From: an uncultured Verrucomicrobiota bacterium
GTDB lineage: Bacteria; Verrucomicrobiota; Verrucomicrobiia; Limisphaerales; UBA9464
Reading direction: 5' to 3'
Length of the DNA stretch: 43,715 bases
NCBI GenBank assembly: GCA_903916195.1
Contig: CAIWVP010000050.1
Span: 1-43,715, forward strand
Below, piece after piece: positions 1 to 43,715 of this stretch; position 1 is the first letter of the stretch, and each line of letters starts with the position of its first letter. Under the pieces are notes generated by a model that did no database searches, was not told the origin of the DNA, and saw only the letters and a program-made list of their open reading frames with translations. The position numbers and the translations under genes were made by a program.

Positions 1-1078
1 AGCGGTAGTCGCCCTGCCAGTTGAAATCCCAGCGCGGGATGTGGAGCAGATGGTTCGTGGTGCCGTCCGGCAGCACGGCGAATCCGCGGAGGTCCTTCCC
101 GAGATAATGGCAATGCGGGTTGATCCCGAGCACGCTCGCGCCGACGGGCAAGGTGAAGGAATCCTCCACGACGTGGTCGGCCGCGCCCGGTGGGATGTCG
201 ATGGCGAGCGAGGTCAGGCCGAGCTTGAAGAACTCGCGCTCCGGCGGCCGGTCCGTGAAGTAGAGACCGATCAAGGGCGCGACCCGCTCCGGCCGGCCGA
301 TCGGTTGCAGATGGAGCTGCACCACCACGTCCGCGCCGGCCGGCAACGTCCACGCCAAGCCGAGCGGTGAGCGGTAGGAACCGCGGCCCGGTTGCCAGCT
401 CAGGAAATGGCCGCCCGGTGATTCGGTGCCTTCCGGCAGGTCCAAGCCCGGGAACCCCGGTTCAGGGTCCTTCGCGTCCTTCGCATGGCTGTTGCCGGAC
501 TTGTCCACCAACAGGAACGCATGGTGCACCGCGCGGCTGCCGGGGCGGAACTGCATCGCGCGGACGTAGCGGTTGCTGCCGCCCGGCACGGGCAGGACGA
601 GGTTCCGGTAGATATCGCGACCGTCCGCCGGCAGCGTGAAGGGAACCGGCAATTGGAGCACGAGATCCGGTTCGCCCAGTTCCCATCCGCCGTTCCACTG
701 CGGCATCTCCGGCAGGTCTTTCGCATCGCCTTCGCGCAGGCCGTCCTCCGACCAGCGCCGGAACATCGCGATCTCCGCTTCGCCCAACCTCCGGTCGCCC
801 ACGAATCCGTGCTGTCCGGGTCCGGGCAACCACGGCGGCATGTGGCGGCGCGCCGTGACATCGATGATCGTCTCGGCCCGCTTCCGCGCGTCGGCGTAGG
901 TGAGCAAGGCGAACGGTGCCGACTCCCCGGGCCGGTGGCACGGTGCGCAGTGCCGGTACAACAACGGCGCGACATCGCGGGTGAAGGTGACCGGCCGTGG
1001 TCCCGTAGCAGCCCCGCTGACCCACCCGATGGCGACAGCAAAGAAGCCGACGAAGGCGGCAAGGGCGCGGCAAGGCAT
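1..1078 (-). CDS. Cytochrome c / copper monooxygenase-like protein (3' end outside window)
   Basis: The frame is open from ATG at 1078 to the window edge, giving 359 residues without the C-terminus. Residues 1-23 look like a signal peptide. A single c-type heme site, CAPCH, lies at residues 44-48, followed by HMPPW at 79-83, whose Met could be an axial ligand. The second half resembles the C-terminal domain of copper type II ascorbate-dependent monooxygenases (PHM-like): VHHAFLLVD, VVVQLHLQP, INPHCHYLGK and PRWDFNWQGDYR are visible. The usual His-X-His copper pair appears here as HLQ, so the copper site may be altered. Related PVC proteins are exported and often carry more repeats after this point. 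The substrate is unknown. It is divergent from sufE. Confidence 0.72.
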   Translation of the reverse strand, partial: MPCRALAAFVGFFAVAIGWVSGAATGPRPVTFTRDVAPLLYRHCAPCHRPGESAPFALLTYADARKRAETIIDVTARRHMPPWLPGPGQHGFVGDRRLGEAEIAMFRRWSEDGLREGDAKDLPEMPQWNGGWELGEPDLVLQLPVPFTLPADGRDIYRNLVLPVPGGSNRYVRAMQFRPGSRAVHHAFLLVDKSGNSHAKDAKDPEPGFPGLDLPEGTESPGGHFLSWQPGRGSYRSPLGLAWTLPAGADVVVQLHLQPIGRPERVAPLIGLYFTDRPPEREFFKLGLTSLAIDIPPGAADHVVEDSFTLPVGASVLGINPHCHYLGKDLRGFAVLPDGTTNHLLHIPRWDFNWQGDYR

Positions 1079-1219
1079 CACGATCCGCTGGAGCTGCACG
1101 CAGGTTTCCATCCGAGGTCGCAGAACCATGGCGAAGAGCCGTCCTCAGGGAAGCCCGGACTTGCCAGGGTTGCGCCGGCTGGTCGCCGCACCTCGCATCC
1201 GTTAGCGTCGCACCGCCGC

Positions 1220-1633
1220 ATGGATCGACCGACTTCCGCCGAACTGCTCCAGACCCTCGCTGGATTGCGCGATCCGCAGGCGCGTTTCGCGTGGGCGGTC
1301 GAGCGCGCGCGGCACCGTCCGCTCTTGCCGGAGGCGTTGCGCACCGATGCGAACCGCGTGGAAGGCTGCCTGGTGCGTCTCTGGTTCGTGCCGGAGTTCA
1401 CCGACGGACGCTGCTGGTTCCGCACCGATTCCGATGCGCTCACGCTCAAGGCGATGACCGGGCTCGTCTGCGAGCTCCACGACGGCGCCACGCCCGCCGA
1501 GATCGTCGCGCGCGGACCGGATCCGCTCGACCCGCTCGGGCTCTTGCGCCAGCTCGCGGAGAGCCGCCGAGCCACGGTGCTGCGGGTCGCCGGACGGATC
1601 CGGGAGTTCGCCGCCGGCCACGTCGGACGCTAG
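1220..1633 (+). CDS. sufE: SufE-family cysteine desulfuration protein
   Basis: This 137-residue protein has the usual SufE length. SufE takes sulfane sulfur from a cysteine desulfurase and passes it to the Fe-S scaffold in the cytoplasm. The active-site region NRVEGCLVRLWFVPE lies near residues 44-58, and its Cys is the expected persulfide carrier. The ATG at 1220 was chosen because homology begins just after it (an ELLQTLAGLRDPQARFAWAV region). The stop is 6 bases before the TatD-like gene, so the two are probably cotranscribed. No desulfurase is adjacent; the IscS/NifS-type gene of this window is at 39225-40496 and could be its partner, but that is inference. Confidence 0.85.
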   Translation: MDRPTSAELLQTLAGLRDPQARFAWAVERARHRPLLPEALRTDANRVEGCLVRLWFVPEFTDGRCWFRTDSDALTLKAMTGLVCELHDGATPAEIVARGPDPLDPLGLLRQLAESRRATVLRVAGRIREFAAGHVGR

Positions 1634-1639
1634 CCGGCC

Positions 1640-2569
1640 ATGGAACTCGTCGACGCCCACGACCATCTCCAGGACGGACGCTTCGCCGGGATGCAGGACG
1701 ATCTGGTCGCCGCCGCCGTGCGCACGGGGGTGGTGCGCCTCGTGGTGAACGGCACCGGCGAAGCTGATTGGCCGGAGGTCGCGGACCTCGCGCGCCGGCA
1801 TCCGCAGGTGGTCCCGAGCTTCGGTGGTCATCCGTGGTATCTCGGCCGACGCACGCCGGATTGGTGCCGAAGTCTGGAGCGCTTCATCGACACCACGCCG
1901 GGCTCCGCCGTCGGTGAGATCGGGCTCGACCGCTGGATGCTCGAGAATCCGGACCGATGGCGGGCGAGGATGGCGCGGACCGCGGGCCTCCCGACCGCAA
2001 GGACCATGCTCATCGAGGATGCGGCGCATTCCTCGGCCGACATCGCTCTCCCGACCGTGGTGACGGAGGTCCCTCCGTCGATGATCGATCAAGAGGAGGC
2101 CTTCGTCTGGCAGCTCCGCCTTGCTGCCGCGCGCGATATCCCGGCGAGCCTCCATTGCCTGGACGCGTGGGGGAGGATGATCGATCTGCTCCGGGACCAT
2201 CCCCGCCCGGCGCGCGGCTTCCTTCTGCACAGTTACGGCGGACCGGCCGAGATGGTCGCGCCGTTGGCGGAGTTGGGCGCCCGCTTCGGATTCCCCGGCT
2301 ACTTCCTGCACGAACGGAAGGCGCGGCAACGCGAGGTCTTCCGCGAGGTGCCGCCGGATCGCCTGCTGATCGAGACCGACGCCCCGGACCAATCGTTGCC
2401 CTCCGCGTTGACGACGCATCCGCTGAGCGACCCGGCGGACGGCAAAGCCCTGAACCATCCGGCGAACCTGGCCGCCGTGTACCGCGGCTATGCCGACTTC
2501 ACGGGCGAGCCGGTGGAACGGTTGGCCGCCCGCGTCCGCCGGAACTTCACGGAGCTGTTCGGCGTCTGA
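1640..2569 (+). CDS. TatD-family metal-dependent hydrolase
   Basis: The protein has 309 residues, slightly longer than typical TatD (about 260). It belongs to the TIM-barrel metallohydrolases, which include 3'-5' DNA exonucleases. The expected metal ligands can be placed: HxH in DAHDHL near residue 7, Glu in GEIGLD, His in SLHC, His in LLHSYGG and Asp in IETDAP. A segment of about 60 residues between GEIGLD and SLHC (roughly residues 97-155) is longer than usual and accounts for the extra length. It follows sufE with a 6-base gap and converges on the YebC-family gene. The exact substrate cannot be read from the sequence. Confidence 0.82.
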   Translation: MELVDAHDHLQDGRFAGMQDDLVAAAVRTGVVRLVVNGTGEADWPEVADLARRHPQVVPSFGGHPWYLGRRTPDWCRSLERFIDTTPGSAVGEIGLDRWMLENPDRWRARMARTAGLPTARTMLIEDAAHSSADIALPTVVTEVPPSMIDQEEAFVWQLRLAAARDIPASLHCLDAWGRMIDLLRDHPRPARGFLLHSYGGPAEMVAPLAELGARFGFPGYFLHERKARQREVFREVPPDRLLIETDAPDQSLPSALTTHPLSDPADGKALNHPANLAAVYRGYADFTGEPVERLAARVRRNFTELFGV

Positions 2570-2581
2570 TCGCGCCGCGGG

Positions 2582-3304
2582 TCAGGCCATCGCCGCGTAG
2601 ACGTGGTGGACGTCGTCATGGTCGTCGATCTCGTTGAGGAACGCGGCGACCTCCTTGTGGGCCGCCTCGTCGAGCTTCACCGGCGTCTTGCCGATGTAGC
2701 GCATCTCGGACGCGCTGATCTTCCAGCCGGCCTTGGTGATCCAAGAGCTGACGGCCGCGAGGTCCTTCAGGTCGGTGAGGAACCGCGAACCAAGGGCACC
2801 TTCCGGGACTTCATCCGCTTCGAGCGCCTCGACGTCCTGGGCGCCCGCCTCGATGGCATCGCTCTCCGGGTCGCGGGACTTGTCGGTGTGCGTGGCCTCG
2901 ACCACGCCCCGGTGCTCGAAGAAGAAGTGCATGCTGCCCGGCTGGCCGAGGGCGCCGGCCTTGAAGAGGCGGCGGATCTCCGGGGCGGTGCGGTTCCGGT
3001 TGTCGGTGAGGCACTCGACGATGACGGGCACCTTGTGCGGGCCGAACCCTTCGTAGGTCACGAGCTCGAACACGACCACCTCTTCCGTCTGGCCGCTGCC
3101 CTTCTTGATGGCGCGGTCGATCGTGTCGCGGGTGACCGAGGACTTCTTGGCCTTCTCGACGGCCGCGGAGAGGCGGGCGTTGAGGTCGGGATCGGCACCG
3201 CCGAGCTTCGCTGCGACGATGAGTTCGCGGACGAGTTTGCCGTGGACCTGGCCCTTCTTGTGGGCCTCGAGTTCGCGGCCCTTCTGCTTCCATTGTGCGC
3301 CCAT
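2582..3304 (-). CDS. YebC/PmpR/TACO1-family protein
   Basis: This 240-residue protein has the full length of the YebC family. Members were long described as transcriptional regulators, and related proteins such as TACO1 act in translation of difficult sequences. Visible family blocks are the N-terminal KGRELEAHKKGQ, AIKKGSGQ near residues 67-74, YEGFGPHKVPVIVE, LTDNRNRTAPEIR and the GSMHFFFEHRGVV region. The frame is open upstream to 3391, but ATG at 3304 (MGAQWKQKG) matches the normal family N-terminus. It lies downstream of dprA on the same strand (about 150 bases between) and may share its transcript. Confidence 0.88.
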   Translation of the reverse strand: MGAQWKQKGRELEAHKKGQVHGKLVRELIVAAKLGGADPDLNARLSAAVEKAKKSSVTRDTIDRAIKKGSGQTEEVVVFELVTYEGFGPHKVPVIVECLTDNRNRTAPEIRRLFKAGALGQPGSMHFFFEHRGVVEATHTDKSRDPESDAIEAGAQDVEALEADEVPEGALGSRFLTDLKDLAAVSSWITKAGWKISASEMRYIGKTPVKLDEAAHKEVAAFLNEIDDHDDVHHVYAAMA

Positions 3305-3458
3305 GAGAGGTCGTAGGATGGAGGAACCCGTCGGATGAAGAAAGCCCCAAGCTCGGAGAACGACGGCCCCGATCGCACCCCGTCCGATCAAGGTGCGGTC
3401 CGAAGTGGCGGACGGGGACGCGGATGACGCGCCGGGCAGCGGCCGGCCGGGAGGGGGC

Positions 3459-4580
3459 TCACTCGCGGCCGCCGCTGCGGAGGAACATCTTCCCGGGCAG
3501 TTGTCGCACGAGTTTCTTCATCTCCAGGCTGAAGAGGGCGACCGAGACCGCGCTCGCCGGCAGGCCGGTCGCGCGGATCACGTCGTCGATGGCGCGTTCG
3601 TCGCCGGTGCTGAGGACGGCGAAGGCCTTGGCCTCGTTGTCCGACAACGCGAGTCCGGGCAGCGTGCCGGTCTCGGCGGGCGAGGCCGGCCGGTTGCTCG
3701 GCGGGAAGAGGTACTCGAACTCGCTCAGGATGTCCTCGACGCCTTCGCAGAGCTTGGCGCCCTGCTTGATGAGGTCGTGGCAGCCCTTGCTGCGCGGGGA
3801 ATCGATGCGTCCGGGAACGGCGAAGACCTGGCGCCCGTACTCGGTGGCGAAGTTCGCCGTGATGAGCGCGCCGCTGCTGAGGTTCGCCTCGACGACGACC
3901 GTGCCGAGCGTCATGCCGGCGACGATGCGGTTGCGGATGGGGAAGGACTGCTTGTCGGCGGGCCGGTTGAAGGGGAACTGCGACACGATCGCCCCGCCGG
4001 CGGCGATGCGCTCGAACAACTCGGCGTTCTCCGGCGGGAAGACCAGGTTGATCCCGGTGCCGAGGACCGCGATGGTGCGGCCCTTGGCGGTCAGCGCGCC
4101 CTGATGGGCGGCGGTGTCGATGCCGCGGGCGCCTCCGCTGACGACCGTGACGCCGGTGTAGGCGAGCTGATAACCGAGCTTGCGCGCGACCTCGAGGCCG
4201 TAGGTCGTGGTCTGCCGCGATCCGACGAGCGCGACGGAGTTCTTGTCGGCCGGCTTCAGCGTGCCTTTCACGTAGAGCACGCTCGGCGGATCGTAGATCT
4301 CGCGCAGCGACGCGGGATAGGAATCGTCGTCCTGGGAGACGACATGGCAGCCGAACTCCTCGACGCGCTTCAGCTCACCGGCGAGGTCCACGTTGCGCTC
4401 CCATCCGGTGATCGAGGCGGCGGTGTCCTCGCCGATGCCGTGGACGGCCATGAGCTGCGACCGGGTGGCTCGCAGGATGGCGGTCGGATCGCCGCCGAAA
4501 TGGGCGAGCATCTGCCGGAGGCGCACCGGGCCGACGTGCTCGACCATGTTCAGGGCGACGTAGGCTTCGCGGGGTTCCAT
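3459..4580 (-). CDS. dprA: DNA-processing protein DprA (Smf)
   Basis: DprA loads RecA onto incoming single-stranded DNA during natural transformation. The 373-residue protein shows the expected order. An N-terminal helix-hairpin-helix region (HVGPVRLRQMLAHFGG and LMAVHGIGEDTAASI) is followed by the Rossmann-fold core with VALVGSRQTTTYG, VVSGGARGIDTAAHQGAL, TIAVLGTGINLVFPPEN and VFAVPGRIDSPRSKGCHDLI. A C-terminal winged-helix-like domain covers roughly residues 300-373. The ATG at 4580 was preferred over an upstream start at 4697 because MEPREAYVALNM is the family-like N-terminus. A pseudopilin gene diverges immediately upstream, although that protein is a secretion-type pseudopilin and need not belong to DNA uptake. 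Confidence 0.92.
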   Translation of the reverse strand: MEPREAYVALNMVEHVGPVRLRQMLAHFGGDPTAILRATRSQLMAVHGIGEDTAASITGWERNVDLAGELKRVEEFGCHVVSQDDDSYPASLREIYDPPSVLYVKGTLKPADKNSVALVGSRQTTTYGLEVARKLGYQLAYTGVTVVSGGARGIDTAAHQGALTAKGRTIAVLGTGINLVFPPENAELFERIAAGGAIVSQFPFNRPADKQSFPIRNRIVAGMTLGTVVVEANLSSGALITANFATEYGRQVFAVPGRIDSPRSKGCHDLIKQGAKLCEGVEDILSEFEYLFPPSNRPASPAETGTLPGLALSDNEAKAFAVLSTGDERAIDDVIRATGLPASAVSVALFSLEMKKLVRQLPGKMFLRSGGRE

Positions 4581-4702
4581 GGCGGATGGGATAGGCGACT
4601 TCGGACCGCCGGGCAACCGCGCGACGTCCCGAAATTCGGCCTTCACATCCCGGAGCACCGCGGGGATAACAGCCCGACAAGCCCGCACATCCCCCATCCA
4701 TC

Positions 4703-5566
4703 ATGAACCTGTCCCGACCTGACCCCTTCGATGTCGCCGTGACCACGGACCGCCGGCGCGCGTTCACCCTCATCGAGCTGCTCGTCGTCATCGCGATCAT
4801 CGCGATCCTGGCGGGGATGCTGTTGCCGGCGCTGTCCAAGGCGAAGCTCAAGGCCACCTTGGCGGTCTGCTTGGCGAACCAGAAGCAGCTCTCGCTCGGC
4901 ACCGTGCTCTACGCGCAGGACAACAACGACGGGCTCCTGCCGCCGACGTGGCGCTTGACCAACAACCAGGTGGTCGGCCTCGACGGGGGCGGCTACTGGC
5001 CCGCGCCGAAGCCGGAGCCCAACGCCAGCATGTCGATCCAGAAGGCGACCGAGGTCGTGCAGGCGGCGCTCGCCCAAGGGCCGATGTGGCGCTACGTGAC
5101 GGCCTATGGTTCCTACCATTGTCCCGGTGACCTGCGCTCCAAGCTCAAGACCGGCAAAGGCTGGGCCTTCGACAGCTATTCCAAGGCGGACGGCATGGGC
5201 ACCGGCGGGTGGACCGGCATCAAGGCGTTCACCAAGACCGGGCAGGTGACAGCGCCGTCGGACAGCATGATGTTCATCGAGGAGACCGATCCCCGGAACT
5301 ATAACCTCGGGACGTGGGTGATCGATGTGCAGCCGCCGGGCTGGGTCGATCCATTCGCCATCTTCCACGGCAACGTGAGCGACTTCTCCTTCATCGACGG
5401 CCATGCGGAGGGCCACAAATGGGTCGACGCGAAGACGATCCAGGCGGCCAAGGATTCCGCCAAGGGCATCCAGAGCTTCTTCTGGGCGGGAGGCACCGGG
5501 AAGAACCCGGATTTCCGCTGGATCTGGGACCGGTTCCAACATGCCGCCTGGAAGCCGCTGCCTTGA
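4703..5566 (+). CDS. Type II secretion-like pseudopilin
   Basis: The 287-residue protein carries a class III prepilin signal. A basic leader (residues 1-20, ending RRRA) is followed by [18 protein letters not shown], with the conserved Glu at mature position 5 and a hydrophobic helix continuing to about residue 42. The residue before the scissile bond appears to be Ala instead of the usual Gly, which is common in PVC pseudopilins. The globular part contains YHCPGD and ends with the [13 protein letters not shown] block typical of the large verrucomicrobial pseudopilin families. No secretion gene is adjacent. No Shine-Dalgarno sequence precedes the ATG. Which machine assembles it is unknown. 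Confidence 0.85.
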
Positions 5567-5607
5567 GCGGCGGACAGCATGGCCCTTTGGACCTCAGCGG
5601 AACGGTT

Positions 5608-5632
5608 GGGCGGAGCGAAAGCTCCGCCCTTT
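5608..5632 (+). terminator. Probable Rho-independent terminator after the pseudopilin gene
   Basis: A perfect 9-bp stem (GGGCGGAGC / GCTCCGCCC) closes a GAAA tetraloop and is followed by TTT. It starts 41 bases after the pseudopilin stop codon. The T-run is short, so termination may be partial. Confidence 0.55.
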
Positions 5633-5638
5633 CCATTG

Positions 5639-5741
5639 GGTGCCCCATCGCTGCGGCGCCCGCCGCCCGGATGACCGGGCACCGATGAGCATCTTGAGGG
5701 TCTTCGATCGGGCGATGAGCACCGGGCTACAGCCCGGTGCT
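5639..5741. repeat. Cluster of intergenic palindromes
   Basis: Two further inverted repeats follow the terminator hairpin. GGTGCCC at 5639-5645 pairs with GGGCACC at 5677-5683. AGCACCGGGCT at 5718-5728 pairs perfectly with AGCCCGGTGCT at 5731-5741 (11 bp, 2-base centre). The last has the form of a short dispersed REP-like palindrome. The rest of the 282-base gap 5567-5848 holds no gene that I can support. Confidence 0.5.
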
Positions 5742-5848
5742 GGCTGAGCCTGCACAACGTCGTCCAAGAAACCGGTCCTTGCCCCGCCCGCACCTTGAAG
5801 GGAATCGCCGCTTGACCCGTCGGACGGAGCGCAACGAACACTCCCTCC

Positions 5849-7177
5849 ATGCATCCCCTCACGTCCCGTCTCGCGTCGGCCGCTGTCGCCGGCCTTGCCT
5901 TGGGCTCGATCGCCTTCGCGGCGCCCAAGCCCAAGCTGCACACGTTCAGCAAGCAGCAGCTCACCGACCAGTTCTGGAGCGAGGGGGCGGCCTTCGGCGA
6001 CTTCAACCACGACGGCAAGCAGGACGTCGCCGCCGGACCGTTCTGGTACGAGGGGCCGGCGTTCACCGTGCGCCACGAGTTCATGGCCGCGGACAAGGTG
6101 TCCAAGAGCAAGAAGAACGGGCAGGACGTCACCTTCCCCGGCTTCAAGGGCGCGCTCGGCAACGAGAACGAATACTCGGCCAACTTCCTCGCCTTCTCCC
6201 ACGACTTCAACGGCGACGGCTGGGCGGACATCTTGGTCCTCGGCTTCCCGGGCGAGAACTCCTGGTGGTTCGAGAACCCGGGCAAAGGTGTCGCCGGCGT
6301 GACCCGCTGGAAACAGCACGTGGCGCTGGCGGTGACCGACAACGAATCACCGACCTTCACCGACCTCACCGGCGACGGGAAGCCGGAGATCGTCGGCTCG
6401 TCCAACGGTTCCTACGGCTACGCCTCGCCCGATCCGGCGAACCCGTCGGCACCGTTCCGCTGGCATCCGATCTCGCCAAACAACAAATATCACAAGTTCA
6501 CCCACGGTTTGGGCGTGGGCGACGTCAACGGCGACGGCCGGATGGACCTCCTCGAGAAGGACGGCTGGTGGGAGCAGCCGAAGTCGCTCGCGGGTGATCC
6601 GGTGTGGCAGCTGCACAAGTGGTCGTTCGGCACCGGCGGCGCACAGATGTTCGCCTACGACGTGGACGGCGACGGGCTCAACGACGTGATCACCAGCCTG
6701 TCCGCCCACGGCTACGGCCTGTCGTGGTTCCAGCAGCAGCGCGCCGGCGGCGAGATCACGTTCAAGGAGCACACCTTCATGAACAAGGAGCAGGGCGAGA
6801 ACCGCTACGGCGTCCACTTCAGCCAACTGCACGCGATCGACCTCGTGGACATGGACGGCGACGGCCTCAAGGACATCGTCACCGGCAAGCGCTTCTGGGC
6901 CCACGGCCCGGCCGGGGATCCGGAGCCCAACGCGTCGCCGGTGCTCTACTGGTTCGGGCTCCACCGCAACGCCGACAAGACGGTGGATTGGGTGCCTCAT
7001 CTCATCGACGACCTGAGCGGCACCGGGACCCAGGTCATGGCGCGCGACCACAACGGCGACGGGTTGCCCGACGTCCTGGTGGGCAACAAGCACGGCGTCT
7101 ATGTCTTCACCCATCACGCGAAGACCGTGACCAAGGCCGAGTGGGAAGCCGCTCAGCCGAAGCCGCTGGCGCGTTGA
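5849..7177 (+). CDS. Exported FG-GAP/VCBS repeat protein
   Basis: The 442-residue protein starts with a signal peptide (residues 1-24, ending SIAFAA). It contains seven calcium-binding-like FG-GAP motifs: DFNHDGKQD, DFNGDGWAD, DLTGDGKPE, DVNGDGRMD, DVDGDGLND, DMDGDGLKD and DHNGDGLPD. Seven such motifs fit a seven-bladed beta-propeller like the integrin alpha head. Aromatic strands of the type PFWYEGP and GWWEQP follow the motifs. Secreted proteins of this kind are abundant in PVC bacteria and are thought to bind ligands or cell-surface partners; the target here is unknown. It stands alone, convergent with the metal ABC operon. Confidence 0.8.
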   Translation: MHPLTSRLASAAVAGLALGSIAFAAPKPKLHTFSKQQLTDQFWSEGAAFGDFNHDGKQDVAAGPFWYEGPAFTVRHEFMAADKVSKSKKNGQDVTFPGFKGALGNENEYSANFLAFSHDFNGDGWADILVLGFPGENSWWFENPGKGVAGVTRWKQHVALAVTDNESPTFTDLTGDGKPEIVGSSNGSYGYASPDPANPSAPFRWHPISPNNKYHKFTHGLGVGDVNGDGRMDLLEKDGWWEQPKSLAGDPVWQLHKWSFGTGGAQMFAYDVDGDGLNDVITSLSAHGYGLSWFQQQRAGGEITFKEHTFMNKEQGENRYGVHFSQLHAIDLVDMDGDGLKDIVTGKRFWAHGPAGDPEPNASPVLYWFGLHRNADKTVDWVPHLIDDLSGTGTQVMARDHNGDGLPDVLVGNKHGVYVFTHHAKTVTKAEWEAAQPKPLAR

Positions 7178-7193
7178 TCCCGGGCAGGGGTCT

Positions 7194-8057
7194 TCACCTG
7201 TCGGCCGGGTCGGTCGACAGGCGTCCTTTCTTGCGGAACCGGTCCGCCAGCAACCCGCGCTTCGGGGCGAAGACGAGCGCGGCGAGGAAGAACGCGGACT
7301 GGAACAGCACGATGCACGCACCGGTCGAGCCGTTGATGAAGAAGCTCACGTAGACGCCGCCGAGGCTCGACAAGATCGCCGACCCGACGGCGAGGAGCAT
7401 CATCCGGGAGAAACGGTCGGTGAGCAGGTAGCCGAAGCAGCCGGGCGTCACCAACATCGCCACGACGAGGAGGATGCCCACCGCTTGGAGCGCCGCGACG
7501 ATGGTGAGCGCCACGAGCGAGAGCAGCAGGTAGTTGAGCACGGTGGTGTCCAGTCCGATGCTGCGGGCGTGGGCGGGGTCGAAGCAGAACAGGAGCAGGT
7601 CCTTCCTCTTCACCAGCGTCACCGCCAACGTCACCCCGCCGATGACCACGGTCTGGATGAGCTGCGCGCGCGGGATGCCGAGGAGGCTGCCGAAAAGGAT
7701 GTGGTTCAGATGCTGGTCGGTCTCGACCTTGGTGAACAACACCAACCCTAGCGCGAACATCCCGGTGAAGACCACGCCCATCACCGTGTCCTCCTTCACG
7801 CGGCTGTGGCTCTTGATGAAGCCGGTGCCCACGGCGCAGAAGAGGCCGGAGCAGAAGGCGCCCACGGCCAGCGGCACGCCGATGAGGTAGGCGAGCACGA
7901 TGCCCGGCAGGACGGCATGCGAGATGGCGTCGCCCATGAGCGACCAGCCCTTGAGCACGAGGAAACACGACAGCACCGCGCAGACGGTCCCGACGAGCAC
8001 GCCCACCGCGAGCGCGACGAGCATGAAGTCGTATTGGAACGGGGCGAGCCAGCTCAT
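7194..8057 (-). CDS. Metal ABC transporter permease (ABC-3 family), second copy
   Basis: The 287-residue integral membrane protein has about eight or nine hydrophobic helices and the ABC-3 family signature KGWSLMGDAISHAVLPG near residues 35-52. This family transports Mn, Zn or Fe across the inner membrane. Its ATG at 8057 overlaps the stop of the upstream permease gene (ATGA, 4 bases), showing translational coupling. It is the last gene of the operon porin, binding protein, ATPase, permease, permease. The two permeases are paralogues and probably form a heterodimer as in MntCD/SitCD-type systems, which is inference from family and context. Confidence 0.88.
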   Translation of the reverse strand: MSWLAPFQYDFMLVALAVGVLVGTVCAVLSCFLVLKGWSLMGDAISHAVLPGIVLAYLIGVPLAVGAFCSGLFCAVGTGFIKSHSRVKEDTVMGVVFTGMFALGLVLFTKVETDQHLNHILFGSLLGIPRAQLIQTVVIGGVTLAVTLVKRKDLLLFCFDPAHARSIGLDTTVLNYLLLSLVALTIVAALQAVGILLVVAMLVTPGCFGYLLTDRFSRMMLLAVGSAILSSLGGVYVSFFINGSTGACIVLFQSAFFLAALVFAPKRGLLADRFRKKGRLSTDPADR

Positions 8058-8923
8058 GCCGGCCTCCCGAGGGCGGTGCCCAGCGCGAGCCGGCGTTTGG
8101 CGCGGTTGGCGAGCATCCCGTGTCTGGGTCCGAAGACGAGCGCGGCGAGGAACAGCAGCGTCTGCAACAGGACGATGCAACCGCCGGTCGAGCCATCGAG
8201 GAAGTAGCTGGCATAGGCTCCGGTGAACGACGTGACGACACCCATGCCCGCCGCGAGCCAGAGCATCCGGGCGAAGCGGTCGGTGAGCAGGTGGGCCGTC
8301 GCGCCGGGTGTCACCAGCATGGCCACCACGAGACACGCGCCGACGGTCTGCAGCGCGGCGACCGCCGTCGCGGCGAGCAGCGTGAGCAGCGTGAGATGCA
8401 GGAGCCCCACATTGAGCCCGATGGCGCGGGCCTGGTCGGGGTCGAAGCAGAAGAGGACGAGGTCCTTCCACTTCAGCCCGAGCACCGCGAGCGTGACGGC
8501 CGAGATGAGGACGACCTGGAGCACGTCGGGACCGGCGATGCCGAGGATGTTGCCGAAGATGATGGTCTTGAGGCTGACCGTGCTCGGGAAGAGCGAGATG
8601 AGCAGCAGCCCGGCGGCGAAGAACGTGGTGAACACGATGCCGATGACGGCGTCCTCGCGCAGGCGGGTCTTGGTCTTCACGAAGGCCATGCCGAGCGCCG
8701 CGAGCAGGCCCGCGAAGAACGCGCCCAGCGCGAACGGCGCGCCCGCGAGATAGGCCAGCGCCACGCCGGGCACGACCGCGTGCGAGAGCGCGTCGCCCAT
8801 GAGCGACCAGCCCTTGAGCGTGACGAAGCACGATAGGAAGCCGCACACGCCGCCGATGAGCGCGCTGACCCACATGGCCTTCAGCATGTAGTCGTAATGG
8901 AACGGGATGGCGAGGTGCTCCAT
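8054..8923 (-). CDS. Metal ABC transporter permease (ABC-3 family), first copy
   Basis: The 289-residue permease has the ABC-3 block KGWSLMGDALSHAVVPG near residues 36-52 and multiple transmembrane helices throughout. It shares the family layout with the next gene downstream but differs enough to be an old paralogue. The start ATG at 8923 shares one base with the stop of the ATPase gene (TGATG), and its own stop overlaps the next start, so three genes are tightly coupled. With the binding protein carrying a manganese-type ligand set and a divergent mntR, the likely substrate is Mn(II). Confidence 0.88.
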   Translation of the reverse strand: MEHLAIPFHYDYMLKAMWVSALIGGVCGFLSCFVTLKGWSLMGDALSHAVVPGVALAYLAGAPFALGAFFAGLLAALGMAFVKTKTRLREDAVIGIVFTTFFAAGLLLISLFPSTVSLKTIIFGNILGIAGPDVLQVVLISAVTLAVLGLKWKDLVLFCFDPDQARAIGLNVGLLHLTLLTLLAATAVAALQTVGACLVVAMLVTPGATAHLLTDRFARMLWLAAGMGVVTSFTGAYASYFLDGSTGGCIVLLQTLLFLAALVFGPRHGMLANRAKRRLALGTALGRPA

Positions 8924-9843
8924 CACACGTCGTCCTCCTTCTCGGCGCGTTGCTTCACCACGTCCTCCCGGCCCGTGCGCTGGCTGTGTTCCACATGGCC
9001 GTCCTTGCCGAAGACCAGCGGGCGCTCGTCGTCGGTGAGCACGGTCACGGCGCGGCCGTCGTGCTTCTGGATGGTGGATTCGTCGAAGCGGAAATGCCGC
9101 AGCACGCCGCCGAAGGCCTCCGAGAGGTTCTGCTCGGTGAACACCTCGGACGTCGGACCAGCGGCGAGCACGGTGCGGTTGATGATGACCGTGTGGTCGC
9201 AGAACTCCGGCACCGAGCCCAGGTTGTGCGTCGAGACGAGCATGATGTGGCCTGCGGCGCGGAGTTCGCGCAACAGGTCGATGATGGCTCCCTCGGTCTT
9301 CACGTCGACCCCTGTGAACGGCTCGTCGAGCAGGATGACGCGGCCCTGCTGGGCGAGCGCGCGGGCGAGGAACACGCGCTTCTTCTGGCCGCCCGAGAGC
9401 TCGCCGATCTGCCGGTCGCGGAAGTCCCACATCTGCACGCGGCGCAGGCTCTCCTCCGCGAGGCGCTTGTCCTCGGCACGGGGGATGCGGAGGAAGTTCA
9501 TGCAGCCGTAACGGCCCATGAGCACGACGTCCCGCACGCTCACGGGGAACGACCAGTCCACATCCTCGGACTGCGGCACGTAGGCGACCCAGTTCCGCCG
9601 TTGGGCGACCGCGATGGTCTCGCCGCCGATGGTGACGCTGCCTTTGTCGGGTCTGAGGAAACCCATGATGGCCTTGAAGAGCGTGGACTTGCCGCTGCCG
9701 TTGACGCCCACCAACGCGCAGATGGTGCCCGCGTGCAGGCGGAAGCTCGCGTCATGGACGGCCACGGTGCCGTTGTTGTAGGTCACGGTCACGTCGGCGA
9801 CCGTGACATCGAGAGCGCGCGAGGCGGTAGGTGCTGCGGTCAT
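8923..9843 (-). CDS. Metal ABC transporter ATP-binding protein
   Basis: The 306-residue ATPase has Walker [10 protein letters not shown] at residues 46-54, the signature LSGGQKKR, and Walker [13 protein letters not shown], followed by the switch His in STHNLGS. It energises the two permeases. A tail of about 50 residues after the normal domain end ([20 protein letters not shown] onward, highly charged) is longer than in many family members. The frame is open upstream to 9999 through a repeat element, but ATG at 9843 is preferred because AAGGA precedes it by 9 bases and the upstream translation is repeat-derived. Confidence 0.9.
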
Positions 9844-9899
9844 GAAGTCGTTCCTTCGGCCATGGTCCCGGCATGCTGGTGCCGATGTTGGCCAACGTG

Positions 9900-9996
9900 C
9901 TGCCGGCATCTTGCCGGCAGGGGGTGCGGACGCCTGTCGTGTGGGATCCCCGAGCGTGTGGAGGGCGGGTGGCTTCTGCCAGCAGGATGCTGGCAG
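9900..9996. repeat. REP doublet (REPIN-like), two inverted 21-base palindromes
   Basis: CTGCCGGCA/TGCCGGCAG at 9900-9920 and CTGCCAGCA/TGCTGGCAG at 9976-9996 are 9-bp perfect inverted repeats, each with a 3-base centre. Their centres (tct and gga) show that the two copies face in opposite directions, as in REPINs. They fill the gap of 238 bases between the binding-protein and ATPase genes. Confidence 0.6.
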
Positions 9997-10081
9997 CACG
10001 CTGCCGAGGGCGCAGGCAGCCTGGCCTGCACGCGGATGCTGTCGGCGCGCACCGCGCCGCCGGGTCCTGAAGCGGGGCCGT

Positions 10082-11146
10082 TCATCTCGGGAAGAAGCCC
10101 TGCACGATGGCGGCGGCGTTGTGTTCCAAAAGTTTCAGGTAGGTCGGAGCGGGTCCGCCCTCCGCCGTCAACGAATCCACGTGGAGCACGCCGCCGTAGC
10201 GCGCGCCGGTCTCCTTCGCCACCTGCCGCATGGCTTTGTCGCTGATGGTGCTCTCGCTGAACACCACCGGGATCTGCCGGGCCCGGACGGTGTCCACGAC
10301 CTTGCGGACCTGTTGAGGGGTGCCTTCCTCGTCGGCGTTCACCGGCCAGAGATAGAGCTCTTTCAGCCCGTAGTCGCGGACGAGGTAGGAGAACGCGCCC
10401 TCGCTGCTCACGAGCCAACGACGTCCGGCAGGGATCTCCGCGAGCTTCTGCCGGATGGGCCCGTCGATCGCCTTGAGCTTCGTGGTGTAGGCGGCGGCGT
10501 TCGCGTCGTAGGCGGCGGCGTTGACCGGGTCGAGCTTCACCAGCGCCCGGCGGATGTTCTCGACGTAGATGACGGCGTTGGCCGGCGACATCCAGCTGTG
10601 CGGGTTCGGTTTCCCGTTGTAGGGGCCTTCGGAGATGCCCAGCGGTGCGATGCCCTCGGTCAGCACCGCGCCCGGCACGGCCTTCACGTTGCCGAAGAAC
10701 TTCTCGAACCACCGCTCCAGCCCGAGTCCGTTCCAGAGCACGAGGTCGGCGGACTGCGCCTTCACGATGTCGAGCGGCGTCGGCTCGTATTCATGGATCT
10801 CCGCGCCGGGCTTGGTGATGGACTCCACGACGGCGTTGGTGCCGGCGACGTTCTGGGCCATGTCCTGGAGGACGGTGAACGTGGTGAGGATGCGCTTGGT
10901 CTTGGAGGTGTTGGCAGGCGGGCGACAGGCGGGCAACGCGATCAGCAGCGCGGCGAGGGTGATCCGCTGCCACCATGAGACCGTGGACGGGCGTGGATGG
11001 ATCCTGGAAAGGTTCCCCGGGAGGGCGCCAAGACTTCTGCCGGTGGCCGACCTGTCGGCACGCTGTGGGCGGATCCCCTCCCGAGGGTCCATCCATCCAC
11101 GTCCACCCGCGTCCCTCCGCGGCACGATTTCTGATGCTGGCTTCAT
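10082..11146 (-). CDS. Manganese-type ABC transporter solute-binding lipoprotein
   Basis: The frame encodes 354 residues; the mature part belongs to the TroA/PsaA cluster A-I family. Counting from ATG 11146, the lipobox is LPAC with Cys74, and metal ligands are expected at His118 (EIHEYEPTP), His183 (NPHSW), Glu249 (SSEGAFSYL) and Asp324 (HVDS). Glu in third place, plus the [11 protein letters not shown] block, is the PsaA/MntC manganese arrangement; zinc binders have His there. The lipoprotein signal is preceded by 56 residues, largely encoded by a palindromic element, and only ATG 11146 or 11092 is available in frame. An out-of-frame ATG at 10976 would give a perfect signal peptide if one G were removed. 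The true start is therefore uncertain. Confidence 0.85.
10983..11106. repeat. 124-base palindromic element inside the 5' end of the binding-protein gene
   Basis: The outer arms (10983-11001 and 11092-11106) match as GTGGAC..GTGGATGGA against TCCATCCACGTCCAC, with a 4-base insertion in one arm. Middle arms CCCCGGGAGGG / CCCTCCCGAGGG and a perfect apical hairpin GCCGAC-CT-GTCGGC (11046-11059) nest inside. The whole can fold into one long imperfect hairpin and is translated in frame in the gene as annotated. Confidence 0.6.
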
Positions 11147-11195
11147 CGGTGGTAGGAGTCGTCGCCCGGCATGCCTGCGGTCGTGAGGTCGTTCA

Positions 11196-12530
11196 TCAAA
11201 AGGTGAGGCTGGAGCGCAAGCCGAGGACGACGGCGTCCGGCGTCGCGGCGGAGGATCCAGGATGCAGCACGATCAACACGCCGGGCTGGAGGGACCACCA
11301 AGGGCGGAGCTGGGCGCGGTAGGCGATCTCGACGACCGTCTCGTGGTCCGACAGCACGGCGGTCCCCGCGAGGACCTGCGCGCGACGGAGCCCGCCGCTC
11401 GCCTGGGCATGCACGAACCCGATACCGAACGTGTCGTCGTCCCGGCCCGGGAGCAACCCGTGGTAGTTCAGTCCGCCGTCGACCACGACATCGTAGCGGC
11501 TGCGGTCGCCCGGCGAGGTCCCGGCCCTCGCGAAGACGCCCAACCCTTGCGGACTGCTCTCCAGAGCGCCGCTCTCTCTCCAGACGAGCTGTTCGCCGAC
11601 GAGGTGGACGCCGTGGTTCCCGCTGTGCGGCGCGAGCGTCCGATGATCGGCGAACTCGCCGGTATGCCACCAGATGCCGGCCTTCAACGATCCCGGATGT
11701 GCCTCCGGCGCCGCCTTGCGCTGCCAGTGCCAGTCGAGTTCCCCGAACGCCAAGAGCCCCTGGGCGCCGGTCAGCCGGAAGTGCGTGCCGTGCTGGTTCA
11801 CCGACGGGTCGCCGGTCGGATCGTCGTGGCTGTCGCCGTCGAAAACCGCCGTCCGCAGGGTGAAGGCCGGAGACAGGTCGACCTTGAGCCGGGCACCGAG
11901 GACGCCGACGGGGTAGGCCGGGCCGTTGTTGCGCACGGAGGCGCCGATGAATGCCGGCCACCCGAAATCGCCGTGGATGAACAACGTCGAGTAGGTGCTG
12001 GTCGCGATCTCGCCGTCCACCACCTGCTGCCCGACCCGGAGCGCCGCACGGTCCGCGAAAGCATGTTGCTCGATCCAGAGGTCGTAGAGCCGGACCGTCC
12101 CATGGCCCTCGATGTTCGAGAGACCGAGGTCGTCGCCCACCCTCGCTCTAAGGCTGTCGCCGTGCACCCACAGCGAACTCGCGCGGAACATCGCGCCGGG
12201 CCAGATGCCGCCGGTGAGCGGTCCGAGGTCGAGGTCGATCCCGGTGTCGAGCAGGCCCCGGTAGGTCGTCCCGCCGTGGCGTCCGCCCCGGACCACCGAG
12301 AGCGTCTCGCCGATGTGGCCGGCGCTGATGTGGACGCCCCGGCCGACGAGCCGCGAGCGCGTGCCGCCCCAGTCGCCGGTCAGATGGTCGCGCTCGCGTC
12401 CGGTCTCGACGAGCGGGTCGCGGGATGATCCCGGGTCGATCTCGACCGACGGCCCGGAAGCCAGGGTCGTCGTGGCCGAGGTCGCCGCGACCGCCAGCGC
12501 GGCGACGGAGCGTCTGCGTCGTCGTGCCAT
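11196..12530 (-). CDS. OprB-family outer-membrane porin
   Basis: The 444-residue protein has an Arg-rich N-terminus followed by a signal peptide to about residue 26 and an OprB-like start of the mature part (HLTGDWGGTRSRLVGRGV). Repeated amphipathic strands follow, with FGWPAFIGASVR, KAGIWWHTGEF and a terminal beta-strand ending in Phe (VLGLRSSLTF), which is the usual outer-membrane assembly signal. OprB porins are classed as carbohydrate-selective, but this one heads a metal-uptake operon (50 bases before the binding-protein gene). ATG 12530 was chosen over 12566 because AGGGA lies 7 bases upstream. A role in passing Mn(II) through the outer membrane is inferred from context only. Confidence 0.82.
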   Translation of the reverse strand: MARRRRRSVAALAVAATSATTTLASGPSVEIDPGSSRDPLVETGRERDHLTGDWGGTRSRLVGRGVHISAGHIGETLSVVRGGRHGGTTYRGLLDTGIDLDLGPLTGGIWPGAMFRASSLWVHGDSLRARVGDDLGLSNIEGHGTVRLYDLWIEQHAFADRAALRVGQQVVDGEIATSTYSTLFIHGDFGWPAFIGASVRNNGPAYPVGVLGARLKVDLSPAFTLRTAVFDGDSHDDPTGDPSVNQHGTHFRLTGAQGLLAFGELDWHWQRKAAPEAHPGSLKAGIWWHTGEFADHRTLAPHSGNHGVHLVGEQLVWRESGALESSPQGLGVFARAGTSPGDRSRYDVVVDGGLNYHGLLPGRDDDTFGIGFVHAQASGGLRRAQVLAGTAVLSDHETVVEIAYRAQLRPWWSLQPGVLIVLHPGSSAATPDAVVLGLRSSLTF

Positions 12531-12611
12531 GGTCTTCCCTGCGGCGGTGACTCGGGTCGGGCCCATCGAAGGGGATGCTGTCGGGCCCGAAGTATCTCGT
12601 CAAAGAAAATG

Positions 12612-12629
12612 TTTGTGCCCTAAAACAAA
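12612..12629. promoter_or_regulatory. Candidate MntR operator
   Basis: TTTGT-N8-ACAAA is an 18-base inverted repeat in the AT-rich middle of the 155-base divergent gap between the porin operon and mntR. Its size and position fit a DtxR/MntR operator, but it was found by eye and the half-sites are short. Confidence 0.4.
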
Positions 12630-12685
12630 ACGTGGGACCACAACCTTCGCTTGGCGGCCGTCGGCACGGCTGGTACGAAAGGCGC

Positions 12686-13147
12686 GTGCCGACCGTCGCC
12701 AAGCTGCGCGCCCGCGCCGCCGCGCGCCGCTCCGAGTCCACCGAGGACCATCTGGAGCGCATCCACGACCTGGTGGAGGCGAAGGGCTACGCCCGCGTGA
12801 CGGATATCGCGGAGGCGCTGGGACTGACGCGGTCGACCGTGTCGAACATGGTCCGCCGGCTCGCGGCGCGGGGGTTCGTGAACTACGAGCGCTACCGGGG
12901 CTTCACGCTCACGGCGGAGGGGCGCGCGGTCGCCCGGCACATCAAGGAGCGGCACCACACGCTGACGGACCTGCTCGGGCAGCTGGGATTGGAGGCCGAC
13001 ACCATCGCGGCCGAGGTCGAGGACATCGAGCACCACCTGAACCCGGCGACCTTGGCTGCCTTCGCCTCGCTCGTGGATTTCTGGCGCGCGCGGCCGGAAC
13101 AGTTGCGCGAGTTCCTCAAGTTCCACCGGCGGACGCAACGCCGTTGA
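12686..13147 (+). CDS. mntR: Manganese-responsive regulator MntR (DtxR family)
   Basis: The 153-residue protein matches Bacillus-type MntR through its whole length. An N-terminal winged helix-turn-helix (ARVTDIAEALGLTRSTVSNM, residues 37-55) is followed by the metal-binding dimerisation domain. All six classic MntR ligands can be aligned: Asp21, Glu24, His90, Glu112, Glu115 and His116. No SH3-like third domain is present, as in MntR and unlike DtxR. It should repress the divergent uptake operon when Mn(II) is high. The GTG at 12686 was chosen because AAAGG precedes it at a good distance and the protein then starts close to the family N-terminus; the frame is open further upstream. Confidence 0.9.
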   Translation: MPTVAKLRARAAARRSESTEDHLERIHDLVEAKGYARVTDIAEALGLTRSTVSNMVRRLAARGFVNYERYRGFTLTAEGRAVARHIKERHHTLTDLLGQLGLEADTIAAEVEDIEHHLNPATLAAFASLVDFWRARPEQLREFLKFHRRTQRR

Positions 13148-13202
13148 ACAGCGGCGGAGCTGGAGCCGTCGGCATCCTGTTCCAAGGAGCGCCCAAAAGG
13201 TT

Positions 13203-13231
13203 TTGACCGCCCGGAGAGAGGGCCATAAACA
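13203..13231 (+). promoter_or_regulatory. Candidate promoter of the tol-pal operon
   Basis: TTGACC at 13203-13208 and TAAACA at 13226-13231 are separated by 17 bases, 40 bases upstream of the tolQ ATG. The -35 box is good and the -10 box is weak. Confidence 0.4.
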
Positions 13232-13270
13232 GGGCGCGCGCGTTGGAGTTCTCCTGATGACCGATCACAA

Positions 13271-14005
13271 ATGAATCTGCCCATCGGGCTTCTTTTCGCC
13301 GCCGAAGGCGGCATGAAGCTCACCTATGTCTGGGAGAAAGCCACTCCCGAGGCCAAAGCCATCATCTTTGTCCTCGCGGTCTTCTCCATCTTCGCTTGGT
13401 CGGTGATGGCCTCCAAAGCCGTGCAGATGCGCCGGGCGAAGCGGCTGAACCACTACTTCGATTCCGAGTTCCGCGGCCAGGCCACGGTCTTCGGGATCTT
13501 CGACCGCCGCCTGCCCGTCGACGGATGCCCTCTCTTCGCGGTGTACCAGGACGGCTGCACCGTCCTGGACGCCCGGCTGCGTCAACCGGACGGAGCCCGC
13601 AAGGCCAACGCATCCGTCAAGACCATGGAGCATGTGAAGCGCTCGCTGGAGGGCGCCGTTTCTCGCGAGGCCCTGAAGCTGGAGTCGGGCCTCGTGCTGC
13701 TCGCCGCCGCGGTCAGCGGCGCGCCGTTCCTTGGTCTCTTGGGCACGGTGTGGGGCGTGATGGACGCCTTCGGTGGCGTGGCGATGGCCGCCCAGGCGGG
13801 GAACCGCGCCGACCTCGGGGCGATGGCGCCCGGCGTGGCCGCGGCGCTCATCACCACGGTCGCCGGCCTGCTCGTGGCCATCCCGTCGATGTTCGGATAC
13901 AACTGGATGGTCCACAATCTCCGCGTGCTCACCGTCGAGCTCGACAACTTCGCGCAGAGCCTCGCCTCCCGCATGGAGACCGAGTTCCTCAAAGATGAGG
14001 AGTGA
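13271..14005 (+). CDS. tolQ: TolQ/ExbB proton-channel protein
   Basis: The 244-residue inner-membrane protein belongs to the MotA/TolQ/ExbB family, which with TolR forms the proton-driven motor of the Tol-Pal system. Three hydrophobic segments are visible at about residues 30-47, 137-163 and 188-214. The second contains SGAPFLGLLGTVWGVMDAF and the third AAALITTVAGLLVAIPS, both family signatures with the conserved Thr residues of the channel. It heads an operon ending in tolB and pal, which favours TolQ over ExbB. The next gene, a zinc-ribbon protein, starts 4 bases after its stop. Confidence 0.88.
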   Translation: MNLPIGLLFAAEGGMKLTYVWEKATPEAKAIIFVLAVFSIFAWSVMASKAVQMRRAKRLNHYFDSEFRGQATVFGIFDRRLPVDGCPLFAVYQDGCTVLDARLRQPDGARKANASVKTMEHVKRSLEGAVSREALKLESGLVLLAAAVSGAPFLGLLGTVWGVMDAFGGVAMAAQAGNRADLGAMAPGVAAALITTVAGLLVAIPSMFGYNWMVHNLRVLTVELDNFAQSLASRMETEFLKDEE

Positions 14006-14009
14006 TCGC

Positions 14010-14363
14010 ATGCCTGACCCCGTTCCAGCATCGCCCCCGCACGCCGGCATCCCAGGGCACAGCAAGGGCGTGCTCTGCGTCAAGTGCGAGCATCTCAATC
14101 CGGTGAGCCTGGACAAGTGCGAGACGTGCGATGCCCACCTGTTCGTCGTCTGCTCTCGTTGCGGCCACCGTAACAGCCGGGTTCTCTCCCGTTGCGCAGG
14201 TTGCCGGGGCAAGCTGCACCGTTCTATCCGCGAGCGGTGGAAGGGCGGTTCGGAGGTCCAGCCGGTGAACCTGCTCTACTTCGGCCTCGGCATCATCGGC
14301 ATCGCCCTCATGGCGGCTTTCTTCCTGTGGCTCGCCGATATCCGGCTGCCGCGTCTTTGGTGA
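14010..14363 (+). CDS. Zinc-ribbon membrane protein inside the tol operon
   Basis: This 117-residue protein was not recognised as a named family. Residues 21-69 hold two four-cysteine ribbons: CVKCEHLNPVSLDKCETC and CSRCGHRNSRVLSRCAGC. A basic linker (SIRERWKGG) follows, then one transmembrane helix (about residues 87-109, LLYFGLGIIGIALMAAFFLW) and a short tail. No signal peptide is present, so the ribbons are probably cytoplasmic. ATG 14010 is preferred over 13995 because GAGGAG lies at a fitting distance. It lies between tolQ (4 bases) and tolR (12 bases) on the same strand. A role as regulator or accessory of the TolQR motor is inference from position only. Confidence 0.78.
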   Translation: MPDPVPASPPHAGIPGHSKGVLCVKCEHLNPVSLDKCETCDAHLFVVCSRCGHRNSRVLSRCAGCRGKLHRSIRERWKGGSEVQPVNLLYFGLGIIGIALMAAFFLWLADIRLPRLW

Positions 14364-14375
14364 CCTGCCCACGCC

Positions 14376-14798
14376 ATGCGCCGTTTCTCTTCCCGCAACC
14401 AGCTGGTGACGTTGAGCGAGATCAACGTCACGCCGCTGCTCGACCTGGCGTTCGTGCTGCTGATCATCTTCATCATCACCACGCCCCTCCTCGAGCAGAG
14501 CCTCAGCCTCAAGCTGCCCAACGGCGGCGAGGCCAAACAGACCGCCAACCCCGGCGACGTCGTGACCGTCGAGTCCACGGGGACCGGCGAGTTCCGGTTC
14601 AAGGGCCGTCGCGTCCCGAGCGAACGTGATCTGGAGCCGCTGCTCGTCGCCGCCTACCGCGCCAACCCGAAGCTCGTCGTCCGCATCCGGGTCGACCGCG
14701 CCGGCCCGGCCCAGGCGTTCGTGACCATCCTCGATATCTGCCGACGGAACGGGATCACGCGCTTTGATTTCGCCACCGAGCCGGCGAACCGCCGCTGA
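14376..14798 (+). CDS. tolR: TolR/ExbD biopolymer transport protein
   Basis: The 140-residue protein has the ExbD/TolR plan: a short cytoplasmic N-terminus, one transmembrane helix (about residues 22-42) and a periplasmic domain. EINVTPLLDLAFVLLIIFII holds the conserved membrane Asp needed for proton use. The periplasmic part carries the LEPLLVAAYRANPKLVVRIRVDR block and ends with the ICRRNGITRFDFATEP region, which matches the family fold. It follows the zinc-ribbon gene by 12 bases and precedes the TolA/TonB-like gene by 6 bases. Confidence 0.9.
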   Translation: MRRFSSRNQLVTLSEINVTPLLDLAFVLLIIFIITTPLLEQSLSLKLPNGGEAKQTANPGDVVTVESTGTGEFRFKGRRVPSERDLEPLLVAAYRANPKLVVRIRVDRAGPAQAFVTILDICRRNGITRFDFATEPANRR

Positions 14799-14804
14799 TC
14801 CGCC

Positions 14805-15845
14805 ATGGGCCGGGTACAACAACGCTGTCTGCTCGCCTCCGTGGCCTTCCACGCCGCGCTTCTGGCGTTGCTCGTGTTCGCCCCGGCGTTCACGCCCGAG
14901 AGCCCGGCGTTGCCCGTCCTCACGCTCATCCCCACCGACCTGAAGCTCACCGACGGCGACAAGATCGGTGGCGGGAACCCGGACGCCCGCCCGCCCTCCG
15001 CAGGTCCGAAGGCCTCCGCCCAAGCCGAGCCGCCGAGCCTTCCTGAGCCCAAGCCGGAACCCAAACCGGAGTCGGCCAAACCTTTGCCGAAGGCCGAACC
15101 GAAACCGCCCGAACCGAAAGCCGAACCCAAGGCTGAGCCGAAAGCCGAGCCGAAGACCCGGAAACCGGTCCAAGTCGCCGAAGAACCGGTCCACCCGAAG
15201 CCGCCGGCGGACTCCCAGGACACCGATCCGGCCCTCCGGACCAAGCTGCCCAAGAAGCCGCTCAAATTGGCCAGCGACATCAAACTTGCGGACACCTCCA
15301 AGAAGCGTGACAAGCGCGAGAAGGAGGAGCTGGAAGCCGAGCGCAAAGCCGCGAAGGCCTCCGCCGCCGCGGAGGCGGCCGAGACGGCGGAACGCGAGGC
15401 TGCGACGGAACGCCGCCGTGTCCGCGCCGCGCAGGTCGCCGCGCTCAACGCCGACCGCCAACGTATGGCGGATTCCATCAGCGGCGCGGCCGCGACGGTG
15501 GGCAAGAACCTTGCCGGCAGCGCCAAGGTCGAGATGCCCGGCCCGGGCGGACAAGCCTATGCGCCCTACGGCTCGTACCTCGGCACCTTCTACAAGGAGC
15601 GCTGGCGCAAGCCGTCCTCGATCTCGGCGCGCTCGGCCTACGTGGGCGTGGAGATCGACGTCGCGCGCGACGGCCGGGTTGTCGACATGCGGATAGAGGA
15701 GAAATCGGGCCACCGCGCGCTCGACGATTCGGTACGCGACGTGATCCAACGCTACAAGCAGCTGCGGCCGCTGCCCGACGGCACCACGGACGCCAAACGC
15801 ACTTTCCGCATCAAATTCACTCTCGAAGCCGATTCCAACACATGA
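14805..15845 (+). CDS. TolA/TonB-like energy-transducing protein
   Basis: The 346-residue protein has an N-terminal membrane anchor (about residues 9-28), a Pro/Lys/Glu-rich stretch at about 75-140 with repeated KAEPK units, an Ala/Glu/Arg-rich probable coiled coil at about 165-230, and a C-terminal TonB/TolA domain at about 250-346 (GVEIDVARDGRVVDMRIEEK and SVRDVIQRYKQLRPLP). Its place between tolR and tolB makes it the functional TolA, spanning the periplasm to reach Pal, although the C-terminal domain reads more like the TonB family. Its last 4 bases overlap the start of tolB (ATGA). Confidence 0.85.
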   Translation: MGRVQQRCLLASVAFHAALLALLVFAPAFTPESPALPVLTLIPTDLKLTDGDKIGGGNPDARPPSAGPKASAQAEPPSLPEPKPEPKPESAKPLPKAEPKPPEPKAEPKAEPKAEPKTRKPVQVAEEPVHPKPPADSQDTDPALRTKLPKKPLKLASDIKLADTSKKRDKREKEELEAERKAAKASAAAEAAETAEREAATERRRVRAAQVAALNADRQRMADSISGAAATVGKNLAGSAKVEMPGPGGQAYAPYGSYLGTFYKERWRKPSSISARSAYVGVEIDVARDGRVVDMRIEEKSGHRALDDSVRDVIQRYKQLRPLPDGTTDAKRTFRIKFTLEADSNT

Positions 15846-16996
15846 AGCTACCTTCCCTCCTCCAGGCGATGGCGATCGGCGCCGCCGTCCTGCCCGCGCT
15901 CGCTGCGGGATTCGACGCTGAGATCAGTGGCCAGGCCGTAAAGTCCATCCCCATCGCGGTCACCGGCTACACCGGGGAAGCAGCGCAGGTCTTGAAGTTC
16001 GACCTCGAGGTCCTCGGATTCGATGTCGTGCCGGCCGCAAAGGCCCAGTTCGAACTCAAGGCCGGTGCCGGCTCCGAGGTCCAAGGCACGTTGATCGACA
16101 CCGGCAACCAGCACCCGCTCTTCGCCAGGTCCTATCCCGGCGGCAGCGTCCGCTCGCAGGCGCACACGCTGTCGGACGATGTGGTCAAAGCGGTCACGGG
16201 CAACGCCGGCATCGCGCGGACCAAGATCGCCTACAAGGCCGATCTCGGCGGCGCGAAGGAGGTCTACGTGAGCGACTACGACGGTGCGAACGCCTTCCGC
16301 GCCACAGAGGACCGCTCGATCACCGCCTCCCCCGCCTGGGTGCCCGGACGCTTGGCGCTCCTCTATACGAGCTACAAAGGCGGCAAACCGGACGTCTATT
16401 CCCACGACCTCGCCACCGGCGCGCGCTCCCGCGTCTTCGGGTTCAACGGACTCAACACCAGCGCGACCGTCTCGCCGGACGGCACGCGGATCGCGGTGAT
16501 CCTCAGCAAAGCCGGTAGCCCGGACCTCTGGGTGTCCAATATCGACGGGACCAACCCCCGCCAACTGACCACGACCAAGGAATCGGAATCCTCGCCCTGC
16601 TGGTCGCCGGATTCCAAGACGATCTGCTTCGTGTCGAACCGCGACGGCAAGGCGGCGCTCTACACCATCTCCGCCGGCGGTGGTGAGATGCGCAAGCTGT
16701 CTACCGGAGGCATCCTGAACTGCACCGAGCCCGACTGGTCGCCCGACGGGAAATGGATCGCGTTCACGCGGGCGGCGGGGGAGTTCACCTTGTACGTCGT
16801 GCCCGCGGGTGGCGGCGATGCGACCGCGATCACCGCGGGCGAGGACCCGTCCTGGGCCCGGAATTCGCGCACGATCGTGTTCACCCGTGGTCGCGACCGC
16901 GCTCGTCGGCTGTCGCTGCTTGACGTGCCCACGCGCCGAGTCAAAGATGTCAACCGAATTTCGGGAAGTTGCTCCCAGCCCAGTTGGGCCAGATAA
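15842..16996 (+). CDS. tolB: Tol-Pal system protein TolB
   Basis: The 384-residue periplasmic protein has a signal peptide (residues 1-22, ending ALAAG), an N-terminal TolB domain (about 30-130) and a six-bladed propeller of WD40-like/PD40 repeats (about 140-384). The repeats show SPDGTRIAVILS, SPDSKTICFVSNRDGK and SPDGKWIAFTR. TolB binds Pal and interacts with the Tol motor during outer-membrane constriction. Length is slightly below the E. coli protein (430). It overlaps the TolA/TonB-like gene by 4 bases and lies 24 bases before pal. Confidence 0.92.
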   Translation: MKLPSLLQAMAIGAAVLPALAAGFDAEISGQAVKSIPIAVTGYTGEAAQVLKFDLEVLGFDVVPAAKAQFELKAGAGSEVQGTLIDTGNQHPLFARSYPGGSVRSQAHTLSDDVVKAVTGNAGIARTKIAYKADLGGAKEVYVSDYDGANAFRATEDRSITASPAWVPGRLALLYTSYKGGKPDVYSHDLATGARSRVFGFNGLNTSATVSPDGTRIAVILSKAGSPDLWVSNIDGTNPRQLTTTKESESSPCWSPDSKTICFVSNRDGKAALYTISAGGGEMRKLSTGGILNCTEPDWSPDGKWIAFTRAAGEFTLYVVPAGGGDATAITAGEDPSWARNSRTIVFTRGRDRARRLSLLDVPTRRVKDVNRISGSCSQPSWAR

Positions 16997-17020
16997 CCGC
17001 CCCCGACCGCAGGAATCCCT

Positions 17021-17671
17021 ATGAATTGTCTGACCAAGCTCGGTCTCATCGCGCTGCTCGCCGTCGTGGCGATCGGTTCGGGTTGCTCCAAGAAGCCCAA
17101 GAACATCACGCCGATCCCCAACGGCTACAACGGTTCCGCCGCGCCCGGCAGCGACCTTTCCCAAGGTGGTGCGCTCCGTGGCGGACCCGGCAATAGCGGT
17201 CGGTTCACCCAGCCCACCGATACCGCTCCTCGCGAACTGGGCATCGACCCGAGCAAAGCGGGCGGCTCCAACGAACTGCCCAGCGGCAACTTGCGCGACG
17301 GCAAGATCGAGGACCGCGAGACCTTCAAGGCCAACACGGTCTATTTCGAGTACGACAAATCGGCCATCAAGAGCTCCGAGCTCGCCAAGATCGCCGCGGT
17401 CGCCGAGCATCTCAAATCCCATGCCGAAGCTTCGTTGGCCGTCGAAGGCCATTGCGATGAGCGCGGCACCGAGGAGTACAACCGGTCGCTCAGCGAGCGC
17501 CGCGCTCTCTCCATCCGCGAGCGCTTGGTGAACTTGGGTGTGTCCGCCAACCGGGTCACCACCGAGGCTTTCGGCGAGGACAAGCCGGCCGATCTCGGCC
17601 ACGACGAGTCTGCTTGGTCCAAGAACCGCCGTGGTGAGTTCATCCTCTTGGTCCCGCCCAGCCTCAAGTAG
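17021..17671 (+). CDS. pal: Peptidoglycan-associated lipoprotein Pal
   Basis: The 216-residue lipoprotein has a type II signal with lipobox GSGC (Cys22), a linker of about 80 residues rich in Gly, Pro and Ser, and an OmpA-like domain at about 105-216. The domain shows VYFEYDKSAIK, VEGHCDERGTEEYNRSLSERRA and AEAFGED-like segments (here TTEAFGEDKPA), the peptidoglycan-binding signature. AGGA precedes the ATG by 6 bases. It is the last gene of the operon and is followed by a strong terminator. The linker is longer than in E. coli Pal. Confidence 0.93.
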   Translation: MNCLTKLGLIALLAVVAIGSGCSKKPKNITPIPNGYNGSAAPGSDLSQGGALRGGPGNSGRFTQPTDTAPRELGIDPSKAGGSNELPSGNLRDGKIEDRETFKANTVYFEYDKSAIKSSELAKIAAVAEHLKSHAEASLAVEGHCDERGTEEYNRSLSERRALSIRERLVNLGVSANRVTTEAFGEDKPADLGHDESAWSKNRRGEFILLVPPSLK

Positions 17672-17692
17672 GCCCGGGTGCACGATTTTCGG

Positions 17693-17719
17693 AGCCCCGC
17701 CGGGTCGGCGGGGCTTTTT
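17693..17719 (+). terminator. Rho-independent terminator of the tol-pal operon
   Basis: AGCCCCGCC (17693-17701) pairs with GGCGGGGCT (17707-17715) around a 5-base loop, followed directly by a T5 run. It begins 22 bases after the pal stop codon. Confidence 0.85.
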
Positions 17720-17816
17720 CGTCCCCGGGACCGGCGCGCCGAGGATCGGGCTGAATGTTTTGCCGCTTTACCGGTCGGACCCCTCGCCCTAAGTTGGCCC
17801 GTCCGCTGAATCTGCC

Positions 17817-17978
17817 ATGAATCTCCCGTTGCTCGCCATGCTCGGTCCGACCGAGATCCTGATCATCGCCGTCGTCGTGGTTGTCCTGTTCGGGGCGCGC
17901 AAGATCCCCGAGCTCATGAAGGGTGTCGGCACCGGCATCAAGGAGTTCAAGAAGGCGTCCAAAGACGACCACGAGTGA
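17817..17978 (+). CDS. tatA: Twin-arginine translocase protein TatA/E, short copy
   Basis: This 53-residue protein has the TatA plan: a short periplasmic end with GPTEI (the conserved Glu), one transmembrane helix (about residues 12-25), the FGARKIPEL hinge and an amphipathic helix ([16 protein letters not shown]). TatA polymerises to form the passage for folded Tat substrates. It is among the shortest TatA forms, with almost no tail. It lies 23 bases before a second tatA and upstream of tatC. Stretches of DNA are identical to the second copy, so this is a tandem duplication. Confidence 0.88.
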
Positions 17979-18001
17979 CTGCTATCGCATCCATACCCGC
18001 C

Positions 18002-18262
18002 ATGCAAACCCCTCTTCTCGCCTTTCTCGGACCGACCGAGATCCTCGTCATCTCGGTCGTGGTCCTGATCCTGTTCGGTGCCAAGAAGGTCCCTGAACTG
18101 ATGAAGGGTGTCGGCACCGGCATCAAGGAGTTCAAGAAAGCCTCCCGCGACGTGCAAGACGAGTTGCAGCGCGCCGTGGACGAGCCGCCTGCGCCCGCTC
18201 CGCTCCCCACGCCGAAGAAACCGACCGAGACCGTCTCGCAGTCGGGCGATTCCCACGTCTGA
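18002..18262 (+). CDS. tatA: Twin-arginine translocase protein TatA/B, long copy
   Basis: The 86-residue protein repeats the plan of the preceding gene ([20 protein letters not shown], then [13 protein letters not shown]) and adds a tail of about 35 residues with [15 protein letters not shown] and a Pro-rich end. The longer charged helix could allow it to act as TatB beside the short copy. However, the membrane end lacks clear TatB features, so this is only a possibility. ATG 18002 is taken over an in-frame upstream start at 17975 because it gives the TatA-like N-terminus. tatC starts 18 bases downstream. Confidence 0.86.
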
Positions 18263-18280
18263 CCGGTCGGATCTACTGGC

Positions 18281-19282
18281 ATGGCTGACGAGTTGGAGGT
18301 GATGCCGCCTGATTCCGCCGACACGGAAGAAGGCGGGGGACCGGTCAAGAGCTTCCTCGATCATCTCGAGGACCTCCGCTGGACGTTCATCAAGTGCGCC
18401 GCGGCGATCCTCATCGGCGTGATCGTCTGCTTGAGCGCGTGCGACCGGATCACGCATGTCCTGCTCTGGCCGTTGAAGAAGGCGCAGCAGATGCGCACCT
18501 CGGCCGAGCCGCAGGTGGCCTTGACCTTGGGTACCAATCTTTTGGCGAAGTTCGCCGCGAAAGAGTTCCCGGTCGAAGGCATCGCGACCAACAAGGACAC
18601 GTTCTACCGCGTCGCGCCGGTCACGGTCGGCACCAACACGTTCTTGGCGATCGTCCCCGACCCGACGCCGCCTCTTTCGGCGACCTACGCGATGCAGATG
18701 GAGATCGCGATCCTCGGGCCGGGTGAGGCGTTCACCGTCGCGGTGCAGGTCGCCATCTACGGCGGGCTCACGGTCAGCGCGCCGTTCTTCATCTTCTTCC
18801 TCGGTCAGTTCATCCTTCCGGCACTGCACGTCCACGAGAAGCGGTTCCTCTACCAGGTCTCCGGGTTCGCCTCGTTCCTGTTCTTGGCCGGCGTGGCTTT
18901 TTGTTACTTCGTGATGATGATCATCACGCTCAGCACGACCGTCCTGTTCGCGAATTGGCTCGGCTTTCGTTCCGACACCTGGCGGGCGTCGGAGTACATC
19001 AGTTTCATGTGCTGGTTCCTGCTCGGCATGGGCATCAGCTTCGAGCTGCCGTTGGTGTTGCTCACCTTGGTGAAGATCGGCCTGCTCGACGCGGCGAAGC
19101 TCTCCAAGTTCCGCATGTACTGGGTCGTCGCCGGTCTGGCCATCGCTGGTTTCATCACCCCGGACGGCAACCCGTTCACGATGGTGCTGATGTTCCTGCC
19201 GCTTCACCTGCTCTACGAGATCAGCGTGCTCATCGCCTGGTGGTGGGAGCGCAAAGACCGCAAGGCCGCGGCGATCGGGTGA
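18281..19282 (+). CDS. tatC: Twin-arginine translocase subunit TatC with enlarged periplasmic loop
   Basis: TatC recognises the twin-arginine signal. The 333-residue protein is about 75 residues longer than E. coli TatC. FLDHLEDLRWTFIK (residues 25-38) is the N-terminal TatC motif, and six hydrophobic segments can be counted. The extra length is an acidic N-terminal tail of about 20 residues and an expanded first periplasmic loop: between TM1 (about 36-54) and the segment AFTVAVQVAIYGGLTVSAPF there are roughly 95 residues, including a Thr/Asn/Pro-rich part. The later helices contain FLAGVAFCYFVM and FELPLVLLTLVKIGLL, normal for the family. It completes a tatA-tatA-tatC unit. Confidence 0.9.
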   Translation: MADELEVMPPDSADTEEGGGPVKSFLDHLEDLRWTFIKCAAAILIGVIVCLSACDRITHVLLWPLKKAQQMRTSAEPQVALTLGTNLLAKFAAKEFPVEGIATNKDTFYRVAPVTVGTNTFLAIVPDPTPPLSATYAMQMEIAILGPGEAFTVAVQVAIYGGLTVSAPFFIFFLGQFILPALHVHEKRFLYQVSGFASFLFLAGVAFCYFVMMIITLSTTVLFANWLGFRSDTWRASEYISFMCWFLLGMGISFELPLVLLTLVKIGLLDAAKLSKFRMYWVVAGLAIAGFITPDGNPFTMVLMFLPLHLLYEISVLIAWWWERKDRKAAAIG

Positions 19283-19681
19283 CCTCCGTGGACAGGAGCG
19301 CCCTCCCTCCGCCGGGGATCTTCCCCGGGGGCGATCCGGAAGCCCCGGATCAGCGGCCGCGATGACGGGCGATGACGATGACCGGGATGCCGGACGGAAC
19401 TGACCCACGCGCGATGGGGGATGTCCGGGGTGGGGTCTCCGCTGTCGCAGAGGATCAACCCCGTGTCCCGCAGGTTCGATCCATGGCCCTCTTCGTCGCT
19501 GCCGGGTACGGCGGCATCGGGACCGGCGAAGGGATGGCTACTGGACGGAGAATCGGCTCAGGATCACTTCCGGCTTCGCGGTCGAAGCCGACGCCAAGGC
19601 GGTCCGGCCCGTGTCTTCGGCCGTGGTGCTCGTCCACACCGAGAAGCTGCCGTGCGTCGACCTCGCGGAGGTCGGCCTGCG
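19283..19681. other. 399-base gap without a supported gene
   Basis: All frames were read. Several short open frames exist on both strands, but none has a recognisable domain or credible start. One plus-strand frame ending at the TAA near 19697 reads like protein (ITSGFAVEADAKAV, AVVLVHTEKLPC) but lacks a start codon, so a decayed gene is possible. A GC-rich inverted repeat (CGGGGATC/TTCCCCG type) lies near 19313-19331. Confidence 0.4.
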
Positions 19682-21082
19682 TCACGGTTGTTTGTAACCG
19701 AGGAGCTGGCGTTGCTTGATCATCTCGGCGACCTGGGACGGGACGGAATCTTCCCAGCCCGGCAGGCCGGTCTGGATCTTCCAGAGCACGTCGCGGCTGA
19801 GGATGTCCAGGTTGGCCTCGTTGATGTCGCGCATCCCCTGGATGTAGAGGTTCTGGGAAAGGTAGCTGTAGAGATGCTGCAGATGCGGCGCCACCCGGAG
19901 GTTCCCGGCGGTGATGATCGCGCCCGACGTGGGGTCCTTGTAGGGGTAGGTGTAGAGCTTGAGTGAATTGCGGAAGAGACGTCCGAACGACTCGAGGATC
20001 CCGCCGTCGAGTTCCGCGTAGTATTTTTCGTCGAAGAGTTCTTTGAGCGTGGGCACGCCCATCACCACGCCGACCGGGAGCTTGGTGTAGCGGGCCATGT
20101 ATCCGGCGAGCCGGAAGAACTCGCCGTAGTTGGTGATCAGCACCGGATGGCCCAGCGTGCCGAGCAGGTCGGCGCGGTCGAGGAAGTCGCGATGGTTGAT
20201 CTTGCCCTCGACGTTCAGGTTCTTGAGGGTCATCTCCATCACGACCAGCACGTCCTGGCCCGCGACATCGGGTTCTTGGACGAACTGCGCGCGGGCGTAG
20301 CGCAACATGTCCAAGGTGACCTTGGTCGGGGGCCGGAAGCTTCCGCGTTCGATGAGGACCGGCCGTTTGTAGAGCTGCTCGGCGGGTTGGACGATCTCGC
20401 CGTCCGGCGTGAACATCGCGGCGTTCGTCAGGCCGCGCTCGACGAGCTGCAGGCTGATGAGGCGGTTGTCGACCTTCTCGAACGCCGGTCCCTCGAACTG
20501 GATCACATCGACCTCGATGCGGGCGATGGAGAGGTTGTCGATGAGCCCCAGCAGCACTTCCTGGGTGTCGCTGCCCGTGTAGAGCGCGGCGTGCACGAGG
20601 TTGACCCCGAGGATGCCGATCGCCTCCTGCTGCTGGAGGTTCTCCCGGTCCCACATGCGGACGTGCATGAGGATGTCGTTCGATGGGCCGCCAGGTTCGG
20701 TCTGGAAGCGGATGCCCATCCAGCCGTGCGTCTCCTCGCGACGGCTGTAGCTCTTGGCCGTGACCGTGTCCGCGAAGACGAAGAACTTGGTGGTCGCCCC
20801 GCGTTGGCCGGCCAACCGTTCAACGATCAGCATGTACTCCCGCTCCAGCATCGCGAGCAGGCGGGCCTTGCTCACGTACCGTTCGTTGTGGCCGTAGATC
20901 GCGTCGCTCACGACCATGTCGTAGGCGGAGATGCTCTTGGCGATCGTCCCGCTCGCGCCGCCGACCCGGAAGAACCACCGGGCGACCTCTTGCCCGGCGC
21001 CGATCTCGGCGAAGACGCCATATTTCCCCGGGTCGAGGTTGATCTGAAGGGCCTTTTGGTGGGTGTCCAAGCGGTCGCTCAT
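19682..21082 (-). CDS. Conserved protein of unknown function (466 aa)
   Basis: The protein starts MSDRLDTHQKALQINLDPGK. It is soluble in appearance, with no signal peptide or membrane helix. Distinct blocks are FAEIGAGQEVARWFFRVGG (about residues 24-42), SAYDMVVSDAIYG, FVFADTVTAKSY, IGILGVNLVHAALY, NLSIARIEVDVIQFEG and FLDRADLLGTLGHPVLITNYGEFFRLAGYM. From memory, close relatives occur in several phyla and carry unhelpful labels such as TonB-dependent receptor or nucleotidyltransferase; neither fits what is seen. No catalytic motif was recognised. The frame is open upstream to 21220, but that part crosses a terminator hairpin, so ATG 21082 is chosen although no Shine-Dalgarno precedes it. Confidence 0.8.
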   Translation of the reverse strand: MSDRLDTHQKALQINLDPGKYGVFAEIGAGQEVARWFFRVGGASGTIAKSISAYDMVVSDAIYGHNERYVSKARLLAMLEREYMLIVERLAGQRGATTKFFVFADTVTAKSYSRREETHGWMGIRFQTEPGGPSNDILMHVRMWDRENLQQQEAIGILGVNLVHAALYTGSDTQEVLLGLIDNLSIARIEVDVIQFEGPAFEKVDNRLISLQLVERGLTNAAMFTPDGEIVQPAEQLYKRPVLIERGSFRPPTKVTLDMLRYARAQFVQEPDVAGQDVLVVMEMTLKNLNVEGKINHRDFLDRADLLGTLGHPVLITNYGEFFRLAGYMARYTKLPVGVVMGVPTLKELFDEKYYAELDGGILESFGRLFRNSLKLYTYPYKDPTSGAIITAGNLRVAPHLQHLYSYLSQNLYIQGMRDINEANLDILSRDVLWKIQTGLPGWEDSVPSQVAEMIKQRQLLGYKQP

Positions 21083-21170
21083 AGAGAAAGCAGTCGACCA
21101 CGGACCGGACGTCGGAACCAGCTTGAACACGTGACGTCCGCGAAATGGCAGCGGGTCCGGCGCCAGCCCC

Positions 21171-21214
21171 AAAAAAAACCCGCGACCTCGGTCGGTGAAG
21201 ACCTCGGTCGCGGG
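21171..21214 (-). terminator. Second of two tandem Rho-independent terminators
   Basis: On the minus strand CCCGCGACC (21214-21206) pairs with GGTCGCGGG (21187-21179). Inside it GGTC/GACC pair around a 6-base loop, separated by opposed GA/GA dinucleotides that could form tandem G-A pairs. An uninterrupted T8 run follows (21178-21171). Confidence 0.85.
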
Positions 21215-21218
21215 ATAC

Positions 21219-21259
21219 AAAAACCCGGGCGGCAGTCAGAGGATGACCGTCCGCCCGGG
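21219..21259 (-). terminator. First of two tandem Rho-independent terminators (end of candidate ncRNA)
   Basis: On the minus strand CCCGGGCGG (21259-21251) pairs with CCGCCCGGG (21232-21224). After a single bulged A, CGGTCA pairs with TGACTG (one G-U), closing a TCCTC loop. This gives about 15 bp, then T5 (21223-21219). Confidence 0.88.
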
Positions 21260-21398
21260 GGAATATTCAGAATCAGTTCTGTAGGACTTAGTGGGATATC
21301 CGTGCACGATGAACAACGCCGAGCACGAAACTGGTTGGGCAGAGAAAGAACAAAACAAACGTCTGCCCGAAAACTTGGGTCCCTTCGTTTCCGAAGCG
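21219..21398 (-). ncRNA. Candidate structured small RNA, about 180 nt, family not recognised
   Basis: Transcription from the promoter at 21404-21431 would start near 21398 and end at the first terminator. In order the RNA can form five hairpins. A 5-bp stem has a GAAA tetraloop (21396-21383). GGGCAGA/TCTGCCC (21368-21337) has an 18-base U-rich loop. CGTGC/GCACG spans 21327-21301. CAGAA/TTCTG spans 21281-21268. The terminator hairpin has loop TCCTC. The sequence is clearly less GC-rich than the flanking genes. No gene on this strand lies close upstream. No segment complementary to the terminator arms was seen in the leader, so an antiterminator switch is not evident and a free small RNA is favoured over a riboswitch for the 466-aa gene. 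It does not match tmRNA, 6S, SRP or RNase P motifs known to me. Confidence 0.6.
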
Positions 21399-21403
21399 GG
21401 CGA

Positions 21404-21431
21404 AAAATAGCGTGGCCGGCTCAGCTGTCAA
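21404..21431 (-). promoter_or_regulatory. Sigma70-type promoter of the candidate ncRNA
   Basis: A perfect -35 box TTGACA (21431-21426) is separated by 16 bases from TATTTT (21409-21404) on the minus strand. This is the best promoter match I found in the window. Confidence 0.65.
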
Positions 21432-21664
21432 CACCTGCCACCAACTAATTTTCGCTATCGTCGCTGCAAAGAACCAACTCTGTACAGCAGCTACGACGCC
21501 GATCCAGGGAGGTTGTTCAAAGCGGGACAAAGTTTTTTCGCGGAGGGCTCTGCTGGGTCGCGAAACGCGTTGCGCCCCTTCGCCGAGGCCCTTACGCAAA
21601 GGGCGTGAACGATCCTGTCCGCCCGTCCTCATGGTCCGCACGTCCCTCCAGGACGGACCGTCCG

Positions 21665-22900
21665 ATGCGCCATCATGCGCAGCCCTTGCGTCCGCCCACG
21701 CCCCCCAAGCTCCCGCCCGAGGGAAGCGAGAACTGGCCCAAGCCCTGGGCCCAGATGCGGACCTTCAGCTATCAACCTTCGGTCTACCCGGCGATGCTGG
21801 GGGATGTCTCGGCGGGCGCACGACCGGGCGATCTCGTCCACGTGTTCGACAAGAACGGCCGACCGTTCGGCGCGGGCCTCATCAACATCGGCGCCCGGGT
21901 CCCTCTGAGGGTCATCCACCACGGCGACCAACCGGTGGATGAATCCATCTTCACCGTGCTGCTCCACCGCGCGATCGACCTGCGGCTCGGGGCCCTCGAC
22001 CTCCCGTCCAAGACCGATGCTTTCCGGGTCATCAACTCGGACGCCGACGGCTTGAGCGGCCTCATCGTGGACCGGTTCGGGGACGTCCTGAGCGTGCAGG
22101 TGCATTGTCTCGGCATGTGGCGTCGTCTGCCGGAGCTTCTGGCACCGCTCCACGCGCGCTTGGGCACGGTGCGCACGGTGATCGAGGTGGACCCGGGCGT
22201 GGCCGGAAACGAGCGCATCCACGTCCAGGAACACCGGTCGGATCCGGTGCGGTCGGTCAAGATCCGCGAGCACGGCATCCGGTACGAGGTCGATTTCGAG
22301 GCCGGCCACAAGACCGGGTTCTTCTGCGACCAGCGGGAGAACCGCCGGCGTCTGGCCAAATGGACCAAGGACAAGCGAGTGCTCGACCTGTGCTGCTACA
22401 CCGGCGGGTTCGCGCTCGCGGCCAAGGTGCTCGGCGGCGCGGCCGAGGTGACCGCCGTGGACCTCGACGAGAAGGCGATCGCTTCCGCGAAGCGCAACGC
22501 GAACCTGAACCAGGCGCGTGTGGAATGGGTCCACTGCGATGCGTATCCCTACGCCCGCCAGATGCGGAAGGACGGGAAGAAGTTCGATGTGGTCGTCCTC
22601 GATCCGCCCAAGCTCATCATGGGCCGCGACGAGCTGGAGCAGCAGGAAGGCATGGAGAAATACGAGGACCTCAACAGTCTCGGCATCGTCATCACCGAAC
22701 CGGGCGGGCTCTTGGTGACCTGTTCATGTTCCGGGCAGCTGAGCGCCGAGGATTTCGAGCGGATGGCGATCCGGTCGGCGCACCGTGTCGGGCGCAAGCT
22801 GCAGTTCCTCGACCGCACCGGCGCGGGCGAGGACCACCCGGTGATGTCGAACTGCCCGGAGAGCCGCTATCTCAAGGTGCTTTGGGCACGGGTGTTTTGA
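21665..22900 (+). CDS. RlmI-like 23S rRNA (cytosine) methyltransferase
   Basis: The 411-residue protein has an N-terminal PUA-like domain (VSAGARPGDLVHVFDKNGRPFGAGLINIG region, about residues 45-85) and a class I SAM-dependent methyltransferase domain. Motifs are YEVDFEAGHKTGFFCDQREN, DLCCYTGGFALAA (motif I, near residue 240), AVDLDEKAIASAKRNANLN and VVLDPPKL (motif IV). VTCSCSGQLS near the end contains the Cys pair typical of m5C or related enzymes. RlmI methylates C1962 of 23S rRNA in E. coli; the exact site here is inference. The start at 21665 is one of several in-frame ATGs. The stop shares one base with the NHL gene start (TGATG). Confidence 0.85.
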   Translation: MRHHAQPLRPPTPPKLPPEGSENWPKPWAQMRTFSYQPSVYPAMLGDVSAGARPGDLVHVFDKNGRPFGAGLINIGARVPLRVIHHGDQPVDESIFTVLLHRAIDLRLGALDLPSKTDAFRVINSDADGLSGLIVDRFGDVLSVQVHCLGMWRRLPELLAPLHARLGTVRTVIEVDPGVAGNERIHVQEHRSDPVRSVKIREHGIRYEVDFEAGHKTGFFCDQRENRRRLAKWTKDKRVLDLCCYTGGFALAAKVLGGAAEVTAVDLDEKAIASAKRNANLNQARVEWVHCDAYPYARQMRKDGKKFDVVVLDPPKLIMGRDELEQQEGMEKYEDLNSLGIVITEPGGLLVTCSCSGQLSAEDFERMAIRSAHRVGRKLQFLDRTGAGEDHPVMSNCPESRYLKVLWARVF

Positions 22901-24129
22901 TGACTGTTCTGGCCGAAGCCGGTTTCCACCCCCCGATGCACGTCGTTTCGTCCGGCCCTAAACCCGGCGGGAGCCCGGGGGGCTCGTCCGCATGTTCCAG
23001 TTCCGTGACCCGTCCGGGCGGCCGGGCCGTCCGCGCTCTTGTTCTGCTTCCGCTGGCGCTGGTCGCCTTGGTTTTTGTCCCGCTGGTGGTGCCGGCGGTC
23101 GGTGGACCCGTGGCGACCTCCACCATCGCCGGCTCGGGCGGACGCGGATCCGGGGGCGACGGCGGATCTGCCACCTTGGCGAAGCTGGACAACCCGTTCG
23201 GCGTGGTCCGCGGTCCGGACGGGGCGATCTGGTTCTGCGAGTACGATGGGCAAGTTGTCCGGCGTATCGCAGCGGACGGCACGCTCTCGACGGTCGCGGG
23301 CACGGGCCGGGCGGGCTATGCCGGTGATGGCGGGCCTGCCAAGGAAGCGATGTTCGACCAACCTCACGAGGTCCGCTTTGATCGCGAGGGGAACCTTTTC
23401 GTCGCGGACATGAAGAACCACGCCGTCAGGCGCGTGGATGCCAAGACGCAGGTCATCACCACGTTCGCCGGCACCGGGAAGCCGGGCTATTCCGGGGACG
23501 GGGGGCCGGCGGCCGACGCCGCGCTGCGACAGCCTCACAGCATCCAGTTCAGCCCGGACGGCGACCTGTTCATCGCCGATATCGGCAACCACGCGGTCCG
23601 TCGCGTCGACCGCCGGACCGGACGCATCTCGACATTTGCCGGCACCGGCAAACCCGGACCGACACCCGACGGGGCAGCGATCGCGGGCACTCCGTTGAAC
23701 GGCCCTCGGTCGATCGATTTCGACGTCGCTGGAGATCTCTGGCTTGCCACGCGCGAGGGGAACCAGGTGTTCCGGTTCGATAGGGTGAAGGGCCTCGTCC
23801 GGCATGTCGCCGGGACCGGGGCCAAGGGTTTCGCGGGGAACGGCGGTCCGGCCAAGGACGCCACTTTCGCCGGACCGAAAGGGATCAGCGTCGGCCTGGG
23901 CGGTGACGTCTATCTGGCGGACACCGAGAACCACGCCATCCGGAAGATCGACGTCGCCCGAGGAACGGTCGAGCTCGTCGTCGGCGCCGGCACGAAGGGC
24001 GACGGCCCGGATGGCGACCCGCTCGGTTGCCGGCTCGCCCGGCCGCACGGCGTCTTCGTCGACAAGGACGGCACGCTCTTCATCGGCGACAGCGAGAACC
24101 ATCGGGTCCGCTCCGTCCGTCCGAGGTGA
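22900..24129 (+). CDS. Exported NHL-repeat protein
   Basis: The 409-residue frame has a hydrophobic segment (ALVLLPLALVALVFVPLVV, about residues 46-64) that acts as signal or anchor, then five or six NHL-type propeller repeats. The repeats alternate AGTGRAGYAGDGGPA-like loops with LFVADMKNHAVRRVD-like strands, ending LFIGDSENHRVRSVRPR. Such propellers bind ligands; secreted versions are frequent in PVC bacteria. The ATG at 22900 overlaps the methyltransferase stop, but a GTG at 23005 would place the hydrophobic segment at a normal signal-peptide distance, so the true start is uncertain. The last blade is encoded opposite the run-on frame of the acetyltransferase gene. Confidence 0.8.
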   Translation: MTVLAEAGFHPPMHVVSSGPKPGGSPGGSSACSSSVTRPGGRAVRALVLLPLALVALVFVPLVVPAVGGPVATSTIAGSGGRGSGGDGGSATLAKLDNPFGVVRGPDGAIWFCEYDGQVVRRIAADGTLSTVAGTGRAGYAGDGGPAKEAMFDQPHEVRFDREGNLFVADMKNHAVRRVDAKTQVITTFAGTGKPGYSGDGGPAADAALRQPHSIQFSPDGDLFIADIGNHAVRRVDRRTGRISTFAGTGKPGPTPDGAAIAGTPLNGPRSIDFDVAGDLWLATREGNQVFRFDRVKGLVRHVAGTGAKGFAGNGGPAKDATFAGPKGISVGLGGDVYLADTENHAIRKIDVARGTVELVVGAGTKGDGPDGDPLGCRLARPHGVFVDKDGTLFIGDSENHRVRSVRPR

Positions 24130-24138
24130 TGACGTCCA

Positions 24139-24672
24139 GAGGTCGGCCGGCAACAGCGACCCCGTGTCGGCATCGCGCGGTCCACCGCGGGCGCGCAGCA
24201 GCTCTACCCGGACGGCGCGGGTCTTCTCCGCGACCCGGCTGCTCGATCCGTTGGCGGGTTCGACGACGCTCTGCGATCGCTGGAGACCCGACGCTCCGAA
24301 CCTGAAGAGCGCCAGCAACCGTACCACGGCCACGGCCACGGCGATTCCTCGGGCGCGTTCGCTCGAACGCACCCAGTAGGCGATGTCGGCGATGTCGTGC
24401 CTGCGTTTGGTCCGGCTCGATCCGCCGCCGCCGAGCATCCGGCCGGTGGCTTCGTCGACCATCGCGAACATGTGGGCCCCGCCTTTGGACCGTTCATCCC
24501 GGCGTTCCTGGATGAACCGCTGCGCGTCGTCGAGGTCGATGATCATATCCGACCACGGCATCCACCGCCCGATCTTTTCGGACGATCCGCGTGCGACCTC
24601 GAGCAACACCGGGACGTCGGACGACGAGAACGGCCGGAGGGTTATCCAGCCGTCGGTGAGGGTCGTCTGCAT
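24139..24672 (-). CDS. GNAT-family N-acetyltransferase, RimJ/RimL type (stop codon missing)
   Basis: From ATG 24672 (MQTTLTDGWITLRPF) the frame gives a full RimJ/RimL-like acetyltransferase of about 178 residues. Blocks are FIQERRDERSKG, FAMVDEATGRMLGGGG, IAYWVRSSERARGIAVAVAV (acetyl-CoA loop region), VVEPANGSSSRVAEKT and the usual ending SLLPADL at 24139-24141. A stop codon is expected here, but TGG stands in its place, and the frame stays open to 22867, antisense to the whole NHL gene. The acetyl-CoA loop deviates from the common QxxGxG form (ERARGIAVA). It may be a gene that lost its stop, or a decaying copy. The coordinates given cover only the supported domain. Confidence 0.65.
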
Positions 24673-24699
24673 GGGACCCGGCACGTCCTCGCCGGGGGC

Positions 24700-25665
24700 T
24701 CACTTCGTCAGCTTCTCGGCGAGGAACTTCTCCAGCTTCACCGAATCGGCGGCGAAGAGGCGGATGCCCTCGCTGAGTTTCTCGGTGGCCATCTGGTCCT
24801 CGTTGTGCAGCCAGCGGAAGGACCGCTCGTCGAGCGACACCTGTTCCAGCGAGGACGCCGCTGCCAGCGCCGGGGTCAACTTCGGCGTGACGGTCCCTTC
24901 GGTGGACTGGAGCTCCTCCAAGAGCGCCGGCGCGATGGTCAACAGGTCGCAGCCGGCGAGCTCGAGGATCTCCTCTTTGTTGCGGAAGCTGGCGCCCATG
25001 ACCTCGGTCGCGTGGCCGAACTTCTTGTAGTAGCTGTAGATCTTGGCGACCGAGACCACCCCGGGATCCTCGGCCGGAAGGTACGAGGCCTTTCCGGTGG
25101 ACTTCTTGTGCCAGTCGAGGATGCGTCCGACAAACGGGGAGATCAGCTGCACGCCGGCCTCGGCGCAGGCCACGGCCTGGGCGAACGAGAACAGAAGCGT
25201 GAGATTGCAACGGATGCCTTCCTTCTTCAGCTCGGCGGCGGTCTGGATGCCTTCCCAGGTCGAGGCGAGCTTGATGAGCACGCGCTCTTTGGGGATGCCG
25301 GCGGCGGCGTACATGGCGATCAGTTGCCGCGCCTTGGCCAGACTGGCAGCGGTGTCGAACGACAGGCGGGCGTCGACCTCGGTCGAGACGCGGTTCGGCA
25401 CGATCTTGAGGATCTCGAGGCCGAACGCGACGGCGAGCTTGTCCATCGCGAGGCCCAGCGCGGCCGATGCATCCGGCGCCTCGGCTTTGGCGTCGGCGAC
25501 GGCCTTGTCCACGACCGAGGCATACTCCGGCATGGTCCCGGCCTTGAGCAGGAGGCTGGGATTGGTGGTGGCGTCGCGCGGTTGGTACTTCCGGATGGAG
25601 GCGAAATCACCGGTGTCGGCGACGACGATGCTGGATTGCTTGAGCTGGGACAGGAGATCGGCCAT
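24700..25665 (-). CDS. tal: Transaldolase
   Basis: The 321-residue enzyme moves a dihydroxyacetone unit between sugar phosphates in the non-oxidative pentose phosphate pathway. It matches the TalB subfamily by length and by motifs: [12 protein letters not shown] (residues 31-42), [24 protein letters not shown] with the Schiff-base Lys, [12 protein letters not shown] and [30 protein letters not shown] and [13 protein letters not shown] follow in the expected order. The frame is open upstream to 25737, but [12 protein letters not shown] from ATG 25665 is the typical N-terminus. It lies just downstream of no other gene and is divergent from the trxA unit. Confidence 0.95.
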
Positions 25666-25795
25666 GGCGCGTTCGGTTGGGGTTTCGTTTCGAGGATGTG
25701 GTGGTCCGAGGGTGGGGGCGACCCCGCATCGGTTCAACCGCCGATTCTATCACGTGGGGCCGGCCGGCCGCCCGACGTTCTCACCCGTAAACCGT

Positions 25796-25823
25796 TTGAC
25801 TCGCCTCGGTGCCGTCTTTAGCG
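25796..25823 (+). promoter_or_regulatory. Candidate promoter of the trxA unit
   Basis: TTGACT (25796-25801) and TTAGCG (25818-25823) are 16 bases apart, followed by an A-rich leader and ATG at 25842. The -10 box is poor. Confidence 0.35.
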
Positions 25824-25841
25824 TCCAAAAAAATAACTCCT

Positions 25842-26252
25842 ATGTCAGAGCCCACTTCCCCGACCCCTCCGTCGCCCGAGACGGCCGCTGAGGCACCGAA
25901 GCCCGCGGATTCCGCCCAAAAGAAGCAGACGGTGCGCATCAGCCTGCCGCCGAAGCCCGCGGGCGGCCCGTCGATCAAGATCCCTGCGCCGGTCGCTGCT
26001 CCCACCGCTTCCGCTCAGACCGCGATGTCGGTCGCTGCACCGGTCGCGGCCGCTCCTTCTGCCGCTGCGGCTCCCGCCGCGAAGTCGGCTCCGGCTCCCG
26101 CCGCCGCTCCCGCTCCGAGCCGTCCGACGGCTCCCCCGGCCGCGCGTCCCGCCGCCGTGAGCATGCTCGACGTCGGCCTCGCGTTCGCGACGGTCCTCGT
26201 CGGCATCGCCATCGCCGTGATGATCTTCATCGAAGCCCCGAAAGGATCCTGA
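25842..26252 (+). CDS. Pro/Ala-rich single-pass membrane protein upstream of trxA
   Basis: The 136-residue protein has low complexity. A charged, Pro-rich N-terminus holds KKQTVRISLPPKP (about residues 27-39) and IKIPAP. A long Ala/Pro stretch (about 45-105) follows, then one C-terminal transmembrane helix (LDVGLAFATVLVGIAIAVMIF, about 108-129) and a short tail. The layout suggests a tail-anchored protein with a flexible cytoplasmic arm. Similar small proteins with a KKQTVRISLPPKP-like block occur next to trxA in Verrucomicrobiota as far as I recall. Function is unknown. The stop lies 2 bases before trxA, so they are cotranscribed. No Shine-Dalgarno precedes the ATG. Confidence 0.75.
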   Translation: MSEPTSPTPPSPETAAEAPKPADSAQKKQTVRISLPPKPAGGPSIKIPAPVAAPTASAQTAMSVAAPVAAAPSAAAAPAAKSAPAPAAAPAPSRPTAPPAARPAAVSMLDVGLAFATVLVGIAIAVMIFIEAPKGS

Positions 26253-26254
26253 CC

Positions 26255-26590
26255 ATGGCTGCTGCGAACATACTGACGGTCACCGGGGCCAATTTCGAAG
26301 CCTCGGTCCTCCAGTCGAAGGTGCCTGTGCTTGTCGATTTTTGGGCGGAATGGTGCGGTCCCTGCCGCATGCTCGCCCCCTTGCTCGATGAGCTCGCCGG
26401 CGAGTACGACGGCAAGGCGTCCATCGGCAAGGTGAACGTGGACAACGAACAGGACCTCTCGGTCAAGTTCGGTATCTCCGGGATCCCGGCGCTCCTGATC
26501 TTCAAGGACGGCGAGGTCGTCGCCCAGATGGTGGGGATGCGCTCGAAGAAGGATCTCAAGGCCGCGATCGATTCCGCGATCGCCGGTTGA
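26255..26590 (+). CDS. trxA: Thioredoxin
   Basis: The 111-residue cytoplasmic protein has the active site WCGPC within VDFWAEWCGPCRMLAPLLDEL (about residues 31-50) and the cis-Pro loop GISGIPALLIF. The usual Thr after the cis-Pro is Ala here (GIPA instead of GIPT), a mild variant. The C-terminal helix KKDLKAAIDSAIAG is normal. It reduces protein disulfides with electrons from thioredoxin reductase, which is not in this window. It is the second gene of a two-gene unit closed by a bidirectional terminator. Confidence 0.95.
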   Translation: MAAANILTVTGANFEASVLQSKVPVLVDFWAEWCGPCRMLAPLLDELAGEYDGKASIGKVNVDNEQDLSVKFGISGIPALLIFKDGEVVAQMVGMRSKKDLKAAIDSAIAG

Positions 26591-26630
26591 TCCAGGCACC
26601 CACGAGCGGGGCTTTTCCTGCCTCCCCCGA

Positions 26631-26660
26631 GAACGCCCGCGACGCATGTCGCGGGCGTTC
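26631..26660. terminator. Bidirectional terminator between trxA and pyrB
   Basis: GAACGCCCGCGAC and GTCGCGGGCGTTC form a perfect 13-bp stem around a 4-base GCAT loop between two convergent genes. T-rich bases follow on the plus side (TTGT), so it is weak in the classical sense but strongly structured. Confidence 0.7.
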
Positions 26661-26671
26661 TTGTATCCGGG

Positions 26672-27607
26672 TCACTCCGTCTCCGTGGCCTTGCCGCCGT
26701 TGACGAGGAAGAGGACGGCCATGCGGACCGCGAGGCCGTTGGTGACCTGTTCGAGGATGACCGATTGGGGTCCGTCGGCGATCTCACCCTCGATCTCGAC
26801 GCCACGGTTGATCGGGCCGGGATGCATGATGAGCGCGTCGGGCTTGACCCACTTCATCCGTGCCTGGTTCAGCCCGAAGAGCGCGGTGTATTCGCCCAGG
26901 CTCGGGAACATCGTCACCCGCTGGCGCTCGTGCTGGATGCGGAGGAGGTTGACCACATCGGCGTCGCGCAGGGCTTCTTCGAGGTTCCAGGTCACCCGGC
27001 AGCCGAACTGCTCGAAGACCTTGGGCACGAGCGTCGGCGGGCCGCAGAGCGTGACCTTCGCGCCGAGCTTGAGCAGCGCCCAGATGTTGGACCGGGCCAC
27101 GCGGCTGTAGAGGATGTCCCCGAGGATGGTGACGTTCAGTCCGGCGACGCGGCCCTTGCGCTCGCGGATGGTGAAGGTGTCGAGCAGACCTTGGGTCGGA
27201 TGCTCGTGGGCACCGTCGCCGGCGTTGATGATGTGGGCGCTGGCGAAGCGGGCGAGGTAGTGGGGCGCGCCGCTGGCGCTGTGGCGGAGGATGATGATGT
27301 CCGCGTTGAGCGCCTCGAGGTTGCGGATGGTGTCGCGCAGGGTCTCGCCCTTCTTGAGGGAGCTGGCCTCGGCCGAGAAGTTGACGACATCCGCGCTGAG
27401 CCGGACCGCCGCGAGCTCGAAGCTGATGCGCGTGCGGGTGCTCGGCTCGACGAAGAGATTCACGACCGTCTTGCCACGGAGAGGAGGCACCCGCTTGATG
27501 GAGCGTCCGTTGATGGCCTTGAACGATCGCGCCGTGTCGAGGATGACGGTGAGCTCCTCGGCGGTCAGCGATTGCAGGTCGAGCAGATGTCGGCGGGTCC
27601 AGGTCAT
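26672..27607 (-). CDS. pyrB: Aspartate carbamoyltransferase catalytic subunit
   Basis: The 311-residue enzyme makes carbamoyl aspartate in pyrimidine synthesis. Motifs are VEPSTRTRISFELAA (carbamoyl-phosphate loop, near residues 53-67), SSLKKGETLRDTI (with the Lys of the 80s loop), ILRHSASGAP, AGDGAHEHPTQGLLD, GDILYSRVARSN and MHPGPINRGVEI. All expected active-site groups appear present. No pyrI regulatory subunit is adjacent. It follows pyrR with 94 bases between them and is the last gene of the unit; pyrC is not next to it. The start ATG 27607 gives the normal N-terminus. Confidence 0.95.
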   Translation of the reverse strand: MTWTRRHLLDLQSLTAEELTVILDTARSFKAINGRSIKRVPPLRGKTVVNLFVEPSTRTRISFELAAVRLSADVVNFSAEASSLKKGETLRDTIRNLEALNADIIILRHSASGAPHYLARFASAHIINAGDGAHEHPTQGLLDTFTIRERKGRVAGLNVTILGDILYSRVARSNIWALLKLGAKVTLCGPPTLVPKVFEQFGCRVTWNLEEALRDADVVNLLRIQHERQRVTMFPSLGEYTALFGLNQARMKWVKPDALIMHPGPINRGVEIEGEIADGPQSVILEQVTNGLAVRMAVLFLVNGGKATETE

Positions 27608-27701
27608 CTCAGCGGTCCGAAGTTCCAGTGTCGAAGGTCCGGGGTCGACCGAAAACACGGCACGACCTCATCCGCGGCGCGCATCGGGATCGGCGCGGAC
27701 A

Positions 27702-28232
27702 TCATCGGGCGTCCTCGATGACGACGGTGTCGTCGCCGCCGGTCTCGGCCAGCCGGACCTTGACGCGTTGGGTCGACAAGGTGGGGACGTTCTTTCCCAC
27801 GAAATCGGCGTGGATGGGGAATTCGCGGTGTCCCCGGTCGACGAGCACGGCGAGCTGGACGCGCCGCGGACGTCCGAGGTCGTGGAGCGCGTCGAGCGCG
27901 GCCCGGATGGTTCGTCCGTGGAAGAGCACGTCGTCGACGAGCACGGCCGTCTTGCCGGTGAGGTCGCCAGGGATCTCTGTCGGGCGCACCTCCGGCAACT
28001 GGTGCCAATCCAGGTCGTCGCGGTGCATGGTCACGTCGAGGATCCCGACCGGGACATCATGCCCGACGATGCGTCCGACCAGTGGTCCGAGGCGGCGGGC
28101 CACGGCGACACCGCCGCGTTGGATGCCGATGAGCACCACATCGGTGCCCGAGACGTTCCGTTCGGCGATCTCGTGCGCGATGCGGGTGAACGTGCGGCCG
28201 AGCGTCGCTGCGTCGAGGATGACGGAGCTCAA
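27702..28232 (-). CDS. pyrR: PyrR, pyrimidine operon regulator / uracil phosphoribosyltransferase
   Basis: The 176-residue protein matches PyrR across its length. The PRPP-binding motif is [20 protein letters not shown] (about residues 96-115); [14 protein letters not shown] and [12 protein letters not shown] are also family blocks. PyrR proteins bind pyr mRNA leaders in response to UMP, and many keep uracil phosphoribosyltransferase activity. It precedes pyrB on the same strand. I could not identify a classical PyrR binding loop with confidence in the 94-base spacer or in the leader, so regulation is unresolved. Confidence 0.92.
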
Positions 28233-28357
28233 AGGGGAGGGACAAGGGCCGGCACGCGGGCGCGAGCGGGCGGCCTGTCGAAGATTGTGTCGGGTCGGTT
28301 CATCGCGTCTTCACCGGCTCTCGGTCCGATGTCAAAGGCGCCGCCTCGCGGCGGCGT

Positions 28358-28582
28358 TCAAGTCAGGGCCGCCGGTTGCTGCCGTGCCCGCCGCCAATCG
28401 GCGCGATGATGGGAGATCCAGTCCACGAGCGCTCTCTCGAAACCGATGTCGTGGCCGACTTTCTCGGACTCGATCCATTTGTGCTTGAGGATCTCGTCCT
28501 TCTCCGCTTGAAACTCCCGGTAAAGGGTCGTGTTCAGCAGAAGCGCCCGCGCTTCGCGCTTCGGATCAGATTCAGTGCCCAT
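28358..28582 (-). CDS. Small conserved-looking protein of unknown function
   Basis: The 74-residue protein starts MGTESDPKREARALLLNTTL. It is charged and soluble, with a central KHKWIESEKVGHDIGFERAL block and an Arg-rich end (HHRADWRRARQQ). No known motif was recognised, though from memory similar small proteins with the HKWIESEKxGxDIG segment occur in related bacteria. The codon use resembles the flanking genes, which supports translation. It lies 125 bases upstream of pyrR on the same strand and could share its transcript. It is divergent from the phytase-like gene. Confidence 0.65.
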   Translation of the reverse strand: MGTESDPKREARALLLNTTLYREFQAEKDEILKHKWIESEKVGHDIGFERALVDWISHHRADWRRARQQPAALT

Positions 28583-28713
28583 AGGACAAACGACAGGTCT
28601 GCGTGACGTGACGGTAACGGGGAAGCCGAGGGAGTAAACGCCATTTTTGGGACCCCATCGGGCAGGGCCGACGTCTGGCTTGTCGCATCGGCACGGGCGC
28701 GGGATAAACGTCC

Positions 28714-29664
28714 GTGCTCGCCTCGTCGCTGCGCGGTCTCCTCCTGCTTTGCATCGTCGCCTCCTCCGGCGCGGGACCGCTCGCGGCCGACCTGCGCAAA
28801 CCGACGTCCCGCCACGTCCTGCGCGCCGCCCAGACCTGGCATCTCGACCCGCCGGATGGCGCGCGGTTCGACGCCTCGGCGCTGCTGATCCAACCCGACG
28901 GCTCGTTGCTCACCGTGAACGACAAGGTGCCCGGGCTCTACCGCATCGGCTTGGGCAAGGACGGGACCGCCCGGCTCTCGGCGATGCCCGGTGCGTTGAC
29001 GCCGGCGCAACTGGCTCCCTTCGCTTCCGCGAAGCACGGCCCGTACGACTGCGAGGGCCTTGCGCGCGACGACGACGGCCGTATCTACATCTGTGAGGAA
29101 GGCGACCGATGGATCCTCCGGTTCGACCCGAAGGCGGGCTCGGTCGAACGCCTGCCCATCGATTGGAGCCCGGTGAAGCGATGGTTCGGCAGCGACCGGA
29201 ACGCGAGCTTCGAAGGCATCGCGGTCGGCGGGGGCGTCCTCTACGTCGCGAACGAGCGGGAGGTGGGCCGCATCATCACCATCGAGCTCGCCACGATGAA
29301 GGTCGTGGACAGCTTCCAAGTCACACCCATCGGCAATCCCGCCCGTGATGTCCACTACTCCGACCTCTGTTGGGTCGATGGCGAGTTGTGGGTGCTCTGC
29401 CGCGAGAGTCGTTGCGTGCTCCGCGTGGATCCGCGGACCCGGCGCGTCCTCGCGCAGTTCGACTATCTGGAGCTGGAGACCTCGCGACAAAACGCCTATG
29501 CGCATCCGTATCCCTACGGGTTCGTGGAAGGCTTGGCCGTGGATCCCGAGAACATCTGGCTCGTGGTCGACAACAACGGTTTCCCGCGCGTCGCCGACGC
29601 TGCCGACCGCCGTCCGACCCTCTGGCGCTGCCCCCGACCGGACCGGACCGTTCCGAAGCAGTAG
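28714..29664 (+). CDS. Exported phytase-like esterase / propeller protein
   Basis: The 316-residue protein has an N-terminal signal peptide (residues 1-24, ending AGPLAAD) from a GTG start. The rest looks like a beta-propeller of the 'esterase-like activity of phytase' family: DASALLIQPDGSLLTVND, DCEGLARDDDGRIYICEE, FEGIAVGGGVLYVANERE, and FVEGLAVDPENIWLVVDNNG near the end. Acidic residues recur at equivalent positions (DCEG, SFEG, FVEG), suggesting metal or phosphate binding. Substrate is unknown. It precedes fabD by about 100 bases and is probably an independent gene. Confidence 0.72.
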   Translation: MLASSLRGLLLLCIVASSGAGPLAADLRKPTSRHVLRAAQTWHLDPPDGARFDASALLIQPDGSLLTVNDKVPGLYRIGLGKDGTARLSAMPGALTPAQLAPFASAKHGPYDCEGLARDDDGRIYICEEGDRWILRFDPKAGSVERLPIDWSPVKRWFGSDRNASFEGIAVGGGVLYVANEREVGRIITIELATMKVVDSFQVTPIGNPARDVHYSDLCWVDGELWVLCRESRCVLRVDPRTRRVLAQFDYLELETSRQNAYAHPYPYGFVEGLAVDPENIWLVVDNNGFPRVADAADRRPTLWRCPRPDRTVPKQ

Positions 29665-29769
29665 CCGGGATTTGGCCGGCATCGGGAGGCCTGGTCGCCC
29701 GCCCTCGTCCTGCCGGCCAGGAATTCCTTCTTCATCCGCCTCGGCCCCTCGCCTAGGGTCGGTCCCCGC

Positions 29770-30705
29770 ATGGAAAAAACCGCACTTCTCTTCGCCGGCC
29801 AAGGTGCACAGGCCGTGGGTATGGGCAAGGACCTCGCCGCCGCGTACCCGTCCGCCCGGGCGCTGTTCGACCGCGCCGACGCCGTCCTCGGCTACGACCT
29901 CGCCGGCATCTGTTTCGACGGCCCCGAGGCCGAGCTGACCAAGACCGAGAACGCGCAGCCCGGGATCTACCTGGTGAGCTGGGTCGCGCTCGCGCTGCTC
30001 AAGGAGCGGGTGCCGGGCCTGGAGTTCCAGGCCACAGCCGGCCTGTCGCTCGGCGAGTTCACCGCGCTCGCCGCCGCCGGGGCGATGAGCTTCGAGGACG
30101 GCCTCAAGGTCGTGCGGTTGCGCGGGCGTTTCATGCAGGAGGCATGCGAGGCCACGCAGGGCGGCATGGCGGCCATCATCGGTCTCGAGGAAGGTCCGAC
30201 CCGCGAGGTGTGCGAGGCGACCGGCGTGACGCTTGCGAACCTGAACTGCCCCGGCCAGATCGTGGTCTCCGGCGCGGCCGACAAGATCCCGGCCGCCGTC
30301 GAGGCCGCGAAGGCGAAGGGAGCCAAACGCGCGATCCCTCTGGCGGTCGCCGGCGCCTATCACTCCCCGCTCATGGCGGGCGCCCAGCCCAAGCTCGCGG
30401 CCGCCCTTGCCGATGTCGCACTCAAGACCCCGGAGATCCCGGTCATCGCCAACGTCACCGCCCTGCCTCACGGCGGCCCTGGCGAGATCGCGTCGCTGCT
30501 CGTGGACCAGGTGACGTCGTCCGTCCGATGGGAAGACTCGGTCCGGCATCTTTTGGCGCAGGGCTTCACGCGCTTCATCGAGCTGGGGCCGGGCACCGCG
30601 CTCACCGGTTTCCTCAAGCGCATCGACAAGTCTGTCCCGGTGCTGAACGTCGCCGACGTGGCGAGCTTGGAAGCGACGGTGAGGATCCTGACCTCTGGAT
30701 CGTGA
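29770..30705 (+). CDS. fabD: Malonyl-CoA:ACP transacylase
   Basis: The 311-residue enzyme loads malonyl groups onto acyl carrier protein. Motifs are LFAGQGAQAVGMG (residues 7-19), the nucleophile elbow GLSLGEFTAL, QEACEATQGGMAAIIGL with the conserved Gln/Arg region, and AGAYHSPLM with the catalytic His. It opens the cluster fabD-fabG-acpP-fabF, whose order is standard for bacterial fatty-acid synthesis. plsX and fabH, often upstream, are not here. A structured spacer of 94 bases separates it from fabG. Confidence 0.95.
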   Translation: MEKTALLFAGQGAQAVGMGKDLAAAYPSARALFDRADAVLGYDLAGICFDGPEAELTKTENAQPGIYLVSWVALALLKERVPGLEFQATAGLSLGEFTALAAAGAMSFEDGLKVVRLRGRFMQEACEATQGGMAAIIGLEEGPTREVCEATGVTLANLNCPGQIVVSGAADKIPAAVEAAKAKGAKRAIPLAVAGAYHSPLMAGAQPKLAAALADVALKTPEIPVIANVTALPHGGPGEIASLLVDQVTSSVRWEDSVRHLLAQGFTRFIELGPGTALTGFLKRIDKSVPVLNVADVASLEATVRILTSGS

Positions 30706-30726
30706 GCCTCCGGTCCGCCACCTGGA

Positions 30727-30787
30727 GAAGCCGACCGCGGGGAACGCGTGGTTCCAGCGTTGACGGGAGGTCGGCTTCCTTCGGAAG
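30727..30787 (+). repeat. Nested hairpins between fabD and fabG
   Basis: GAAGCCGACC (30727-30736) pairs with GGTCGGCTTC (30769-30778), enclosing GGAAC/GTTCC. An alternative hairpin CTTCC-TTC-GGAAG (30775-30787) shares bases with the outer arm, so the two are mutually exclusive. No T-run follows. Confidence 0.45.
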
Positions 30788-30799
30788 TTCGGCCCGTCC

Positions 30800-31543
30800 A
30801 TGAGCACTCTCGCCAACCAGATCGCCGTCGTCACCGGTGCCGGCCGCGGCATCGGCCGCGTCATCGCCCTCAAGTTCGCCGCTGCCGGAGCGGATGTCGT
30901 CTGCGTCTCCCGCACCGCGGAGAACTCGGAGAAGACCGCCGCCGAGGTCCTCGCGCTCGGCCGCCGGGCCTGGGCCTTCGCGGTGGACGTCAGCGACCCT
31001 GCGGCGATCGCCGCCGCGGCGGAGAAGATCCTCGCCGGGACCGGACGGGTGGACGTGCTGGTGAACAACGCCGGCGTCACCAAGGACGGCCTCCTGATGC
31101 GCATGAGCGAGGCCGACTGGGACACCGTGCTCGACACGAATCTCCGCGGCGCGTTCTTGTTCACCAAGGCGTTCACCCGGACGTTCCTCAAGCAGCGCAG
31201 CGGACGCATCATCAACCTCGCGTCCGTCATCGGCCTCGTCGGCAACGCCGGCCAGTGCAACTACGCGGCGAGCAAGGCGGGCCTGATCGGGTTCACCAAA
31301 TCGGTCGCCAAGGAGTTCGGGTCCCGGGGTGTCACCTGCAACGCCATCGCGCCGGGATTCATCGCGACGGACATGACCGCCGCGCTGGACGACAAGCTCA
31401 AGGAGGCGCTCCTGAAGCAGATCCCGCTCGGGGCGCTCGGCGAGCCGGACGACATCGCCGAAGCGGCGCTCTATCTCGCCGGACCGGGCGGTCGTTACGT
31501 GACCGGGCAAGTGCTCACCGTCGACGGCGGGATGGTGATGTGA
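30800..31543 (+). CDS. fabG: 3-oxoacyl-ACP reductase
   Basis: The 247-residue short-chain dehydrogenase reduces 3-oxoacyl-ACP with NADPH. It shows the cofactor motif VTGAGRGIGRVIAL (residues 12-25), NNAGVTKDGLLMRM, the Ser in NLASVIGLVGNAGQ and the catalytic YAASK. AIAPGFIATDMT and the C-terminal YVTGQVLTVDGGMVM are the standard FabG ending. Length and order within fabD-fabG-acpP-fabF are typical. Confidence 0.95.
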   Translation: MSTLANQIAVVTGAGRGIGRVIALKFAAAGADVVCVSRTAENSEKTAAEVLALGRRAWAFAVDVSDPAAIAAAAEKILAGTGRVDVLVNNAGVTKDGLLMRMSEADWDTVLDTNLRGAFLFTKAFTRTFLKQRSGRIINLASVIGLVGNAGQCNYAASKAGLIGFTKSVAKEFGSRGVTCNAIAPGFIATDMTAALDDKLKEALLKQIPLGALGEPDDIAEAALYLAGPGGRYVTGQVLTVDGGMVM

Positions 31544-31557
31544 CGGGATTTTTTGAA

Positions 31558-31582
31558 GGAACGAGGCTTGACGCCTCGTTCC
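31558..31582. repeat. Short intergenic palindrome before acpP
   Basis: GGAACGAGGC (31558-31567) and GCCTCGTTCC (31573-31582) form a perfect 10-bp stem with loop TTGAC. It lies in the 78-base spacer between fabG and acpP and has the look of a small dispersed palindrome. Confidence 0.5.
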
Positions 31583-31621
31583 CACACCCCTAGACAGGCG
31601 CCGCAAAACAAACACGGAAAT

Positions 31622-31867
31622 ATGGCTGCTGAAAAATCGATCGACCAACGCATCAAGGACATCATCGTCGAACAGCTCGGCGTCAACGCCGACCAGGTGA
31701 CGCCCGAGGCCAAGTTCATCGAGGACTTGGGCGCGGATTCTCTCGACACCGTCGAGTTGGTCATGGCCTTGGAGGAAGAGTTCTCGATCGAGATCGCGGA
31801 CGAGGAAGCTGAGAAGCTCCAGAGCGTCGGCGATGTCATCAAGTACATCGAGGAGATCCAGAAGTAA
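31622..31867 (+). CDS. acpP: Acyl carrier protein
   Basis: The 81-residue acidic protein carries fatty-acyl chains on a phosphopantetheine arm. The attachment site is the Ser in [20 protein letters not shown] (about residues 36-55). The rest ([38 protein letters not shown]) is typical of AcpP. It sits between fabG and fabF and is followed by a strong terminator. Promoter-distal fabF has its own leader of about 80 bases after that terminator, which allows acpP to be made in excess. Confidence 0.97.
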
Positions 31868-31890
31868 CCCGTCCCAGCCGTTCCCGCGAA

Positions 31891-31923
31891 GGCAGCCGGC
31901 AAGAACCGGCTGCCTTTTGTTTT
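31891..31923 (+). terminator. Rho-independent terminator after acpP
   Basis: GGCAGCCGG (31891-31899) and CCGGCTGCC (31906-31914) form a 9-bp stem with a 6-base loop, followed by TTTTGTTTT. It begins 24 bases after the acpP stop codon. Confidence 0.88.
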
Positions 31924-32002
31924 CCCGCGGGAAGGTGCCCGGCCCGCCTTTTTTTCCTTTGCCCCGGGGAGCCCTTTTCTCGGCTAATCCACGCCTAAAC
32001 GT

Positions 32003-33259
32003 ATGAGCTCATGGTCTGATCGTCGCGTCGTCGTCACCGGCATCGGCTGCGTCTCCAGCCTCGGGTCCGACCCGGACACGCTCTGGAAGAACATCCTTGC
32101 CGGCCAGTGCGGGATCGACCGCGTGGCCGCCTTCGACATCAGCGCCTACGATTGCCAGATCGCGGCCGAGGTGCGGGGCTTCGACCCGACGCCGGCGTTT
32201 CCCGGCCCGAAGGAGGTCCGCCGGACCGATCGGTTCACGCATTTCGGCGTCTATGCCGGCTGGGGAGCGCTCAAGGATTCCGGGCTCGACCTCGAGAAGG
32301 TCGACCGCGACGAGGTCGGCGTCTTCCTCGGCTCCGGTATCGGCGGCCTGCACACGACGGAGGAGCAGCACAAGATCCTGCTCGCGAAGGGGCCCGGCCG
32401 CGTGTCGCCCTTCATGATCCCGATGCTCATCCTGAACATGGCGTCGGGGCTCTTTTCGCTCTACCACAGGCTGCGCGGCCCGAACTTCGCCACCTGCTCC
32501 GCCTGCGCGACCGCCACGCACGCCCTGGGCGAGGCATGGGCCACGATCAAGCGCGGCGACGCGAGCGTGATGTTCGCCGGCGGCACCGAGGCCACGGTCG
32601 TCCCGCTCGGCATGAGCGGATTCGCGGCGATGAAGGCCATGAGCACGCGCAACGCCGAGCCGAAGCGTGCCTCGCGTCCGTTCGACCGTGATCGTGACGG
32701 CTTCGTGATGGGCGAAGGCGCCGCCGTGCTGGTCCTCGAGGAGCTCGAGCACGCCAAGAAGCGCGGCGCCCGCATCTATTGCGAGGTCATGGGCTACGGC
32801 AACACCGCCGATGCGAACCACATGACCGCGCCCGATCCCGAGGGTGAAGGTGCCGGACGGGCGATGAAGATGGCTTTGCGCCACGCGGGCCTGCGTCCCG
32901 ACCAGGTGGACTACATCAACTGCCACGCGACGAGCACGCCGGTCGGCGACCTCTGCGAGGTGAAGATGATCAAGCGCGTCTTCGGCGACCATGCCTACAA
33001 GCTCGCCGCGAGCGGCACCAAGGGCGCCACCGGACACATGCTCGGCGCGGCAGGCGCGATCGAGATGGCCATCTGCTGCAAGGCGGTCGAGGCACAGGTC
33101 GCGCCGCCGACCATCAACCTCGACGACCCGGACCCCGAGGCCGACCTCGATCTCGTGGCCCACACGCCGCAGGAGCGCAAGATCGACGTCTTCGCCAACA
33201 ACTCGTTCGGGTTCGGCGGCCACAACGCCATCATCGTCGGCCGCCGGTTCGTCGGCTGA
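32003..33259 (+). CDS. fabF: 3-oxoacyl-ACP synthase II
   Basis: The 418-residue condensing enzyme elongates acyl-ACP. The Cys-His-His triad is visible: the nucleophile in TCSACATATHALGEA, His in NCHATSTPVGD and His in GATGHMLGAAG. VVVTGIGCVSSLG at the start and NNSFGFGGHNAIIV at the end are family hallmarks. Length is normal for FabF. A terminator lies between it and acpP, so a separate promoter upstream (T-rich stretch around 31950-31980) is likely but was not resolved. Confidence 0.96.
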   Translation: MSSWSDRRVVVTGIGCVSSLGSDPDTLWKNILAGQCGIDRVAAFDISAYDCQIAAEVRGFDPTPAFPGPKEVRRTDRFTHFGVYAGWGALKDSGLDLEKVDRDEVGVFLGSGIGGLHTTEEQHKILLAKGPGRVSPFMIPMLILNMASGLFSLYHRLRGPNFATCSACATATHALGEAWATIKRGDASVMFAGGTEATVVPLGMSGFAAMKAMSTRNAEPKRASRPFDRDRDGFVMGEGAAVLVLEELEHAKKRGARIYCEVMGYGNTADANHMTAPDPEGEGAGRAMKMALRHAGLRPDQVDYINCHATSTPVGDLCEVKMIKRVFGDHAYKLAASGTKGATGHMLGAAGAIEMAICCKAVEAQVAPPTINLDDPDPEADLDLVAHTPQERKIDVFANNSFGFGGHNAIIVGRRFVG

Positions 33260-33270
33260 GACGGCACGGA

Positions 33271-33292
33271 GCGCGGACGGTCCCGTCCGCGC
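33271..33292. terminator. Hairpin between fabF and the octaheme cytochrome gene
   Basis: GCGCGGACGG and CCGTCCGCGC form a perfect 10-bp inverted repeat with a 2-base centre just after the fabF stop, between convergent genes. It lacks a T-run. Confidence 0.4.
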
Positions 33293-33353
33293 GAAGGGCG
33301 GCCTCACGAGTGCTGTGGGCGGACCTCGCCGGTCCGCGCATCTGCGCCGCGGC

Positions 33354-35270
33354 TCATTCCCGCAAACGGATCGGCTGGGTGTCGCGGTTCTCCAGGAGCC
33401 GGCTGAACCGCCGCTCCATCTCCGGGGCTCCGTCGCCTCCGACCAAGGTCGCGCTCGGTAGCGCGCCACGGGTCTTCGCATCGAGGCGTCCACGCCAGGT
33501 CCCCCAGATCGTGTCCCGCGCTCCGAGCGCCGAGGTCGGCGCGACGGTGTGGTCGTAGCCCGGTGGCGGAGTGTCCCCGGATTGCTTGAGCGAGCGCTCG
33601 GCGACGCAGCGCACGGCCGCGTACGGGTCTTCCATGAGCTGCGCGAGGACCGGTGCGACCCAAGCCTTGCCCGACGCGGCCAGCCCCGGTTCCCAACCCA
33701 GATGCCAGGCGATCAGCGCGCGTTGGCCCGCGTCGCCCGACAGGGCGAGCCGCACCGAATCGGCGACCTGCGCCTGTTCCTCCGTGAGCTTCGGCGCCGG
33801 CTGCCGATACCACTTCTCGAGATGTCCGGCGGTCCATCCGAGCGTCCGGTCGAGATGGCAAAGGTTGCACGCATTGGGCCGTCCGGTGGCCAGCTCCACC
33901 GCCACCCGCGGGCTGCTGATCTCGTGGCTGCGGATGGCCTTGAGCACGCCGTAGGTGGTGTGCGGCATGTGGCAATTCTGGCAATCGCTGCCGCTGGAAC
34001 CGTCGGCGTGGTGCGTGTGGGCCGTCAGCTTCGCCGGGTCACGGAGCGGTTCGTGGCACTGGGTGCAGGAACGGTTGCCGCTCCGGTTCTTCGCCAACTG
34101 GTCGTCGGGTTCGCCGGAATGGAGCGAATGGCAGGAGATGCACGTGAACTTGCCGCCGGCGTAGCAGGGCGACTCGATGAGCCCGTTGTGCTCGCGCCCG
34201 CTCACGCGGATCATGCCGTCCGGCCAGAAGAAATCGCGCATCAGGTCGGGGTTGCCCGCGAGCACCTTCTGGAGCCATGGCTGCCGGTCGATCCGGCGCG
34301 GTCGGATGATCGGCGTGGTGGCTTCCAGGTCGTCGCCCGGCCGGTATCGGAAGCCGTTCTGCGACCAGCCTTCGTTGCCGTCGTACCACTTCATCGAGTG
34401 GCAGAAGGCGCACACCTGGGCGGAGCGCTTCGGGTCGAGTTTCTCGGGCTGGATGATCCCGTGGTCGAAGCCGGGGACCTTGGTGTCCTTGCCGGCCTTC
34501 TTCGCGGCCTGCTCGATCGCGGTGTGCCGGTCCGCCGGTCCGTGGCATGCCTCGCACGAGATGCCGAACTCGGCCACGCGGGTGTCGAAGGACCGGTTCG
34601 CACGGTCCATGTGCGGCTCCGGTCCGGTCGTGTGGCAACGGTTGCAGACGATGTTCCAGACCTCCGACCGGTGGACCATGTCGGGCGGGCGGATGAAGGT
34701 GGAATTGCGCGGGACCCAACGTTGCTCGGGGATCAGCCAGGTGAACGGGAACCCGACCTGGGTGTTGCCCGCGCCGTTCGGTACCCAAAAGACCTGCATG
34801 TGGTGCGAGCCGGTCACCAGACCGAGCCGGGCCTCGACCGCTTCCGGAGCCGCGGATTCGGGGCCGGGGACGACGACCTTCTCCATCCGCACCCAGAACT
34901 CGTTGCTCCTCTGGCCCAGGGTGAAACGGGTGTTGTCGTTGGTGAGCACGACCCCATCGAACTTCGCCTGCACCGCCCCGGGCGCCGCCAGCTGCGTCAT
35001 GGTGCGGTGATAGCTGCGGTGCCAGCTGGCATGCTGGTCCGCGTGGCACTCGCGGCACGCCTCGGACCCGATGTATCCCGGCACCTTGCCGACCCGGGGA
35101 AGCACCTCCTCGAAACCATCCGTCTCCGCCACGGCGATGGAAGTTGGAACGGGTGCCGCGGTCGCGGGGACCGGCGGCGCGGCGGCGCCCGGCGAAGGTT
35201 CCCGGGAACACCCGGCAAGCCACGACACCCAGAGCGCGAACCCGAACCGGATGGTCCACCGCAAGTGCAT
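33354..35270 (-). CDS. Octaheme c-type cytochrome lipoprotein with C-terminal HEAT-like region
   Basis: The 638-residue protein has a lipoprotein signal with lipobox LAGC (Cys21) and a Pro/Ala-rich linker. Eight CxxCH heme sites follow, at Cys72, 209, 239, 287, 377, 402, 430 and 468 (CRECH, CNRCH, CEACH, CAFCH, CISCH, CTQCH, CQNCH, CNLCH). The spacing resembles cytochrome c554-like multiheme proteins. After the last heme, residues 480-600 look helical with HEAT-like units (ALIAWHLGWEPG, YAAVRCVAERSL). It should sit on a membrane facing the periplasm and carry electrons or act as an oxidoreductase; the substrate is not evident. It is divergent from the PVC-type dehydrogenase gene (254 bases between). 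Confidence 0.85.
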   Translation of the reverse strand: MHLRWTIRFGFALWVSWLAGCSREPSPGAAAPPVPATAAPVPTSIAVAETDGFEEVLPRVGKVPGYIGSEACRECHADQHASWHRSYHRTMTQLAAPGAVQAKFDGVVLTNDNTRFTLGQRSNEFWVRMEKVVVPGPESAAPEAVEARLGLVTGSHHMQVFWVPNGAGNTQVGFPFTWLIPEQRWVPRNSTFIRPPDMVHRSEVWNIVCNRCHTTGPEPHMDRANRSFDTRVAEFGISCEACHGPADRHTAIEQAAKKAGKDTKVPGFDHGIIQPEKLDPKRSAQVCAFCHSMKWYDGNEGWSQNGFRYRPGDDLEATTPIIRPRRIDRQPWLQKVLAGNPDLMRDFFWPDGMIRVSGREHNGLIESPCYAGGKFTCISCHSLHSGEPDDQLAKNRSGNRSCTQCHEPLRDPAKLTAHTHHADGSSGSDCQNCHMPHTTYGVLKAIRSHEISSPRVAVELATGRPNACNLCHLDRTLGWTAGHLEKWYRQPAPKLTEEQAQVADSVRLALSGDAGQRALIAWHLGWEPGLAASGKAWVAPVLAQLMEDPYAAVRCVAERSLKQSGDTPPPGYDHTVAPTSALGARDTIWGTWRGRLDAKTRGALPSATLVGGDGAPEMERRFSRLLENRDTQPIRLRE

Positions 35271-35372
35271 GCCCGCAGCCTGCGTCGACCCGGGGCCGAT
35301 GGCAACCCGGCGCCAAGGGGGCCTGCTTTCCGGGTCGCCCCGGAGACGTCGTCCTGGAGCGCCGACACGGGG

Positions 35373-35391
35373 CCTGAAACCGGTTTACAGG
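35373..35391. promoter_or_regulatory. Near-perfect palindrome in the divergent cytochrome promoter region
   Basis: The 19-base CCTGAAACCGGTTTACAGG differs from a perfect palindrome only at one symmetric pair. It lies in the 254-base gap between the two divergent cytochrome genes and could be an operator; no regulator is known. Confidence 0.35.
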
Positions 35392-35524
35392 ATGACTTTT
35401 GCCCCGGCAGTCTCCGGTCCGAAAACATCCCGGAAAGCGCCCACCCAGCTTGGAGCCGAACCTTTTGGGTGGAGCGCTGGGGGGCGGGCCATCCGATCCC
35501 CGGGATCACGACGAGAACCGATCC

Positions 35525-38500
35525 GTGACCTCCCATCCTTCGCACCTCGTCATCGCCTTCGCCCTTGCCGCTTCCGCCTTCGCCATGGATCCCGCCGCGC
35601 GGGCCGAGGATGAGCTGAGCTTGGGGGTGCGGACCACCGCGCCGCTGCCGCCGGCCGACCAGCGCGCGAAGTTCAAGCTGCCGCCCGGGTTCGAGATCCA
35701 GCTCGTGGCCGCGGAGCCGGACATCAACAAACCCTTCAACCTGGCCTTCGACGCCACGGGACGGCTTTGGACGACGACCAGCATCGAGTATCCGTGGGCC
35801 GCGCCGACCCACCGCGTCGGGCGCGACCGGTTGATGATCTTCGAGGATTTCGGCCCCGACGGACGCGCGCGGAAAGTCACCCAGTTCGCCGACGGCCTGA
35901 ACATCCCCATCGGCGTCTACCCCTTCCGCACCGACGACCAGCACTGGAAGGCCGTCGTCTGGAGCATCCCCGACATCTGGCTGCTGGAGGACACCGACGG
36001 CGACGGCAAGGCGGACAAGCGCACCGTCCTTTACGGGCCGTTCGACCACACGCGCGACACGCACGGCAACCAGGCCTCGTTCCGGCGCGGCTTCGACGGA
36101 TGGCTCTACGCCACGCACGGCTACAACAACGATTCCCATGTCACCGCGCGCGACGGCAGCCACGTGGACCTCAACTCCGGCAACACCTACCGCATCCGCC
36201 TCGACGGCTCGCGCATCGAGCAGCACACCCACGGGCAGGTGAACCCCTTCGGCCTCGCGTGGGACGCCCGCGGCAACCTCTACTCCAGCGACTGCCACAG
36301 CGCGCCCATCTACCAACTGCTCGACGGCGGCTGGTATCCGAGCTTCGGCAAGCCGCACGACGGCCTCGGCTACGCGCCGGTCATGCTGGAGCACGCCCAC
36401 GGCAGCACCGCCATCGACGGCGCCTTCTATTACAACGACGACCTGTGGCCGGCCGAGTACCAGGACACCTTCTTCATCGGCAACGTGATGACCAGCCGGT
36501 TGAACCGTGACAAGATCACCTTCACCGGCTCGACACCGAAGGCCACCGAGCAACCCGATTTCCTGACCACGACCGATCCGTGGTTCCGTCCGGTCGACAA
36601 CCTCCTGGGGCCGGACGGCGCTCTCTACATCGCGGATTTCTACAACCGCATCATCGGCCACTACGAGGTGCCGCTGGTGCATCCGGGCCGCGACCGCGAG
36701 CGCGGCCGCATCTGGCGCGTGGTGTACACCAACACCGTAGCCGCCGACGTAAGGAGGCGGACGGATGGCAACAAGCCTTCGGACCTCCGCCTCGTCACCT
36801 CGGCGGCTTCCTACCTCCGTCCGGCGGCGCTTCCCCAGGACCTCGACGGGCTGATCGGCGAACTCGGCTCGCCGAACCTCACGCGGCGGCTGCTGGCGAT
36901 GGGCGAGATCCAGGACCGGTTCGGTGGATCTGCCGTCGGTGAGCTCGGCAAAGCCATGGAGCGGCTTCGCGGTGTCGCCCCGGCCGGAGTCGGATCCAGT
37001 GCCGCGTTCCAGCATGTGCATCTGCTTTGGATGCTGGAGCGTCTTGGTTCGGCGGGGAGTTGGCTGGATCAGGCGGCCCTCGCCGCGGATCCGCTTCTGC
37101 GCATCCATGCGCAGCGGGTGCTGGCCGAACGCGGCCACAAGGCCGGCGCGTCCGGATCCGGCTCGGTTGGCGATCTGGGCACGAAGCTCGCTCAGTTGTC
37201 CGTTCCTGCCTTGCAGGACCCCGACGCGCTGGTCCGACGTTGCGCCGCCGAAGCGCTCGGGAACTGGCCCGCCTTCGGCCATCTCCGCCCGCTGCTTGAT
37301 CTGCGGGAAAAAGTTCCCGCCGAGGACACCCACCTGCTCTACGTCGTCCGCAAAGCCATCCGCGACCAACTGGAGGCACCGGCCATCTTCGAGCAGGTGC
37401 TCGCCAGGACCGATTGGTCGGCGTCGGACGTGCGCGCATTGACCGACGTGGCCGTCGCGGTGCAGACGCCCCAGGCCGCGAGCTTCCTCATCCGCCAGTT
37501 GTCCTCGCTGCCCGAGACCGGTTCACCGTCGGTGGGCGATGTGCTCAAGCACGCCGCCCGCTTCGCACCGGAGGCCGAGCTGTCGGGACTCGTCGGCTTC
37601 ATGCGCACGCGTTTCGCCGGGCGGACGGAACCGCAGCTCGCGCTCTTCCAGGCGGTCGACCAAGGCCTGCGCCAACGCGGTGCCGTCGTTCCGGCGTCCG
37701 TCCGCGCCTGGGGCGCCGAGCTGGTCGGCAAGCTGCTCGCCGCCGACACCGCGTCGTCGTGGTCAAACACCCTGGTCGACGCCGCGCCGACCGAGAACCC
37801 GTGGGATTTCCTGGACCGGAAACGTTCCGACGGGAAGACGATGCGCGCCCTGTCGAGCATCCCGCGCGGTGAAGGCCTGACCGGCACGCTGCGGTCCCCG
37901 GCCTTCGCAGCCGGCCCGTCCCTCGGTTTCTGGTTCTGCGGGCACGACGGGTTCCCCGGCAAGCCGTCGCAGAAGCTCAACGTCGCCCGCCTCCGCGATG
38001 CGAAGGACGGCACCGTGTTGCGCGAGGCCGCGCCGCCGAGGAACGACGTCGCCCAGCGGATCTCCTGGGACACCGGGGCGATCCAAGGCCGGCAGGTCTA
38101 TCTCGAGTTCACCGACACCGACACCGGCGACGCCTACGCTTGGATCGCCTTCGGCGACATCGAGGGCGGTCCCGCCATGCCGGCGTCGTCGCCGCGCGCC
38201 TCGGCCGAGCGCACCGCCGGCGCCGCCGATCTGGCCGCCAAGCTCGGGCTCCACGACATCGCTCCTCAACTGAAGGAGCTCGCTTTGCGTCCGGGCGATC
38301 CCGACGCGCGCGCCGCCGCCGGCAAGGGGCTCGCCGCGTTGGACCCCGCCGCGGCCATCGCCGCGCTCGGGCCTCTGCTCGCGGACGGCGACCAGCCGTT
38401 GGTCGTGCGCGAGCAGTTCGGCGTCACTTTGGCCGAGCTCAACTCCGTCGCCGGCCGCGCGCCGTTGCTCGCCTCGATCAAGAGCCTGCCGTTCCGCATC

Positions 38501-39163
38501 CAGCAGCGCTGGGCGGTCCCGCTGTGCGCGACGCGCGACGGGGCGGACGCCTTCCTCAAGGCCATCGAGCAAGGCGACGCCTCGCCGCGGATCCTGCAGA
38601 TGGCGAGCGCGCGAGGACGGCTCCAGCGCGCGGATCCGCCCGGATGGCAGGCCCGTTTCGAGAAGCTGACCCAGGATCTCCAGCCGATGGACGAGGCGCG
38701 CGGGAAGCTGATCGCCGCCCGCATGGATGCCTTCCGCGCGGCATCCGCCGCCGATCCAGCCGAGGGCCGTCGCGTCTTCGATGCGAACTGCGCCGCCTGC
38801 CACCAGATCGAAGGCAAGGGCGGGCTCGTCGGGCCGCAGCTCACCGGCATCGGCGTGCGCGGCGTCGAACGGTTGTGCGAGGACGTGCTCGACCCGAACC
38901 TCAACGTGGACCGCGCCTTCCGGCAGACCGTCATCGTGCTCAAGGACGGCGATGTGCAGAGCGGGTTGTTCCGCCGCGAGGAAGGCGACCTGCTGGTCTT
39001 CGCCGACGGCACGGGCAAGGAGTTCTCGCTGAAGAAGGCCGACGTGGCCGAGCGGAAGGAGAGCGACCTGTCGCTGATGCCCGAGAACCTCGGCGAGACC
39101 CTCCCTGCGGCGCAGTTCAGCCAACTGCTCGCTTACCTGCTCTCGCAACGGCCGGGGAAGTGA
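35525..39163 (+). CDS. PVC-type membrane-bound dehydrogenase / HEAT / cytochrome c fusion
   Basis: The 1212-residue protein has a signal peptide (GTG start, to about residue 27). Its N-terminal six-bladed propeller dehydrogenase domain covers about 40-420 (FKLPPGFEIQLVAAEPDI, DTDGDGKADKRTVLYG, NPFGLAWDARGNLYSSD, DGALYIADFYNRIIGHYEVP). HEAT-like repeats cover about 430-760. A beta-rich segment with GFWFCGHDGFPG lies near 795-880, more helical repeats follow, and a C-terminal cytochrome c domain has CAACH near 1089-1093. This architecture is typical of Planctomycetes and Verrucomicrobia. It is presumed to oxidise a sugar or alcohol in the periplasm and pass electrons to its own heme; the substrate is unknown. 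GTG 35525 was chosen for its signal peptide; the frame is open to 35399. Confidence 0.85.
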   Translation: MTSHPSHLVIAFALAASAFAMDPAARAEDELSLGVRTTAPLPPADQRAKFKLPPGFEIQLVAAEPDINKPFNLAFDATGRLWTTTSIEYPWAAPTHRVGRDRLMIFEDFGPDGRARKVTQFADGLNIPIGVYPFRTDDQHWKAVVWSIPDIWLLEDTDGDGKADKRTVLYGPFDHTRDTHGNQASFRRGFDGWLYATHGYNNDSHVTARDGSHVDLNSGNTYRIRLDGSRIEQHTHGQVNPFGLAWDARGNLYSSDCHSAPIYQLLDGGWYPSFGKPHDGLGYAPVMLEHAHGSTAIDGAFYYNDDLWPAEYQDTFFIGNVMTSRLNRDKITFTGSTPKATEQPDFLTTTDPWFRPVDNLLGPDGALYIADFYNRIIGHYEVPLVHPGRDRERGRIWRVVYTNTVAADVRRRTDGNKPSDLRLVTSAASYLRPAALPQDLDGLIGELGSPNLTRRLLAMGEIQDRFGGSAVGELGKAMERLRGVAPAGVGSSAAFQHVHLLWMLERLGSAGSWLDQAALAADPLLRIHAQRVLAERGHKAGASGSGSVGDLGTKLAQLSVPALQDPDALVRRCAAEALGNWPAFGHLRPLLDLREKVPAEDTHLLYVVRKAIRDQLEAPAIFEQVLARTDWSASDVRALTDVAVAVQTPQAASFLIRQLSSLPETGSPSVGDVLKHAARFAPEAELSGLVGFMRTRFAGRTEPQLALFQAVDQGLRQRGAVVPASVRAWGAELVGKLLAADTASSWSNTLVDAAPTENPWDFLDRKRSDGKTMRALSSIPRGEGLTGTLRSPAFAAGPSLGFWFCGHDGFPGKPSQKLNVARLRDAKDGTVLREAAPPRNDVAQRISWDTGAIQGRQVYLEFTDTDTGDAYAWIAFGDIEGGPAMPASSPRASAERTAGAADLAAKLGLHDIAPQLKELALRPGDPDARAAAGKGLAALDPAAAIAALGPLLADGDQPLVVREQFGVTLAELNSVAGRAPLLASIKSLPFRIQQRWAVPLCATRDGADAFLKAIEQGDASPRILQMASARGRLQRADPPGWQARFEKLTQDLQPMDEARGKLIAARMDAFRAASAADPAEGRRVFDANCAACHQIEGKGGLVGPQLTGIGVRGVERLCEDVLDPNLNVDRAFRQTVIVLKDGDVQSGLFRREEGDLLVFADGTGKEFSLKKADVAERKESDLSLMPENLGETLPAAQFSQLLAYLLSQRPGK

Positions 39164-39177
39164 GCGCGGGAACGACA

Positions 39178-39207
39178 ACGGGCCGGCCCCTCGCGAGGCC
39201 GGCCCGT
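39178..39207. terminator. Bidirectional terminator hairpin between convergent genes
   Basis: ACGGGCCGGCC and GGCCGGCCCGT form a perfect 11-bp stem around an 8-base loop, between the dehydrogenase gene and the cysteine desulfurase gene. It lacks a clear T-run on either side. Confidence 0.6.
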
Positions 39208-39224
39208 GATACAGTTCCCTTGGG

Positions 39225-40496
39225 TCAAGCCGTGACGACCTCTTCCTTCTGGCGCGCCTCGGCGAGGTCGGATTCGTGCTTCACTCTCGCGGCGTCGATG
39301 TCGTAGGCGTCGTTGTCCGGATGCTCCGGGTTCAACGGCGAGATATCGCGGAGCTTCTGGATCAGGCCGGGCAGGTGCTTGATCAGATAGTCCACGTCCT
39401 CGTCGGTGTTGTAGATGCCGAGGCTGAAGCGCACCGAGCCGCGCGCCCGCATCGGCGGCAGGCCCATGGCCATCAGGACGTGCGAAGGATCGAGCGAGCC
39501 GGTGGTGCAGGCCGAGCCGCTGCTGGCGCAGATGCCCAGACCGTCGAGCAGGAGCAGGATGGCCTCGGCCTCGACGAAATCGAACGCGATGTTGGCCGTG
39601 TTGGGCAGGCGATGCTCTTTGTTCCCGTTGCGGACCGTGTTCGGGATGTTCGTGAGGATGAAGTTCTCCAAGCGGTCGCGCAGCGCGCGGACGCGGGTGT
39701 TCTCGTCATGGAGCGACGCGGTGGCCAGGTCCGCCGCCCGGCCGAAGGCGACGATGTTGGCCACGCTCTCGGTGCCGCCGCGGCGGCCGCGCTCCTGGTG
39801 CCCGCCGATGACGTAGGGTTGGTACTTGGTCCGGCGCTTCACGTAGAGCATGCCCACGCCCTTCGGGGCATGGAGCTTGTGCGCGGAGAGGGAGAGGAAA
39901 TCCACGCCGAGCTCCTTCACGTCGAGCTTCAGCTTGCCGGGGACCTGCACGGCATCGGTGTGGCAGAGCACGCCTTTGCTGCGGCAGATGGCGGCGACCT
40001 CGGCGACGGGGAAGAGCACGCCGGTCTCGTTGTTGGCCATCATCACCGACACGATGGCGGTATCGGGCCGGATCGCCTTCTCGAGCCGGTGGACATCGAG
40101 CGAACCGTCGCTCTCGACCGGCAGATAGGTGACGTCGTGGCCCTTGCGTTGGAGGAACTCGCCGAAGTTGATGTTCGCCGAGTGCTCGACCGCGGTGGTG
40201 ATGACGTGCTTCTTGCCCGGGTTCATGAACAGCGCGCTGCTGATGGCGCTGTTGTTCGACTCCGTGCCGCAACTGGTGAAGATGACCTCCTTCGGGTCGG
40301 CGTTGATGAGCGCCGCCACCTGGGCACGGGCGTTCTCGACATGGCCGTGGACCTGAGCGCCGAAGGCGTAGGCGCTCGAAGGGTTGCCCCACATCTCGCG
40401 GAGGAACGGGACCATCGTGTCCACCACCTCCGGTGCGACGCGGGTTGTGGCGTTGTTGTCGAAGTAATAGACCTTTTTCGGGGCGGGCTGGCTCAT
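39225..40496 (-). CDS. Cysteine desulfurase (NifS/IscS class)
   Basis: The 423-residue PLP enzyme supplies sulfur for Fe-S clusters and other cofactors. Motifs are VYYFDNNATTRVAP near the start, the PLP Lys in SLSAHKLHAPKG, TAVEHSANI, and the mobile Cys loop ASSGSACTTGSLDPSHVL near residues 332-349. The long class I loop marks the NifS/IscS type, not SufS. A charged C-terminal tail of about 25 residues (DNDAYDIDAARVKHESDLAEARQ, in part) is longer than usual. No iscU or nifU is adjacent; sufE lies far away at 1220-1633. It is divergent from clpS. Confidence 0.92.
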   Translation of the reverse strand: MSQPAPKKVYYFDNNATTRVAPEVVDTMVPFLREMWGNPSSAYAFGAQVHGHVENARAQVAALINADPKEVIFTSCGTESNNSAISSALFMNPGKKHVITTAVEHSANINFGEFLQRKGHDVTYLPVESDGSLDVHRLEKAIRPDTAIVSVMMANNETGVLFPVAEVAAICRSKGVLCHTDAVQVPGKLKLDVKELGVDFLSLSAHKLHAPKGVGMLYVKRRTKYQPYVIGGHQERGRRGGTESVANIVAFGRAADLATASLHDENTRVRALRDRLENFILTNIPNTVRNGNKEHRLPNTANIAFDFVEAEAILLLLDGLGICASSGSACTTGSLDPSHVLMAMGLPPMRARGSVRFSLGIYNTDEDVDYLIKHLPGLIQKLRDISPLNPEHPDNDAYDIDAARVKHESDLAEARQKEEVVTA

Positions 40497-40651
40497 AGAC
40501 GTCGGGAAACCAAAGCGGACAAAAAGACTCCGCTAGGTTAAGGGGCCGCGAAGTCGGTGCAAGGCGGGAAAAATCCCGCGCCCCGGTCCGTCCGAAAGAA
40601 TGCCGGATCCCGCACCTTGAGGCCCTCCCGACCGGCTGCTAACGTCGGCGG

Positions 40652-40960
40652 GTGCCGGAGATACTGGAACCCCCCGTCCGTCCTGGCGTCGTCCCGATCC
40701 TGGAGGACCAGCCGAAGCGGACCCGCGAGCCGGGTTACCTCGTCATCTGCTGGAATGATCCGGTGAACCTCATGCCCTACGTCACCCATGTCTTCCAGGC
40801 CGTCTTTGGCTGGGACCGACCGCGGGCCGAGAAGCACATGAAAGAGGTCCACGAGAACGGCAAGAGCGTGCTGGCCAAGGAAGGCTTCGAGAAGGCGGAG
40901 TTCTACGTCCACGAACTCCAGAAGTATTCTCTCCAGGCCACCATGGAGCCGGAAGCATGA
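40652..40960 (+). CDS. clpS: ATP-dependent Clp protease adaptor ClpS
   Basis: The 102-residue adaptor delivers proteins with N-terminal Phe, Leu, Trp or Tyr to ClpAP. The N-degron pocket is visible: the Asn-Asp of CWNDPVNLMPYV (about residues 33-44) with its gatekeeper Met, and the His in KEVHENGKSV. The form NDPVNLM is closer to actinobacterial ClpS than to the E. coli one. It starts at GTG 40652, and its stop overlaps the next start (ATGA). With DUF2017 and aat it forms a compact three-gene unit. Confidence 0.92.
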   Translation: MPEILEPPVRPGVVPILEDQPKRTREPGYLVICWNDPVNLMPYVTHVFQAVFGWDRPRAEKHMKEVHENGKSVLAKEGFEKAEFYVHELQKYSLQATMEPEA

Positions 40961-41439
40961 AGCTGCTCTCCCGCGATCCCGACCGACTCGTGTTCCGCCT
41001 CACCAAGCGCGACCACGAGGCGCTCCTCACCGTCCTGCGCCTCGGCCCGCTCTTCCCCCGCCAGGGCAAGCCGATCAGCCGCGATGCGGCCGGCCTCGAG
41101 AAGCTCCGCGCCGCCCAAGAGGACCTCGATGCGGCCTTGGCGGAGCACCGCCGATCCCGGGTCGCCGAGGTCGAGGCCCTGATCGCCGATCCCGCGCGGT
41201 GCGCGCCGCTCAAGCCGTCCGGTTGGAAGCTGACGCTCTCGACGGCCGGATCGGAGGCGCTTCTCCAGCTGCTCAACGAGATCCGCGTCGGCGCGTGGGA
41301 AAAGCTCGGGGCCCCGGATTTCGGTGCGAACGAACGGCCCAAGATCGACGAGGAGAATCTTCTCGGGCTCTGGGCCTTCCAGTTGAGCGAAGTCTTCCAA
41401 GGCGTGCTGCTCGACGCACTCGTCGGCGAGGACGGATGA
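40957..41439 (+). CDS. DUF2017-like protein in the clpS-aat unit
   Basis: The 160-residue soluble protein is mostly helical in appearance. The N-terminal half has DHEALLTVLRLGPLFP, and the C-terminal half has a conserved-looking LLGLWAFQLSEVFQGVLLDAL segment. Its position right after clpS and its length match the DUF2017 family, which accompanies clpS in Actinobacteria; the family assignment is from memory of that context and the C-terminal pattern. Function is unknown; a link to ClpS-mediated degradation is inferred from 4-base overlaps on both sides (ATGA with clpS and with aat). Confidence 0.72.
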   Translation: MKLLSRDPDRLVFRLTKRDHEALLTVLRLGPLFPRQGKPISRDAAGLEKLRAAQEDLDAALAEHRRSRVAEVEALIADPARCAPLKPSGWKLTLSTAGSEALLQLLNEIRVGAWEKLGAPDFGANERPKIDEENLLGLWAFQLSEVFQGVLLDALVGEDG

Positions 41440-42104
41440 TCCATCAGCTCGACCACCGGCTCGGGTTCCCGGATCCCGCGAAGGCCCGCCGCGACGGGTT
41501 GGTTGCGGTCGGTGGTGATCTGTCGGTGGACCGGCTCGTGCTCGGTTACCGGACCGGCGTGTTCCCGTGGACCGAGGACCCGGTGACGTGGTGGTCGCCG
41601 GATCCGCGAGCCGTCTTCGGGCTCGGACCGGGCGAGGGCGGCTTCCACATCCCGCGCAGCCTTTCCCGCACGCTGCGGAAGGGCGCTTTCGACGTCACCT
41701 TCGACCAGGATTTCGCGGCGGTGATCCGCGCGTGCGCCGAAGCGCCCCGGGACGACGATGCCACCTGGATCACGCCGGGATTCATCGCCGCCTACACCGC
41801 GCTGCATCGCGCCGGGCATGCCCACAGCGTCGAGGTCCGCCAAGGCGACACGCTGGTCGGCGGCGTGTACGGCGTGGCGGTCGGCGGGTTGTTCGCCGGG
41901 GAATCCATGTTCCATCGCGCGACCGAAGCGTCGAAGGTCGCGCTCGTCCACCTCGTGGACCGCCTGCGGAGCCGCGGCTTCGCCCTCTTCGACACACAGA
42001 TGGTCACGCCCGTGACGCGGTCGCTCGGCGCGACCGAGATCCCGCGCGCGGAATACCTCCGCCGGCTGGCCGATGCGGTGGCGCTGCCTTGCCGGTTCGT
42101 TTGA
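41436..42104 (+). CDS. aat: Leucyl/phenylalanyl-tRNA-protein transferase
   Basis: The 222-residue enzyme adds Leu or Phe to proteins with N-terminal Lys or Arg, creating primary N-degrons read by ClpS. Family blocks are GLVAVGGDLSVDRLVLGYRTGVFPW (in part, residues 20-44), WWSPDPRAVF, HIPRSLSRTLRKG, TWITPGFIAAYTALH, GGVYGVAVGGLFAGESMFH and FALFDTQMVTPVTRSLGA. The length is normal. The start overlaps the DUF2017 stop by 4 bases (ATGA), which makes coupled translation very likely. Confidence 0.95.
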   Translation: MIHQLDHRLGFPDPAKARRDGLVAVGGDLSVDRLVLGYRTGVFPWTEDPVTWWSPDPRAVFGLGPGEGGFHIPRSLSRTLRKGAFDVTFDQDFAAVIRACAEAPRDDDATWITPGFIAAYTALHRAGHAHSVEVRQGDTLVGGVYGVAVGGLFAGESMFHRATEASKVALVHLVDRLRSRGFALFDTQMVTPVTRSLGATEIPRAEYLRRLADAVALPCRFV

Positions 42105-42313
42105 GGGGCGACGGTCGGCCAAGGGGTCCATCCGGACGGGTCCTTCGCGAAGAGATCAGGGCGCGGGTGCGACCGACGCACTCCCGAAGATATCTCGGCC
42201 GGGACGGCGCGGAGATGGGTCTCCCAGTCGTCGCGAAGGGCTTCCTGCACCGAGGTGCGGTTGCGGGCGAAGGAGGGCGGGTCGACGATGATCAGGTCAG
42301 GGCGGGGCTTCAT
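42105..42313 (-). pseudogene. Possible methyltransferase fragment
   Basis: From ATG 42313 the minus strand reads MKPRPDLIIVDPPSFARNRT, which looks like motif IV (DPPSF) of a class I SAM-dependent methyltransferase such as the RlmI type. No motif I lies upstream, and the sequence after about 30 residues stops resembling the family, while the frame runs on into the antisense of aat. This is best read as a remnant. It occupies most of the 343-base gap between aat and nuoB. Confidence 0.35.
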
Positions 42314-42354
42314 GGGGTTGCCTAGGTCCCTGCTTTCGGCGGCCGGTCCGAGAT

Positions 42355-42370
42355 TGTGAAAAAAATCACT
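42355..42370. promoter_or_regulatory. CRP/FNR-type palindrome upstream of nuoB
   Basis: TGTGA-N6-TCACT matches the CRP consensus TGTGA-N6-TCACA in 9 of 10 half-site positions. It lies 78 bases before the nuoB ATG, within an A-rich stretch. Confidence 0.4.
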
Positions 42371-42414
42371 AAACCGGCTTGCCGCCCGGAATCACTGATC
42401 CCAATCTCCGCGCA

Positions 42415-42447
42415 CCGGCGGGAATTCCCGCCGGCTCTTCTGTTTTT
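42415..42447 (+). terminator. Hairpin plus T-run directly before nuoB
   Basis: CCGGCGGGAATTCCCGCCGG (42415-42434) is a perfect 20-base palindrome, followed 6 bases later by TGTTTTT (42441-42447), which touches the nuoB ATG. It could end read-through from aat or act as an attenuator of nuoB. Confidence 0.6.
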
Positions 42448-43044
42448 ATGAGCGCGAACGCCGATGCCAGTGCGCCGAACGTCACCGAGTTGGGCTACAA
42501 CTCGAAGGTCGAGGGCGAGGTCGTCCACACCACCGTCGACGCGGCGCTCAACTGGTTCCGCAAGAACTCCCTCTGGCCCATGCCCATGGGTCTGGCGTGC
42601 TGCGGGATCGAGCTGATGGCCGTCGGTGCGAGCCGTTTCGACATCTCGCGTTTCGGCTCCGAGGTGATGCGTTTCTCGCCCCGCCAATCCGACGTGATGA
42701 TCGTGGCCGGCACGGTCACCTACAAGATGGCCCTCGCCGTCCGCCGTATCTACGAGCAGATGGCCGAGCCCAAGTGGGTCATCGCCATGGGTGCCTGCGC
42801 CTCGACCGGCGGCATGTACCGCAGCTACGCCGTGCTGCAGGGCGTCGACAACATCCTGCCGGTGGACGTCTATGTCGCCGGTTGCCCGCCGCGCCCGGAG
42901 GCGTTGCTCGACGCGCTGATCAAGCTCCAAGGCATCGTGGCCAAGGAACGTACCGTCTGGAACCAGAAACGCGACGTCGCGCCGGCGAAGTACGGCAGCC
43001 TCGGCATCGAGCTGGGCGAAAAAGGCGAGGTCGTCCACCCCTGA
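42448..43044 (+). CDS. nuoB: NADH-quinone oxidoreductase subunit B
   Basis: NuoB is the peripheral-arm subunit of complex I that holds cluster N2, next to the quinone site. The 198-residue protein shows the four N2 cysteines in LACCGIE (two adjacent Cys), GACASTGG and VAGCPPRPE, plus SLWPMPMG and [10 protein letters not shown]. An N-terminal stretch of about 20 residues precedes the core ([15 protein letters not shown]). The ATG follows immediately on a T-run and has no Shine-Dalgarno. nuoC follows after 16 bases. nuoA, which usually comes first, is not upstream. Confidence 0.95.
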
Positions 43045-43060
43045 ACCGATCCTAGGTCCC

Positions 43061-43639
43061 GTGCCCACCCCTCTCGAACTGGCCGTCCGCCTCCAGGAAG
43101 CGTTCCCCGGACTCGTCTCCGCCCCGACCGAGTTCCGCGGCGAAGCGACCCTCAAGGTCGCCGATGCCGACCGCATCGCCGAGGTCTGCGCCCACGCCAA
43201 GAAGGCGCTCGGGTTCGACATGCTTCTCGACCTCAGCAGCGTGGACAACTACGGCGCGGACCCGCGCTGGACGGTGGTCTACGAGCTCTACGGGATCGGT
43301 CACGGTGCGCATCTGCGGCTCAAGGCCGACGTGGGCGAGGAGAAATCCGAGCTCCCGACCGTGAGCACCGTCTGGCGCACCGCCGATTGGCACGAACGCG
43401 AGGCGTACGACATGATGGGGATCCGTTTTGCCGGGCATCCCGACCTGCGCCGGATCCTGATGTGGGAGGGCTATCCGTACTTCCCGCTGCGCAAAGATTT
43501 TCCGTTGGCCGGAAAGCCGACGGAGCTGCCGGACACCGCGTTCACGCGGACGGCGCCGCTCGAGGGCGGGCCGTTCGTCACCGTGGCGGGCGGCAAGGAC
43601 AGCATGGCGCGCGAGCCCCGCGCGCGGACGCCGGAGTGA
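43061..43639 (+). CDS. nuoC: NADH-quinone oxidoreductase subunit C
   Basis: The 192-residue protein is the 30-kDa subunit of complex I. It shows LLDLSSVDNYG, VVYELYGIGHGAHLRLK, the signature WHEREAYDMMGIRFAGHPDLRRILM (in part) and YPYFPLRKDFPL. It is a stand-alone NuoC, not fused to NuoD. The start codon is GTG at 43061. nuoD starts 8 bases after its stop. Confidence 0.93.
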   Translation: MPTPLELAVRLQEAFPGLVSAPTEFRGEATLKVADADRIAEVCAHAKKALGFDMLLDLSSVDNYGADPRWTVVYELYGIGHGAHLRLKADVGEEKSELPTVSTVWRTADWHEREAYDMMGIRFAGHPDLRRILMWEGYPYFPLRKDFPLAGKPTELPDTAFTRTAPLEGGPFVTVAGGKDSMAREPRARTPE

Positions 43640-43647
43640 TCCCACCC

Positions 43648-43715
43648 ATGGCCACCCAGACCATCGAATTCCGCGACACCGCCGCCCGGTCGGCTGAGGC
43701 CGCCGCGTCCGCGCC
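43648..43715 (+). CDS. nuoD: Start of NADH-quinone oxidoreductase subunit D (3' end outside window)
   Basis: Only 22 codons lie in the window (MATQTIEFRDTAARSAEAAA and on). The call rests on operon order (nuoB-nuoC-nuoD) and not on any domain, since the conserved part begins later. It starts 8 bases after nuoC. Confidence 0.6.
   Translation, partial: MATQTIEFRDTAARSAEAAASA

Follow-up and report, generated by a model that had tools for sequence, protein, structure and literature searches.

Comparative evidence for a pseudoknotted small RNA family of the Limisphaerales with a boxA-like element and a pyrimidine terminator loop

The minus strand of a contig from an uncultured Verrucomicrobiota bacterium (the whole stretch of DNA analysed, 43,715 nucleotides, here called the window) carries a region of about 180 bases that is almost certainly a member of a real structured RNA family. 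The family is new, being in no Rfam family, while its kind, the structured bacterial small RNA, is known; on comparative grounds it is assigned to the order Limisphaerales, the order being named from record titles. What distinguishes it is the combination of a pseudoknot, a boxA-like loop and a pyrimidine terminator loop. The RNA is very probably encoded by an independent gene and active in trans.

Results

The first-pass annotation had described the region as a hairpin-rich unit of about 180 bases. The minus-strand unit folds with -66.5 kcal/mol (z -3.28), and 0 of 200 shuffled sequences folded equally well, in agreement with that description. The predicted features are collected in Table 1. 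Among the three stems that had been claimed, the P2 hairpin with its 18-base U-rich loop and the terminator were borne out, and the hairpin with the GAAA tetraloop is real only as a local feature, being confined to the window and its nearest relatives (L003, with a variant in L004) and lying outside the family core. The earlier account did not include the pseudoknot, P1 or the boxA-like element.

Table 1 Features of the RNA and its surroundings in the window.
Feature	Position	Strand	Basis or remark
-35 box TTGACA	21426..21431	-	sigma70-like site scan
-10 box TATTTT	21409-21404	-	sigma70-like site scan
Predicted RNA, ~180 nt	21218..21397	-	fold and inferred start
5′ hairpin, GAAA tetraloop	21383..21396	-	predicted fold
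P1 5′ strand GGAC	21379..21382	-	predicted fold; P1 permutation test
P2 hairpin GGGCAGA ... UCUGCCC, 18-base U-rich loop	21337..21368	-	fold; P2 permutation test
boxA-like UGUUCUUUC in P2 loop	21344..21352	-	motif comparison
P3 hairpin	21298..21330	-	fold and covariation
Pseudoknot 5′ strand GUUC, in P3 loop	21311..21314	-	covariation and permutation
P1 3′ strand GUCC	21284..21287	-	predicted fold; P1 permutation test
Pseudoknot 3′ strand GAAC	21276..21279	-	covariation and permutation
Intrinsic terminator hairpin and T5	21218..21261	-	stem 9+6 bp, one bulged A
Terminator loop UCCUC (family YCCYC), proposed seed	21239..21243	-	
Further terminator-like hairpin, followed by T8, past the RNA	21171..21214	-	

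In an alignment of 49 sequences, compensatory changes, which the first-pass annotation had named as a means of checking the structure, are present at 26 of the 32 pairs of P3, the pseudoknot and the terminator. Across these helices 89.7% of cells are paired, compared with 74.5% after shuffling, a value as high being found in 0 of 500 shuffles, and pairing falls to 42-46% when the partners are slid by one base in the same alignment. The pseudoknot helix is 96.6% paired with four of its five pairs compensated, and its variants include GUACA/UGUAC, GUUCA/UGAAC, AUACA/UGUAU and GCAC/GUGC; the window has a four-pair form, GUUC/GAAC. The unpaired stretches flanking the helices are also conserved in the alignments.

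Three helices were examined by a permutation in which partners are swapped between sequences, relatedness being uncorrected in all three tests. Own-partner pairing was 14.07 versus 11.45 permuted (sd 0.37) for the pseudoknot and 15.46 versus 13.53 (sd 0.32) for P1, both with 49 sequences, and 13.37 versus 11.72 (sd 0.25) for P2 with 81 sequences, restricted to those in which the boxA-like element is close to P3; in each test 0 of 5000 permutations reached the observed value. The P1 strand was taken as the best complement in a window of each sequence, so that single assignments are fallible and the permutation mean alone is relied on; by this assignment L094 and a few more have no P1. The RNA is present in tandem at L179 (3477-3600 and 3820-3942, plus strand) and L224 (1008-1137 and 1333-1461, minus strand). 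The two copies at L179 differ in P1 (GGAUUACG/CGUAAUCC versus GGUAAC/GUUACC) and in the pseudoknot (GACAC/GUGUC versus GGCAC/GUGCC), and by eye both helices are still paired in both copies. The architecture shown by these comparisons is a junction, closed by P1 and holding P2 and P3, in which the P3 loop forms a pseudoknot with the strand that follows P1; the RNA finishes with an intrinsic terminator, the loop of which is YCCYC almost throughout.

A DNA search matched the region in 32 of 58 genomes, counting that of the window, and the 3′ half is its best-preserved part. R1, a covariance model built for the 3′ domain from 28 sequences, matches 44 of the 50 members of the window's family, and conservation on this scale shows that the region is no product of chance. 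R1 also matches 216 of 293 genomes sampled from the order, representing 93 of 118 genera, and in the R1 searches of family and order most genomes have a single match. A second model, built from 49 diverse sequences (R2), matches 68 of the 384 genomes of a class sample. All 68 belong to its 74 order members and none to the other 310, where the division into order and non-order genomes was read from the listing order. The absence of a match in the other 6 of the 74 possibly reflects gaps in draft assemblies or loss.

The phylum sample (288 genomes) yielded the window and two weak genomes, neither of which was judged to be a member. G627 (30 bits, E approximately 8e-4) has, where expected, a hairpin with CCCC in its loop and a short stretch of T, and pairing of P3 with the pseudoknot strand was not seen by eye. 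G624 (27 bits, at two places) shares only the terminator hairpin with its C-rich loop. This genome, from elsewhere in the phylum, has two such terminator hairpins (L221 1021-1125 and L222 946-1037, both minus strand), the remainder of the RNA being absent by eye.

A pattern scan of named genomes gave at least 116 stretches, 80 of which, as listed, were searched with R2. Among the matches listed, R2 confirmed 72 of these 80 loci, with labels that include Limisphaerales, Pedosphaera, Verrucomicrobia subdivision 3 or, in many cases, just Verrucomicrobia; the eight listed loci that gave no covariance match comprise seven labelled as other taxa and one (L144) with no taxon. The RNA is also present in records titled Akkermansia muciniphila (L126, L131, L141, L165 and L182) and Candidatus Omnitrophota (L114), which are probably mislabelled. 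The pattern was not found in viral contigs.

The promoter that had been claimed for the minus strand, TTGACA and TATTTT separated by a 16-base spacer, is present, and a scan of 20800-22000 gave no other sigma70-like site (mean of 0.1 in shuffled sequence). The start of the RNA was placed by inference about 7 nt past the -10 box. Of the 123 distinct members with enough upstream sequence, 84 have an acceptable -35/-10 pair, with a spacer of 16 or 17 bases in 71 of those 84. TTGACA itself is found upstream in 73 of the 123, a better figure than the 107 of 123 for TTGAY, which is weak evidence because this motif is common by chance in 180 bases. The claimed 15-bp terminator followed by T5 is likewise there, with the loop TCCTC; a simple terminator scan reported four sites and the one at 21261-21218 was not among them, probably because its stem is bulged. 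The hairpin with T8 that follows (21214-21171) had gone unmentioned in the first-pass annotation, and several members from the window's family also have a second hairpin after the RNA.

Upstream in the window, a methyltransferase gene is transcribed divergently from the plus strand; it was recognised by domain search, and we take it to be RlmI-like. Downstream on the same strand, past the second terminator-like hairpin, is a gene for a protein of 466 amino acids (19682-21082, minus strand) with no Pfam match. This gene follows the RNA in 11 of 26 loci of the window's family and in 0 of 41 order loci, and was rejected as the target of a leader when the whole family is considered. Among recognised neighbours in the 41 order loci, the most frequent are the P-II gene (16) and dnaA (11), both upstream on the opposite strand and partly in the same loci; none of the eight genes searched for is near the RNA in 17 of the 41. 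A divergent P-II gene or dnaA is near the RNA in many families. No same-strand downstream gene recurs widely across the 41 order loci, and this variety of downstream genes makes a riboswitch leader very unlikely. The earlier proposal of a separate transcription unit encoding an sRNA, rather than a leader of the 466-residue gene, is supported by the RNA's own promoter and terminator, by the compensatory changes in its stems, by the lack of an Rfam match and by the lack of a downstream gene kept across the order.

With Rfam 15 at the gathering score there were 0 matches in the window and 0 in 20 homologous loci. In 20 further loci, searched with E up to 0.1, there were just a tRNA and a c-di-AMP riboswitch, both away from the RNA; weak Rfam matches at the RNA site were all under the cut-off. 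The first-pass statement that the RNA fits no common family therefore holds for the window and 40 homologous loci. The c-di-AMP riboswitch at L103 900-1061 (minus strand) exceeds the gathering score. The covariance model of 6S RNA (RF00013) has no match in the window or in its own draft genome. 6S RNA is present in 50 of 58 order genomes, 47 of them above the cut-off, and where the positions were compared (e.g. G005, G044 and G097) it is at places other than this RNA; identity with 6S RNA was rejected, as a separate 6S gene exists in the same genomes and the fold differs. A coding gene was also rejected, because the open reading frame at 21288-21641 ends within the RNA, has no Pfam match and is matched over its full length only in the near-identical L003. 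Hfq (PF17209) was found in 0 of 29 genomes, with controls positive in 5 of 14, which argues against an Hfq-dependent sRNA. No earlier description of such an RNA in Limisphaerales or Verrucomicrobia was found in the open-licence literature, where related papers were judged by title.

The boxA-like sequence of the window deviates from the motif GNUCUUUR at the last base, which is C. The motif precedes P3 in 87 of 123 distinct members, compared with 107 of 7828 windows, each 130 bases long, taken from the flanks, and is missing in 36 of the 123, the window's copy being among the deviating ones. It is present in 35 of 41 order loci and, at its weakest, in 15 of 26 loci of the window's family. The element is located in the P2 loop in many members and 5′ of P1 in others. 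In 9 of 12 rRNA loci the same core is found at the usual leader position, 121 to 151 bases ahead of where 16S begins; the remaining three have UCAUUGA at that position, and all 12 have the core behind 16S. GNUCUUUR also occurs upstream of 6S genes of the order, within 100 bases in 34 of 48 (L233-L240 and L283-L322). Among RNase P RNA genes, used as a control, only 2 of 30 have it within 120 bases upstream, or at most 2 of 29 well-placed ones, as locus L271 is misplaced (the contig ends). The NusB gene is present in 19 of 19 genomes. The consensus GYTCTTTAANA is that of gamma-proteobacterial boxA, from a study which, by its own account, left noncoding RNAs aside (PMC5725501). No earlier report of boxA in 6S RNA was found in the open-licence literature, judged by titles. 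We read GNUCUUUR as a putative cis element of some untranslated transcripts and as a candidate boxA; that it functions in cis is about as likely as not.

A script recognised a terminator loop of 5 nt in 111 of the 124 distinct RNAs, namely UCCUC (51), UCCCC (24), CCCCC (17), CCCUC (15) and others (4), such that YCCYC accounts for 107 of 111, a count that is inflated because part of the set was chosen by a pattern that includes the loop. The 13 RNAs set aside have no simple 5-nt hairpin by script, and most show the same letters by eye. An alignment made without the loop pattern has the same loop with few exceptions, and the loop remains pyrimidine while its closing stem covaries. The 16S rRNA ends in CCUCCU in 12 of 12 rRNA loci, to which the terminator loop is similar. 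The conservation of YCCYC, together with this resemblance, makes pairing with Shine-Dalgarno sequences plausible, and plausibly fits the anti-Shine-Dalgarno idea of the first-pass annotation. It is suggested, tentatively, that the C-rich loop may pair in this way; five nucleotides are short for specific targeting, and the conservation of the loop could instead serve protein binding or termination.

Discussion

The explanation that we favour, with moderate confidence, is a stand-alone, trans-acting and Hfq-independent RNA, the synthesis of which would be aided by boxA and which would repress translation through its C-rich loop. Transcription would begin at the TTGACA/TATTTT promoter, and in most members the boxA-like sequence would bring the NusB-S10 antitermination machinery onto the growing transcript, as happens on rRNA. 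The finished RNA would then work in trans, free of Hfq, its terminator loop pairing with purine-rich Shine-Dalgarno sequences and lowering translation of the target mRNAs, while the pseudoknotted 5′ domain may guard the RNA or bind protein. The absence of GNUCUUUR from 36 of 123 members, and its weakness in the window's own family, count against this explanation.

In Staphylococcus, sRNAs of the Rsa family and RNAIII bind Shine-Dalgarno sequences through UCCC loops (PMC3861533). Like those described there, the RNA reported here has a conserved hairpin loop with an accessible, C-rich sequence that could pair with Shine-Dalgarno sequences. Unlike them, it carries this loop on the terminator, has P1, P2, P3 and a pseudoknot, and differs in sequence, fold and phylum.

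Among the alternatives, a scaffold of an unknown ribonucleoprotein, in which the conserved 5′ domain and the loop serve to bind one protein or several and pairing with mRNA plays no part, is unlikely, though the least unlikely of them. The RNA is near-universal in the order, mostly with one copy per genome, and its conserved unpaired stretches next to helices are what such a scaffold might have; but there is no candidate protein, and a loop made up wholly of pyrimidines, held by a stem that covaries, is what a pairing seed typically looks like.

Distinctly less probable is that the finished RNA is a decoy, its boxA-like loop binding NusB-S10 and so tuning rRNA antitermination. There is a precedent in 6S RNA, which titrates RNA polymerase, and the presence of the element within the P2 hairpin loop of many members, the core shared with the rRNA leaders of the order and the presence of NusB would suit such a role. 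Nevertheless, 36 of 123 members, the window's included, lack the element or have it in changed form, its position moves to the 5′ side of P1 in some of the family, and its occurrence upstream of 6S genes is a better fit to a general cis role. Noncoding transcripts known to carry boxA include the leaders of rRNA and of CRISPR arrays, as described in PMC5725501 and PMC7862264. In most members the present family resembles these in a boxA-like core GNUCUUU, common to the rRNA leaders of the same order, and differs in that the RNA is short, the element is in its own hairpin loop in many members and the window copy is one base off. An RNA carrying two signals, in which the mature boxA loop would bind NusB-S10 and the pyrimidine loop would mask Shine-Dalgarno sequences, thereby tying ribosome production to translation, appears improbable to the same degree as the decoy.

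A cis-acting leader or riboswitch, with junction and pseudoknot sensing a ligand and the terminator controlling the gene behind (here that for the 466-residue protein), is very unlikely. Pseudoknotted riboswitches with a terminator have a junction, a pseudoknot and a terminator in a row, and the RNA shares this aptamer-like layout; the same-strand position of the 466-residue gene in 11 of the 26 family loci is also as expected of a leader. By contrast, this gene is not found behind the RNA in the order loci, no other same-strand downstream gene is widely recurrent, a second terminator stands ahead of the gene in the window, and an expression platform would not require the conservation seen in the terminator loop. 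That the RNA is a divergent 6S RNA can be dismissed as next to impossible, although it resembles 6S RNA in its size of about 180 nt, its free-standing nature, its order-wide occurrence and a boxA-like element, which is upstream of most 6S genes, and although its own draft genome has no 6S match. 6S RNA is a separate gene in the same order with another fold, and the RNA described here has no covariance match to RF00013.

The stand-alone RNA favoured here is found in an order that is abundant in soil, lakes and the sea. As a widespread and uncatalogued RNA, with a fold already constrained by covariation, it is a clear target for annotation. If the proposed pairing of its terminator loop is correct, it would be a model for broad translational control in bacteria without Hfq. 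boxA is known mainly from rRNA, and its use, if true, would be extended to 6S RNA and to a small RNA. Should the reading with two signals hold, boxA would, together with the boxA-led 6S RNA, be a general tag of regulatory noncoding RNA in the order.
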